Below are positions 1 to 45,008 of a DNA stretch of 45,008 nucleotides, piece after piece; the stretch's first letter is position 1; each line of letters opens with the position of its first letter. Source of the stretch: Microcaldota archaeon. GTDB lineage: Archaea; Micrarchaeota; Micrarchaeia; Micrarchaeales; CABMGC01. The notes beneath the pieces were generated by a model. That model was not told the origin of the DNA. It saw only the letters and a list, made by a program, of their open reading frames with translations, and did not search any database. A program made the translations under genes and the position numbers. Location: NCBI GenBank assembly GCA_028867335.1, contig JAGWGN010000007.1, positions 1-45,008 on the forward strand, written 5' to 3'.

Positions 1-240
1 ATAAACATCTGCTTCAACTACGCACCTGTGGGAATCGAGGTGGTGAAGCCGGAGAAGGAGATAACGATAAAGTCAAGCCAGCTCCAGTCGATGCTAATTG
101 ATCTTGCCCAGATCTCCACGCACTACTCCGAATACATCCTTAGCAGGATCCTGACAAAGGAGGACCTCGAGAAGGTACAGCAGGACCTAAAGAACAGGGA
201 GCTAATGGGCAAGTCTCTGCTTGAGAAGAAGGACAAGTAG
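1..240 (+). CDS. C-terminal part of an unrecognised protein (5' end outside window)
   Basis: The reading frame is open from the first base and stops at TAG 238-240, so at least 79 residues are present and the true start is probably upstream. A GTG at 28 is in frame, but the codons before it (N-I-C-F-N-Y-A-P) read like normal protein. The second half is charged and probably helical (LTKEDLEKVQQDLKNREL). I do not recognise the family. It converges on the geranylgeranyl reductase gene with a gap of only 6 bases. Confidence 0.6.
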   Translation: MNICFNYAPVGIEVVKPEKEITIKSSQLQSMLIDLAQISTHYSEYILSRILTKEDLEKVQQDLKNRELMGKSLLEKKDK

Positions 241-246
241 GACTGC

Positions 247-1350
247 TTATTTTGCAAGCCCGCGCAGGAAGAATCTCTTGATAACAAGGCTCGGTCTGTC
301 CATGTCCCCGTATTTTCCGAGGAAGGACTCAAGTCTCATCAGCTTTATCATCCTCGCAACCTGCTCAAGCTTCTTTTTGTCCATCGATGAGTAGAGGTCG
401 TAGAAGAACGAGTGTAACCTCACCTCCTTTTGGAACTCCTTTCTCCAGATTCTCTCGTACTCGCTGAGCTTTGCCCCACCCTCTATATGTCTGTGTATTG
501 CGTTTGCAGCATACACCGCTCCGTTTCCCCCGAAGATTATTCCGCCGCCGGTTGTAGGCTTCACCTGGCCAGCGGCGTCCCCAACAAGCAGCACCTCCTC
601 ATTGTCCTTGACGAAATGCTCTCTCATTCCCACAGGAATTATGCTCGCCCCATCAGTTATCAGCTTCCCATTCTCCACAATCTGCTTTATCGCAGGTATC
701 TTCTTGAATTTTTCAAAGGAGGCCCTGCTGTTCCCGAAAGCGGAATCGATTCCGATTCCAATCTCGGCGATGTCCTTTGAGTTCGGCGAGATCCATCCAA
801 AGAATCCCGGAGTCACATCCTTGTCGAAGAACAGCTCCACCATGCCACTGTCCTCTACACTGTAATCGTACTCCGCCCTGAAGGTGAGGATGTGCTTCTC
901 GATTGGAGGAAACTTGAAGTGTCGCGCGACCGTTGAGACCGCACCGTCCGCCCCGACAATTATATTTTTCTCGGACAATCTGTCCAGCGTCTTTCCATCA
1001 ACCTGCGCGCCAACCTTTACCTCTGCCCCGGCAAGCTCACTTGCCTCCTGCAAAAGCTGGTTGAGCTCGAATCTCTCAAGCACATACGCGATCGGCTTCT
1101 TTGCGCGTATCTCGATTGTCTCCTTTCCTATGTGCAGCTTGGCCCCATTTAGGGTGTTGGTCATCGCCTTCTTGTAATCGACACCCAGAGTTCCGAGCCC
1201 GTTTATCGAAAGTATTCCGGATGCCCTGACCGGGAATCCAGGCCTTGGCTTCTGGTCGTAAACGGTTGTCTCCACGCCCAATTTTCTGAGCCGGTTCGCG
1301 GCAATCAAACCTGCGGTTCCCGCGCCTACAATCGCCACGCTGTTTTTCAT
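247..1350 (-). CDS. Geranylgeranyl reductase family FAD-dependent oxidoreductase
   Basis: Probable digeranylgeranylglycerophospholipid reductase, which saturates the isoprenoid chains of archaeal membrane lipids using FAD. The N-terminus has the dinucleotide-binding GAGTAG motif (residues 9-14) followed by a hydrophobic helix. A second FAD motif, VGDAAG followed by a glycine-rich TTGGGIIFGG stretch, lies around residues 260-280. At 367 residues the length fits the family. A GTG at 1359 is in frame, but ATG at 1350 is preferred: it puts the start about 25 bases from the TATA-like box at 1369-1380, as expected for a leaderless message. It diverges from aglB. Plant-type and archaeal members are hard to separate by eye, so the substrate is inferred. 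Confidence 0.85.
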   Translation of the reverse strand: MKNSVAIVGAGTAGLIAANRLRKLGVETTVYDQKPRPGFPVRASGILSINGLGTLGVDYKKAMTNTLNGAKLHIGKETIEIRAKKPIAYVLERFELNQLLQEASELAGAEVKVGAQVDGKTLDRLSEKNIIVGADGAVSTVARHFKFPPIEKHILTFRAEYDYSVEDSGMVELFFDKDVTPGFFGWISPNSKDIAEIGIGIDSAFGNSRASFEKFKKIPAIKQIVENGKLITDGASIIPVGMREHFVKDNEEVLLVGDAAGQVKPTTGGGIIFGGNGAVYAANAIHRHIEGGAKLSEYERIWRKEFQKEVRLHSFFYDLYSSMDKKKLEQVARMIKLMRLESFLGKYGDMDRPSLVIKRFFLRGLAK

Positions 1351-1368
1351 AAAAAGCACAAAGGAGTG

Positions 1369-1402
1369 TTTTAAATATATTGTTGTTGATAAGTTATAAA
1401 AT
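1369..1402. promoter_or_regulatory. Divergent promoter between the reductase gene and aglB
   Basis: The AT tract tttaaatatat (1370-1380) can act as a TATA box in both directions. On the minus strand it lies about 25 bases before ATG 1350. On the plus strand it lies about 38 bases before ATG 1413, and a second box, ttataaaata (about 1393-1402), is closer. This is motif reading only. Confidence 0.5.
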
Positions 1403-1412
1403 ACGTGTCTTC

Positions 1413-4331
1413 ATGGGCTTTTTATTACCGGCATTCATAGCACTACTAGCGATAATAGTGCCAGGATTTTTCCTTGCATTCGCGCTTCTAAAGAAGACCA
1501 AGCTCAACACCTTTGAGATAGGCACGATCGGATTCATGTTCGGGCTCATTTTTCCGCCAACAATGACCTGGCTTGAGTCCTATCTGATCCCCCTTTCATC
1601 AGCGTTCGCCTTTTCGGTCGGGCTCTACAACCTCAATGTGATTGTGCTTACGATAATCGGAATCATACTCTGCATCTGGCAGGGAGTCCTCAACCTAGAT
1701 TCAATCAAGCCGTTTCTCGGGATGGCAAGCGCAAAGCACAAGGAGCCCCACCACACCCTAAGCACTGAGGCGCAGGTGATCGCCTCGCACGAGATGGGCG
1801 AGCCGCTGATTCCAAAGGCCCCGGAAAAGAAGCATTCAAACAAGATAATCTGGTACGTGCTTGTGGCGCTCATGCTCATAACATTTGCCACGAGGCTGAT
1901 GAGCCTGCCTGCAGCAGCAAACTTCTTTGAGTTCGACCCGTACTTCGATTTGCTGAGCACCGAATCAATTCTGGTCCACGGATATCAGGTCCTCTACGAC
2001 CATTCTGCCTGGCCGATTCTCGCAGCAGGAAGCCCGCACAGAATCGAGCCGATACTGCCTTACCTTGAAGCCTACTGGTACGGCATAACCAACCAGCTGT
2101 CCACAAACTACTCCGCATTCAGCACAACGCTGATGAGCAACACAAGCAGCTTCTACCCGCCGATAGTCGCGGCGCTGCTCGTCTTTGTGGTGTTCATGTT
2201 CCTCTACCACGAGTACGGCGAGTTCCCAGCAATAATAGGCGCCGTGCTGACAACGGCGATGCCGGCACTGATAACCACATTCATAGCAGGAGAGCAGCTT
2301 GCCGAGCCTTGGGGAATCTTCACGCTATTCTTCTTCTACGCGGCATACCTGCTTGCGGTCAACAACCTAAAGGAGAAGAAGTTCGCAATACTCGCAGGAA
2401 TCGCATTCGTCTCCACATTCCTCGGCGCCCACTACTACACGGTGGATGCCGGAGTGCTCGGAATCTACATACTTCTGCAAGGGGTGATATTTGTCCTAAA
2501 GGGCGAGAAGACCACTGACTTCTACAAGATGAATGCCATCGTCATCGGAATAATCGCGGTGTTCTACGCGCTCTTCGCGCCTTACGGATCTGTTCTCACA
2601 AACAGGACGCCTGCGCTCCTTGGAGTCCCAATCATAATCGGGCTTCCGCTCTTCGCGCTGCTATTCGTTGCGATATTCGAGTATGTTCCAAAGTTTCTTG
2701 CATCCAGAAAGATCCTCTTCAAGCAGCTGGACTTCAAGACCTACTCGCTGTGGCTTGTTGTGGTCGCTGTAATCGCCATCATACTCATAATGTTCACATC
2801 GCTCGGCGAGCCGCTGCAGAAATACTACACGCTCAGCACCCACTTCACGACCCCGTCGATACCGCTCTTCGCGACTGTCCAGGAGTACTCGCCTACAGGA
2901 TTCAACTTCAACTTCGGCTCAGCAGGCTTTGGAATCATCGGCTCGACGATTCTGGGAGTCAACCTGATTGTCTGGGCAGTTATGATAATCTTCACGATAC
3001 TGATGATTCTTGCAATCATCAACAGGAACTCAAAGTTCAGCATCCTATCCCTTGCTGCGGTTTGGCCTCTTGCCCTGGCGGGAATGACCGAGGTGAAGTA
3101 CCTGCCTCATTTCGGAGTAGGATACATACTTGCAATCGGCGCGATAATAGGGGAGCTGATAATACTAATCAACAACAACTTCAAGTTTTCAGATATAAAG
3201 AACGTGATCCCTACGCTAAACTTCAACCTCAGGCCGATCAAGATCTTGGTGTACGTCAGCATCATAATCGTGCTGTTCGAATCCAGCATCTTCATAGACA
3301 TTTTGGGCGCCGCAGCCAATCCCAACTGCAACAGCCTCGCATCTTCCGGAAACGGGATAGGCTACACGCTCTACTGCCAGCAGGTCTCCCCTGCCTGGCT
3401 CAATGCGACCGCATGGATGAAGACAAATGTCGGGCCTTATGCGCCCAGGATCCTCGCATGGTGGGACTACGGGGATTGGATCAACTGGTTTGGCAACAGC
3501 AACGCGGTGCTAAGGGGCGACAACGCAGTCGCCACCGAGGATTATGCGACAGCTGCACAGTACGTGCTTTCCGCATCTGACGGGGTCAACGCAACCACGC
3601 TTGCAAATTATATGACCTCCATACAGTCTAAGTACGTCCTCTTCGACAGCGAGCTCATGCAGAAGTGGGGTGCCCTGGACTTCCTTGCGTGCGTGAATGC
3701 AGGGCAGACAAGCCTGGGATATGCTGTCCAGCAAGGGCAGCTTCACGGACAGCCGTATTCGCTTGGCGGATCAGCATGCGAGCTCAACCACGATCCGGTG
3801 TACGCCCTTGTCCCAACCACCACAAACAACATCAACAACTACTGCCAGTTCTCAAACGCCTCTTTCCAGGCCCTAAAGGTCATAATGCTCGCAGGGAACA
3901 GCTTCCTCAACTCGACATACTGCGTTCCTGCGACCATATACAACAGCGCCGCGCCAGCGTATCTCTATGACGGCAACGGGACAAAACTAAACGCCCTGAT
4001 AATACCTACCGCGACGTTCTTCTACGGGACGGTCCCTGTCAACGGCCAGACCCTCGCGGACTTCCTCGTGGTCTATCTGCCAAACGGCCCGAACGACACG
4101 ATAACAAATGCGCCGTCGCTCTTCTACAACTCAAGCTACTACAGGGCATTCTTCTTCGGGAAGTTACCAGGGTTTAGCCTTGCATACCCGATGGGCAACT
4201 TCACGGGAATCAACTACATCAACAGCACAAACCCGATCGTCATACTGCAGTTAAACAACTACACGGGAGGGAACCCTCCAGTGACGCCTAAGGCAAGCTA
4301 TGTCACAAACAACTACACGATGCCAGGCTGA
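1413..4331 (+). CDS. aglB: Oligosaccharyltransferase AglB (STT3 family)
   Basis: Transfers a lipid-linked glycan onto Asn of N-x-S/T sequons on the outer face of the membrane. The protein is 972 residues. It starts with a hydrophobic helix and continues with many membrane segments to about residue 630, followed by an extracytoplasmic C-terminal domain. The STT3 signature WWDYGDW is at about residues 683-689. An early acidic motif, FDPYFDL, corresponds to the conserved Asp-Pro of the first external loop. The C-terminal domain itself carries many N-x-S/T sequons. A TTG at 1380 is in frame, but ATG 1413 gives a normal start just before the first membrane helix. The glycosyltransferase gene follows after 4 bases, so the two are probably co-transcribed. 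Many secreted proteins elsewhere in the window carry sequons that this enzyme could use. Confidence 0.93.
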   Translation: MGFLLPAFIALLAIIVPGFFLAFALLKKTKLNTFEIGTIGFMFGLIFPPTMTWLESYLIPLSSAFAFSVGLYNLNVIVLTIIGIILCIWQGVLNLDSIKPFLGMASAKHKEPHHTLSTEAQVIASHEMGEPLIPKAPEKKHSNKIIWYVLVALMLITFATRLMSLPAAANFFEFDPYFDLLSTESILVHGYQVLYDHSAWPILAAGSPHRIEPILPYLEAYWYGITNQLSTNYSAFSTTLMSNTSSFYPPIVAALLVFVVFMFLYHEYGEFPAIIGAVLTTAMPALITTFIAGEQLAEPWGIFTLFFFYAAYLLAVNNLKEKKFAILAGIAFVSTFLGAHYYTVDAGVLGIYILLQGVIFVLKGEKTTDFYKMNAIVIGIIAVFYALFAPYGSVLTNRTPALLGVPIIIGLPLFALLFVAIFEYVPKFLASRKILFKQLDFKTYSLWLVVVAVIAIILIMFTSLGEPLQKYYTLSTHFTTPSIPLFATVQEYSPTGFNFNFGSAGFGIIGSTILGVNLIVWAVMIIFTILMILAIINRNSKFSILSLAAVWPLALAGMTEVKYLPHFGVGYILAIGAIIGELIILINNNFKFSDIKNVIPTLNFNLRPIKILVYVSIIIVLFESSIFIDILGAAANPNCNSLASSGNGIGYTLYCQQVSPAWLNATAWMKTNVGPYAPRILAWWDYGDWINWFGNSNAVLRGDNAVATEDYATAAQYVLSASDGVNATTLANYMTSIQSKYVLFDSELMQKWGALDFLACVNAGQTSLGYAVQQGQLHGQPYSLGGSACELNHDPVYALVPTTTNNINNYCQFSNASFQALKVIMLAGNSFLNSTYCVPATIYNSAAPAYLYDGNGTKLNALIIPTATFFYGTVPVNGQTLADFLVVYLPNGPNDTITNAPSLFYNSSYYRAFFFGKLPGFSLAYPMGNFTGINYINSTNPIVILQLNNYTGGNPPVTPKASYVTNNYTMPG

Positions 4332-4335
4332 TTGA

Positions 4336-5466
4336 TTGAAGCTTCTCATAACCCACCCCTATCTGAATCTGAAGGGAGGGGCGGAAAGGGTAATTCTTGA
4401 GATAGCAAAGCGCTACGACGCGAAGATCTACACAATAGAATACGACAGTCAGAATACCTTTCCTGAGTTCAAGGAGTTTGACATCGAGGTCCTAAAGAAG
4501 AAGATCCCCTTCTCCTCGCTGCTTCCCTACAGGGCATCGCAAGGGATGCGCGCAGGCTACACGTTCTACTACACAAAGATCCGCGAGGACTACGACTTCA
4601 TCAATGCGCACACCTCGCCAAGCGAGTGGATACGAAATAGAAACCCCCGGGTGCTCTGGTACTGCCACACCCCGATCCGCGAGGTTTACGACCTCTACTC
4701 CTTCAGGATGCAGAACCGCTCCGCAAAGTCAAAGCTGCTCTACTACACATTCACAAACTCCTACAAGCTCCTCTCAAAAGGCGTGATAAACAGGATCGAG
4801 GGCCTGGCCACAAATAGCGAAACAACAAACGCGAGGATTAAAAAGTACTTTGGACGAAGTGCCACCGTGATCAACCCGGGTGTCGATGCCAAGGACTTCA
4901 GAAACGCAGGGGACGGCAAGTACTTCTTCTATCCCTCGAGATTCTACCTCAACAAGAGGCAGGAGTACGTGATAGAGGCGTTCAAGAAGTTCGTGAACAA
5001 GACAGGGCTCAAAAATTACAAACTGGTGCTCTCCGGCTCGCTCTCAAACGACAAGGAGCACATCGCATACCTCAACTGGCTCAAGAAGATCGCCCCAAAG
5101 AACGTGATATTCAAGCTGCACACAACCGACGAGCAGGTCAGGGAGCTCTACGCAAACTGCACCGCCGTGCTCTTCGCCGCGATGAACGAGGACTACGGGA
5201 TCGTTCCCATCGAGGCGATGGCAAGCGCAAAGCCGCTGATTGCGGTCAACGAGGGAGGCCTCAGGGAGACGGTTGTGAACGGCAAGACCGGAATGCTGAT
5301 CGATTCGGCAGAGCAGATGGCGGAGAAGATGAAGTTTGTCGTGGAGCACAAGGCACTCGCCGAGAAGATGGGCAAGGATGCCAGGAAGAGGGCGATAGCA
5401 AACTACTCCTGGGAGGCGTTCTTCAAAAAGTTCGACAAGATGGCACGCGAAGTGAGCAAGTCATAA
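4336..5466 (+). CDS. Glycosyltransferase family 4 protein (GT-B fold)
   Basis: Probable cytoplasmic sugar transferase that builds the lipid-linked glycan or another surface sugar. The protein has 376 residues. The N-terminal half has the GGAERV loop (about residues 14-19) typical of GT4. The C-terminal Rossmann half has the EX7E nucleotide-sugar motif (EDYGIVPIE, E285 and E293) followed by a glycine-rich NEGG loop. The start is TTG at 4336, the only sensible start, and it gives MKLLITHPYL. It lies 4 bases after aglB, which supports a role in the same N-glycosylation pathway. The sugar used cannot be told from sequence. Confidence 0.88.
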   Translation: MKLLITHPYLNLKGGAERVILEIAKRYDAKIYTIEYDSQNTFPEFKEFDIEVLKKKIPFSSLLPYRASQGMRAGYTFYYTKIREDYDFINAHTSPSEWIRNRNPRVLWYCHTPIREVYDLYSFRMQNRSAKSKLLYYTFTNSYKLLSKGVINRIEGLATNSETTNARIKKYFGRSATVINPGVDAKDFRNAGDGKYFFYPSRFYLNKRQEYVIEAFKKFVNKTGLKNYKLVLSGSLSNDKEHIAYLNWLKKIAPKNVIFKLHTTDEQVRELYANCTAVLFAAMNEDYGIVPIEAMASAKPLIAVNEGGLRETVVNGKTGMLIDSAEQMAEKMKFVVEHKALAEKMGKDARKRAIANYSWEAFFKKFDKMAREVSKS

Positions 5467-5483
5467 TAAACGAACACTAGGCA

Positions 5484-5494
5484 ATACTTTAAAC
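5484..5494 (+). promoter_or_regulatory. TATA box of the phosphopantetheine adenylyltransferase gene
   Basis: The box atactttaaac is centred about 28 bases before ATG 5517, which predicts a leaderless transcript. Confidence 0.5.
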
Positions 5495-5516
5495 GTCCAA
5501 AAACCAAATTGCCTTG

Positions 5517-5987
5517 ATGAAAAAGTTCAAGGCGTCGGCGCTGGGCGGCACATTCGATATACTCCACACCGGTCATTTCGAGCTGCTCCGCGGAGCGGCA
5601 GAGGTTTCCGAGAAGATGATAATAGGCCTTAGCAGCGACGAGTTTGCAGCGCAGAGAGGGAAGAGCCCCATCAACGACTATGAGATTAGGCGCTCTAACC
5701 TTGAGGCGCAGATAATCTCCAGATTCCCTGGCGTCAAGTACGAGATCGTGAAACTTGATTCGCTTTTTGGCCCTGGAATATTTAGCGAGGAGATAGAGGC
5801 CCTGGTAACAAGCAGCGAGACATCAAACGGAATATCAGAGCTCAACAGGCTCAGAAGGGAAAAGGATCTAAAGGAGGTCAAGCACGTCGTAATCCCACTA
5901 ATCCTCTCTAAGGACGGACAGAAGGTGTCAACTACCAGGATAAAGAAAAATGAAATCGATCCCGAAGGCAACCTGCTTAGAAAATGA
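5517..5987 (+). CDS. coaD: Phosphopantetheine adenylyltransferase, archaeal/eukaryotic type
   Basis: Transfers AMP from ATP to 4'-phosphopantetheine, giving dephospho-CoA in coenzyme A synthesis. The 156-residue protein opens with the nucleotidyltransferase motif GGTFDILHTGH (residues 10-20), whose T12 and HxGH bind ATP. Near the C-terminus VSTTRIK matches the second ATP-binding motif of this superfamily. The length suits archaeal PPAT, which differs from bacterial CoaD. ATG 5517 is chosen over the overlapping TTG at 5514 because of the upstream TATA box. It converges on the TBP gene with a 4-base gap. Confidence 0.88.
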   Translation: MKKFKASALGGTFDILHTGHFELLRGAAEVSEKMIIGLSSDEFAAQRGKSPINDYEIRRSNLEAQIISRFPGVKYEIVKLDSLFGPGIFSEEIEALVTSSETSNGISELNRLRREKDLKEVKHVVIPLILSKDGQKVSTTRIKKNEIDPEGNLLRK

Positions 5988-5991
5988 GCGC

Positions 5992-6312
5992 CTACTGGTT
6001 GATTACGTACTTCGAGATGATTTTCGTCGCGTAGTCAAGCACCTTAACGATGTTTGACTCTGTGTTTGATCCGGTGCAGATCAATTTACCGTTCTTGAAA
6101 AGGATTATGACCGCCTTAGGCTCCTTTATCCTAAATATTGCCCCTGGAAACTGCTCAGGCTCGTAGTCGACCTCCTTTATGTTCTTGGATAGCGCGTAGA
6201 GGTCTATTGTGGAGTGGAGGTCTGCGCTCACCACGATGTTCTGTATATTGATCTTCGGCTTTAGGTTCAGAACGCGAGGTGTACCAGCTGGAGCACTCTG
6301 TTGCTTTGGCAT
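5992..6312 (-). CDS. tbp: Single-repeat TATA-box-binding protein (half TBP)
   Basis: General transcription factor that binds the TATA box, but only half the normal size: 106 residues instead of about 180. The single repeat runs from about residue 20 to 100 and matches the second (C-terminal) repeat of ordinary archaeal TBP: QNIVVSADL, then YEPEQFPGAIFRIKEPK, then a VIILFKNGKLICTG segment. F55 (in QFPG) and F72 (in LFKNGK) fit the positions of the DNA-kinking Phe pair. No second repeat is present: the neighbouring gene begins 4 bases downstream on the other strand, and the region upstream is promoter. It would have to dimerise to form a saddle. An ATG at 6324 is also in frame; 6312 fits the TATA box at about 6341-6349 better. 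A second, full-length TBP may exist elsewhere in the genome. Confidence 0.85.
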   Translation of the reverse strand: MPKQQSAPAGTPRVLNLKPKINIQNIVVSADLHSTIDLYALSKNIKEVDYEPEQFPGAIFRIKEPKAVIILFKNGKLICTGSNTESNIVKVLDYATKIISKYVINQ

Positions 6313-6338
6313 ATTATCATACATCTATTGAAGAAAAG

Positions 6339-6358
6339 GATTTAAATACCCTATAAAT
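6339..6358 (-). promoter_or_regulatory. TATA box of the half-TBP gene
   Basis: The near-palindromic box tatttaaat on the minus strand (about 6340-6349) lies about 30 bases before ATG 6312. A second AT-rich box, atttatag, lies just upstream of it. Confidence 0.45.
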
Positions 6359-6428
6359 CCCCTTTTTCCATTTAAACGAAAAGCCCATCAAGCTTTATAA
6401 AAGGCAAAGCAGAGTTCAATCCGATTCA

Positions 6429-6929
6429 ATGGCGGCCACAAAGAACAAGGTAAACGTGCTAGAGGAGGCAAAGAACATAACCGGATACAAGTTTCTGATG
6501 CTCGACAACATTCCCTACAAGAAAGAGGAGGGCAAGCCGAGGAAGATGGTAGCCAGCGGCCTGATTTACGATAAAATCGCAATGAACGACACCCCCAAGA
6601 GGGCAAGGCTTGTCGATGCTACCCACCAGCTTGAGAAGGACGGGATGATCGAGTCCGAATGGAGCGAGATAGAGAAGATAGACGGTACCGATAAGTCCCG
6701 AGTATACAGGAAAGTGAGGCTGACCGAGGAGGGCGCCGCCGTTCTCGACACCATTTTCCAGGACCCAAACCTAAAGGTGAGGGCGCTTTTGCTTGCCCTG
6801 CAGATAAGGAGCGCGGAGGCGATAGTGAACAGCGCTCCGGGAATCCTCTCAGACCTCTACGAGAAGATAAAGATTGCCGACATCTCCTTCTCAATAGCAC
6901 AGAGGGACAAGAGCCAAAATCAGGCCTAG
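6429..6929 (+). CDS. Predicted winged-helix DNA-binding protein
   Basis: The protein has 166 residues. The middle part (about 40-105) reads like a winged helix: helices around residues 45-75 (ARLVDATHQLEKDGMIES), then a charged strand-turn-strand wing ending in YRKVRLTEEGAAVLD, similar to PadR- or MarR-like C-terminal wings. The last 60 residues are helical and could form a dimer arm. A TATA box (tttataaaag, about 6393-6402) lies some 30 bases before ATG 6429. Family membership is a visual judgement. It could regulate its own gene or a neighbour, but no operator is evident. Confidence 0.55.
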   Translation: MAATKNKVNVLEEAKNITGYKFLMLDNIPYKKEEGKPRKMVASGLIYDKIAMNDTPKRARLVDATHQLEKDGMIESEWSEIEKIDGTDKSRVYRKVRLTEEGAAVLDTIFQDPNLKVRALLLALQIRSAEAIVNSAPGILSDLYEKIKIADISFSIAQRDKSQNQA

Positions 6930-7074
6930 GCGGCCTAAAAACGCCCCGAAATTGCCGATAATTAGAAAGCTTTAAGTATATTCTTAACACTAATTAATAT
7001 CGACACAAAGCTCAAAGGGAGGGTCGCTAATTCGTAAGAGTCCTATTGGATTTCTATTTATAACAAGTGATAAC
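6930..7074 (+). promoter_or_regulatory. Leader and promoter of the thermosome gene
   Basis: A 145-base non-coding stretch. It holds a TATA-like box (ctttaagtatattc, about 6970-6983), which would give a leader of about 70 bases, and a second box (ctatttataac, about 7049-7059) that is rather close to ATG 7075. The gtgat just before the ATG could serve as a weak Shine-Dalgarno. This is one of the longest leaders in the core part of the window. Confidence 0.35.
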
Positions 7075-8727
7075 ATGGCCGAGAATGAACTATCTGGACA
7101 ACAGTATGTAATTTTGCCTCAGGGGTCCTCAAGACTCATTGGGAGAGATGCACAGAGAACAAACATCGCAGTCGCATACGCGGTCGCAGGGATCGTAAAG
7201 ACCACTCTTGGCCCTAAGGGAATGGACAAGATGCTTGTTTCAGAGCTGGGAGACATCGTAATCACAAACGACGGCGCAACAATCCTAGAGGAGATGAACG
7301 TAGAGCACCCTATCGCAAGGATCATGGTCGAGATCGCAAAGACGCAGGACAAGGAGGTCGGGGACGGAACGACGACCGCAGTTATAATGGCGGGAGAGCT
7401 TCTCAAGGCGGCAGGAAACTTGATCGAGCAGGGAATCCACCCGACGACAATCGTCAAGGGATACAAGATGGCTGCTGACAAGGCAAAGAACATCCTTGAG
7501 GACAGCTCATCGACTCTCACAATAGAGGACGTCGACAAGCTTGAGAGAATAGCATTAATCGCGATGGCTTCCAAAAACATCGGAAGCGACATCACAAAGA
7601 AGTACCTTGCAAAGCTCGCAATACAGGCGATAAAGCAGGTCGCATCCAAGGACAGCAACGGGGCAATGAAGATCGACCACGACTTCATAAAGCTCGAGAA
7701 GAAGGAGGGAGGAAGCATCGAGGACACAGAGTTCATCAACGGGGTCCTAGTCGACAAGGAGATCGCCCACCCTGGAATGCCGAAGATGGTGAAGAACGCG
7801 AAGATCGCAATACTTGACGTGGCTCTTGAGATCGAGAAGACAGAGACGGACGCAAGGATCGAGATAACATCACCGGAGCAGATGCAGGCCTTCCTAACGC
7901 AGGAGGAGAAGATGCTCAAGACGATGGTTGAGAAGGTCGCTAAGTCAGGAGCGAATGTCGTATTCATACAGAAGGGAATCGACGACGTAGCCCAGCACTA
8001 CCTCGCAAAGTCGGGAATAGTCGCAGTAAGAAGGGTGAAGAAGTCGGACATGGAGAAGATCGCAAAGGCGACAGGCGCAAGGCTTGTCACAAGCCTTGAT
8101 GACCTAACAAAGGACGACCTTGGATTCGCAGGAAACGTCGAGGAGCGCAAGGTCGCAGGCGAGCAGATGGTCTTTGTAGAGAAGTGCAAGGATCCAAAGA
8201 GCGTCACGATATTCGCGAGGGGATCAACCCCCCAGGTGGTAAACGAGGTCGAGAGGTCACTTAACGATGTCATCGGCGCGCTCTCAAGCGCAGTCGAGGT
8301 CGGAAGGTACGTAATCGGCGGCGGAAGCATAGAGGTTGACATCGCAAACGGGCTAAGGGAGTACTCCGGAACGGTCGGGGGAAAGGAGCAGCTTGCAATC
8401 ATCGCATTCGCGGATGCGATTGAGGTGGTCCCAAAGACCCTCGCTGAGAGCGCTGGAATGGACTCGATCGACACGCTTGTGCAGCTTAGGAGCAAGCACA
8501 AGGCAAAGAGCGGAAGGATCTTCGGGGTGGACATCTACCATGATCAGGTCAGCGACATGGAGAAGCTGGGAGTGATCGAGCCTATGAAGGTGAAGCTCCA
8601 GGCAATCTCAAGCGCAAGCGAGGCGGCCGAGATAATACTCAGGATCGACGACATGATAAGCTCAAAGGGCAAGGGCGGAGGAGGCGGAGGGATGCCTCCA
8701 GGCATGCCTGGAATGGGAGGGGAGTAA
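7075..8727 (+). CDS. Thermosome subunit (group II chaperonin)
   Basis: ATP-driven double-ring chaperonin that folds cytosolic proteins. The protein has 550 residues. It contains the ATP-site motifs TTLGPKGMDKML (about residues 43-54), NDGATIL (about 65-71) and GDGTTT (96-101), and a late GGGSIEVD motif. The C-terminus is the Gly/Met-rich flexible tail (GGGGGGMPPGMPGMGG) seen in many thermosomes. No other subunit gene is seen in the window, so the ring could be homo-oligomeric. It is followed after 20 bases by adkA. Confidence 0.97.
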   Translation: MAENELSGQQYVILPQGSSRLIGRDAQRTNIAVAYAVAGIVKTTLGPKGMDKMLVSELGDIVITNDGATILEEMNVEHPIARIMVEIAKTQDKEVGDGTTTAVIMAGELLKAAGNLIEQGIHPTTIVKGYKMAADKAKNILEDSSSTLTIEDVDKLERIALIAMASKNIGSDITKKYLAKLAIQAIKQVASKDSNGAMKIDHDFIKLEKKEGGSIEDTEFINGVLVDKEIAHPGMPKMVKNAKIAILDVALEIEKTETDARIEITSPEQMQAFLTQEEKMLKTMVEKVAKSGANVVFIQKGIDDVAQHYLAKSGIVAVRRVKKSDMEKIAKATGARLVTSLDDLTKDDLGFAGNVEERKVAGEQMVFVEKCKDPKSVTIFARGSTPQVVNEVERSLNDVIGALSSAVEVGRYVIGGGSIEVDIANGLREYSGTVGGKEQLAIIAFADAIEVVPKTLAESAGMDSIDTLVQLRSKHKAKSGRIFGVDIYHDQVSDMEKLGVIEPMKVKLQAISSASEAAEIILRIDDMISSKGKGGGGGGMPPGMPGMGGE

Positions 8728-8747
8728 TCCTTACCTGAATGGTTTTG

Positions 8748-9314
8748 ATGGGAAGAATAATCATTTTTCTTGGAACTCCTGGGGCGGGCAAGTCATCGAT
8801 ACTAAAGGGGATCAAGAAGGACAACCTTCGGATCATAAACGTCGGCACGGAGATGTTTGAGATCGCCCGCAAGCACTACGACGTTGGCGACCGCGATGAC
8901 GTAAGGCATCTTGCGCCTGAGATCACAGACAAGATAAGCGATATGGTCTTCAGCGAGATAGTCTCCCACAAGGAGGACGTCATAATCGACACTCACGCAT
9001 CGGTCAGGAGCGGACCAAGGTTCTACCCGGGATTCACGATTGAGAAGCTCCAGAAGCTCAAGGGGCTAAAGACGATAGTATACATCGACGCAAGCTCAAG
9101 GGACATCCTCGCACGAAGGAGCAAGGACCTCACAAGGAGAAGGGATGTGGAGGACGAGACGGACCTTGAGGAGCAAAGAGAGGTAAACCTTTCGTTTATC
9201 GGTACATACTCGGTGATGATGGGTCTGCCAATCTACATCATCAAGAACAACGAGGGGCACCTCAAGCAGGCAACGGAGCAGGCAAACAAGATCGTAAGCG
9301 ACACATTCACGTGA
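8748..9314 (+). CDS. adkA: Adenylate kinase, archaeal AdkA type
   Basis: Interconverts ATP, ADP and AMP. The protein has 188 residues from ATG 8748. The P-loop GTPGAGKS is at residues 9-16. The sequence NVGTEMFEIA after strand 2 and IIDTHASVRSGPRF are typical of the archaeal AdkA family, which is distinct from bacterial Adk. An ATG at 8739 would add three residues. Its stop overlaps the next start by one base (TGATG), so translation of the insertase gene is probably coupled. The order adkA, EMC3-like, rpl34e, cmk, rpl14e is the conserved tail of the archaeal spc operon. Confidence 0.92.
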   Translation: MGRIIIFLGTPGAGKSSILKGIKKDNLRIINVGTEMFEIARKHYDVGDRDDVRHLAPEITDKISDMVFSEIVSHKEDVIIDTHASVRSGPRFYPGFTIEKLQKLKGLKTIVYIDASSRDILARRSKDLTRRRDVEDETDLEEQREVNLSFIGTYSVMMGLPIYIIKNNEGHLKQATEQANKIVSDTFT

Positions 9315-9793
9315 TGGCAATGGAAACACTTGGAATAGAAATCATAATCATTGGGGTGGCGTACGCCCTGCTCGCGGTCACGGTTCAGAGAAAGCTCTCG
9401 AACATGAAGAAGATGTACGAGACACAGGACATAATCAAGCAGAAGTCAAACGAGCTCATGGAGCTCACAAAGAAGGGCGTCACAGACAAGGCGCTGCTCG
9501 ACGCAAAGCAAAAAGAGGTCATGGCGATGGTCTCGCAGAGCATGAAGTCGCAGCTCAAGCCGATGTTTGTGGTGTTCCCGCTCTTCTTGATAGTCTACTA
9601 CTGGGCACTGCCAGCGGGAATAGGCCCTCTTGCTGGGACGCAGACATTCACCTCATTCAACCTTGACTACAAGACGCTTTTCATCGTTGTAACTTTCATA
9701 GTGGGGCTGAGCGTCTCGATGGTGCTGATGCAGCTGGACAAGAGAAGCATGAAAAAGGAGAAGCTCGCGCAGCAGTCCGCGCCGCAGCAATAA
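9314..9793 (+). CDS. EMC3/TMCO1-family membrane protein (DUF106), YidC-like insertase
   Basis: Member of the Oxa1/YidC/EMC3 superfamily that helps insert membrane proteins beside the Sec translocon. The 159-residue protein has an N-terminal membrane helix (about 8-23), a charged coiled-coil hairpin (about 25-75, KQKSNELMELTKKGVT), a helix pair after KSQLKPMFVVFPLFLIVYY (about 80-98) and a third helix near 118-138. This is the three-helix topology of archaeal DUF106. GTG at 9311 is an alternative start. Its position between adkA and rpl34e is conserved in many archaea. Confidence 0.88.
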   Translation: MAMETLGIEIIIIGVAYALLAVTVQRKLSNMKKMYETQDIIKQKSNELMELTKKGVTDKALLDAKQKEVMAMVSQSMKSQLKPMFVVFPLFLIVYYWALPAGIGPLAGTQTFTSFNLDYKTLFIVVTFIVGLSVSMVLMQLDKRSMKKEKLAQQSAPQQ

Positions 9794-9843
9794 CTTTTTA
9801 TATATGAAGAGACAGAATTTATATTCAACAAACAGGTGTTAAT

Positions 9844-10170
9844 TTGCCAAGACCAATGTACAGATCTAGAAGCTACAGGAGGCTAGCCAGGGTCACGCCT
9901 TCAGGAAGAAAGACGATTCACTACAAGAGAAAGAAGAACTCTTTTCCTCACTGCGCAATCTGCGGCGACGAGCTCAACGGGATCTCGATCAGCAAGAGCG
10001 CAAAGGGCAAGTCCCTTAAGACCACCTCCCGAAAGTTCGGCGGAGTGCTCTGCAGCTCATGCAACGCCGAGGTGATAAAGCTCGCAAGCAGGATCGAGAA
10101 CGGGGAGATGAAGCTCCACTCAATCGGAATCAAGCAGAAGCAGTACGTGCTTCAGATGATTGCCCACTAA
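9844..10170 (+). CDS. rpl34e: 50S ribosomal protein L34e
   Basis: Large-subunit ribosomal protein. It has 108 residues and a basic N-terminus (MPRPMYRSRSYRRLARVTPSG). A four-cysteine zinc ribbon uses C37-C40 (CAIC) and C70-C73 (CSSC). The start is TTG at 9844; no ATG would preserve the conserved PRPMYRSRS beginning. AT-rich sequence upstream (tttttatatatg, about 9795-9806, and ttatattc) offers a promoter about 40 bases before the start. Confidence 0.93.
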   Translation: MPRPMYRSRSYRRLARVTPSGRKTIHYKRKKNSFPHCAICGDELNGISISKSAKGKSLKTTSRKFGGVLCSSCNAEVIKLASRIENGEMKLHSIGIKQKQYVLQMIAH

Positions 10171-10186
10171 AAGCGGCTGCATCTAC

Positions 10187-10747
10187 ATGGAAGCGATAAT
10201 ATTATGCGGACTCCCAGCCTCCGGCAAGACCACCGTCGCAAAGATCATCGCAAAGAAGTTCCACTGGAAGGTGATGGGCGGAACAGAGATCCTCAAGGAG
10301 ATGGCAAAGAAGAAGGGCTACAAGATGTCCGGTGACGACTGGTGGGACACCCCGCACGGGATAAAGTTCCTCAAGGAGAGGAAGACCAACCCCAACTTCG
10401 ACAAGGAGACGGACAGGATAATGCTCAGATTAATCAGGAAGGGCAACGTGGTGATGACGAGCTACACCGCTCCGTGGCTCTCAAAGAAGGGCTTCAAGTG
10501 CTGGCTCTCCGCGCCGCTTAACGAGCGCGCTGCGAGGATGGCGAGAAGGGACAGCACCCATGTCAAGGAGTCGATAAAGGCGACAAGGATAAGGGACAGG
10601 GAGAACCAGGCGCTCTACAGAAAGCTCTACCACATCCAGTTCGGAAAGGACTTCAGGCCCTTTGACATGGTGATAGACACAAAAAAGGCAAGTGCAAGGA
10701 AGGTAGCCTCAATGATAATAAAGGCATATAGCGCACACAATAAATAG
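10187..10747 (+). CDS. cmk: Cytidylate kinase, archaeal type
   Basis: Phosphorylates CMP/dCMP with ATP in pyrimidine nucleotide metabolism. The 186-residue protein has a P-loop LPASGKTT (residues 9-16) and the LID-region RRD (ARMARRDST). The sequence DWWDTPHGIKFLKERKTNP is a distinctive insertion seen in some archaeal homologues. A GTG inside the end of rpl34e (10160) is in frame, but ATG 10187 directly precedes the first beta strand. The synteny with rpl34e and rpl14e supports the assignment. Confidence 0.83.
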   Translation: MEAIILCGLPASGKTTVAKIIAKKFHWKVMGGTEILKEMAKKKGYKMSGDDWWDTPHGIKFLKERKTNPNFDKETDRIMLRLIRKGNVVMTSYTAPWLSKKGFKCWLSAPLNERAARMARRDSTHVKESIKATRIRDRENQALYRKLYHIQFGKDFRPFDMVIDTKKASARKVASMIIKAYSAHNK

Positions 10748-10778
10748 ATGATTGGTCAATAGATATTAAAGTGATTTC

Positions 10779-11039
10779 ATGGCATTGTTAGAAGTAGGAA
10801 GAGTTTGCATAAAGAAGTACGGAAGGGACGCAGGAAGCAAGGCAGTCATAACAAAGATTGTCGACAAGAACACTGTTCACGTTTCCACGAGCGTGAGGCT
10901 TAGGGAGCGAAAGTGCAACGTAAATCACCTCGAGTTCCTCAGCGAGAAGATCGACCCAAAAAACGACGAGCAGCTCTACAGGGCGCTTGAGATCGAGAAG
11001 CCCAAGGCGTCCGAAAAGACATCGAAGACAAAGAAGTAA
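10779..11039 (+). CDS. rpl14e: 50S ribosomal protein L14e
   Basis: Small KOW/SH3-like ribosomal protein of 86 residues. The N-terminal half matches L14e (EVGRVCIKKYGRDAGSKAV, then NTVHVSTSVRLRERKCNVNHLE). The C-terminus is a lysine-rich tail (SEKTSKTKK). It follows cmk by 31 bases, the usual archaeal order. Confidence 0.93.
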   Translation: MALLEVGRVCIKKYGRDAGSKAVITKIVDKNTVHVSTSVRLRERKCNVNHLEFLSEKIDPKNDEQLYRALEIEKPKASEKTSKTKK

Positions 11040-11054
11040 TCCTAGCGTGAGCGA

Positions 11055-11912
11055 ATGGTTGGCCTAGCAACTATCGCCGCAATCTTGCCTGCGATAATCT
11101 GGGCATTCACGGTGACAATGGAGAAGAGGCTCTCCTCCATCGCCGGCACATTTCGGACAAGCCTTCTACTCACCGGATTCGGGATCCTCCCGATTCTTGC
11201 TCTGTTTTTCTACTCATACTCTGCGACAAGCTCGTACGTCGCAATCCTTTCCATAATATCAGGCATATTCTTCGCGCTCGGAGCGCTGCTCTACTACAAG
11301 TCCCTTGAGACCGAGCAGATGTCAAACTCCTCGGCCACAGGGCTCGCGCAGCCAGCAATACTTATCGCATTTAGCATACTGGTTCTAAACGAGAGCATCT
11401 CGGTGCTTCAAGCGATAGGCGGACTTATAATCGTGGCAGGGGTCTTTTTAATCATAACAAACAAGAAGATGGAGGTGAACCGGAGGCTGATTCCCGCACT
11501 CCTTGCAAACGTCTCATGGGCCGGGTACTGGATCTTTGCCTCATACGCAATTCTTGCCTCCAATCAGGTGGGCACCCCTCTTCTGATATCGAGGGCCACG
11601 GGGTTCATAATCGTAATCATCTTTTCAGGCCTGCTGCTTGCAAAGAGCTCGTTTAGACCGTCCAAGAACTCCTCCCTAAAATACGTGATAATACTGGGCC
11701 TCTTCGCTGGCGTATTCGACGCAGTAGGGAACGTCATCTTCGGATACGTAGTTAATCTGAACCTGCTCTCCATAGCAAGCATCTTCACGGCCGCTATGCC
11801 TCTCTTCATAACCGCTCTTGGCTATCTGATCTACGGGGAGAGGATGACAAGGGAGCAGTGGGTAGGGATGGCAGTTGCGATAGCGGGCGCCCTGATAATC
11901 GCAGTCGGATAG
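11055..11912 (+). CDS. EamA/DMT-superfamily transporter
   Basis: Integral membrane protein of 285 residues with about ten hydrophobic segments in two five-helix halves, the classic EamA architecture. Each half ends with the family motif: GLAQPAILIAFSILVLNESI near residues 95-115, and MPLFITALGYLIYGERMT in the second half. Likely exports or imports a small metabolite; the substrate is unknown. It starts 15 bases after rpl14e, so it may be read through from the ribosomal operon. It converges on the pilin-like gene with a 6-base gap. Confidence 0.8.
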   Translation: MVGLATIAAILPAIIWAFTVTMEKRLSSIAGTFRTSLLLTGFGILPILALFFYSYSATSSYVAILSIISGIFFALGALLYYKSLETEQMSNSSATGLAQPAILIAFSILVLNESISVLQAIGGLIIVAGVFLIITNKKMEVNRRLIPALLANVSWAGYWIFASYAILASNQVGTPLLISRATGFIIVIIFSGLLLAKSSFRPSKNSSLKYVIILGLFAGVFDAVGNVIFGYVVNLNLLSIASIFTAAMPLFITALGYLIYGERMTREQWVGMAVAIAGALIIAVG

Positions 11913-11918
11913 GAAGGA

Positions 11919-12833
11919 CTAAGGTGTGCTGTATCCGTTCGTCCAGCTGCTCGTGTAGGAGATGCTGTTTGCTACCCCGTTCTGCAGATCCCCACTGTAG
12001 TCGTTCTGGTTCCCGTTGAGAGGCCACCATCCGACAATGTTTCTAAGCTGTATTGGCGCCCCGCCTATTCCCTCAATGTATAGTGCGCTGATCTCGTTAG
12101 AGGAGAGCGAGGCGTTGTAGAGCTGCACGTTTGATATCAGTACCGAGGAGTATCCGTTCTCCCCCCCGCCCACCACGAAGTTCCCTGTCCCTGCAGTCGC
12201 AGGGCCGTTCCCTGCACTGAATACGCCAGCTTTCTGCGCGCCGTTAAGGTAGTAGTAAGCATTCCCTCCAGCGTAGTTGTATGTCATGCATGCGTAGTTC
12301 CACTTGTTTGGGGTGGGCTGGTTTCCAGTCGAGTAGCTTGCTATGACTGTGCTGCCTAGCGTGTTCCAAACGGTGAATCCCTGCGCCGTTCCCTGCTGAT
12401 CAAAAGTGTACTCCCAACCGTTTCCGTAGCTTGGTACCCCCTGCCCCTTTAGGGCAGGACCAACGTATCCTGTCAGCGAGGTGACAGTGTACCACATGCA
12501 CAGACTCATTGCTCCTTTCGCGCCGGCCTCAGGGCTCATGAGCGGGGAGTTCCCGAAGTTTACGTAGGAGCCCTTGCCGCTAAAGCTCGCCACAAACTGC
12601 GGCAGCTGGCCGTTGCACACTCCTGAGAGCGACATGAGCTGTGTCGTGTTTGCGCCGTTTGGCCTTAGAACCTGGCAGCTTCCCGGCTGTGCCTTGCCCG
12701 AGAGGCTTCCAGGATTGAATATTCCGATCTGGTAGAGCGCGCCGAGCACAACAGCAATGATGAGTATCGCCCACCCGTAGGTCATAAGGTACTCCATCGC
12801 CGACTGAGCCCTCGTGAGTCTGGCATTTTGCAT
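11919..12833 (-). CDS. Pilin-like surface protein with LamG/concanavalin-like domain
   Basis: Predicted cell-surface protein of 304 residues. The N-terminus is a class III (type IV pilin-like) signal: a short basic leader, probable cleavage between A9 and Q10, then SAMEYLMTYGWAILIIAVV as the hydrophobic assembly helix. This leader type is widespread in DPANN surface proteins. The rest (about residues 75-300) is rich in G, N, S, Y and W, with strands such as GWEYTFDQQGTAQGF, KWNYACMTYN and AYYYLNG that fit a LamG-like jelly-roll binding domain; it ends near GWWPLNGNQNDYSG. ATG 12833 is preferred over an upstream in-frame start at 12854 because it gives the normal short leader. The ligand is unknown. 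Confidence 0.75.
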   Translation of the reverse strand: MQNARLTRAQSAMEYLMTYGWAILIIAVVLGALYQIGIFNPGSLSGKAQPGSCQVLRPNGANTTQLMSLSGVCNGQLPQFVASFSGKGSYVNFGNSPLMSPEAGAKGAMSLCMWYTVTSLTGYVGPALKGQGVPSYGNGWEYTFDQQGTAQGFTVWNTLGSTVIASYSTGNQPTPNKWNYACMTYNYAGGNAYYYLNGAQKAGVFSAGNGPATAGTGNFVVGGGENGYSSVLISNVQLYNASLSSNEISALYIEGIGGAPIQLRNIVGWWPLNGNQNDYSGDLQNGVANSISYTSSWTNGYSTP

Positions 12834-12920
12834 ACTTAGTTCACGACAAGACAAAATAAAATAGTATCTGAAGCGTGCGAAAGCAAATCAATAATAATCT
12901 GCTATGGCAATCCCCAATTG

Positions 12921-14246
12921 ATGTGCGCAAAAGTCGAGGGCAAGGCGAGAAAGGTAATAGAGCGTGACTCAAAGGTGATGATCAACACCACAAGGGAGCA
13001 CTATCCCTTTGTCGCAGAAAAGGGGGACGGCGATTTCGCATACGACATCTCAGGGGAGAAGCTGATAGACTTCTCAAGCTTCATAGGCGTCTATACGCTC
13101 GGTGTCAACTCAAATGAGAGTATACGGAAGGCGATACATTCCCAAGTCGATAGGCTGATGCACTCGGCATTCACCGATTTCTACTCCGAGCCTCCGGTCA
13201 CCTTCACAGAGAAGCTTCTCGCCATGTTCCCGAAAGGATTCGGCAGGGCTTTCTTCTCAAACTCTGGAACGGAGGCCAACGAGGCGGCAATAAAACTCTC
13301 CAGGCTCTACACAAAGAGGCCCTATCTTATCTCCTTCTACAATGCGTTTCACGGGAGGACCATGGGATCACTTGGCCTCACAGCGTCAAAGCCGATACAA
13401 AAGGAGCACTTCGGCCCTTTCTCCGGGGTTGTGCAGGCCCACTTCCCAAGCCCTTACCGTTGCGAGCTAAACCACGACCACAACCATGACTGTGCAACAG
13501 CGTGCATAGATTACATAAAGCGAAACATTTTCGGAAAGATCGTCCCGGCAAAGGAGGTGGCAGCGATATTCTTCGAGCCGATACAGGGGGAGGGCGGATA
13601 CATAGTTCCGCCTAAGGATTTCTTCAGGCAGCTGCGAGAGCTTGCGGACGAGCACCAGATACTTCTTGTCTCAGACGAGATTCAGGCGGGCTACATGAGA
13701 ACCGGAAAGTTTCTGGCCCTAGACAACTTCGGTGTCCAGGCGGACATTTACACGATGGCAAAGGCGCTCGGCGGCGGGCTTCCCATCGGGGCCACAATAA
13801 CGCGGCACTCTTTAGGCAACATTCCAAACGGCGCACATGCCAACACATTCGGCGGCAACCTGGTTTCCATCGCCGCTGCAAACGCGTCTCTCGACTACGT
13901 AATCAAAAACAAGAAGGGCCTTGAGGCTCAGGTTGCAGCAAAGGGAAAGTATGTGATGAAGAGGCTTAGTGAGCTGAAGGAGGATTACGAAATTGTGGGC
14001 GACGTGCGCGGAATAGGGCTCATGATCGGCGCAGAGCTTGTGAAAAGCAAGCGCACGAAGGAGTATGCGATAAAGGAGAGGGCAAAGGTTCTCGACGAAT
14101 GCTTTACAAACGGGCTGCTGCTTTTGCCTTGCGGAACTTCCACGATACGGATCATCCCGCCGATAACAATCAGCAAGGCGAGCCTGGAGAAGGGAATGGA
14201 TATCTTCGAGGGCGCAATAAGGTCTGCGAACAAGGATCTCAGATGA
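12921..14246 (+). CDS. Class III PLP-dependent aminotransferase or racemase
   Basis: Member of fold type I, subgroup III (acetylornithine/4-aminobutyrate aminotransferase, and amino-acid racemases of Thermococcales). The 441-residue protein has NSGTEANEAAIKL (PLP phosphate site), YNAFHGRTMGSLG, EPIQGEGGY, SDEIQAGYMRTG and the Schiff-base lysine K281 in MAKALGGGLP. A His/Asp/Cys-rich insert (NHDHNHDCATAC, about residues 185-196) is unusual and might bind metal. The N-terminus resembles broad-specificity archaeal 4-aminobutyrate aminotransferase-like racemases, so the reaction is uncertain. Its 3' end overlaps the convergent DP2 gene by 8 bases. Confidence 0.82.
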   Translation: MCAKVEGKARKVIERDSKVMINTTREHYPFVAEKGDGDFAYDISGEKLIDFSSFIGVYTLGVNSNESIRKAIHSQVDRLMHSAFTDFYSEPPVTFTEKLLAMFPKGFGRAFFSNSGTEANEAAIKLSRLYTKRPYLISFYNAFHGRTMGSLGLTASKPIQKEHFGPFSGVVQAHFPSPYRCELNHDHNHDCATACIDYIKRNIFGKIVPAKEVAAIFFEPIQGEGGYIVPPKDFFRQLRELADEHQILLVSDEIQAGYMRTGKFLALDNFGVQADIYTMAKALGGGLPIGATITRHSLGNIPNGAHANTFGGNLVSIAAANASLDYVIKNKKGLEAQVAAKGKYVMKRLSELKEDYEIVGDVRGIGLMIGAELVKSKRTKEYAIKERAKVLDECFTNGLLLLPCGTSTIRIIPPITISKASLEKGMDIFEGAIRSANKDLR

Positions 14247-17200
14247 AGCTGCTGAGGTTGAACTGCCTCTTGTCAAGTATCACCTCCTCGCTGAAGAGGT
14301 TGTTTATCTCGTCCTTAACGAGCTTTAGCCTCTGGCGAATGTACGGTTCGAGGCTGTAGGTGTCCCCAAGGGTTATCGCAATCTCCAGGTACTTTTCTAT
14401 TCCTCCCTTGGATACTGTGAGCAGCAGCTTGCCCTGGCACTTTGTGCATACGCCAGAGAGCGGAATCCTCCTGTACTTTGCGTTGCACACGACGCACCTA
14501 AAGCCCTGCCTTGAGAAGGTGTGGAGGTTTCCGATCAAATCCGGTATGAAGTGGCTGAGTATAAGCCTCTTCGCGGCGTCGCGGGTGTCGACCATCCTGA
14601 GCATGTTCATCAGCTTGAACTCAGCATCGATCTTGCTCTGCATGTTGTTTAATAGCGCGTAGAGGCTTCTCTTTGGAGACACGAGTATTGCGGTTTGCGA
14701 AGCGCCATGCGTGAATCTCAGGTTCCTGTACCTCTCCTCCCCCTTCTGCAGCCTGTCCTTAACCGTCTCAACAACTGCCTCCGAAGGCGAGGCGCGAGCA
14801 AGCGTCTTGTTGTAGAAGTCAAGGGAGAACTTTCCGCCGACCTCGACCACATGCACCTCGTCGTCAACCTCCTCGGGCAGTATGTTCGGCGAGAGAATGA
14901 TAGGCGCGTCCATGGTCGCCCCGATGTTTGTCGAGAGATATCCCCTCGAGAAGTTTATCAGCCCATCAAGCAGCATCATTGTGGTGTCCTCGTCCCCGTC
15001 GCAGTTCCTTCGCCTTGCCGACACTGTGTAGGGGTGCGCGAACCCGACGTTCGAATCCGTGAATCCTATTATCCTTCCCAGCACTCCGCATGAGGTGTGC
15101 GGAGAGAGCGTGATGACCAGATGCCCTATGAGGTCATTCACGGTCGCCGCATTGTAGAACGGCTCTATCCCGTAGAACTTTGTGAGCAGATCGTCAATGA
15201 AGTGGGTCGTCCTGAGCATGTATACCGCGCCGTTCTTGCTCAAGATAACGTCCTGGTGCCTCATCTCAAGCAGCTGGTCCTCGCTCACAAGCGGATTGCC
15301 AAGATAGTCCGAGGTGTATCCGAGCTCCTTGAGCTTCTCAATCCCAACCCCTATTTCCTTGGGATAGATGTGGGTTATCGGGGCGTCGGTAGCATCGAAT
15401 CTAACGGTCCCGTCCTTGAAGACCCACAGCCCGTTGAGACTCCTAAGTATCCCCTTCTCAACAGCCTCGACCTTCTTGTCCTTGCTCATCAGCCACTTGA
15501 CCCCCTTCACGGTGTCGGGCATCTTCGAGGCGCGAAGCCTCTTTGTGGCGCTGGAGATAAGCTTTGTCATGTCTATCTCCCTCTCCTCGCTAGCTCGCGT
15601 CTCCGCTCCACAGTTCTCGCACTTAACGCTCTCAGTCACGTGGTTGCACTTGTCGCATATTCTAACAATCACCGCCTTCATTGCGCAGTCGTAGCAGTAG
15701 GAGGTCTCGATCATCCTCTTGCAGCTTGTGCAGGTGTACCTCGCTATTGTCGCGATGAACTTCCTGCTCCCGAATTTCTTTAAGTCGTTTAGGTAAGCCT
15801 TTGTGATGTTCCTCTCCTTCCCACCAAAGTCCCCTATCGGGAAGAGGCCATGGGGTGAAGGCTTCATCATCCTCTCCTTTGCCTTCTCCGGCCTTCCAAT
15901 TCTTCCGGCGATGAATGTGGATCTCCTCATTATCCTAAACGGCGCCAGTGCGTTCACAAGCTCAAGGCCCTCCTTGTCGTCTAGGCCCGCATACTCCTCC
16001 AGAATTGACTCAGTTACCTGCAGCTTTCCTTCCGCTCCAGAAGCAAAACCCAAAGAGGCAAGCAGGCTCTGCGCATAATCCCTGGCGATCACTATCTTTC
16101 CGTCTCTCACAGTGTGTGGCACAACAAGGGATTCCAGGTTCTTCTTTGTCTCCGGCCTGTTTTCGATCTCGATTCCGTTAATTGCAAACAGATCGGCAGA
16201 GTTCTTCCAATCGGAGCCCCTGGCTATGATCTGCGCAATCTGCGCGATATCCGCGTTGGGCAGCGCCTGGAACTCAAAGAGGAACTTGGGGTGTATTGGG
16301 ACCCCGTGCTTCATCGATATCTCGTATGCTGTTTTGAAGTCCATCTTCTCATGGTCAAAACTCGCGCTAGGGTCCTTTTCCGCAAGCTGCGCCTCCCAGA
16401 ACTCCTCCACATAGCTTGTCGGCATCAGAGGGGTGTTTGCGTTCCTGAAGTCCCCGAAGGTGATCAGTATGTCTCCGATTGAGATTATCTCCTCAACGTC
16501 GTCCTTTACCTTATTTGCCATCTCCGCGCTGCTCACCCTCAGCGCCTCTCCAGACTTCAATCTTATGAACGGCCCCTCAATCGAATCGACAGGAGTCACG
16601 ATGCATCCCTTCCTCGGCTGCTCCATCTTCAGCTGAGTTCCTGTCGCCATGAATCCCATGGTCAGAATCATTGTCGCAGGGTGCACTCCCATCGCTGCAA
16701 TACCCGTCATCCTGCTCCTTCCATACCTGAGCCTAAATCCTCCCATGAATCCTGGATAGGAGAGTATCGGCCTTCCTGCGACAAGCTCGTCAAGGAATGA
16801 TCTCGCCCCGTCCTTTTGCTCGGGCTTTGCCGACTTGTCCGCCTTTTCAACCTTGATCACATTGTTTAGCCAGCTCCAGTCAAGCCCCACATTCTTGACC
16901 TCCTTGAGGACCTTCTTTGCCTTCTGCGCTATTCCCTCACAGAGCACAAGAGGTATCCCCCCCCTAATCCTGTTTGAGACCCGCACCTCCTTGCCGTCAA
17001 ATCCGATCTTCTTCATGTCCCTGTGCACGCTTACCTCAATCTCCTCTGTAGGCAGGCTGTCTATGCAGATTGGGCAGTTGTTGACTATGCTGCGCAGGTC
17101 ATCGTCTGCAGGTTTGTACTGAAGCCTAACCGCGCGCGCGTTATAGATCTCAACCTCTTCAACGTATCTCTCCACCTCCTTTTGCGTCGGCTGATACGCT

Positions 17201-17697
17201 CCGAAGCCGAAGATGAGCCTTGCGTAGTCCGCAAAGGCAACCGAGAGCGCGACCGACGTCCCTCCTGCGCTTCTAATCGGCCCTGTGAAGACCATGGAGA
17301 GGTAATCGGATCCGTCCGGATTCTTCATCTGGGTTATCCCGTAAACCCCTTCAGTCGGGGCAACGAGTATTCCGTCTGTCTGGATCGCAAGCCCGACCCT
17401 CACCGCAAGCTCAAGCCTCTTTAGGTTATCGTATTTTGCAAAATCCTCGTGGGTGCAGATCTCCTTCACCACATCGAACGCGAGCTCTGACTTTGGCTGG
17501 TTGCGGAACTTCTTTCTTATGATATCGGCAAGCCCAGGAACGCCGATGATTCCCTCAACTCGCGATGCGATGTCCGGAGCAATCTTTATCTCAACGAAGT
17601 TCTCTGGGTCGTATCCCTTCATCCTCGCCTTTCTTGCGACCTCGTGCGCCTTGTCGAAATCTTCCGAAAGCGCGTTAAAGTACTCTTGCGTATCCAT
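14239..17697 (-). CDS. polC: DNA polymerase D large subunit DP2
   Basis: Catalytic subunit of the archaeal replicative polymerase PolD. The protein has 1152 residues, close to the normal length, and shows no intein. The double-psi beta-barrel active site has N898 and the acidic DGDED motif (D900, D902, D904). A central zinc-ribbon region holds CTSCKRM, CYDC, CDKC and CENC. A last zinc motif, CVVC...CTKC, lies near the C-terminus. The start ATG is immediately next to the stop of the DP1 gene, with no spacer, so synthesis of the two subunits is probably coupled. The final codons overlap the end of the convergent aminotransferase gene. Confidence 0.97.
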   Translation of the reverse strand: MDTQEYFNALSEDFDKAHEVARKARMKGYDPENFVEIKIAPDIASRVEGIIGVPGLADIIRKKFRNQPKSELAFDVVKEICTHEDFAKYDNLKRLELAVRVGLAIQTDGILVAPTEGVYGITQMKNPDGSDYLSMVFTGPIRSAGGTSVALSVAFADYARLIFGFGAYQPTQKEVERYVEEVEIYNARAVRLQYKPADDDLRSIVNNCPICIDSLPTEEIEVSVHRDMKKIGFDGKEVRVSNRIRGGIPLVLCEGIAQKAKKVLKEVKNVGLDWSWLNNVIKVEKADKSAKPEQKDGARSFLDELVAGRPILSYPGFMGGFRLRYGRSRMTGIAAMGVHPATMILTMGFMATGTQLKMEQPRKGCIVTPVDSIEGPFIRLKSGEALRVSSAEMANKVKDDVEEIISIGDILITFGDFRNANTPLMPTSYVEEFWEAQLAEKDPSASFDHEKMDFKTAYEISMKHGVPIHPKFLFEFQALPNADIAQIAQIIARGSDWKNSADLFAINGIEIENRPETKKNLESLVVPHTVRDGKIVIARDYAQSLLASLGFASGAEGKLQVTESILEEYAGLDDKEGLELVNALAPFRIMRRSTFIAGRIGRPEKAKERMMKPSPHGLFPIGDFGGKERNITKAYLNDLKKFGSRKFIATIARYTCTSCKRMIETSYCYDCAMKAVIVRICDKCNHVTESVKCENCGAETRASEEREIDMTKLISSATKRLRASKMPDTVKGVKWLMSKDKKVEAVEKGILRSLNGLWVFKDGTVRFDATDAPITHIYPKEIGVGIEKLKELGYTSDYLGNPLVSEDQLLEMRHQDVILSKNGAVYMLRTTHFIDDLLTKFYGIEPFYNAATVNDLIGHLVITLSPHTSCGVLGRIIGFTDSNVGFAHPYTVSARRRNCDGDEDTTMMLLDGLINFSRGYLSTNIGATMDAPIILSPNILPEEVDDEVHVVEVGGKFSLDFYNKTLARASPSEAVVETVKDRLQKGEERYRNLRFTHGASQTAILVSPKRSLYALLNNMQSKIDAEFKLMNMLRMVDTRDAAKRLILSHFIPDLIGNLHTFSRQGFRCVVCNAKYRRIPLSGVCTKCQGKLLLTVSKGGIEKYLEIAITLGDTYSLEPYIRQRLKLVKDEINNLFSEEVILDKRQFNLSSFI

Positions 17698-19212
17698 TCA
17701 AACACCAATGCTGTTGAAGTCCACATTCGAGAGCACCATGCTCTTTGACTCGTAGACTGGCAGTATTCCCGGAGTCGGGATATGTCCCTGTTTCACCTGG
17801 AATGCGGTCCTTGCCTGCCAGGTGCCGCTGTTCACTATCAGCGTCCCATGGTAATCACTCGCGCCGTTCTTGTGCACATGCCCCATGTGGAGAATATCTG
17901 GCACCTGGTCTATCACAAGCGCGTCCTTGCTGGACGGCACGATTATGTTCCCCCCGTAGATCGGGGAGAGGTGGCGTCTCTTTAGTATCTCAGTCATCGC
18001 GATCTCGGGCTTCGCGTAGCTGCACTCGGGTATCGCCTGGATCACCGAGTCGAGCGATGTGCCGTGGTACGCCAGGACCTTGAGCCCCTCTATGTTTATG
18101 TTCGTCGGGTTCGCGATTATGTGGACATTGCTCATCTTGAAGTCCCCCAGCAGCTCCCTTGTGAGCGGCGGCTGCGGCTCCGCCCTTTGAACCGCATCAT
18201 GGTTCCCCGGAGTTATGAACACCTCGATATATTCGGGAATCGAGTAGAGGAAATCGAAGAAGATCGAGTACTGCTTGTAGATGTCTAGCACCGCAAGGTC
18301 CTTGTCCTGGTTGGGATAGACCCCGATCCCGTCCGCGACGTCGCCGTTTATTATAAGGTACTTTATCTTGCCGGCAAGCTCCTTCTTTGAATCTATGTTC
18401 CCGTTGAGCCACTTGAGCATGTGACTGAACTCCTTCTCCATAAACAGCTTGCTCCCGACGTGCACATCCGACATCATAGCCACCGCAATGTCACTCTCGG
18501 TCGGGGTTCTGTGGTGTATCGGTATGTCTGGCCACACAAAAGTGTTCACTATAACAAGCTTGTTGTAGATCTTGCCCTTTATCGCAATAACGTCGTCGCT
18601 GACAAGCTTCTTTGCATTCTCAAACACCTCTCCCGACTTAGGGTTCGATGTCTGCTTCACAAAGAGCACCTTTGCAGTCCCGGTTTCGTCCTCAAGCGTG
18701 ACAAGTATGTTTCCGTTCTTTGTGATGATCTTGTCGTAGACCATCCCTATGAGCCCCACGTCCTTCCCCTCAGCGTACTGCTTTATCGCGTCGATTCCGC
18801 GCAGCATCCCGCTCATCATTCCCTGATGCAGCCTGACAAAGTCGCGCAGCTTGTCAAATCTGTCCCTGAAATAGTCGGTGAAGTCGGACGCCTTCCCGCC
18901 TGTCTTGTCTATCCTGCTCTCCCTGAGGGTGAATCTTCTCCCGACCTCCTTTGCCATCGGCTTGAAGTCGCTTGAATGCGAGATCTCGATAGTCTCCGGA
19001 ACCTTCTCGTCCTCCTGCTGCTTCACTATCTGCTCAAGGATCTGCCTTGTGAGTATCGCGGCCCCCTGCTTCTCCGAGAAAAAGGATTCTATTCGCGCGC
19101 TTAGCGCCTCAATGTCAGCTCCCCTGATGTTCGCGTCGCTTATCTCAGAGGCTATCACTACCCTGTTGTTGAGACGGTTAGCAAGCTCTACGATTAGTCT
19201 ATTCTCTGACAA
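17698..19212 (-). CDS. polB: DNA polymerase D small subunit DP1 (3'-5' exonuclease)
   Basis: Proofreading and structural subunit of PolD. The protein has 504 residues. After an N-terminal helical region there is an OB-fold (about 145-240) and then the calcineurin-like phosphoesterase with its metal-binding motifs in order: SDVHVGSK (from residue 248), NGDVADG, PGNHD, AYHGTS and GHVHKNG, all of them intact, so exonuclease activity is expected. The start is TTG at 19212; the TATA-like box tttatacc (minus strand, about 19238-19246) lies about 28 bases upstream, fitting a leaderless TTG start. It is the first gene of the DP1-DP2 operon. Confidence 0.96.
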   Translation of the reverse strand: MSENRLIVELANRLNNRVVIASEISDANIRGADIEALSARIESFFSEKQGAAILTRQILEQIVKQQEDEKVPETIEISHSSDFKPMAKEVGRRFTLRESRIDKTGGKASDFTDYFRDRFDKLRDFVRLHQGMMSGMLRGIDAIKQYAEGKDVGLIGMVYDKIITKNGNILVTLEDETGTAKVLFVKQTSNPKSGEVFENAKKLVSDDVIAIKGKIYNKLVIVNTFVWPDIPIHHRTPTESDIAVAMMSDVHVGSKLFMEKEFSHMLKWLNGNIDSKKELAGKIKYLIINGDVADGIGVYPNQDKDLAVLDIYKQYSIFFDFLYSIPEYIEVFITPGNHDAVQRAEPQPPLTRELLGDFKMSNVHIIANPTNINIEGLKVLAYHGTSLDSVIQAIPECSYAKPEIAMTEILKRRHLSPIYGGNIIVPSSKDALVIDQVPDILHMGHVHKNGASDYHGTLIVNSGTWQARTAFQVKQGHIPTPGILPVYESKSMVLSNVDFNSIGV

Positions 19213-19340
19213 GACAGCCCCCGAAGTTAATGGGCAAAATAGGTATAAAGCCTTTTAGAGAATTTTCGGGCTTTAAACGAAATTATGGGGTTATTTTATA
19301 AACCCGCACAATAAACCAAAGTTATTCCCAAGGTGAGTAG

Positions 19341-19601
19341 ATGGTTGTAAGAAAAACCCGCGCTTCTGACACTGCAAGCTCCCAAGCCAAGGAGATAGTG
19401 AGCAACGCGGCTGTGATGGGCCTGAGCCTGATCATCATTGCAACAGACGTTGTTAGGGGAATTTCCCCTGTGTCTGCCGCGGCCACCGGGACCCTAACGC
19501 TTTCGGGCTATGAACTTTTTAGCATAGTAAGAAACCGAGGAAAGAACAGGTCTAGATACGGCGGCCGCTGGAGCGACAAAGGCTCCGTATGGGAAGGGTA
19601 A
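19341..19601 (+). CDS. Small predicted membrane protein, unknown
   Basis: The protein has 86 residues: a basic N-terminus (VVRKTRASD), a hydrophobic segment around residues 25-55 (VMGLSLIIIATDVV and an Ala/Leu-rich part), and a basic, aromatic C-terminal tail. A GGTGA Shine-Dalgarno (19333-19337) lies 4 bases before the ATG, and a TATA-like box (ttttataaac, about 19294-19303) lies upstream. I do not recognise it. The ribosome-binding site and its place between clear genes support it being real. Confidence 0.55.
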   Translation: MVVRKTRASDTASSQAKEIVSNAAVMGLSLIIIATDVVRGISPVSAAATGTLTLSGYELFSIVRNRGKNRSRYGGRWSDKGSVWEG

Positions 19602-19620
19602 AGTAAGCAGCCACTTTCAA

Positions 19621-19890
19621 TTACTCCTTTATTGATTCAAGCAGGCTGAGCAGATTCCAGATGACCGTCCTTGCGTAAGGCGGCAGGTTGATGTCGTTTG
19701 AGACCTCGTCTATCTTGTACGTCGCGCCGCTCGCCCTCTCGGCATAGCTCACCTTACCGTCAAGCGCCTTCTTCGCCTCCTCGAGCGCCCCCTTCACATT
19801 CCTTGGAACGCTGTTGTCGCCTAGTAGCATGTCTATTTGCTGCTTCACCTGTGCAATTGTCTCGTCAAACTGTTTCTCGTCTTTTGTCAT
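19621..19890 (-). CDS. UPF0147 family protein
   Basis: Small archaeal protein of unknown function, 89 residues, helical. It matches UPF0147 through VPRNVKGALEEAKKAL (about 29-44), then YKIDEVSNDINLPPYARTVIW and a C-terminal LLSLLESIKE. Two successive ATGs (19893 and 19890) are possible starts. It lies just downstream of the tRNA-Arg(TCT) gene on the same strand. Confidence 0.85.
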   Translation of the reverse strand: MTKDEKQFDETIAQVKQQIDMLLGDNSVPRNVKGALEEAKKALDGKVSYAERASGATYKIDEVSNDINLPPYARTVIWNLLSLLESIKE

Positions 19891-19910
19891 CATAGCACCT
19901 GCGTTTATCC

Positions 19911-20000
19911 CGGGCCCGGCGGGATTTTCATCAGTTGATTTTGAACCCGCGACCTACAGATTAGAAGTCTGCCGCTCTATCCAAGCTGAGCTACGGGCCC
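19911..20000 (-). tRNA. tRNA-Arg(TCT) with a 15-nt intron in the T-loop
   Basis: Read on the minus strand from 20000. The acceptor arm GGGCCCG pairs with CGGGCCC and the discriminator is G. The D stem is GCTC/GAGC. The anticodon stem GCAGA/TCTGT frames loop CTTCTAA with anticodon TCT. The variable loop is AGGTC and the T stem is GCGGG/CCCGC. The T-loop is 22 nt instead of 7. Removing 15 nt restores the standard TTCAAAT loop and a 75-nt tRNA without CCA, so an intron is the simplest explanation. It decodes AGA, a common arginine codon here together with AGG. It sits upstream of the UPF0147 gene and downstream of tatD, all on the minus strand. Confidence 0.9.
19925..19939 (-). other. Predicted 15-nt tRNA intron at position 59/60
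   Basis: Within the 22-nt T-loop, exon bases TTCA (T54-A57) can pair with TGAA near the 3' end of the intron, giving a 4-bp helix flanked by a 3-nt bulge on each side (AAA and AAT). This is the bulge-helix-bulge shape cut by archaeal splicing endonuclease. Cutting after the second base of each bulge releases exactly 15 nt and leaves TTCAAAT. The inner hairpin is very small (2 bp and 4-nt loop). Repeated A residues allow a shift of up to three bases for the same product. Confidence 0.75.
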
Positions 20001-20019
20001 AGTAAAAATGATTGAACTT

Positions 20020-20781
20020 CTAAATATAAAAGAACTCCCTTAGGTTGTCTGTCGTTATCTGGGCGAGCTCGCTGACCTGCATTTCGCGTATTTTCGCGAT
20101 CATCTCAAGCGAGCGTTTTACGTCCAGCGGGCTCTTGCCCACAACAGGCGAATCCGTCTCGACAACGATGTTTTTGAGGCTGATGCTTCGAATCGCATCC
20201 TTCCTCTTGCTGTTCTCAACCGGCGGGACAGACATCAGATATCCCCTGCCCTCAAGCTCCTTTGCGTCGGCACCGTTGCCCTCGAAGAAGTGGAACATCG
20301 CACGCCTGACTTTATGGCCATCCAAAATCTTCAGAACCTCTCCAAACGAGCCTCTAGAGTGTATGACTATCGGCAGCTCGAGTTGCTTTGCCATAACTAT
20401 CTGCTTCTCAAAGAGCTCCTTCTGCCTGTCGATCTGCTCTGCCCCTGTAGCTATCTTGAAGTCTAGTCCTATCTCCCCTATCCCCACAATCTTCCTGTTT
20501 CTCTTTACAAGATCGGCAACGATTCCGACCTGGCCAACCTCACCTACAAAATCGGGCCCGATCCCGACTATCCCAAACACTATCTCCGCGTGTGTGAGCT
20601 CAGAAACCTGGAGGTTGTCCTTCACGCTCCCTCCAGTCGCCAGCATCACCTTCATTCCATGCGCAGCGCACTCACTGACCGTCTGCTTTGGGTCTGGAAA
20701 GAGGTTGAGGTGGCAGTGCGCATCGGAGAGGTCAGCCGTTTCCTGTCTCATCTTTGAGATTGACTGTGTGTTCTGGTACAT
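20020..20781 (-). CDS. TatD family metal-dependent hydrolase (DNase)
   Basis: TIM-barrel metallohydrolase related to TatD 3'-5' DNA/RNA exonuclease. The 253-residue protein has the metal motifs SDAHCHLN (H22, H24), IGEIGLDF (Glu ligand), IHSRG (His ligand), MFHFFEG (His) and ETDSP (Asp ligand). It is slightly shorter than bacterial TatD. A TATA box (attatatatt, minus strand, about 20800-20810) lies some 25 bases before ATG 20781, favouring that start over a second ATG 30 bases later. It is transcribed towards the tRNA gene, 19 bases away. Confidence 0.88.
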   Translation of the reverse strand: MYQNTQSISKMRQETADLSDAHCHLNLFPDPKQTVSECAAHGMKVMLATGGSVKDNLQVSELTHAEIVFGIVGIGPDFVGEVGQVGIVADLVKRNRKIVGIGEIGLDFKIATGAEQIDRQKELFEKQIVMAKQLELPIVIHSRGSFGEVLKILDGHKVRRAMFHFFEGNGADAKELEGRGYLMSVPPVENSKRKDAIRSISLKNIVVETDSPVVGKSPLDVKRSLEMIAKIREMQVSELAQITTDNLREFFYI

Positions 20782-20875
20782 CGCAAGACCCGCAAATCTA
20801 CTAATATATAATTATCCCTGCAGAATATAATAGGTAGGCAAATATTATCTATTAATATCTGCCGCACTAATTTAG

Positions 20876-21862
20876 ATGGTTACAATGGCTACTACAAAAT
20901 CGCAGGCTTCGCCTGCGCAGAAGAAGCTGGAGAAGGCGATTAGAACCGTAAAACTCATCTCCACCACATCCCTTGTGGTCGGTATAATCGCGATAGTACT
21001 TGCGGCATACCCGCTGGTCAGCTCGCTGCTTGCTCCTGTCCCTATCAATTTCGGCAGCACGCTTGTCGGGATTAACTCCCCTCTCACCCCTGCCCAGCTT
21101 GCCGTAATAAACAACGCCTCAAACGCATCCTTTGAGCGCGCGGGGGAGATGTACCTAAACAACTCGCTTCCAAATGTGGGGGGCTCTTCAACTATGAAGA
21201 CAAATGCACTTGTTGTCAATGGAAAGGTCTCAGTGATATATCTTGGCGCAATCTCATGCGTCTATTGCGGTGAAAACAGATGGGCGATGGCCCTTGCGCT
21301 CAGCAGGTTCGGCCAGTTCAACTCGCTCTACACCGGCTACAGCGCCCTGGGTGACGCGGATGTGCCAACCATCTACTGGACCCCTGCGCTATACAACGCC
21401 TCTTCAGGAGTCACGTTCGGGAGCAACTACACGAGCAGCTACATCAACTTCCTTCCAATAGAGGGACAGTCCCCTATAACCGGGCGCTTCCAGCCTCCAA
21501 CGATCACAGAGATTCAAAGCAGTGCCCAAGGCCTAAACAACCCTGCCTATATGCAGGCCATAAACAAGATAATCTCCCTAAACACCTATCAAGGAACCCC
21601 ATACATGGTCTGGGGCAACAGCCTTGTCGGCGGCGCGGATGCGGTCGCGGGCTTCGAGCCGCAGGGGAGCGGGATCGCGCTCACCTACATGACCCACGCG
21701 CAGGTCTACAGCCAGCTATCAAAGCCAAACGACTCGTTCTCATGGACGCAGTATGGCGGTGCAGACCTATACATCGCAATGGTTTGTGCGAGCCTCAAAA
21801 ACACCGCTCCGATCTGCAGCCTTCCTGCAATACAGGGTATTGAGCGTGTCTCCGGATACTAG
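20876..21862 (+). CDS. Membrane-anchored DUF929 protein, thioredoxin-like with CxxC
   Basis: The protein has 328 residues: a cytoplasmic basic N-terminus, one membrane helix (about 28-55) and an extracytoplasmic domain with many N-x-S/T sequons. The segment VSVIYLGAISCVYCGENRW carries the CxxC pair C128/C131 after a strand, as in thioredoxin folds; this is the DUF929 signature. Two more cysteines near the C-terminus (MVCASLKNTAPIC) may form a second pair. The role is likely oxidation, isomerisation or reduction of exported thiols. A TATA-like tract (ttatctattaatat, about 20846-20859) is about 24 bases before ATG 20876. The next gene encodes a membrane protein with a GCxC motif and overlaps or abuts it, suggesting a redox pair. 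Confidence 0.75.
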   Translation: MVTMATTKSQASPAQKKLEKAIRTVKLISTTSLVVGIIAIVLAAYPLVSSLLAPVPINFGSTLVGINSPLTPAQLAVINNASNASFERAGEMYLNNSLPNVGGSSTMKTNALVVNGKVSVIYLGAISCVYCGENRWAMALALSRFGQFNSLYTGYSALGDADVPTIYWTPALYNASSGVTFGSNYTSSYINFLPIEGQSPITGRFQPPTITEIQSSAQGLNNPAYMQAINKIISLNTYQGTPYMVWGNSLVGGADAVAGFEPQGSGIALTYMTHAQVYSQLSKPNDSFSWTQYGGADLYIAMVCASLKNTAPICSLPAIQGIERVSGY

Positions 21863-21870
21863 TGTTCCAA

Positions 21871-22383
21871 ATGCGAGTTTTCGAGTACTTCAAGGCGTTA
21901 TTTCGCTCCAGGCTAGTGGCTGCGACAACCGCGATCTTTTCGGTCGCATACTATCTGCTCATCGAGTACCTAATAAGTCTCAACGCGACCAACGGCCTAA
22001 TTTTCATAACTGTCCCCCAAATTTTTGTCTATGCGCTCGCCTTCAGCTCCGCAATCCTGCTTAGCATCAGCATCCACACCATCAAGTTTTCCCTAAGCAG
22101 ACTGCAAACCGAGGTCGATGGGATCGCAAGTCTGCTCACAGTGGTGTTTGGTGCGGTGATTGCCGGATGCAACTGCGAGCTGCCAATCCTCGCCTCGATA
22201 ATGTATCTGCTCACACTCAACGTCGTGGAGGTCAGCTCCGTCCTCTCTTTCATAAGCAGCTACCAGATAGAGCTCTTCTCGCTTTTGATCCTCCTAAACA
22301 TCCTGATCTCCTATCACCACCTCTCAAGGCTCTCAGGGAGCTGCACGATAAAGAGGGGCAGGCTTGTACGCCTCAAAAAGTGA
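21871..22383 (+). CDS. Four-helix membrane protein with GCNC motif (three-cysteine family)
   Basis: The protein has 170 residues and about four membrane helices. C100 and C102 (AGCNCELP) sit in the middle, at the start of the third helix, and C158 (SGSC) follows the last helix. The protein clearly resembles the one at 40593-41099: both have an AYY helix near residue 30, a SIHTIK/AIYSIK basic turn near residue 70, the GCxC motif, and a C-terminal cysteine 56-57 residues later. A GTG at 21862, overlapping the DUF929 stop, is an alternative start. Co-occurrence with thioredoxin-fold proteins at both loci suggests it passes electrons or metal across the membrane; that is inference. No known family name comes to mind. 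Confidence 0.75.
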   Translation: MRVFEYFKALFRSRLVAATTAIFSVAYYLLIEYLISLNATNGLIFITVPQIFVYALAFSSAILLSISIHTIKFSLSRLQTEVDGIASLLTVVFGAVIAGCNCELPILASIMYLLTLNVVEVSSVLSFISSYQIELFSLLILLNILISYHHLSRLSGSCTIKRGRLVRLKK

Positions 22384-22397
22384 TGGCAAAACTTATC

Positions 22398-22415
22398 TAT
22401 CTAACCGTTTAGATA
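22398..22415. repeat. Inverted repeat upstream of the V4R gene
   Basis: Perfect 7-base arms TATCTAA and TTAGATA are separated by CCGT, ending 15 bases before the ATG at 22431. It could be an operator for the downstream V4R protein, a terminator hairpin for the upstream operon, or chance. Confidence 0.35.
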
Positions 22416-22430
22416 ATATCGGGTCTCGAT

Positions 22431-23420
22431 ATGGCCGCAAAGAAATCCTCCGTCCCCAAAAAGGCAAAGCAGCCTTCAAGGGCAAAGGGCAAGGCTAGGT
22501 TGCCAAAGGCGCCAAGCCCAAGTCCGAGCCCTCTGGATTTGGAGGGATTCCTTGTGCACCAACTCTCAAGGCAGGGCCATTCCAAGCAAAGTTCGCACGT
22601 GCTGCCCGAGCTCCTATACAACCTCACTCCGTCGATGCGGAGGCTGGGATACCTTTCCGGATTTCGCGCGGGACTGCGCCTCTCATCAAGCCATAACTCC
22701 TCAAACAGCCTTCATCCGCTGATCGCCGCGCTTGAGAATGCTGGGTTCTCAAAGATCCTCTACCATCCTTCCAAACACAGTGTTGTGATTAGGGCATCCC
22801 ATCATCCTGACTGCGAGAACGGCTCGAACTCAAAGGCCCACATCTTCGAGTCAGGGATGATAGCAGGGTACCTCACCGAGTCCACCCATACCTCACTTAA
22901 GGTGGCCGAGACAAGATGTGTCCACGCGGGGAGCAGGGTATGCCAGTTCGTCGCGGAGAGCGAGTCGGATTTAGACCAGATGGGCGCGTTCGAGGGGGTC
23001 GACGAGATGATAGGCGCCCTTGCAGATTCAATTGGAGGGAAGGGGATAGACGGGAGGATCTCCGAGGGGTACTTCGCCCTGCAGATTCTGCCGCTGACAA
23101 GGCCCCCGGTAAACTCAGAGATCTCAAAACTCCTCTACGTTGCCGGGGAGAGGGTCGCCGCAAGGACCCCTAAGATCACCGACCAAACCGCCGAGAAGCT
23201 GTGCGCGCTCTTCGGGCTCCGCAAGCTCGGTCTCGGGAAGGGAAGGAGAGGGATTGTCTCAATAAGCGCAACCCTTATGCCAAGCAACTCGTTTTCGGGA
23301 TACGCCGAGATGGTTTCCTCGTTTCTGTGCGGGATGCTTTATGCCAAGTCGGGCAAGGTCGCGTCAATGGAAAGGAGGCTCTCAGGCGACGGAAGCTACA
23401 CCATCGAGCTCTCAATCTAA
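22431..23420 (+). CDS. V4R-domain protein
   Basis: The protein has 329 residues. The N-terminus (1-35) is lysine/proline/serine-rich and probably disordered. Residues about 55-180 form a V4R (4-vinyl reductase-like) small-molecule-binding domain: RLGYLSGFRAG, then FESGMIAGYLTE, then TRCVHAGSRVCQF with the two conserved cysteines C163 and C171. The remaining 150 residues may hold a second, degenerate copy of the fold (FSGYAEMVSSFLCGMLYAKSG). V4R domains usually sense ligands in regulators or bind hydrocarbon or tetrapyrrole-like molecules; the ligand here is unknown. secY follows after a short gap. Confidence 0.72.
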   Translation: MAAKKSSVPKKAKQPSRAKGKARLPKAPSPSPSPLDLEGFLVHQLSRQGHSKQSSHVLPELLYNLTPSMRRLGYLSGFRAGLRLSSSHNSSNSLHPLIAALENAGFSKILYHPSKHSVVIRASHHPDCENGSNSKAHIFESGMIAGYLTESTHTSLKVAETRCVHAGSRVCQFVAESESDLDQMGAFEGVDEMIGALADSIGGKGIDGRISEGYFALQILPLTRPPVNSEISKLLYVAGERVAARTPKITDQTAEKLCALFGLRKLGLGKGRRGIVSISATLMPSNSFSGYAEMVSSFLCGMLYAKSGKVASMERRLSGDGSYTIELSI

Positions 23421-23487
23421 AGCTTTATAACCTTGAATGAACATATTTTCCTGAAAAGAATCCGCCGTGCAGGGCGGGTGTCTGACG

Positions 23488-24966
23488 GTGCTAATCGTGG
23501 GCATTTTAGAGAAACTAGATCCGATAATCAAGATTATACCAAGCATCAGGCGACCCGCCGCCGCCCTCTCGCTTCGGGAGAAGCTCAAGTGGACCGGGAT
23601 AGTTCTGGGGGTCTACTTTTTGCTCTTCAGCATCCCGGCGATCGGGGCGAACACCGCAGTGCTAAACCAGCCCGCCCTGCAGTTGATCAACATAATCTTC
23701 GCTGCAAGGGTGGGGAGCCTCATCACTGTGGGTATCGGTCCAATCGTGCTTGCAAGCATCGTTCTTCAGCTGCTGCAGGGATCAGGCGTCCTAAAGGTCG
23801 ACATGAACGACCCAGAGCAGAAGTCAAGGTTCCAGGGGATCCAGAAGATAGCCGCAATGGTGATCGCGGTAGTCGAGTCCTTCATCTTCGTCGCGACAGG
23901 GTACGTACCGATAAACTCGCCCGCGCTCTTTGAGCTGGTTGCGATCCAGCTTGCGATCGGCGCAATCTGCGTAATCTACCTAGACGAGGTGATGTCCAAG
24001 TACGGGATAACCTCAGGGCTTAACATGTTCATAGCCGGCGGTGTGGCATACTCGATCGTCGCCGGAACAATAAACATAATCTTCGCTGAGGCGGTACAGG
24101 CAATAGCCGCAGGCGGAGCCTCGGCAATACCCAACGCGATCCTCGCCTTCGGCCCGCTCTTCTTTGCGGCCCTGGTATTTTTGATCAGCATCTACGCATA
24201 CGACATCAAGGTTGAGCTTCCGCTCGTCTTCAGCCAGTTCAGGGGAGTCGGGGGAAGGCTGCCGATCCCTCTTCTATACACAAGCGTTCTGCCGGTAATT
24301 CTTGCCACCTCATTTGAGCTGAGCATGACGGTGTGGTTTAGGTTCATCGCAAACGTGGGCGGCTCCTTTGCGGGCCTCGCCAAGTTCATAGCGCTCTATC
24401 AGTCAAGCGGCACGGCAGGCGCTTCAAGCCTCAACCTTGTCGGCGGACTGCTCTATCTCATCTCCCCCACATTCCCCCTGCCGTACGCGGCGCCTTACGG
24501 GATCGGGGGCTACAATACGTACTTCTCATATCTTGCCACCCAGACAAGCCAGCTCTATCTTCCATTCGGTGGGATAGTCCTTGTGCCTGAGTGGATTCAC
24601 ATAATAGTATACACCCTGGTGCTCGTGCTGCTCTGCGTGATATTCGGAAAGTTCTGGATCGAGATGACCGGACAGAATCCAAAGAACGTCGCCGGCCAGC
24701 TCCAGGAGGTGGGATGGCAGATACCCGGCTTTAGGAGGGACCCGAGGATAATCGAGGGCGTGCTAAACAAGTACATCCCGACCATAGCGGTTCTGGGCAG
24801 CGCGTTCGTCGGGCTATTGGCTGCGCTTGCGACCCTGACAGGAGCGGTAGGAACCGGAGTAGGGATACTCCTTACCGTGGGAATAATGTACATGATCTAC
24901 CAGCAGCTTGAGCAGGAGGGGCAGCTAGGAGCCGTCCCTGGGCTTGAGAAGCTGATTGAGCAGTGA
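23488..24966 (+). CDS. secY: Protein translocase subunit SecY
   Basis: Channel-forming subunit of the Sec61/SecYEG translocon. About 492 residues and ten membrane helices. The early segment LREKLKWTGIVLGVYFLLFSIP, the plug region with ITVGIGPIVLASIV, and SGVLKVDMNDPE...FQG are typical of archaeal SecY. The start is uncertain: GTG 23488 follows a GGGTG element by about 8 bases, GTG 23497 (MGILEKLDP) is also good, and GTG 23467 gives an unlikely extra tail. A TATA box (ctttataacc, about 23423-23432) lies upstream. It is detached from the ribosomal operon tail that lies at 8.7-11 kb. Confidence 0.95.
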   Translation: MLIVGILEKLDPIIKIIPSIRRPAAALSLREKLKWTGIVLGVYFLLFSIPAIGANTAVLNQPALQLINIIFAARVGSLITVGIGPIVLASIVLQLLQGSGVLKVDMNDPEQKSRFQGIQKIAAMVIAVVESFIFVATGYVPINSPALFELVAIQLAIGAICVIYLDEVMSKYGITSGLNMFIAGGVAYSIVAGTINIIFAEAVQAIAAGGASAIPNAILAFGPLFFAALVFLISIYAYDIKVELPLVFSQFRGVGGRLPIPLLYTSVLPVILATSFELSMTVWFRFIANVGGSFAGLAKFIALYQSSGTAGASSLNLVGGLLYLISPTFPLPYAAPYGIGGYNTYFSYLATQTSQLYLPFGGIVLVPEWIHIIVYTLVLVLLCVIFGKFWIEMTGQNPKNVAGQLQEVGWQIPGFRRDPRIIEGVLNKYIPTIAVLGSAFVGLLAALATLTGAVGTGVGILLTVGIMYMIYQQLEQEGQLGAVPGLEKLIEQ

Positions 24967-25012
24967 GCAAAAGCTATTTGATATTTCAACTCGATATCCA
25001 TTTGGTAATTTT

Positions 25013-25516
25013 ATGAAGCAGACTCAGACAAAGGATTTCCCGGACACATTCTACGCATACATAGAGATTCCTTCAGGCAGCTCGACAAAGTTCGAGTACA
25101 ATGAAGACCTGGAGGTTCTGATGGTCGACAGATTCCTATTCACCGCAATGTACTACCCTGCAAACTACGGATTCGTAGTTGGTACAAACGGAAAGGATGG
25201 CGACCCTCTTGACGTGCTCGTGCTATCTCAGCCAATTACAAGCGGAGCCGCGATAAAATGCAAGCCAATAGGAGTTCTGGATATGAGTGATGAAGCAGGA
25301 GTGGACCCGAAGCTAATTGCAGTGCCTGTTGAGAAGGTGGATCCTGCATCCGCAGAGATTAATGACATAAAGGACATGCCACAGTACCAAAAGGACAAGA
25401 TAAAGCACTTCTTTGAACATATGAAGGAACTGGAGAAGGGCAAGTTCGTGAAAGTTGCAGGCTTCAAAGACAAGTCAGAGGCAAAGAAGATCCTAAAGGA
25501 AGGACTTTCAAAGTAA
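25013..25516 (+). CDS. ppa: Inorganic pyrophosphatase (family I)
   Basis: Hydrolyses pyrophosphate released in biosynthesis. The 167-residue protein has the soluble family I pattern: IEIPSGSSTKFEYN near residue 18, PANYGFV, then DGDPLDVLVL with the metal-binding Asp residues, and KDMPQYQKDKIKHFFEHMKELE near the C-terminus. A GTG at 24956 inside the end of secY is in frame, but ATG 25013 gives the normal length. A box at about 24974-24984 (atttgatattt) lies about 30 bases upstream. Confidence 0.95.
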   Translation: MKQTQTKDFPDTFYAYIEIPSGSSTKFEYNEDLEVLMVDRFLFTAMYYPANYGFVVGTNGKDGDPLDVLVLSQPITSGAAIKCKPIGVLDMSDEAGVDPKLIAVPVEKVDPASAEINDIKDMPQYQKDKIKHFFEHMKELEKGKFVKVAGFKDKSEAKKILKEGLSK

Positions 25517-25520
25517 GGCT

Positions 25521-25582
25521 AAACGAATACTGGCTCAGCCTTTTAAAACTGCAAACCGACCTCTTATTGATTGAATGGGCGG
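25521..25582 (+). repeat. Duplicated promoter segment, copy 1
   Basis: This 62-base segment matches 26133-26194 with 10 mismatches and no gaps by manual alignment. It contains a TATA box (ccttttaaaac, about 25539-25549) about 30 bases before ATG 25575, and it includes the first codons. Confidence 0.75.
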
Positions 25583-26117
25583 TAGCGGAGGAGGCGGTAA
25601 AGGTTTCGAGCCTTTCGAAGATAAAGAAATAAAGTTCAGATACAGGAACTCCCCACTTTTCAATGCGATTTTAGCCAATGACCTTACCGAATTTCAAAAG
25701 GCTCTAGATTCCGGAATGAATGTAAATGCCAGGAACCGTGAGAGGTGGACGCCACTCTATTTGGCAATCGATGCACAAAATCCAATAATGGTAAGGTCGC
25801 TGCTCGAGAAAGGCGCAAAAATAGATGACAAAGTTGGAAGTCAGACGCCCATAATGTTTGCCGTTGACTTCCTCACTCTAACCCTAAATTCTAACACAAA
25901 AGATGCACGGGATATAGTCCGCATCCTAATCGAAGGTGGAGCGAATCTGAGCGTAATTGATTCAGCGGGAAACACCGTAAAGAAATCAGAGGGGTGGAAG
26001 GTCGCAAAGCAATATTATGACGAATTTGTCCAAACCAAAAGACAGCAAAAGGAGCTGCTCAGAAAGCAGGGTGTGACTGACATACTAGACGAACTAAATA
26101 CCGACCTGAGGAAATAG
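25575..26117 (+). CDS. Ankyrin-repeat protein, copy 1
   Basis: The protein has 180 residues. After a Gly-rich start (GGSGGGGKG), ankyrin repeats run from about residue 24 to 135: NSPLFNAILANDLTEFQKAL, WTPLYLAIDAQNPIMVRSLL, TPIMFAVDF... and VRILIEGGANLSVID. A helical C-terminal tail ends in LLRKQGVTDILDELNTDLRK. Likely a cytoplasmic protein-binding scaffold. It is a tandem paralogue of the next gene, which shares the start, the repeats, the tail and the upstream region. Confidence 0.82.
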   Translation: MGGSGGGGKGFEPFEDKEIKFRYRNSPLFNAILANDLTEFQKALDSGMNVNARNRERWTPLYLAIDAQNPIMVRSLLEKGAKIDDKVGSQTPIMFAVDFLTLTLNSNTKDARDIVRILIEGGANLSVIDSAGNTVKKSEGWKVAKQYYDEFVQTKRQQKELLRKQGVTDILDELNTDLRK

Positions 26118-26132
26118 TCGCAAAATAGCCCC

Positions 26133-26194
26133 AAACGAATACTGACTCAGCTTTTTAAAACCGCAAATCCATCTTTTATCGATTAGATGGGCGG
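26133..26194 (+). repeat. Duplicated promoter segment, copy 2
   Basis: Second copy of the 62-base promoter segment (see 25521-25582). The TATA box is ctttttaaaac (about 26151-26161), again about 30 bases before the ATG (26187). Confidence 0.75.
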
Positions 26195-26711
26195 CGGACA
26201 GGGACCACCTGGACTTGGAGACTTTGAGCCGGTAGGCTTTAGGCAGCCAAAATCGCGGAGGGATCTGCTTTTTCAGGCAATTCAAGAGAGGGATTTCGGC
26301 ACATTTCAGGACCTGCTTGATCTGGGCGTAGACGTAAACAAGAGGAACAGGCAGAAATGCACCCTACTCTACTCCGCCTCCCTTATAGGGGATTACAAGA
26401 TGGTGAGGGCGCTGCTGGAGAAAGGCGCTGACGTTAACGCGCTCTCATTCGGCAAGACCCCGCTCATGGTTGCCGCATCCTCAATCCGTCCAGACCCGAA
26501 GATAATAGACATTCTTTTGGCGAGAGGGGCCGACCCAACCATAAAGAACCCCGATGGCAAGATGGTCACGGATTTTCCTGAATGGGAGTCGCTGACAGAG
26601 AAGCTTAAGTTGTGGCAGGTAAGGAAAAAGCAGGAGACGCAGCTGCTGAGAAAGGATGAAATCGCCGATATCATAAGCGAGCTAAACAACGACATGAGAA
26701 AGACAGACTGA
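26187..26711 (+). CDS. Ankyrin-repeat protein, copy 2
   Basis: The protein has 174 residues and the same design as the upstream gene: Gly-rich start, ankyrin repeats (DLLFQAIQERDFGTFQDLL, CTLLYSASLIGDYKMVRALL, TPLMVAASSIRPDPKIIDIL) and a tail ending in LLRKDEIADIISELNNDMRK. The repeats have diverged strongly, while the tail and promoter are better conserved, which points to a shared partner or mode of control. The gene at 26716 follows after 4 bases and is probably in the same transcript. Confidence 0.82.
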   Translation: MGGGQGPPGLGDFEPVGFRQPKSRRDLLFQAIQERDFGTFQDLLDLGVDVNKRNRQKCTLLYSASLIGDYKMVRALLEKGADVNALSFGKTPLMVAASSIRPDPKIIDILLARGADPTIKNPDGKMVTDFPEWESLTEKLKLWQVRKKQETQLLRKDEIADIISELNNDMRKTD

Positions 26712-26715
26712 TTCG

Positions 26716-27324
26716 ATGACCAAAAACAAGATCCTGCGGAACTCCGGAATTGTAGAGCTTGAGCGCTTCATAATATCGCTGGATTTTAGGTTCCAGGGGA
26801 AGCTAGAGTTCGCTGTGATAAAACGCCCTGACGGCACGGATGGGCGCATCTCCAAAAAATACGACAAGAACTCCTTCGAACTCGGCTTTTATGATTACAA
26901 AAAGTTTCTCTCAGCCCTGAGCGGCTCGGGATTCCTTTCCACCGCAAAGCGCTACGACCCGGAGCTGCAGTTCGGATTTCTGCAGTTCCTTTCAACTCCG
27001 GACTTGGAGCATGAGGGGGGCCTAAAGAACTCACTGCAAAGGATGAACCAGATACTAGACAATCTGGCCCAAAGCGTCAAGTGCGCCGATCTAAACGAAG
27101 AGGTGAAGATTGATTTCGCCGAAAATCTCGCATATGTCGCGTTCAATTTCAGCTGGCAGATTGCAAGGGAGGTGGCAGAGAATTTGCTTTCAGATAAGAG
27201 CATCCTTCTGATAAACAGGGATGCGGAAAACATCCCGCTTTCAGAGTATTCGAGGAGCGTCGCGGATGTTGCCTTCAAGACTGCAATGCGCAATACGGTA
27301 CGAAACGGTACAGAACTATTATAA
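26716..27324 (+). CDS. Unrecognised protein in the ankyrin gene cluster
   Basis: The protein has 202 residues and is soluble by composition. The N-terminal third has strands (FIISLDFRFQGKLEFAVIKR); the rest is mainly helical (LKNSLQRMNQILDNLAQSV). No motif is recognised. It starts 4 bases after the second ankyrin gene, so it is probably co-expressed and may be a partner of the ankyrin proteins. Confidence 0.6.
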   Translation: MTKNKILRNSGIVELERFIISLDFRFQGKLEFAVIKRPDGTDGRISKKYDKNSFELGFYDYKKFLSALSGSGFLSTAKRYDPELQFGFLQFLSTPDLEHEGGLKNSLQRMNQILDNLAQSVKCADLNEEVKIDFAENLAYVAFNFSWQIAREVAENLLSDKSILLINRDAENIPLSEYSRSVADVAFKTAMRNTVRNGTELL

Positions 27325-27346
27325 GTGAGAAAAGCACAATCTAATT

Positions 27347-27883
27347 GTGGAAAGTCTAAGGAGGAGCCTTAGGCAGGATACGGAACTGAAATTGCTGAGG
27401 CATCCATCCGAAAGGCAGCTCGAGTCGGAGCTTACAACAAAGAAAAGCGAACAGAAGCAGACCCCACCCGAATTCGAGATCAACGATTACGCTTATTTTG
27501 TCAAACATCTCTCAGAAATCAGCCTTGACTCGACCCCGAAGGTCCCAAGCAGCAACGTGATGCTCGGAATCATGCGAATGGAGAGCATGCAGGGCGAGGA
27601 GCACCAAAGGAATTCCTCCGCATCCCAGACAAGCATCCACTACAACGGGGACATAACGGTCGGGATGGACAGAGAGCAGTCGTACGTTCAGTTCGGAAGT
27701 GGTAGCGCGGAGTACGGCGCCATCACAGGCAGATACCTGATAAGCAGGCTGCAGGAGATAGAGTCCTCGGAAAAGCTCAGGCAGTTCCAGCTCGCGGTGG
27801 TGATAGTCTCATACGCAAGGAAGGGAAGCCCAGAGATAGTCAGGGAGCCGATCTTTTTCCTGAAGAAAGATGTACGGGCATGA
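27347..27883 (+). CDS. Unrecognised protein overlapping a tRNA gene
   Basis: The protein has 178 residues from a GTG start; no in-frame ATG lies near. The first 45 residues are charged and probably disordered or helical. The second half has short strands (SIHYNGDITVGMDREQSYVQ, then FQLAVVIVSYARKG). No family is recognised. Its last 9 bases overlap the 3' end of the convergent tRNA-Arg(TCG) gene. It follows the preceding gene by 22 bases. Confidence 0.55.
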   Translation: MESLRRSLRQDTELKLLRHPSERQLESELTTKKSEQKQTPPEFEINDYAYFVKHLSEISLDSTPKVPSSNVMLGIMRMESMQGEEHQRNSSASQTSIHYNGDITVGMDREQSYVQFGSGSAEYGAITGRYLISRLQEIESSEKLRQFQLAVVIVSYARKGSPEIVREPIFFLKKDVRA

Positions 27884-27949
27884 CGGGATTTGAACCCGCA
27901 ACCACTCGGTCCGAAGCCGAGTGCGCTATCCAAGTTGCGCCACATGCCC
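27875..27949 (-). tRNA. tRNA-Arg(TCG)
   Basis: Read on the minus strand from 27949. Acceptor GGGCATG/CATGCCC with discriminator G, D stem GCGC/GCGC, anticodon stem CTCGG/CCGAG with loop CTTCGGA (anticodon TCG), T stem GCGGG/CCCGT with the normal loop TTCAAAT. It is 75 nt with no intron and no encoded CCA. A TATA-like tract (ttttttatag, minus strand, about 27974-27983) lies about 28 bases upstream. Confidence 0.95.
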
Positions 27950-27982
27950 ATGCTTTATTTGGGCATGGACTACTATAAAAAA

Positions 27983-28399
27983 TCAGTCGACAAGCCGCTC
28001 TATCGGCTCGAGCCCGTCAACGAACTCGATCTTTATCTTCTTGTAGAGCTCCTGGAAATCGTGCCTTTGCTCCTTGCTGACTATGTTGTAGAGCCACATC
28101 GAGAATGTGTGCTCGCTTATGTTTGAATTTATTACCTCCTCGATGTCGGACTCGTTTATGTTCTTCCACCCTTCGGAGAAAGCCTGCCTTGCCTCCTCCT
28201 GCATGCACATCTTGTCCATCACGTCGTTGTTGTGCAGATATCTTGAGGTCTTCCATGAATGGTTTGAAGAAAGAGAGGCGATCAGCATCGCGATTTTCTT
28301 TACGCGCATGTCCGTGATCTCGTGCGCCTTCTTTTTAGCGAGCCTACGCACATCAGTTACAAGCATTTCGTACTTGTTTAGCGTAGACCGATTCGGCAT
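27983..28399 (-). CDS. Unrecognised helical protein
   Basis: The protein has 138 residues from ATG 28399 (a GTG at 28408 is also in frame). It is almost entirely helical and charged: KYEMLVTDVRRLAKKKAHEI, then RVKKIAMLIASLSSNHSWKT, and a tail with ELYKKIKIEFVDGLEPIE. No motif is recognised. A box (ctaaatag, about 28428-28435, minus strand) lies about 30 bases upstream. It ends just before the tRNA-Arg(TCG) promoter on the same strand. Confidence 0.55.
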   Translation of the reverse strand: MPNRSTLNKYEMLVTDVRRLAKKKAHEITDMRVKKIAMLIASLSSNHSWKTSRYLHNNDVMDKMCMQEEARQAFSEGWKNINESDIEEVINSNISEHTFSMWLYNIVSKEQRHDFQELYKKIKIEFVDGLEPIERLVD

Positions 28400-28597
28400 G
28401 GCAACCACTACTATTGGGAAGTTCTCCTATTTAGCCATGTCAGCCAGAGCCAATTCCCAATTAGCACTGGTTTTACTTTGTAAAATAAGCTATTTAAACT
28501 TTTTTCCGCGCTCGGCAATCCGAAATGTCGAAGGGAGCGCTTCATTATTCTTTAAATATTTTGCCTATCCATACTATTTTGGCACCAGGCGAGTTAA

Positions 28598-29011
28598 ATG
28601 AAGTTCCCAAATCTATTTGGAAAGAAGGATGTGACATCTGAAGTAACAAAGCAATCCCCATTCCGCATACTAACGGAGTTCGTACCATACAAGCTCTACG
28701 CCGACCGCAAGAGCTCGGCGACCCTTAGCATCAAGCTAAAGAACCTCACGACAGAGCCGCTCATGTCCTCGATTGTCGTGAAGCTGCCAAGGCAGCTCTC
28801 ATTCGACCAGATGGGCCAGAATCAGGAGAAGGAGATAAGGCTCGGAGACCTCGCGGCAAACGACGAGAAGGAGGCGCGCGTCGATGTCTACGGAGGTCCA
28901 TCGGTAGAGAAGGGGGACTACACGATGTCAATCACCGCATTCGCGCACTATCGCGACTACGCTCACGTCCTAAACGCGGTTAGCAAGAAGAGCTCAATTG
29001 AAGTAGTATAA
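28598..29011 (+). CDS. Unrecognised beta-rich protein, possible Ig-like fold
   Basis: The protein has 137 residues with no signal peptide. Residues about 22-125 alternate like a beta sandwich: FRILTEFVPYKLYADRKS, SATLSIKLKNLTTEPLMSSI, KEARVDVYGG and YTMSITAFAHYRDY. This resembles CARDB/NEW3-type immunoglobulin-like domains, but cytoplasmic. The 185 bases upstream hold no gene; a TATA-like box (ctttaaatatttt, about 28550-28562) precedes ATG 28598 by about 40 bases. The function is unknown. Confidence 0.55.
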   Translation: MKFPNLFGKKDVTSEVTKQSPFRILTEFVPYKLYADRKSSATLSIKLKNLTTEPLMSSIVVKLPRQLSFDQMGQNQEKEIRLGDLAANDEKEARVDVYGGPSVEKGDYTMSITAFAHYRDYAHVLNAVSKKSSIEVV

Positions 29012-29014
29012 TCG

Positions 29015-29332
29015 TTATTTCTTTTCCGGAGGGACCACATCTTCTGTTTCCGCCACGATAACCTCCCTCATTTTCTCCACTATCTTAGAGACGGAGTCGG
29101 CAATCTCGCTTCCCTTCGGGGTGAGCGTGAGAGTCTTTATCTTTCCGTGCATCTCGACCTGGATTATCCCCAAATCCTCGCATCTTGCAACAAACTTGCT
29201 TGTGTGGACATATGTCGCGCCCGCAGCCTTAGAAACTTCTGTCAGATTCCACCCCTTGGACTTGTCCAGGAGTGCGAGAAGTATCTTTATCTGCTTCTCC
29301 TTGAAGAGCAAAGCGCCTTCTTTTTCAGCCAT
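29015..29332 (-). CDS. MarR-like winged-helix transcription regulator
   Basis: The protein has 105 residues. Helices 1-3 and the wing are clear: QIKILLALLDKSKGWNLTEV, then AAGATYVHTSKFVARCEDLG (recognition helix), then IIQVEMHGKIKTLTLTPKGS (wing), and a C-terminal helix. A TATA box (ttttatatac, about 29378-29387 on the minus strand) lies about 50 bases upstream of ATG 29332. It is divergent from the PRC-barrel gene, so the intergenic region 29333-29428 could carry its operator. The ligand is unknown. Confidence 0.75.
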   Translation of the reverse strand: MAEKEGALLFKEKQIKILLALLDKSKGWNLTEVSKAAGATYVHTSKFVARCEDLGIIQVEMHGKIKTLTLTPKGSEIADSVSKIVEKMREVIVAETEDVVPPEKK

Positions 29333-29428
29333 TTTCCCACGCAAAATGTATTATTGGCAGTTCCAATCCTACAATATGTATATAAAATCTTAACTATAAT
29401 ATAAGATAATCGTTTTGATGGTGTAAGT

Positions 29429-29680
29429 ATGGTAAAATATGTAGTTGCAGAGCAACTTGTAGGAAAAGAAGTGGTGACCAACGATGGTTTTGACTTAGGC
29501 AAATTCGTCGACGCTGAAATCAACGAAGTCACAGGAAAATTGACGACTCTACTTGTAGAACCCAACGTAGACAGCGCATTTGTCAACAAGCTTGACGTGA
29601 AGGAAGGAAAGCTCAAGCTCGGGTACAATGCGGTGGTTGCAGTCAACGACTTCATTGTAATAGACAGGAAGGCACTGTAA
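29429..29680 (+). CDS. PRC-barrel domain protein
   Basis: Small stand-alone PRC-barrel of 83 residues, as found in many archaea. The pattern is strand, LVGKEVVTNDGFDLGKFVDA, then a variable loop, LTTLLVEP, and a final VVAVNDFIVIDRKAL. PRC-barrels are linked to RNA metabolism and to cell-division complexes (CdpB-like) in archaea; this one is not diagnostic. A GGTG Shine-Dalgarno lies 5 bases before the ATG. RNase HII follows after 13 bases. Confidence 0.8.
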   Translation: MVKYVVAEQLVGKEVVTNDGFDLGKFVDAEINEVTGKLTTLLVEPNVDSAFVNKLDVKEGKLKLGYNAVVAVNDFIVIDRKAL

Positions 29681-29693
29681 TTTTGGTGATTAG

Positions 29694-30392
29694 ATCATAA
29701 TAGCTGGCGGCGATGAGGCGGGCCGCGGTGCTGTTATCGGTCCTCTTGTTATAGGGGTGGTGAGCATGACCTCCGGCCGTGCCGCCAAGCTCTCAAAGAT
29801 AGGGGTGAGGGACTCAAAGCTTCTGACTCCCAGGAAGAGGGAGTTCCTCTTTGAGGAGATCCAGTCCCTGGCCGAGGAGGTCAAGAGCTACTCGATCTCT
29901 CCGCTTGAGATAAACAACGCGATGCGAAGCAACATCTCGCTAAACGAGCTTGAGGCGATCTGCGTCTCGAGGCTGATCGATTCCCTCGGAGAGGTTGACG
30001 CAATCTACCTCGATTCTCCGGATGTCATCCAGGAGCGCTTTGGGATCAGGATCAGCGTGCTCTCAAAGAAGCCGATGAAGGTGCAGGGCGCAAAGAAGGC
30101 CCCAAAGAAGGAGAACTCGATAAAGGTGGTCTCAGAGCACAAGGCGGACCTCAAGTATCCTGTGGTCTCGGCCGCAAGCATAATCGCAAAGGTGACGAGG
30201 GATAGGGAGATGGAGAAGATCTCCCAGGAGCTGGGGATAGACTTCGGATCGGGCTACGCCTCTGACAAGCAGACAATCTCAATGATAAAGGAGAATCTAG
30301 ACAACAAGAACCTGCTTCCATACATCCGGGAGTACTGGAAGACGATGACCGAGATAAGGCAGCTGAGGATGACCGAATTTTTGTCTGAGTGA
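29694..30392 (+). CDS. rnhB: Ribonuclease HII without a standard start codon
   Basis: Removes RNA from RNA-DNA hybrids, such as replication primers. The conserved first strand and active site, AGGDEAGRGAVIGP with the catalytic Asp-Glu pair, begins at 29703, but an in-frame TAG lies at 29691-29693 and only ATC, ATA and ATA codons lie between. GTG 29757 would remove the active site. The later motifs are intact: IYLDSPD (third Asp) and SAASIIAKVTRDRE. A perfect GGTGAT Shine-Dalgarno at 29685-29690 is placed exactly as the GGTGA before the ATG at 19341, which marks ATC 29694 as the likely start (232 residues). The alternative is a base or single-deletion error in the assembly. The GNAT gene follows after 4 bases. 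Confidence 0.87.
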   Translation: MIIAGGDEAGRGAVIGPLVIGVVSMTSGRAAKLSKIGVRDSKLLTPRKREFLFEEIQSLAEEVKSYSISPLEINNAMRSNISLNELEAICVSRLIDSLGEVDAIYLDSPDVIQERFGIRISVLSKKPMKVQGAKKAPKKENSIKVVSEHKADLKYPVVSAASIIAKVTRDREMEKISQELGIDFGSGYASDKQTISMIKENLDNKNLLPYIREYWKTMTEIRQLRMTEFLSE

Positions 30393-30396
30393 CCCT

Positions 30397-30825
30397 GTGA
30401 CAAATAATATTTCTCTATCGTTTGCAGTCCAAAAGGATGCAGTAGCTCTAAATCTTTTCGACCGGGAGGCCCACAAGCAGATGAAATGGTGGGGAATAAG
30501 GTCTAAATCAGAATACCAAAAGCTGCTGACAAAGGGCACTCGCCACCGTGTCATTTTAGCGAGACATAAAAGTAGGCTGATAGGCTATCTATACGCACGA
30601 ATGAAGAAGAAGGGCAGGCTATGGATAGAAGATGTCTATGTGCTCCCTGACTATCGGAAGCGGCGCGTTGCGAAAACGATGCTAACAAAATCCCTAAGTA
30701 TCTGGAAGGACATACAATCAGCTTCACTTTTAACCCCAAACAAAAACATTAAGATTTTCAATAAGATGGGTTTCAAGCGGGTCATGAACTACATGTCCCT
30801 TACGCTAAAGAAGGGACAGAAATAA
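30397..30825 (+). CDS. GNAT-family N-acetyltransferase
   Basis: The protein has 142 residues from a GTG start, 4 bases after the RNase HII gene. The GNAT core is visible: RVILARHKSRLIGYLYARM, LWIEDVYVLPDYRKRRVAKT (acetyl-CoA site, close to the R/Q-x-x-G/A motif but with RKRRVA), and a C-terminal NIKIFNKMGFKRVMNY. The substrate is unknown; it could act on ribosomal or chromatin proteins. Confidence 0.8.
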   Translation: MTNNISLSFAVQKDAVALNLFDREAHKQMKWWGIRSKSEYQKLLTKGTRHRVILARHKSRLIGYLYARMKKKGRLWIEDVYVLPDYRKRRVAKTMLTKSLSIWKDIQSASLLTPNKNIKIFNKMGFKRVMNYMSLTLKKGQK

Positions 30826-30892
30826 TAGCCTATAATCCTACGGATCCTCTAACAACTTTATTATAGGGAGTCGCAGCATATTATCTGATTAA

Positions 30893-31030
30893 ATGAACCT
30901 AAATCTTCTGGGAACGCCGAAGAATCTAAGTGTGAAAGAATTGAAAAGGCAAACGCTTGAGATGGAGGCAGAGGAGATATTCAACAACAAAGACCCACTT
31001 GCTTCATGGTCCGTCCAAATGGATCTGTAA
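30893..31030 (+). CDS. Small open reading frame, 45 residues, unknown
   Basis: It reads MNLNLLGTPKNLSVKELKRQ and then an acidic helix. A TATA-like box (ctttattatag, 30856-30866) lies about 30 bases before the ATG, the same spacing as for real genes here. It may be a genuine small protein or the front part of a decayed gene: in-frame text continues past the stop (SSAQDLENTRFS) before a second stop. Confidence 0.35.
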   Translation: MNLNLLGTPKNLSVKELKRQTLEMEAEEIFNNKDPLASWSVQMDL

Positions 31031-31210
31031 AGCTCGGCACAGGACCTGGAGAATACTAGATTCAGCTGTTTTCAATAGGACAAATGTTTCTCCTTACGGA
31101 TTCTTCGAATTTTCTGAAAAATATTTATGGAACTCTCTTATCGTGCTTTACTTCCACTAATGTATACCTGCCTACATGGTTGTGCCATCTCTACAAGAAC
31201 CCCATAATGA
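31031..31210. other. Non-coding or decayed stretch before nrdR
   Basis: No supported gene. Short frames here have no start signals and no recognisable protein. It may hold the remains of a gene continuing from 30893, plus the upstream part of the nrdR promoter. Confidence 0.4.
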
Positions 31211-31213
31211 GGG

Positions 31214-31222
31214 TATTTAAAT
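31214..31222 (+). promoter_or_regulatory. TATA box of the nrdR-nrdJ operon
   Basis: The box tatttaaat predicts transcription from about 31243, just ahead of the two NrdR-box-like palindromes. The leader before ATG 31300 would be about 55 bases. Confidence 0.5.
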
Positions 31223-31247
31223 CCACAATCTCAAGTCTAGCTGGTAT

Positions 31248-31263
31248 CCACAACATCTTGTAT
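31248..31263 (+). promoter_or_regulatory. NrdR box 1 (weaker)
   Basis: The sequence ccacaacatcttgtat matches 12 of 16 positions of the bacterial NrdR-box consensus (ACACwATATATwGTGT). It lies 32 bases upstream of box 2, start to start, the helical spacing typical of paired NrdR sites. Confidence 0.55.
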
Positions 31264-31279
31264 CTGTTGCGAGGGTGGT

Positions 31280-31295
31280 ATACTATATATTGTGG
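31280..31295 (+). promoter_or_regulatory. NrdR box 2 (strong)
   Basis: The sequence atactatatattgtgg matches 14 of 16 positions of the NrdR-box consensus and ends 4 bases before the nrdR ATG. Binding of NrdR here would block initiation or elongation and give autoregulation. Confidence 0.7.
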
Positions 31296-31299
31296 TTTT

Positions 31300-31770
31300 A
31301 TGCGCTGCCCGTACTGCCTTTCCTCTGACATTTGTGTAGTCGACTCCCGAGACGTCGAGGAGGAGAACAGCGTGAGGCGCCGAAGGCTCTGCAACTCCTG
31401 CCAGAAGAGATTCACAACCTACGAGAAGGCGGACCTCGTCGAACTGATTGTCATAAAGAAGGACGGGACAAGGCAGCCATACGACAAGGCGAAGATACTA
31501 AATGGGATCACAAAGGCGTGCGAGAAGCGCCCGGTCAACCAGGAGGCGATAATCGACATCTCGGACAAGATCGACCGAAAGATCCGCGCCAAGGGGGTCA
31601 AGGAGATAACGACCAAGAAGATAGGCGAGATGGTGATAAGGGAGCTCTTCAAGCTCGACACCGTCGCATACGTGCGCTTTGCCAGTGTTTACAACACATT
31701 CAACTCCACAAAAGAGTTCATGAAGATCATAACGGTCTTCAACAAGAAGAAGGAACAGATGGAGAAATGA
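31300..31770 (+). CDS. nrdR: Transcriptional repressor NrdR
   Basis: Nucleotide-sensing repressor of ribonucleotide reductase genes. The 156-residue protein begins exactly with the family's MRCPYC. The zinc ribbon uses C3, C6, C31 and C34, with the basic VRRRRLC stretch that contacts DNA. An ATP-cone domain (about 49-139) binds ATP/dATP: VIKKDGTRQPYDKAKILNGI and later YVRFASVYNTF. The open frame extends 216 bases further upstream, but that part is promoter and not protein-like. The next gene encodes the reductase it should control. NrdR is mainly bacterial, so this may be an acquired module. Confidence 0.95.
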   Translation: MRCPYCLSSDICVVDSRDVEEENSVRRRRLCNSCQKRFTTYEKADLVELIVIKKDGTRQPYDKAKILNGITKACEKRPVNQEAIIDISDKIDRKIRAKGVKEITTKKIGEMVIRELFKLDTVAYVRFASVYNTFNSTKEFMKIITVFNKKKEQMEK

Positions 31771-31785
31771 CGCTTAGGGGGTAAA

Positions 31786-34104
31786 ATGGAAGAACAAAAA
31801 ACCGAACAAATCGCAATTCCGACTGAAACACTGGATTTCTTTGACAGAGACGAGCTTCGGGCTCGCGTATTCTACGAAAAGTACACCCTGAGAAACGAGA
31901 ACGGCGATAAGATCGAGAAGACCCCCCCAGAGATGTGGAAAAGGGTCTCTAGCGCAATGGCAAGCGCAGAGGAAACCCCTGAAAAGCAAAAGGAGTGGTC
32001 AAACAACTTTTACTGGCTCCTTGAGAACTTCAAGTTCGTGCCTGGGGGAAGGATCCTCTTCGGCGCAGGCCAGACAAAGAAGACAACGCTGCTCAACTGC
32101 TATGTAATCCCTATGAAGGCTGACTCAATCGAGTCGATCTTCGATTGGTGCAAGGAGGCCGCAAGAACCTACAGCTTCGGAGGAGGGGTCGGTGGAGACA
32201 TAAGCATTCTCAGGCCAAGGGGGACAAAGGTCAACAACTCGGCACTTCATTCGACAGGCGCCGTCTCGTTCATGAACATAATGAGCGAAACCACAGGGAC
32301 AATCGGCCAGGCAGGGAGAAGGGGGGCGCTCATGATCACAATCCGGGTAGACCATCCGGATGTTCTTGACTTCATAAGGGTAAAGCGGAATCTGCGAAAT
32401 GTCAGGTACGCAAACATCAGCCTGCGAATAACAGACGAGTTCATGCATGCGGTCGAGAAGGACACGGACTTCACCTTATGGTATGACAGCCCAAAGACGG
32501 GAAGGTTTGAGAAGAAGGTTCGGGCAAGGGAGCTGTGGAACGAGATAATCAGCAGCGCAAGGGACTGGGCAGAGCCGGGGCTCATCTTCTGGGACAATGT
32601 GGTCCGCGGATCACCAAGCGAGTACAACGGAATGAACGTCATAACGACCAACCCGTGCGCAGAGCAGCCGCTTCAGGCATACGGCGCATGCGACCTGGGC
32701 CACGTGAACCTGCCGATGTTTGTAACGGGAAGCTACACGGAGCAGGCAGAGATTGACTGGCCGACGCTTGAGAAGGCGATAAGGTACGGTGTAAGGTTCC
32801 TAGACAACGTTCTAACCTACAACATGGACAAGCACCCGCTTCCGGAGCAGGCACAGGCCAGCAGGGAGAGCAGGAGAATCGGACTTGGATTCACTGGGCT
32901 TGCTGATATGCTAATTAGGCTTAGGATAAAGTACGACACCCAGGCGGCGCTCGACTTTGTCGACAAGCTCATGGACAAGATGAAGTACATCGCATACGAT
33001 GAGTCCACAGAGATCGCAAAGGAGAAGGGGTCATTTGGCCAATTTGATGCGGACAAGCACCTTACAATGCCATTCATCCAGGGCCTCAACGCTGACCTAA
33101 GGGAGAAGATCAAGAGGAACGGACTGAGAAACGTTGCGATACTAACAATCGCACCCGTGGGCAGCGGATCGGCACTCGTCGGAACATCAAGCGGAATCGA
33201 GCCGGTCTTCGCATTCAGCTACACAAGAAGGTCTGAGTCCCTATCGCAGGAGTACTTCAAGGTCTACCACCCTATTGTCGCCCAGTACATGGCGCAGTCA
33301 AGGATAGAGAGGGAGGAGGATCTGCCGGACTTCTTCGTGCCTGCGCACAAGATAAAGCCAGAGTTCAGGGTCACAATGCAGAGCGTAGTGCAAAAGCACA
33401 TAGACAGCTCAATCTCATCGACAGTCAACCTTCCGGAGGATGTCTCGGTCGAGCAGGTCGAGAAGATCTACTTCCAGGGCTGGAAGTCGGGATGCAAGGG
33501 AATAACCGTCTACAGGGAGGGATCAAGAGAGGGAATTTTGATAACCGATGAGAAGGAGAAGGCGCTTGAGAAGGCAAGGGGAGTTGTCACTGAGGCAAAG
33601 GAGTGGTCCAGGCCAAAGACGATGACAGGCGACACGATCACCTACAGGATGCCAAACGGCGCAATCTACATAACGGTCAACAGCGACGCAAGCAGCCCAA
33701 GGGAGGTCTTTGTCAACATGGGGCGCTCGGGAAGCGACGACAAGAGCTACACCGAGGCGCTTGGAAGGCTAGCCAGCATGTATCTGCAGCAGGGAGGGGA
33801 CGTAAAGAACGTGATCAAGAGCCTCAAGGGGATCCAGGGAAGAAACGGGACCTGGGACCATGGGGTCCAGCTGCTCAGTGTGCCTGACGCAATCGCAAAG
33901 GCGCTTGAGACTGTAATCAACAAGACCCACCAGGCAGTCATAAACGAGGAGGCAATCAAGCCCAAGCAGGCGACGGTCAAGGCCCAGACAACCGACGGCA
34001 AGCAGGTTGGCCTTATGGACTGCCCTAAGTGCTCGGAGCACACGCTGGTGAGCGAGAACGGGTGCGACCACTGCCAGAGCTGCGGATACAGCAGGTGCGG
34101 ATGA
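31786..34104 (+). CDS. nrdJ: Ribonucleotide reductase, class II, adenosylcobalamin-dependent
   Basis: Reduces ribonucleotides to deoxyribonucleotides using coenzyme B12. The 772-residue protein has FVPGGRILFGAG, the redox cysteine C105 (TLLNCYV), SFGGGVGGDIS, and the radical-site NPCAEQPL with N289, C291 and E293. The C-terminus carries a zinc-ribbon-like CPKC...CDHCQSCGYSRCG with spare cysteines for re-reduction by thioredoxin. No N-terminal ATP-cone is visible, so overall allosteric control may rest on NrdR. A strong AGGGGG Shine-Dalgarno precedes ATG 31786; nrdR ends 15 bases upstream. B12 would have to be imported or salvaged. Confidence 0.96.
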   Translation: MEEQKTEQIAIPTETLDFFDRDELRARVFYEKYTLRNENGDKIEKTPPEMWKRVSSAMASAEETPEKQKEWSNNFYWLLENFKFVPGGRILFGAGQTKKTTLLNCYVIPMKADSIESIFDWCKEAARTYSFGGGVGGDISILRPRGTKVNNSALHSTGAVSFMNIMSETTGTIGQAGRRGALMITIRVDHPDVLDFIRVKRNLRNVRYANISLRITDEFMHAVEKDTDFTLWYDSPKTGRFEKKVRARELWNEIISSARDWAEPGLIFWDNVVRGSPSEYNGMNVITTNPCAEQPLQAYGACDLGHVNLPMFVTGSYTEQAEIDWPTLEKAIRYGVRFLDNVLTYNMDKHPLPEQAQASRESRRIGLGFTGLADMLIRLRIKYDTQAALDFVDKLMDKMKYIAYDESTEIAKEKGSFGQFDADKHLTMPFIQGLNADLREKIKRNGLRNVAILTIAPVGSGSALVGTSSGIEPVFAFSYTRRSESLSQEYFKVYHPIVAQYMAQSRIEREEDLPDFFVPAHKIKPEFRVTMQSVVQKHIDSSISSTVNLPEDVSVEQVEKIYFQGWKSGCKGITVYREGSREGILITDEKEKALEKARGVVTEAKEWSRPKTMTGDTITYRMPNGAIYITVNSDASSPREVFVNMGRSGSDDKSYTEALGRLASMYLQQGGDVKNVIKSLKGIQGRNGTWDHGVQLLSVPDAIAKALETVINKTHQAVINEEAIKPKQATVKAQTTDGKQVGLMDCPKCSEHTLVSENGCDHCQSCGYSRCG

Positions 34105-34129
34105 GAGATATTCTCAGTTTTCTAGATGG

Positions 34130-34726
34130 CTAATTGTTGCCATTTCCACTATTCACAGCAAGTTCGGAAGTGAATTTTTCAATAAGACTATCATAACCTT
34201 CACCATTAGCTATCTCCCATGCCCTTGCATACTCTGGTCTCACTGTTTTTGCTATGTGTTTTTTGAGGTCCTCTTCCCCAAATATACGGATATGCATTTT
34301 CGCATAGACTGCAAATAAAAAAATGTGGTTGAGGGTAACTTGGGATTCGTCTCTGTACCTATTCCTTATGAATTCTGAAGCCTTGTCATATTCTTTACCA
34401 TTCTGGGAAATTATTTGATGAATCAATTCATGGATAAGCGTGCTAACAAGTTCTTGATCAGACTCAAAAACCATTATGGTCAAAGGTTCTGATATTGGTC
34501 TGCATCTGCCCACAACATAGCAGATAATTTGTTGCTCCTTCCATTTCAGATTTGCTATACTAGAAATTTCCAACGCGATGTCTTCTTCAATCGGGCACCA
34601 GATCGACTTGATTTTCTCTATGTATCCCCTAACTTCTGCTGAGGACGGATACGTCCCGAAATTCCCTGCCTTGGCGAAACCCCTCCAAGTCTGGTCATAA
34701 ATCCATGAATATTTAAATCTCAGCAT
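34130..34726 (-). CDS. Predicted zincin-like metallopeptidase (HELIH)
   Basis: The protein has 198 residues with the zinc-peptidase motif HExxH as LVSTLIHELIHQIIS (H99, E100, H103). A third ligand could be H134 in NHIFLFAVY. There is no signal peptide. The family is not recognised beyond the motif. The gene is more AT-rich than the ribonucleotide reductase gene beside it and shares orientation with the next gene, 31 bases upstream, so the two probably came together. Confidence 0.6.
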   Translation of the reverse strand: MLRFKYSWIYDQTWRGFAKAGNFGTYPSSAEVRGYIEKIKSIWCPIEEDIALEISSIANLKWKEQQIICYVVGRCRPISEPLTIMVFESDQELVSTLIHELIHQIISQNGKEYDKASEFIRNRYRDESQVTLNHIFLFAVYAKMHIRIFGEEDLKKHIAKTVRPEYARAWEIANGEGYDSLIEKFTSELAVNSGNGNN

Positions 34727-34757
34727 CTACCCATCGTGTATTTTATATTCAACCAAA

Positions 34758-35429
34758 TTATTGGCGCTCCATCCCTACTCCACAACTACCCCCATTGCCG
34801 CAGCTCTTGCATCCTGGATTCGACGACGCACCGCAGTTGCCGTCTTCCCCGATTTTCAGTTCTCCCCACACGCGACTTTCCGGATCGCCAAAAAGCCTAT
34901 GGTATTTGCTGAGGGTATTCTGATATGCCTCTCGCGTATGTTCTCTGGTTTCATCGGTGCTTGGGATATGGTCGATAAATTTCCCAAAGAGGCTATCACA
35001 AAATTTGCGATATTCTACCGTGTCCAATATGAACAAATGCCAGTACATATCTACGCCCCTAGCAGGTGCAATACTCGCCTTCGGCTCAACTATTATAAGG
35101 GACATGAACTTTCTGAATTCTGTTTCCAATGTTTTTGCTAGTTTTTCATCAACCTTTCCAAAAATCTCCTCTAGTGGATAAAGTTGCTCGGTTTTAATCT
35201 GTGCTGGATGGTTCTTGGATATAACTTTTTCAGTTAATTTTGAAAAATCATACCCCCACAAAATTTCCAGATTTTTATGTACTTCCATCGAAAATCCAAA
35301 TTTTTGCACCCTGTCACTAAATCCTGCCTTTAAATTCGCATCCGTCGACTCTGCAATATTTGATTGCCTTAGCATCAGTTCAAGTTTCGGCTTATCACCC
35401 ATCACTTCGATGTTTATTTTTTGTTTCAT
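34758..35429 (-). CDS. GRDP-like (glycine-rich domain / DUF1399-type) protein
   Basis: The protein has 223 residues. The central part matches the pattern of glycine-rich-domain proteins: ARGVDMYWHLFILDTVEYRK (D127, W130, H131), then FCDSLFGKFIDHIPSTDETR, then YQNTLSKYHRLFGDP and VWG. The C-terminus is Cys/Gly-rich (C199, C207, C210, C216) and may bind a metal. In the family the D-x-x-W-H core is conserved, but the function is not established. A TATA box (ttttaaatatc, about 35458-35468, minus strand) and a GGTGG ribosome site precede ATG 35429. AT-rich, probably transferred. Confidence 0.65.
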   Translation of the reverse strand: MKQKINIEVMGDKPKLELMLRQSNIAESTDANLKAGFSDRVQKFGFSMEVHKNLEILWGYDFSKLTEKVISKNHPAQIKTEQLYPLEEIFGKVDEKLAKTLETEFRKFMSLIIVEPKASIAPARGVDMYWHLFILDTVEYRKFCDSLFGKFIDHIPSTDETREHTREAYQNTLSKYHRLFGDPESRVWGELKIGEDGNCGASSNPGCKSCGNGGSCGVGMERQ

Positions 35430-35520
35430 GGTCCCACCAAAGGTTATCTACTTTCCCTGATATTTAAAAGAACATACCTATTCGTCCTTAAGCGAATTCA
35501 TGTTCTAATGGAAACCCAAA

Positions 35521-36414
35521 TTACTGCGTAATTACAGCACACCCTTCCCTGCCAACAATTACACTCTTCTCAAATTGCACAACGTTTCCCTTCTTTCTCT
35601 CTACTAGAACCGGGAATGACTCTAGTGCTCCCTGCCTTGTAAGTTCGTTGAGCGCCGCCTTGACCTTGAATTCGGACTTGAAGTTCTCTACCAGCCATCT
35701 GAGTGCGAACGGGTAAGTGCTGTAATTCTGATCTATGAAGTCCGAGATTGCGCGCATATCATTTGTCCTAGGAGTGTAGCCCGGGAACTTCTGGTAGATC
35801 TGGTTGTACTCCCCGTTCTTCACCCAGCCCTCCCCGTCAGTAAAGAAGACCTCGACCGCAATCAGATCCCCCTCCACAAGCTCAGTGTCATCGCCATTGT
35901 CGTAGTTTGGTATGAAATAGTTCGCATGAAGTTCGCCCTCATCGATTCCGTGGCCGCCTAGGTTCTTTATCGGCATCACGCCGTACTTCTTGGCAACCTT
36001 TTCTACCTCCTTTCCGATGTCCCCAACCTTCCTTCCCTCCTTAACCGTGCTTATCGCAGCGTCAAGCGCCTCCTCAGTTGCCTGCATGAGCTTTGTGTAC
36101 TTTCCCGAGAGGTCAACGGTGACTGCACAGTCCGTAAGGTTGTCCCCGCTTCTCAGTCCGATATCAACCTTAACAACATCCTTGTCGGAAAAAGTGAGCG
36201 GGTCGTCAAACGAAGGGGTGTAATGCGCGGCATTCTCGTTTATAGAGAGGTTTATCGGAAATGCAAACTGAATGTTTTTCTTCCTTGCAAGCTCCTCCAC
36301 CTTTCTTGCGACATCCAGCAGCCTCACTCCGGGCTTCACCATCTCCCTTGCCTGGTTAATTATCTCAAAGGTGTCCTTTCCTATTTGCTCAAGCTTTTTG
36401 TAATCGTGCGCCAT
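35521..36414 (-). CDS. map: Methionine aminopeptidase, type II
   Basis: Removes the initiator Met from nascent proteins. The 297-residue protein has the pita-bread fold motifs: ENAAHYTPSFDD (substrate His), KVDIGL and LTDCAVT (two Asp ligands), NLGGHGI (His ligand), IAVEVFF (Glu) and a final FEKSVIV (Glu). The insert between the metal ligands and the winged helical part (about 205-265) mark it as the archaeal/eukaryotic type II. Its ATG directly abuts the stop of the hydrolase gene, so translation is probably coupled. Confidence 0.93.
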   Translation of the reverse strand: MAHDYKKLEQIGKDTFEIINQAREMVKPGVRLLDVARKVEELARKKNIQFAFPINLSINENAAHYTPSFDDPLTFSDKDVVKVDIGLRSGDNLTDCAVTVDLSGKYTKLMQATEEALDAAISTVKEGRKVGDIGKEVEKVAKKYGVMPIKNLGGHGIDEGELHANYFIPNYDNGDDTELVEGDLIAVEVFFTDGEGWVKNGEYNQIYQKFPGYTPRTNDMRAISDFIDQNYSTYPFALRWLVENFKSEFKVKAALNELTRQGALESFPVLVERKKGNVVQFEKSVIVGREGCAVITQ

Positions 36415-36987
36415 TCAATCCTCCTTCATTAGAAAACTTATATCTCCAAGCAGCTCCTTAAACTCTCTGTATCCCGCCTCCTCGTTTATGTGCCCTGCCC
36501 CTTCTATGACCCGCATTGTCGCATCAAGCTTCTTTGCCACAAAGTCCTCCTGCGAAAACTTGACATAGGGGTCGTTGTCCGATCCGTAGACATAGAACTC
36601 CCCGCAGTTCTTCCTTATCTTCTCCCAGTCGAACTCCTTTTCCAGGAAAGTCTTGTTCACCTCATCGTATTTCGGTATCCTCACCGGCCTTGAGAACGGG
36701 GCGACCAGAAAAGATGCAAGAATCTTGGCCTCCGATTTCTCCAAAACCCTGAAGATGAATGCGGACCCGATGCTATGTCCAATCATTATCGTCTTTGGCC
36801 CCACCATGTGCCTGTAGTTCTCGAAGACCCTGAGCCAGTTCTTCAGTGTCTGCTCCTCGCCGCTTGGGAAATGAGGCGCAATAACATCAATTCCCTTCTT
36901 TTCCAGCTCCCTCTTCAGCCAAGGCATCCAGTTGTCATTCGGCGAACCGAAAGATCCGTGTATCAAAAATGCAGTCTCGATATTCAT
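36415..36987 (-). CDS. RBBP9/YdeN-type serine hydrolase
   Basis: Alpha/beta hydrolase of 190 residues. The N-terminus FLIHGSFGSPNDNWMPWLK, nucleophile S72 in IGHSIGS, acid D139 in YGSDNDPYV and H166 in EGAGHINEEAG form a complete triad in the order and spacing of RBBP9/YdeN proteins. The substrate is unknown. It is the upstream partner of map, with no gap. A remnant of a phosphatase gene lies 5 bases upstream on the same strand. Confidence 0.85.
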   Translation of the reverse strand: MNIETAFLIHGSFGSPNDNWMPWLKRELEKKGIDVIAPHFPSGEEQTLKNWLRVFENYRHMVGPKTIMIGHSIGSAFIFRVLEKSEAKILASFLVAPFSRPVRIPKYDEVNKTFLEKEFDWEKIRKNCGEFYVYGSDNDPYVKFSQEDFVAKKLDATMRVIEGAGHINEEAGYREFKELLGDISFLMKED

Positions 36988-36992
36988 ACCAA

Positions 36993-37211
36993 CTACCCTA
37001 TCTCTCTTACCAGCTCTTCAACATGTTTCTTCACAACATTCCTCATCTGGAATGTATAACCCCTACTCTTGTATCTTCCGTCTTCTATCTCCCATAATTC
37101 AACCTTTCCCGAATTTTTCGCATAGTCTGGAAGCAACCTTTTACTCTCTTCATCAGTCATTATGACAATTACTCTGTCTGCACTATTTATCATTTCCGGA
37201 GTAAGCGGCCT
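36993..37211 (-). pseudogene. C-terminal remnant of a low-molecular-weight protein tyrosine phosphatase
   Basis: About 72 codons from PLTPEMINSADRVIVIM through ELWEIEDG to the stop at 36993. ADRVIVIMTDEE and the following helices match the C-terminal half of LMW-PTP/ArsC-type phosphatases (acid region and final helix). The N-terminal half with the catalytic CX5R loop is missing. The frame hits TAG at 37215-37217, exactly at the first gtctaaaaagtc repeat of the insertion sequence, so the break is the element's edge. The missing half is not found on the far side of the element. A short protein from ATG 37193 might still be made but would be inactive. Confidence 0.65.
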
Positions 37212-37212
37212 T

Positions 37213-37309
37213 GTCTAAAAAGTCAAATTCCGTCTAAAAAGTCGGATTTTTGTCTAAAAAGTCAAAACGCCTATTTTTACCTTTATCTGAACATTTTAGT
37301 CTAAAAGGT
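37213..37309. repeat. Iterons gtctaaaaagtc at the left end of the element
   Basis: Exact 12-base copies at 37213-37224, 37232-37243 and 37252-37263 (spacings of 19 and 20), plus a degenerate copy, gtctaaaaggt, at 37299-37309. The spacing of about two helical turns puts them on one face of the DNA, as expected for a transposase or RHH binding array. On the minus strand they read as runs of T and could also end transcription of the RHH gene. Confidence 0.8.
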
Positions 37310-37327
37310 TGTTAGAGAATTTCAGAT

Positions 37328-37471
37328 TTACAGTGCCTTCTTTTTGTCCAGATCCACTTTAATCAACTTTTCAAGATATTCGGAAACATCAACTTCCTCA
37401 TCAATGCAGAATTTTTTTACCCTCTTCCATAGCTCAGGATCTATCTTGATGCTCGTCGTCTTGCGCTCCAT
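37328..37471 (-). CDS. Ribbon-helix-helix (CopG-like) protein, 47 residues
   Basis: Below the usual size cut-off, but clear. The ribbon strand is RKTTSIKIDPELWKRVKKFC and it is followed by VDVSEYLEKLIKVDLDKKKA, the classic RHH pattern with the strand and two helices. It lies inside the insertion sequence, divergent from the transposase, and probably represses both genes from the shared promoter region. Confidence 0.7.
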   Translation of the reverse strand: MERKTTSIKIDPELWKRVKKFCIDEEVDVSEYLEKLIKVDLDKKKAL

Positions 37472-37552
37472 ATCAGTAGTATAGTAGTATATATTTATAT
37501 ATGTATAGATTTACAATAGTATTATAGTATTATATAATACTCAGTGAAATAT
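37472..37552. promoter_or_regulatory. Divergent promoter/operator of the insertion sequence
   Basis: An 81-base, very AT-rich region between the RHH and transposase genes, built of repeated agtat/atact elements, including the palindrome gtattatataatac (about 37526-37539). It contains TATA boxes in both directions. The repeats are good candidates for RHH binding. Confidence 0.55.
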
Positions 37553-38758
37553 ATGGACACGAGAGAATTCAAGGGTTTGCAGATTGCAAAACAAGGCAAG
37601 ATAAAGAAACTGCAAAATAGCTGGCTAGTGCCAAGCGAATCGCGCTTTGATTTTTACAGCGTTAAATTGGTAGGCGACAAGAAGGTTTGCAACTGCGCCG
37701 ATTTCGATCTCAGGCAGCAGAAATGCAAGCACATTTGGAGCGTGGAATTATATCAAAAACGGATCGGTAAAAAGGATGAAATTGAAAAGATAGAAAAGTT
37801 GGCTAAGCCAAGTGCACCGCAAAATTGGCACGCCTACAATCTTGCACAGACCAAGGAGCAAGAGATGTTTATGGAACTGCTTTCGGATCTGTGTGGGGAC
37901 GTTGAGGAAGCGCTTTACAGCTTCGGCAGGCCTAAACTCTCAGCCAGGGAGATGATATTCTCCTCAGCCCTCAAGGTTTATTCCACATTTTCGCTAAGGC
38001 GCTTCATCGGGGATATGCAGATTGCTCTGGATAAGGGTTACATTGCACATAAATGCGCATTCAGCTCTGTTAGTAACTACATGATGGATGAGAAGCTAAC
38101 CCCCGTAATACAGCATTTAATCACATTGTCTGCCATGCCGCTAAAGAGCGTTGAGACCAAGTTCGCAATAGACAGCTCTGGGTTCAGAACCACTAAATTT
38201 AGCGAGTATTGCAGGGAGAAGCATGCAGTGGATGTTGAACACCAGTGGATCAAGGCCCACATCTGCTGTGGCGTTAAGACTAACATCATAACCGCTGTGG
38301 AAGTCGGTGTGGGAAACAATAACAAAAGCGGGGATTCGCCGCAGTTTATACCCTTGGCCAAACAGACGCACGATGCTGGTTTCAACATACAAGAGATGAG
38401 TGCGGATAAGGCATACTCCGGAAGGGATAATCTTGCATATATTGATGAAATAGGCGCAATCCCATTCATTCCATTCAGGAAGGGGACTGGCGGTCAACCC
38501 AAAGGCAACCACATCTGGCGCAAGATGTTCAACTACTTTGCTTATAATAGAGAGGATTTCCTGCAGCACTATCACCAGCGCTCGAATGTGGAAAGCACAT
38601 TCAACATGATCAAGAGCAAATTCACAGATTTGATAAGGAGCAGGAACGAAACAGCGCAGCTCAATGAGCTCCTGTTGAAGGTTCTGTGCCATAACATTGC
38701 GGTGCTCATTCACGAGATGTATGAATTAGGCATAGAGCCTAGCTTTATTCCTAAGTGA
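37553..38758 (+). CDS. DDE transposase with N-terminal SWIM zinc finger
   Basis: The protein has 401 residues from ATG 37553 (a GTG at 37544 is also in frame). The N-terminal SWIM finger is CxCx9CxH: C46, C48, C58 and H60. The catalytic core shows D207 (FAIDSSGF), D285 (SADKAYSGRDN) and E347 (RSNVESTFNMIKSKF), the order and spacing of IS4/IS5-like DDE enzymes. SWIM fingers on such transposases occur in archaeal elements. The gene appears intact, so the element may be active. Confidence 0.88.
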   Translation: MDTREFKGLQIAKQGKIKKLQNSWLVPSESRFDFYSVKLVGDKKVCNCADFDLRQQKCKHIWSVELYQKRIGKKDEIEKIEKLAKPSAPQNWHAYNLAQTKEQEMFMELLSDLCGDVEEALYSFGRPKLSAREMIFSSALKVYSTFSLRRFIGDMQIALDKGYIAHKCAFSSVSNYMMDEKLTPVIQHLITLSAMPLKSVETKFAIDSSGFRTTKFSEYCREKHAVDVEHQWIKAHICCGVKTNIITAVEVGVGNNNKSGDSPQFIPLAKQTHDAGFNIQEMSADKAYSGRDNLAYIDEIGAIPFIPFRKGTGGQPKGNHIWRKMFNYFAYNREDFLQHYHQRSNVESTFNMIKSKFTDLIRSRNETAQLNELLLKVLCHNIAVLIHEMYELGIEPSFIPK

Positions 38759-38959
38759 TTAGTTGCTTTGGAGAACTGGGAATGCTGAGGCTCATGATGC
38801 TGAGAACGGCAGGCGGCATTATACTAATTATTTAATATGGGAATATCTTTTCAATGAAAGTATAGAAAGAATGCATTTTCTTAGATTTCCTGGCAAGTAA
38901 AATGGCTACAATTAATAAAAGTATCACTGCAGTAGATATCAATAGGCTTAAATTCATTT
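38759..38959. other. Intergenic stretch downstream of the transposase
   Basis: About 200 AT-rich bases without a supported gene. It should contain the right end of the insertion sequence and the terminator of the minus-strand metal/thiol operon, but neither could be placed. Confidence 0.4.
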
Positions 38960-39949
38960 CTAAGCCGCGCAGCTCGCCGAGCTGCCTCCGTTGCTTGATT
39001 GTGGCAGTAGCTTGTATTTCTGGTCGTATTGCGCCGCATGTATCGCCCCGCTCAGGCTCGAGAAATTATATCCAACAATATAGCTTGCTGGCACATTGTT
39101 CCAGTCAATTCCATGCGAGCGCAGGAAGATCGCGTCGTACATATAATATTGGGTAAAATAGAACGAATTGAACTCCTTCACAGCTTCAAACGTCGCATTT
39201 TCACTATTGCCCTGTGATATCATTAGCTCTACTAGGGCTAGCGCTGCGGCACCGTGGTTGCAGTCAGGGAACGCGGTAGGGTTGTCGCAGCAGGGCCTAT
39301 ACGAATGCGTGGCAACATCGTACATCAGCGTTTGCTGTTGTGGCGTCAGTGCTATTAAGTTCAGCTTTCCAAGCTGCAGATTTCCAAGTGGCTGATAGCC
39401 TCCAGTACTTGCAAAGTTGTTTGGATCATTTCCTGACTGCGTTATAGGGCCGCTGTTTATTATCGGATTGTTGTTGTTTACCCCTATTCCCCACAACACG
39501 TCAAGAGTGAAAAGTGCATACGAATTATTCAAAATTACATTTGCATTGCTTGTGCCGTTCAAAATTTTCTTCTGCTCCAGGGTCAGAGGCTCTCCGGAGC
39601 TGTTGAGAATTGCTGAAAGCGCCGAAACATTTAGGGCATTTGAATCAACAAGCTGTTTGGCAGTTTTACCCCATCTGACTGGAAACGTGTAGCCCTGATT
39701 GGGTAGCACCTGCTGTATCAAACTATTGTAGTTTATCTGGGATGCATTTATTTGAGGAGCTGATGCAAACAGGGCCAATTGGTTTGAGGGTAAAAGGATA
39801 GCGGGCTTAGATACGTTATAGTGATTGCTTAATTGAAAATATGATACAGATAATACCAGAGCAACAAACACAAAACCACCTAACATGGCGACAGGGGCCT
39901 TGCTCTTCTGTTTTTTCAAATTTCTCCAAATTTTTCTCTTTGTCTTCAT
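38960..39949 (-). CDS. Membrane-anchored extracytoplasmic protein with CC...DCNHG motif
   Basis: The protein has 329 residues: basic N-terminus, one membrane helix (about 20-40) and an outer domain rich in N and S with many sequons. The core is YRPCCDNPTAFPDCNHGAAA (C220, C221, C230, H232) followed by a helix (ALALVELMISQG). The same layout (Q-rich helix, CC, C, HA, helix) occurs in the protein at 41105-41713, so the two are paralogues. The CC...C.H set suggests a metal or haem site, or paired redox cysteines. It is the last gene of a five-gene operon; its ATG overlaps the stop of the preceding gene by 4 bases. Confidence 0.7.
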   Translation of the reverse strand: MKTKRKIWRNLKKQKSKAPVAMLGGFVFVALVLSVSYFQLSNHYNVSKPAILLPSNQLALFASAPQINASQINYNSLIQQVLPNQGYTFPVRWGKTAKQLVDSNALNVSALSAILNSSGEPLTLEQKKILNGTSNANVILNNSYALFTLDVLWGIGVNNNNPIINSGPITQSGNDPNNFASTGGYQPLGNLQLGKLNLIALTPQQQTLMYDVATHSYRPCCDNPTAFPDCNHGAAALALVELMISQGNSENATFEAVKEFNSFYFTQYYMYDAIFLRSHGIDWNNVPASYIVGYNFSSLSGAIHAAQYDQKYKLLPQSSNGGSSASCAA

Positions 39950-40578
39950 TTGCTCACTATAAGTTTTATCTGCTCTCCATCTTTTAATATTATATTTCTA
40001 TAATTTCCGCTATATAGCGTATTGTCAACATAAGCTGTTATGGAATTATTGAACAGTGACTGCACATTATGGCTTGGTCCATAGTTTCCATAGTATTGAG
40101 TTTTGTTCCATACGTCAATAAATTGTCCTAGTGTGTAATTTGAAACTGTGGGCGATTCAAGATGTATTGTGCCTGTTGAATCGTGAGTGTGGAGCCAGTA
40201 GAGGCAAGAGCTTTTTATGCCTATCTGCGGCACTGTAACATTATTGCCGTTATACACAATGCTTAAATGCGGATGTATGTGAATTACGCTGCCTTCGAAG
40301 GAATTACATTGAATGCCATCTACGGTCTGTGCATTTACGACAGAAGGCGTCGAAGTTAAAAAGAAAATAATAATCGCAACAAAAACTGCTACTCCTGCAA
40401 GGGCCGATGTCTTTCTATTTACAATTCCACCTGACAATTTAGAGGTGATGCTGCTTGCTTTTGCTACAGTTCTTGAAGTCTCTTGGGAATCAATAATATT
40501 GTGTTTATCCTTAAGGTGCTGCAGTAAAGAGATATCAGAGCCGAATTCTTGGCCGCATTTATCACATCTTAGAGTCAT
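39946..40578 (-). CDS. C2H2 zinc finger - membrane helix - HIHPH extracytoplasmic protein
   Basis: The protein has 210 residues. Residues 5-26 are a classic C2H2 finger (CDKC then LLQHLKDKH; C5, C8, H21, H26) on the inner side. A membrane helix runs from about 58 to 75. The outer domain holds SVIHIHPHLSIVYNGNNV (H100, H102, H104), then CLYWLHTHDSTGTIHLESP (C125, H130, H132, H139), a His/Cys set well suited to copper. A GTG at 40590 would add MCNC; ATG 40578 is preferred. The pairing of an inner finger with an outer His cluster suggests sensing or an anchor. The family has no function that I know of. Confidence 0.7.
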   Translation of the reverse strand: MTLRCDKCGQEFGSDISLLQHLKDKHNIIDSQETSRTVAKASSITSKLSGGIVNRKTSALAGVAVFVAIIIFFLTSTPSVVNAQTVDGIQCNSFEGSVIHIHPHLSIVYNGNNVTVPQIGIKSSCLYWLHTHDSTGTIHLESPTVSNYTLGQFIDVWNKTQYYGNYGPSHNVQSLFNNSITAYVDNTLYSGNYRNIILKDGEQIKLIVSK

Positions 40579-40592
40579 ACAATTACACACTT

Positions 40593-41099
40593 TTATTTTG
40601 TCTTAACCTTGCAAATGGGTTCGGAAAATTTATTTAGATAATATCCTATTGCTGCGAGGTTAAAAATTATTAATGCCCCAAAAATATATGGATTGTAGTT
40701 TTTTAAAAATGAGATAAATGTTAATACGTTGGGGCTGCTTATGCCTGCCGCTGTTGCTACTACAGCTGGAAAAGTAGTAGTGCAGCCGCATAAGCCGGTA
40801 CCTGATGCTAGAGTAGCAAAGCTTGTAGCAGTTCCTGAGGTCTTTGCGTTGTTTCTTATTGTGTTTTTTATGGAATATATCGCAATTGTCAGCGCAATTG
40901 ATGAGGTAGCAACCAGCCCAAAAATCAGGAATCCTGAAGTCCTGACCATCACTGCTCCGCCGCCTTGGACATAGGCAAGATAAAGGAATAGACCATAATA
41001 TGCGACCGCCAAAAACAGGTTTAATGCAATGTATTTTGGCTTATAGATGCTTCTCATCACTGGGAGTACAGCATTGAAATATGATTTCTTCTTGTGCAT
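40593..41099 (-). CDS. Four-helix membrane protein with CGC motif (three-cysteine family)
   Basis: The protein has 168 residues and four hydrophobic segments (about 24-45, 54-76, 92-122, 128-153). C104 and C106 (GLCGCTTTFP) begin the third segment after a Ser/Thr/Gly stretch, and C163 (EPICK) follows the last. It is homologous to the protein at 21871-22383, with the same cysteine spacing. In both loci it is beside a secreted thioredoxin-fold protein. Likely roles are electron transfer across the membrane or metal passage; both are inference. It is spaced 14 bases from the next gene and 5 from the previous one. Confidence 0.75.
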   Translation of the reverse strand: MHKKKSYFNAVLPVMRSIYKPKYIALNLFLAVAYYGLFLYLAYVQGGGAVMVRTSGFLIFGLVATSSIALTIAIYSIKNTIRNNAKTSGTATSFATLASGTGLCGCTTTFPAVVATAAGISSPNVLTFISFLKNYNPYIFGALIIFNLAAIGYYLNKFSEPICKVKTK

Positions 41100-41104
41100 T
41101 AAAC

Positions 41105-41713
41105 TCAGCCACCGCAGCAGTCTTCAAGGTCAATTATATGCGCTACCTTAATCGCATCGAAATTGTAGGTTTTTATGAGATATTTTGCAAGTCCTGCGTG
41201 CGCATACCATGCCCAGCACTGGCAGCAGCACCAGCCATGATCAGCAGTAATGGTTGAAGCGTCATTAAATACTGCAGTCTGGCTTTGGTTCAGGGTTATA
41301 TTGTAATAATTAAGCATCTGCTTTACCTGCGCCACAGAAACATTGTACGGGTTTTGAGGTATTGCTGGTATATTTGTGTAGTTGTTCTTTAATTCGGTAA
41401 TTTGCTGCACGTAGTGGTTGTAGTCCATAGGGCTGCAACAGGAGCCCTGGAAGTAGGTGTTATTTGGCTGGGAGTTTACTGATTTATATATTGCAGCCAG
41501 ATTGCCCAAATATGCGCACTGATCGCTGGTAGCTTGGCTCAGCGCTTGAAACTGTAAATGCATCGAATTATCAGAAGCTGAGCTTTTTGAAAAAGATGGT
41601 GTTGAAGATGAATTCATTAACATGAATCCAGCTATTACGGCAACTACGGCGACTGCTAAAATTGCCAAAACAGTTATATTTCTCTTTTTAAAACTAATTA
41701 TTTCCTCATTCAT
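41105..41713 (-). CDS. Membrane-anchored cysteine-rich extracytoplasmic protein (WCCCQC motif)
   Basis: The protein has 202 residues: membrane helix at about 13-33, then an outer domain with nine cysteines: C66, the pair C92-C93, the cluster C162-C163-C164 and C166 in DHGWCCCQCWAWYAHAGLAK, and a C-terminal CCGG (C199, C200). H159 and H172 flank the cluster. It is a paralogue of the protein at 38960-39949. The density of vicinal cysteines fits metal (Cu, Hg, As) binding or disulphide relay. A purine-rich AGGGGG ribosome site precedes the ATG. Confidence 0.7.
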   Translation of the reverse strand: MNEEIISFKKRNITVLAILAVAVVAVIAGFMLMNSSSTPSFSKSSASDNSMHLQFQALSQATSDQCAYLGNLAAIYKSVNSQPNNTYFQGSCCSPMDYNHYVQQITELKNNYTNIPAIPQNPYNVSVAQVKQMLNYYNITLNQSQTAVFNDASTITADHGWCCCQCWAWYAHAGLAKYLIKTYNFDAIKVAHIIDLEDCCGG

Positions 41714-41752
41714 TTTTAAACCCCCTGCTTAGATAATATCATTTTAAGGCCA

Positions 41753-42523
41753 TTATGCAGCTGATAGCTGTTTATCAATATTTTGTTGTATAGCATAATA
41801 GGGCTGCGCACCTGTAATCTGCACGTATCCTTTTTTACTATTGCCTATGAAGAATGTAGGTGTTCCGCTCACACCGCTGCTCTGCCCTAATTGTGTTAAA
41901 TTTTGAACTCGCGACTGATACTTCTGGCTGTCTAAACATGAGTTGAATTGTTGAGCATTGAGGCCTGCTATATTAGTGGCTAAGGCTTTGACCTTATCTG
42001 CTGTTGCCCATCCAGAATTTTCTGTTCCTTGGTGAGAATACATGTAATCGTGATATTCATAATATTTCCCTTGATCGCTTGCACACCATGCTCCCTGACC
42101 TAAGGTTTGTGAATCTGGCCCTAAGAATTGGAAATCTAAGAAGTAGAATTTTATTTTTCCGGTATTGGTGTAATTCTGCATTACTTGTGGCTCGCTTTGC
42201 TGAAAGAACCTTTCACAGAAAGGACATTGATAATCGCCGAATTCTACAAAGTTTATTGTTGAGGAGTTAGAGCCTCTAAATGGCGCATAGGAAGGTATTG
42301 CAAGGTTTGTACTTCCTGAACTTGCACTGTTTCCTCCGCCCGAGCCGCTCGATCCTCCTGGAATACTTGTTGTTGGAATGCTTACCGTTCCTGTCCCAGA
42401 AAGCGTAGGCGGTGCCTTGCTTGCTGGAGAGCCTCCAATGAACCAGTTAGTTACAAAACCGGCTAGAAATCCTACCATCAAAAAAGCAACGGCAATCATT
42501 TTAACGTAAGTGGTCCTTTTCAT
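41753..42523 (-). CDS. DsbA-like thiol-disulphide oxidoreductase, membrane-anchored
   Basis: The protein has 256 residues from ATG 42523: a membrane anchor (about 9-28), a Ser/Gly/Pro-rich linker to about residue 85, then a DsbA/thioredoxin domain beginning NFVEFGDYQCPFCERFF with the CPFC active site (C100, C103). The helical insert (GQGAWCASDQGKYYEYHDYM) and the cis-Pro loop (SGVSGTPTFFIGN) are typical. It forms or isomerises disulphides in exported proteins. The frame is open further upstream to 42634, but that part contains the promoter. It is the first gene of the five-gene operon and probably acts on the cysteine-rich products downstream. Confidence 0.88.
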   Translation of the reverse strand: MKRTTYVKMIAVAFLMVGFLAGFVTNWFIGGSPASKAPPTLSGTGTVSIPTTSIPGGSSGSGGGNSASSGSTNLAIPSYAPFRGSNSSTINFVEFGDYQCPFCERFFQQSEPQVMQNYTNTGKIKFYFLDFQFLGPDSQTLGQGAWCASDQGKYYEYHDYMYSHQGTENSGWATADKVKALATNIAGLNAQQFNSCLDSQKYQSRVQNLTQLGQSSGVSGTPTFFIGNSKKGYVQITGAQPYYAIQQNIDKQLSAA

Positions 42524-42575
42524 CGTTATGGTTTCAGAGTCTGCTATAGTATCACTTCTAACCGTTTTTATTGGT

Positions 42576-42620
42576 ATATATTTTATAGGTATATAAAGCT
42601 TTGCATATTTTGTAAAGCTT
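42576..42620 (-). promoter_or_regulatory. Promoter of the five-gene metal/thiol operon
   Basis: On the minus strand, two TATA-like boxes (ctttatatacc and ctataaaatatat) lie about 55-75 bases before ATG 42523. Just upstream, taaagctt occurs twice (42594-42601 and 42613-42620), each copy centred on the palindrome AAGCTT, a possible operator overlapping the TATA box. No TACAnnTGTA-type BlaI/CopY box was seen. Confidence 0.4.
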
Positions 42621-42653
42621 CTTAACATTTGCATAAAATGCTACTACAATTTT

Positions 42654-42845
42654 GTGAGGAAACACATGTCCCTAGGAATGACGCCTGCGGAAAAGGCAGG
42701 CCTAATCGAATACAATGGCGAAAAATCTGAGATGGACAGATGGAAATTCCTGATAAAACGGGCATCAGAGTGCATCAATTCCTCTTTAACGTTGATATCA
42801 ACCGTATTGTGGTACGGTGCCAAATGCTACCTATCAACAAAGTAA
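42654..42845 (+). pseudogene. 3' remnant of a transposase
   Basis: The 63-codon frame begins KHMSLGMTPAEKAGLIEYNG, which matches the C-terminal end of rve/IS6-like DDE transposases (normally ...RPHMSLGxTPAExAG...). Everything upstream of that motif, including the catalytic residues, is missing, and the rest (LTLISTVLWYGAKCY) is unlike the family. It lies between the two arms of the metal/thiol island and suggests past transposition there. Confidence 0.6.
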
Positions 42846-42857
42846 TTTATATTTATA
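42844..42857 (+). promoter_or_regulatory. TATA box of the BlaI/CopY-like gene
   Basis: The tract aatttatatttata is centred some 24 bases before ATG 42874, which fits a leaderless transcript. Confidence 0.5.
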
Positions 42858-42873
42858 CAATCAAATTCATTTT

Positions 42874-43227
42874 ATGAAAGAGGGGAAATTTGATAAATTT
42901 CTAAGCCCTTTAGAGGATGTTGTAGTTAACGTGCTATTTTCGAAAAAAGAGCTTACGAGCAGGGAGATCTTCAGATTATTAAAGAAAAAGGGTAGTCGGG
43001 TTGCGCTTACAAGCATTGCCGTCACTCTTGATAGGCTGCATTCTAAGGGATTAGTTACAAGAAGAATGGAGACGTGTAGGGGCGGCTTTAGGTACGTTTA
43101 TACAGTCAGGGGAAATAAAAATGACGTATACAGACTGATTCTTGGCAGGACAGTTGATAGGCTAATGAAAAGATTTGGTCCAATAGCTGCGAGCTACTTC
43201 AACGAAAAATTCGGAAAAGGTGTGTGA
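42874..43227 (+). CDS. BlaI/MecI/CopY-family repressor
   Basis: The protein has 117 residues. The winged helix is typical of the family: LSPLEDVVVNVLFSKKELTS, then IFRLLKKKGSRVALTSIAVT (recognition helix), then LDRLHSKGLVTRRMETCRGG (wing with C68) and FRYVYTV. The C-terminal helical part (about 85-117) would dimerise and is where BlaI proteins are cut. ATG 42874 is chosen because of the TATA box; an in-frame start at 42817 is unlikely. The next gene, a membrane metalloprotease, starts directly after the stop (TGAATG). The pair mirrors BlaI-BlaR1, here beside a copper-type ATPase. Confidence 0.83.
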   Translation: MKEGKFDKFLSPLEDVVVNVLFSKKELTSREIFRLLKKKGSRVALTSIAVTLDRLHSKGLVTRRMETCRGGFRYVYTVRGNKNDVYRLILGRTVDRLMKRFGPIAASYFNEKFGKGV

Positions 43228-43977
43228 ATGGATATAATTCTATATATATTAACGTGCATTTGGACATTTATATCGAATCCATTTTATGGATTCGTTGTGT
43301 TTTTAGCAATCTCTTTGGCAATTGCTACAGTTTTTGCAATAAACAACAGAACAACAAATCCGCATAAAATGACCAGATTGACGTATGTACATTTGGCAGC
43401 TATCTTCACGCCTATTCTTTTGTTTGGAGGCCATATGAATTGCAGCGGAGGGCTACTTGCATGTGGTATGCCAGCTATAATTTCACAGTTTATTTTAGGC
43501 TCGTTTTTGGCCACAATTATAAGCGTATATCTGATATTGCCGATGGTCTATCCTATTTTATACAGGGCTAGAAGGATAGCAGAGGGTAGATTGTATGAGA
43601 GGTTAAACACACTATCTGCAACTTTAGATTTGAAAACACCAAAATTGTACGTAGCAGATTGTGGTTTGCCCATTTCGTTTTCTGTTTCTGGAGTAAGGCC
43701 AGCAGTGTTTATTTCTGTTGCAATGTTGGAATTGATGAAAGAGAGGGAGTTGGATGCAATCTTTGTCCATGAGCTTACACATATTAGAAATTCGACACCA
43801 AACTTGAAATCTTTAGTGTCAGTTGCAAGATTATTTTCTCCGCTTTATATGCTGGTAAGAGCTGATGAAATTCTCCAGAGAGAAGAGCTGCACGCTGACA
43901 TATCAGTTCTTCAAATAAGTTCTTTGTCACCATACCTCTATTCAGCAAAGGCAAAGATCAGTGCTGTAAATATTTAG
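43228..43977 (+). CDS. BlaR1-like membrane metallopeptidase (M56/M48)
   Basis: The protein has 249 residues. Membrane segments are at about 5-35, 50-70 and 85-110, followed by a zinc-protease domain with HELTH (H181, E182, H185) and a likely third ligand in REELHAD. The segment FGGHMNCSGGLLACGMP (H69, M70, C72, C79, M81) between helices is rich in soft metal ligands and could be the signal-binding site. Unlike BlaR1 it has no C-terminal penicillin-binding domain. Expected role: on sensing metal, cleave the co-encoded repressor. The exact family (M56 or M48) is not certain. Confidence 0.75.
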   Translation: MDIILYILTCIWTFISNPFYGFVVFLAISLAIATVFAINNRTTNPHKMTRLTYVHLAAIFTPILLFGGHMNCSGGLLACGMPAIISQFILGSFLATIISVYLILPMVYPILYRARRIAEGRLYERLNTLSATLDLKTPKLYVADCGLPISFSVSGVRPAVFISVAMLELMKERELDAIFVHELTHIRNSTPNLKSLVSVARLFSPLYMLVRADEILQREELHADISVLQISSLSPYLYSAKAKISAVNI

Positions 43978-44009
43978 ATAAATTTAAGAGGTTTATTTAT
44001 GTTGATTTC

Positions 44010-44156
44010 ATGAGGGATCTAGTTTGTGGAATGGAAGTAAGCGAGAGCAGCAAATTTGCAAGCAGCTATAAAGGCAGAAAATATTATTTCTGCTCAGGCA
44101 AATGCAAGGAAGCCTTTGACAAAAGCCCTGATAAGTACGCCAAGGCAGATGATTAG
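44010..44156 (+). CDS. Stand-alone YHS/TRASH-type metal-binding protein, 48 residues
   Basis: Too short for usual gene calling. It begins MRDLVCGMEVSES, then YKGRKYYFCSGKCKEAFDKS, the YHS/TRASH pattern with C6, C28 and C32. The same module opens the P-type ATPase two genes downstream. Such small proteins are metallochaperones or sensors in archaeal copper operons. The next gene starts 3 bases after its stop. Confidence 0.8.
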   Translation: MRDLVCGMEVSESSKFASSYKGRKYYFCSGKCKEAFDKSPDKYAKADD

Positions 44157-44159
44157 CTA

Positions 44160-44309
44160 ATGGAATACCAATGCAGCGTGTGCGGTTTGCATTATAAAGA
44201 GGGGGAGCTGGCTCGCAGATGCTACAGGTGGTGCTCTGCGCACAACAGCTGCAACCTTGGGATAGCAAGAAATTCCTTGGAAGCGAGCAGGAGCAGAAAG
44301 CGAGAGTGA
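44160..44309 (+). CDS. Small Cys/His-rich protein of copper operon type, 49 residues
   Basis: Metal ligands are evenly placed: C5, C8, H11, C21, C25, H28, C31 in CSVCGLHYKEGELARRCYRW then CSAHNSCNLGI. Proteins of this pattern occur beside copper ATPases in archaea; the function is not known to me. It lies 4 bases before the ATPase ATG. Confidence 0.7.
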   Translation: MEYQCSVCGLHYKEGELARRCYRWCSAHNSCNLGIARNSLEASRSRKRE

Positions 44310-44313
44310 ATCA

Positions 44314-45008
44314 ATGGCAACAGACCCTATTTGCGGAATGTACGTGAATGAGGCAGAGTCCAAGCTGACCGGCGAGAGGAGCGGCAGAAAATACTATTTC
44401 TGCAGCGTGAACTGCAGACTGCAGTTCGAGAAGCCTGAGAAGGAAATGTCTATGCTGAAAACGGCCCTGCTTGTTTCGTGGCCGCTTACCATAATCGTAG
44501 CTGTATTGACATATGCGCTCCAGATAGCATATGCAAACTACATAATGTTCGTACTCGCTGGCATTGTCCAGTTCTATGCAGGCTCTAGGTTCTATGCTAG
44601 TACTCTCGATGCCATAAAGAACAAGTCAGCCAACATGGACACTCTGATAGCTATAGGCACTAGTGCGGCTTGGGCTTACAGCACCATAGTTACCTTTATG
44701 CCCAGAGCTTTCCCAACAGGAGGCGTTTATTTCGACACATCAACAATCATAATATCGCTAATACTGACCGGAACGTATATGCAGAGGCTTGCGGAGTCTC
44801 GTGCATCAAATGCGATTTCTGCCCTCATATCATTGCAGCCCAAGATAGCGCACATAATTAAAGGGAATAAGGTTATAGACAAACCGATTGAGGAGATAGT
44901 GCCAGGGGACTTATTGCTTGTCAAACCTGGGGAAAAAATTCCTACAGATTCGATTGTCGTAGATGGGGAGAGCTCTATTGATGAATCTATGATTACAGGA
45001 GAAAGCAT
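44314..45008 (+). CDS. copA: Heavy-metal (copper-type) P1B ATPase, 5' part
   Basis: Metal export or import pump, of which the first 231 residues lie in the window; the gene continues beyond it. An N-terminal YHS domain (DPICGMYV, then SGRKYYFCSVNCRLQFE, about 1-40) replaces the usual HMA domain. Membrane helices follow (about 50-70, 75-95, 110-130, 140-160), then the actuator domain with PGDLLLVKPGEKIPTDSIVV and the phosphatase motif TGES at the window edge. The CPC/CPH metal motif and the phosphorylated Asp lie outside, so copper is inferred from the YHS domain and the neighbours. Confidence 0.92.
   Translation, partial: MATDPICGMYVNEAESKLTGERSGRKYYFCSVNCRLQFEKPEKEMSMLKTALLVSWPLTIIVAVLTYALQIAYANYIMFVLAGIVQFYAGSRFYASTLDAIKNKSANMDTLIAIGTSAAWAYSTIVTFMPRAFPTGGVYFDTSTIIISLILTGTYMQRLAESRASNAISALISLQPKIAHIIKGNKVIDKPIEEIVPGDLLLVKPGEKIPTDSIVVDGESSIDESMITGES

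Follow-up and report, generated by a model that had tools for sequence, protein, structure and literature searches.

Five co-directional genes on the minus strand of a Micrarchaeota-type genome, designated A to E in transcription order, probably constitute the extracytoplasmic part of a mobile cassette for copper tolerance, one in which the Cys proteins would depend on disulfide exchange. Gene linkage, conservation, a shared promoter element, and the absence of known copper enzymes are the basis for this reading. The genes lie in a stretch of 45,008 nucleotides, analyzed whole and called the window here. The gaps between successive genes, recomputed as 39, 5, 2, and -4 bp, agree with a sequence-only reading of the same DNA that had described a tight five-gene set spaced by 39 bases or less with one 4-base overlap, and this spacing suggests that A-E are transcribed as a single unit. 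Divergent to them, on the plus strand, is a BlaI, M56, YHS, small-Cys, P1B-ATPase run. That reading had also placed copper genes on the opposite strand, and Pfam models indeed find both a YHS protein and a YHS-P1B ATPase there. The features are as follows.

41753..42523, minus strand: gene A, thiol oxidoreductase resembling DsbA/BdbD, anchored in the membrane, with CPFC at the active site (ORF open to 42634)
41105..41713, minus strand: gene B, one-TM anchored WCCCQC protein, mostly helical, 8 invariant Cys
40593..41099, minus strand: gene C, multi-TM three-Cys membrane protein, CxC motif and C-terminal Cys
39946..40590, minus strand: gene D, single-TM protein with a C2H2-finger-like N-terminus and 5 invariant His in its outer domain
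38960..39949, minus strand: gene E, one-TM anchored protein, RPCC(D/N/G)N...DCNHG signature and C-terminal Cys
42590..42620, minus strand: candidate BlaI operator, TTACA-N5-TGCAAAGCTTTATATA, overlapping the TATA-like box before A-E, with an inverted repeat at 42596-42620
42874..43227, plus strand: BlaI/CopY-type repressor (PF03965, 2e-9)
43228..43977, plus strand: M56 (BlaR1-type) membrane metallopeptidase, the repressor's partner (PF05569, 1.3e-8)
44010..44156, plus strand: YHS-domain small protein, 48 aa, probable copper chaperone (PF04945, 3.2e-17)
44160..44309, plus strand: small Cys-rich protein, 49 aa, CxxCGxxY...CxxWCxxHxSCN
44314..45008, plus strand: YHS-P1B-type metal ATPase, incomplete at the contig end (PF00122, 6e-18; PF04945, 3e-10)

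A transposase adjoins gene E.

The product of gene A matches Pfam families Thioredoxin_4 (2e-24) and DSBA (3.3e-15), and its closest solved structure is BdbD (1.2e-19). It has the thioredoxin fold, CxxC motif (CPFC), and cis-Pro (TPT, as read from the sequence) of the DsbA/BdbD proteins, and like them is exported. By contrast with the usual BdbD/DsbA-VKOR pathway, which it otherwise resembles, A shares its operon with genes for dedicated Cys-rich proteins and has copper genes beside it, while VKOR is encoded elsewhere in the genome; VKOR occurs in 91 of 98 related genomes, this one included, and in one relative (L032) lies beside E. The products of B, C, D, and E score above the cut-off of no Pfam or NCBIfam family, and sequence searches of the PDB place none of them in a described family. 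C has three or more TM segments, the other four products a single one each, at the N-terminus. The sequence-only reading had noted Cys/His-rich outside domains or motifs in four of the products, and the ligand-type residues prove invariant in alignments of relatives: eight Cys in B (C66, CC92-93, CCCxC162-166, and C200) in 63 of 63 sequences, C220, C221, C230, and H232 of E in 21 of 21, five His in D, which carries HIHPH/HTHD motifs, in 17 of 17, and the CxC of C in 11 of 11. Because they are conserved, these motifs are not the product of chance. The finger-like N-terminus of D gives only a sub-threshold Pfam match. AlphaFold (AF2) models of B (pLDDT 88.5) and E (pLDDT 83, core 90-98) found nothing significant in fold searches against the PDB. 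We rejected a merger of B and E into one family, as their match is limited to 29 columns around LTxxQQ…CC (prob 76%), too little for homology. Gene C aligns by hhalign (91%, E 1.1e-6) to a family, here termed Cmem, that neighbors B in CPR and other genomes.

The BlaI-family repressor and the M56 protease are directly adjacent, as in switches of the PetRP type. The repressor ORF opens at a GTG at 42817, and its relative in genome L037 suggests the Met at 42874 as the start. BlaI relatives occur in only 2 of the 98 genomes, each time adjoining an E operon; in L037 the same BlaI-M56 pair is again divergent from it. A 26-bp element upstream of gene A is found elsewhere in the 98 genomes only before the E operon of that sole other BlaI-carrying relative. 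Searched with its 21 fixed bases and up to 2 mismatches, the element occurs in just those 2 genomes, upstream of these operons both times, and the 16-mer shared by the two promoters was equaled in 0 of 2000 shuffles. BlaI is the likely regulator of the A-E operon, and the shared element over the TATA-like box is a candidate for its operator. In Synechocystis, the BlaI-M56 pair PetR-PetP is a copper-responsive switch (PMC7896320). That pair controls plastocyanin and cytochrome c6, whereas the pair in the window faces A-E and heads the YHS/P1B run.

The P1B ATPase is present in part, with its YHS and E1-E2 ATPase domains. Over 231 aa it is 83% identical to the intact CPC-type ATPase of another relative (L031), which has the CPC motif at a position that in the window lies beyond the contig end. 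Mobile copper islands have been described in the related micrarchaeon Mia14 (PMC5498576), and archaeal copper fitness islands, as in Ferroplasma and Mia14, combine a P-type ATPase with a TRASH/YHS metallochaperone and a regulator (PMC5498576). The present gene set resembles them in being mobile, in belonging to a related archaeon, and in having a regulator, a small TRASH/YHS-type metallochaperone (44010-44156), and a copper-type P1B ATPase with a metal-binding N-domain. It differs in using BlaI-M56 in place of an Lrp/AsnC regulator and in adding the five-gene extracytoplasmic Cys/His operon. No HMA-domain protein was found in the genome. In relatives the small-Cys domain again precedes P1B ATPases, and in CPR it stands N-terminally in fusions of Cmem with E.

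Relatives of gene B were found in 183 genome stretches. Neighbors were counted within 6 kb of B in the best 80 of these loci, which span DPANN, Thaumarchaeota, CPR, Rhizobiales, and others; several of the contigs are short. Copper or thiol-redox genes lie in range at 60 of the 80. DsbA is the commonest partner (37), followed by a CcdA/copper-oxidase cluster (28) and P1B ATPases (21); E relatives are near B at 21 loci and D relatives at 16. Against the copper cassette, 20 of the 80 loci lack any copper or thiol marker, and 7 lack any recognized partner within 6 kb. Across many phyla the neighbors include P1B ATPases, YHS/TRASH proteins, CsoR, BlaI and PadR-TRASH regulators, DUF411, SCO, cupredoxins, and multicopper oxidases. 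The gene order DsbA-Cmem-B-D-(CsoR-P1B) occurs in several CPR bacteria; others carry a Cmem-E fusion, and small-Cys-Cmem-E fusions exist as well. Within the order, B or E lies within 2 kb of a P1B ATPase in 6 of the 12 genomes that have both (binomial P ~6e-9, allowing 5 kb on either side and ignoring shared ancestry). P1B ATPases are far commoner among the 98 relatives (68) than B or E (14), so the cassette is an accessory rather than a need. Besides that of the window, D has only two weak matches in the order; its scarcity implies a history different from that of B and E. The sequence-only reading had staked its case on linkage in other genomes, and the same families do travel together, also with copper and thiol genes, in distant archaea and bacteria. 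The gene set is not a local accident.

A plasmid of Sinorhizobium, pSinB, has a heavy-metal region in which DsbA-CcdA-B occurs with SCO, TlpA, a P-type ATPase, and CusA-type efflux. Unlike the window, the stretch of pSinB read contains neither E nor D, and its B is annotated only as hypothetical. We found no description of the gene set in the openly accessible literature.

In the cassette as we picture it, the M56 protease and BlaI would sense surplus copper, BlaI would leave its operator over the A-E TATA box, and the YHS chaperone and P1B ATPase would together export Cu(I) from the cytoplasm. Outside, the His-rich D, the Cys-rich B and E, and the membrane Cys protein C would bind, buffer, and pass on copper, and this buffering would spare surface proteins from damage. 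DsbA (A) would introduce structural disulfides into B and E and be re-oxidized by the VKOR encoded elsewhere; in bacteria, CcdA/TlpA partners may hold metal-binding thiols reduced. The earlier guess of a cell-surface metal system is supported; that the metal is copper, that it is bound, the direction of its transfer, and the disulfide chemistry are what we infer. More tentatively, B, C, D, and E might form an undescribed extracytoplasmic copper-handling complex common to Archaea and Bacteria. At least two of its folds would be absent from the PDB, and its cysteine chemistry, controlled by DsbA/CcdA, would be coupled to binding, transferring, or oxidizing the copper that P1B ATPases export.

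The same proteins could instead deliver copper to a cuproprotein outside the cytoplasm, for instance a cupredoxin, metallating it rather than detoxifying. SCO (9), TlpA (9), and cupredoxins (7) near B in the best 80 loci fit such a role, as do L030/L031, where a cupredoxin lies between B and E, and L041, where a cupredoxin-like domain is fused to E. We consider it unlikely: the window operon has no cupredoxin gene, multicopper oxidases were found in 0 of 98 relatives, and COX1 (haem-copper oxidase) scored over cut-off in 0 of 98 relatives and in 0 of 6 CPR carriers tested. Supplying those enzymes with copper is therefore not the need, and we reject both a cytochrome oxidase copper-assembly system and a multicopper oxidase partner in Micrarchaeota. 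The SCO/TlpA neighbors in Rhizobiales, which run against a tolerance cassette, could indicate cuproenzyme assembly.

Rather improbable is a disulfide or thiol-stress module, in which DsbA and its Cys-rich substrates would guard surface proteins against wrong oxidation, copper being the commonest cause of the stress. The frequency of DsbA, the CcdA cluster, and TlpA (37, 28, and 9 of the best 80 loci) and the DUF929 and VKOR genes that follow E in L032 are in its favor, but dedicated metal regulators and pumps adjoin the cassette, and the five invariant His of D play no part in thiol exchange.

Some neighbors suggest mercury, an observation that also runs against the copper cassette. E occurs near merA/merB/merP/merT on a Paraburkholderia plasmid, MerA-like flavoproteins are near B at 3 loci, and 1 of 18 Cmem proteins weakly matches MerT (2e-4). 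A module for mercury or another soft metal (Ag, Cd), with C acting like MerT, is nevertheless very unlikely, given that the neighbors are mostly of copper type (CueR, CsoR, CopY-like, DUF411, YHS-P1B) and that hhalign comparison of the Cmem profile with MerT, using two MerT sequences, is negative (prob 0.4%). We reject kinship of Cmem with MerT, and gene C itself has no Pfam match. The likeness to the mer operon, where a membrane Cys protein (MerT) accompanies an outer metal-binding protein (MerP), is by analogy only. Passive co-location, whereby unrelated genes collected in mobile metal-resistance islands, would suit the transposase beside E, the plasmid occurrence, and the patchy spread, but is the least probable of all in the face of the tight spacing, gene fusions, order conserved across domains, and shared promoter element.

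A copper-tolerance cassette of this kind would fill a gap, namely the fate of copper outside the membrane in cells without respiratory copper enzymes. Four nameless protein families, whose range extends from CPR and DPANN microbes to rhizobia, travel together with copper pumps and disulfide machinery, and the locus provides a concrete gene set together with a candidate BlaI-M56 copper regulon in an archaeon.

The five genes of the operon (minus strand, 38960-42523) occupy the positions assigned by the sequence-only reading, which proposed an extracytoplasmic thiol/metal operon beside copper genes; they encode A (DsbA-like), B (WCCCQC protein), C (three-Cys membrane protein), D (HIHPH protein), and E (CC…DCNHG protein), with gaps of 39, 5, 2, and −4 bp. 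The window is an entire contig of 45,008 bp from a 0.96 Mb genome, about 83% complete, whose nearest relatives within a named genome collection are Candidatus Micrarchaeota bins. Encoded on the opposite strand are a repressor of BlaI type, a peptidase of family M56, two small proteins (a YHS protein of 48 aa and a Cys-rich one of 49 aa), and a YHS–P1B ATPase that is cut off at the contig edge and so is incomplete in the assembly. A DDE transposase at 37544-38758 (PF01609), which also carries a SWIM finger, is convergent with E and lies about 200 bp from its end, a placement consistent with a mobile island boundary. The literature describes mobile copper islands in Mia14, a related micrarchaeon (PMC5498576). 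Elsewhere in the window, a 223-aa protein (34758-35429, minus strand) has a C-terminal tail rich in Cys and Gly (GNCGASSNPGCKSCGNGGSCG).

The nearest PDB entry to the gene A product is BdbD. Searches of Pfam and NCBIfam found no match above cut-off for B, C, or E, and for D only a sub-threshold C2H2 finger. Marker residues are kept far outside the window: eight Cys in 63 of 63 B proteins, C220/C221/C230/H232 in all 21 E proteins, five His in D (17/17), and the CxC of C (11/11). AlphaFold models of B and E are confident (mean pLDDT 88.5 and 83.1) and mostly helical; neither matches a PDB fold, so no known relative reveals their chemistry.

Among 98 genomes from the window's order, 14 encode a clear B or E. 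B, E, and C cluster in four loci, of which L030 and L031 carry a cupredoxin gene between B and E, L031 and L033 a divergent PadR regulator with a TRASH-like domain, and L032 an E followed by DUF929 and VKOR. At L041, a cupredoxin-like domain forms the N-terminus of E. Twelve carriers have a P1B ATPase, and in six of them it lies no more than 2 kb from a cassette gene, although each of these genomes has about one copy (binomial P about 6e-9 for ±5 kb, shared ancestry ignored). In genome G003, E is in two pieces at two contig ends (L029:138-764 and L043:13562-13951), which reflects a break in the assembly or else an insertion within E itself. Directly before E, five loci without a nearby B encode a protein of 128-149 aa in which a (Y/F)xHxMMxxPC motif is conserved, a candidate further partner of E; the one copy scanned has no Pfam family.

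L035:10397-10837, (Y/F)xHxMMxxPC protein
L037:7095-7544, (Y/F)xHxMMxxPC protein
L038:9717-10115, (Y/F)xHxMMxxPC protein
L039:9012-9407, (Y/F)xHxMMxxPC protein
L040:8076-8462, (Y/F)xHxMMxxPC protein

Two of the 98 genomes have relatives of the window BlaI: G071 and the genome of the window itself. Each has the gene divergent from an E operon. The two intergenic regions have in common a word of 16 bp in matching orientation, which none of 2000 shuffles reached. The extended element derived from the two sites, TTACA-N5-TGCAAAGCTTTATATA, has no further site in the 98 genomes at up to two mismatches. It overlaps a TATA-like box and an inverted repeat, as would be expected for a repressor site, making it a candidate BlaI operator, and part of the match could reflect common ancestry of the two promoters. 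In Synechocystis, a BlaI–M56 pair forms a switch that responds to copper (PMC7896320).

A genome-wide scan with B found 183 relatives, of which the best 80 loci were read, a sample skewed towards relatives of the archaeal query and including non-independent loci from related bins. Of these best 80, 60 have one or more copper or thiol-redox markers. Within 6 kb of B were DsbA (37), a CcdA/multicopper-oxidase cluster (28), E (21), P1B ATPase (21), Cmem (18), D (16), DUF411 (10), C (9), TlpA (9), SCO (9), and cupredoxin (7), as well as CsoR, BlaI, and PadR-TRASH regulators. Cmem, a membrane protein family encoded near B in CPR and other genomes, matches C by profile comparison (91%, 1.1e-6). Several CPR genomes show the order DsbA–Cmem–B–D followed by CsoR–P1B; at six CPR loci, Cmem is joined to E as an N-terminal fusion, and the 49-aa Cys-rich domain that adjoins the ATPase in the window is found in CPR fused ahead of Cmem–E. 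DsbA–CcdA–B adjoins SCO, a P-type ATPase, and CusA on plasmid pSinB; in Ensifer the trio comes with a multicopper oxidase as well as DUF411. In Burkholderia, E immediately follows a P-type ATPase and has CueR and CcdA close by; in Mycolicibacterium, D adjoins BlaI/M56, a P-type ATPase, and TlpA. These plasmid loci show again the cross-domain pattern of copper and thiol neighbors. Another joining of thiol transport with copper oxidation at a B locus is the fusion of a DsbD_TM (CcdA-like) domain to a multicopper oxidase at L091:3619-5901. Near B, three bacterial loci (L072, L088, L115) encode MerA-like pyridine nucleotide-disulphide oxidoreductases, accompanied at two of these loci by a small thioredoxin-like protein. 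In bins labelled bacterial (L061, Saccharibacteria; L062; L064), B is 43-51% identical to archaeal B, which suggests recent cross-domain transfer or misbinning.

No haem-copper oxidase above cut-off and no multicopper oxidase was found in the relatives, and COX1 is absent from six CPR carriers; copper supply to such enzymes is therefore not the purpose in these lineages. It is the neighboring genes that point to copper as the metal, and co-location is not equivalent to function. A–E probably provide copper tolerance on the outer side of the membrane: the P1B pump would move Cu(I) out of the cell, and the Cys/His proteins, their disulfides made by DsbA with VKOR (present in 91 of the 98 genomes), would buffer the exported Cu(I) or hand it on.
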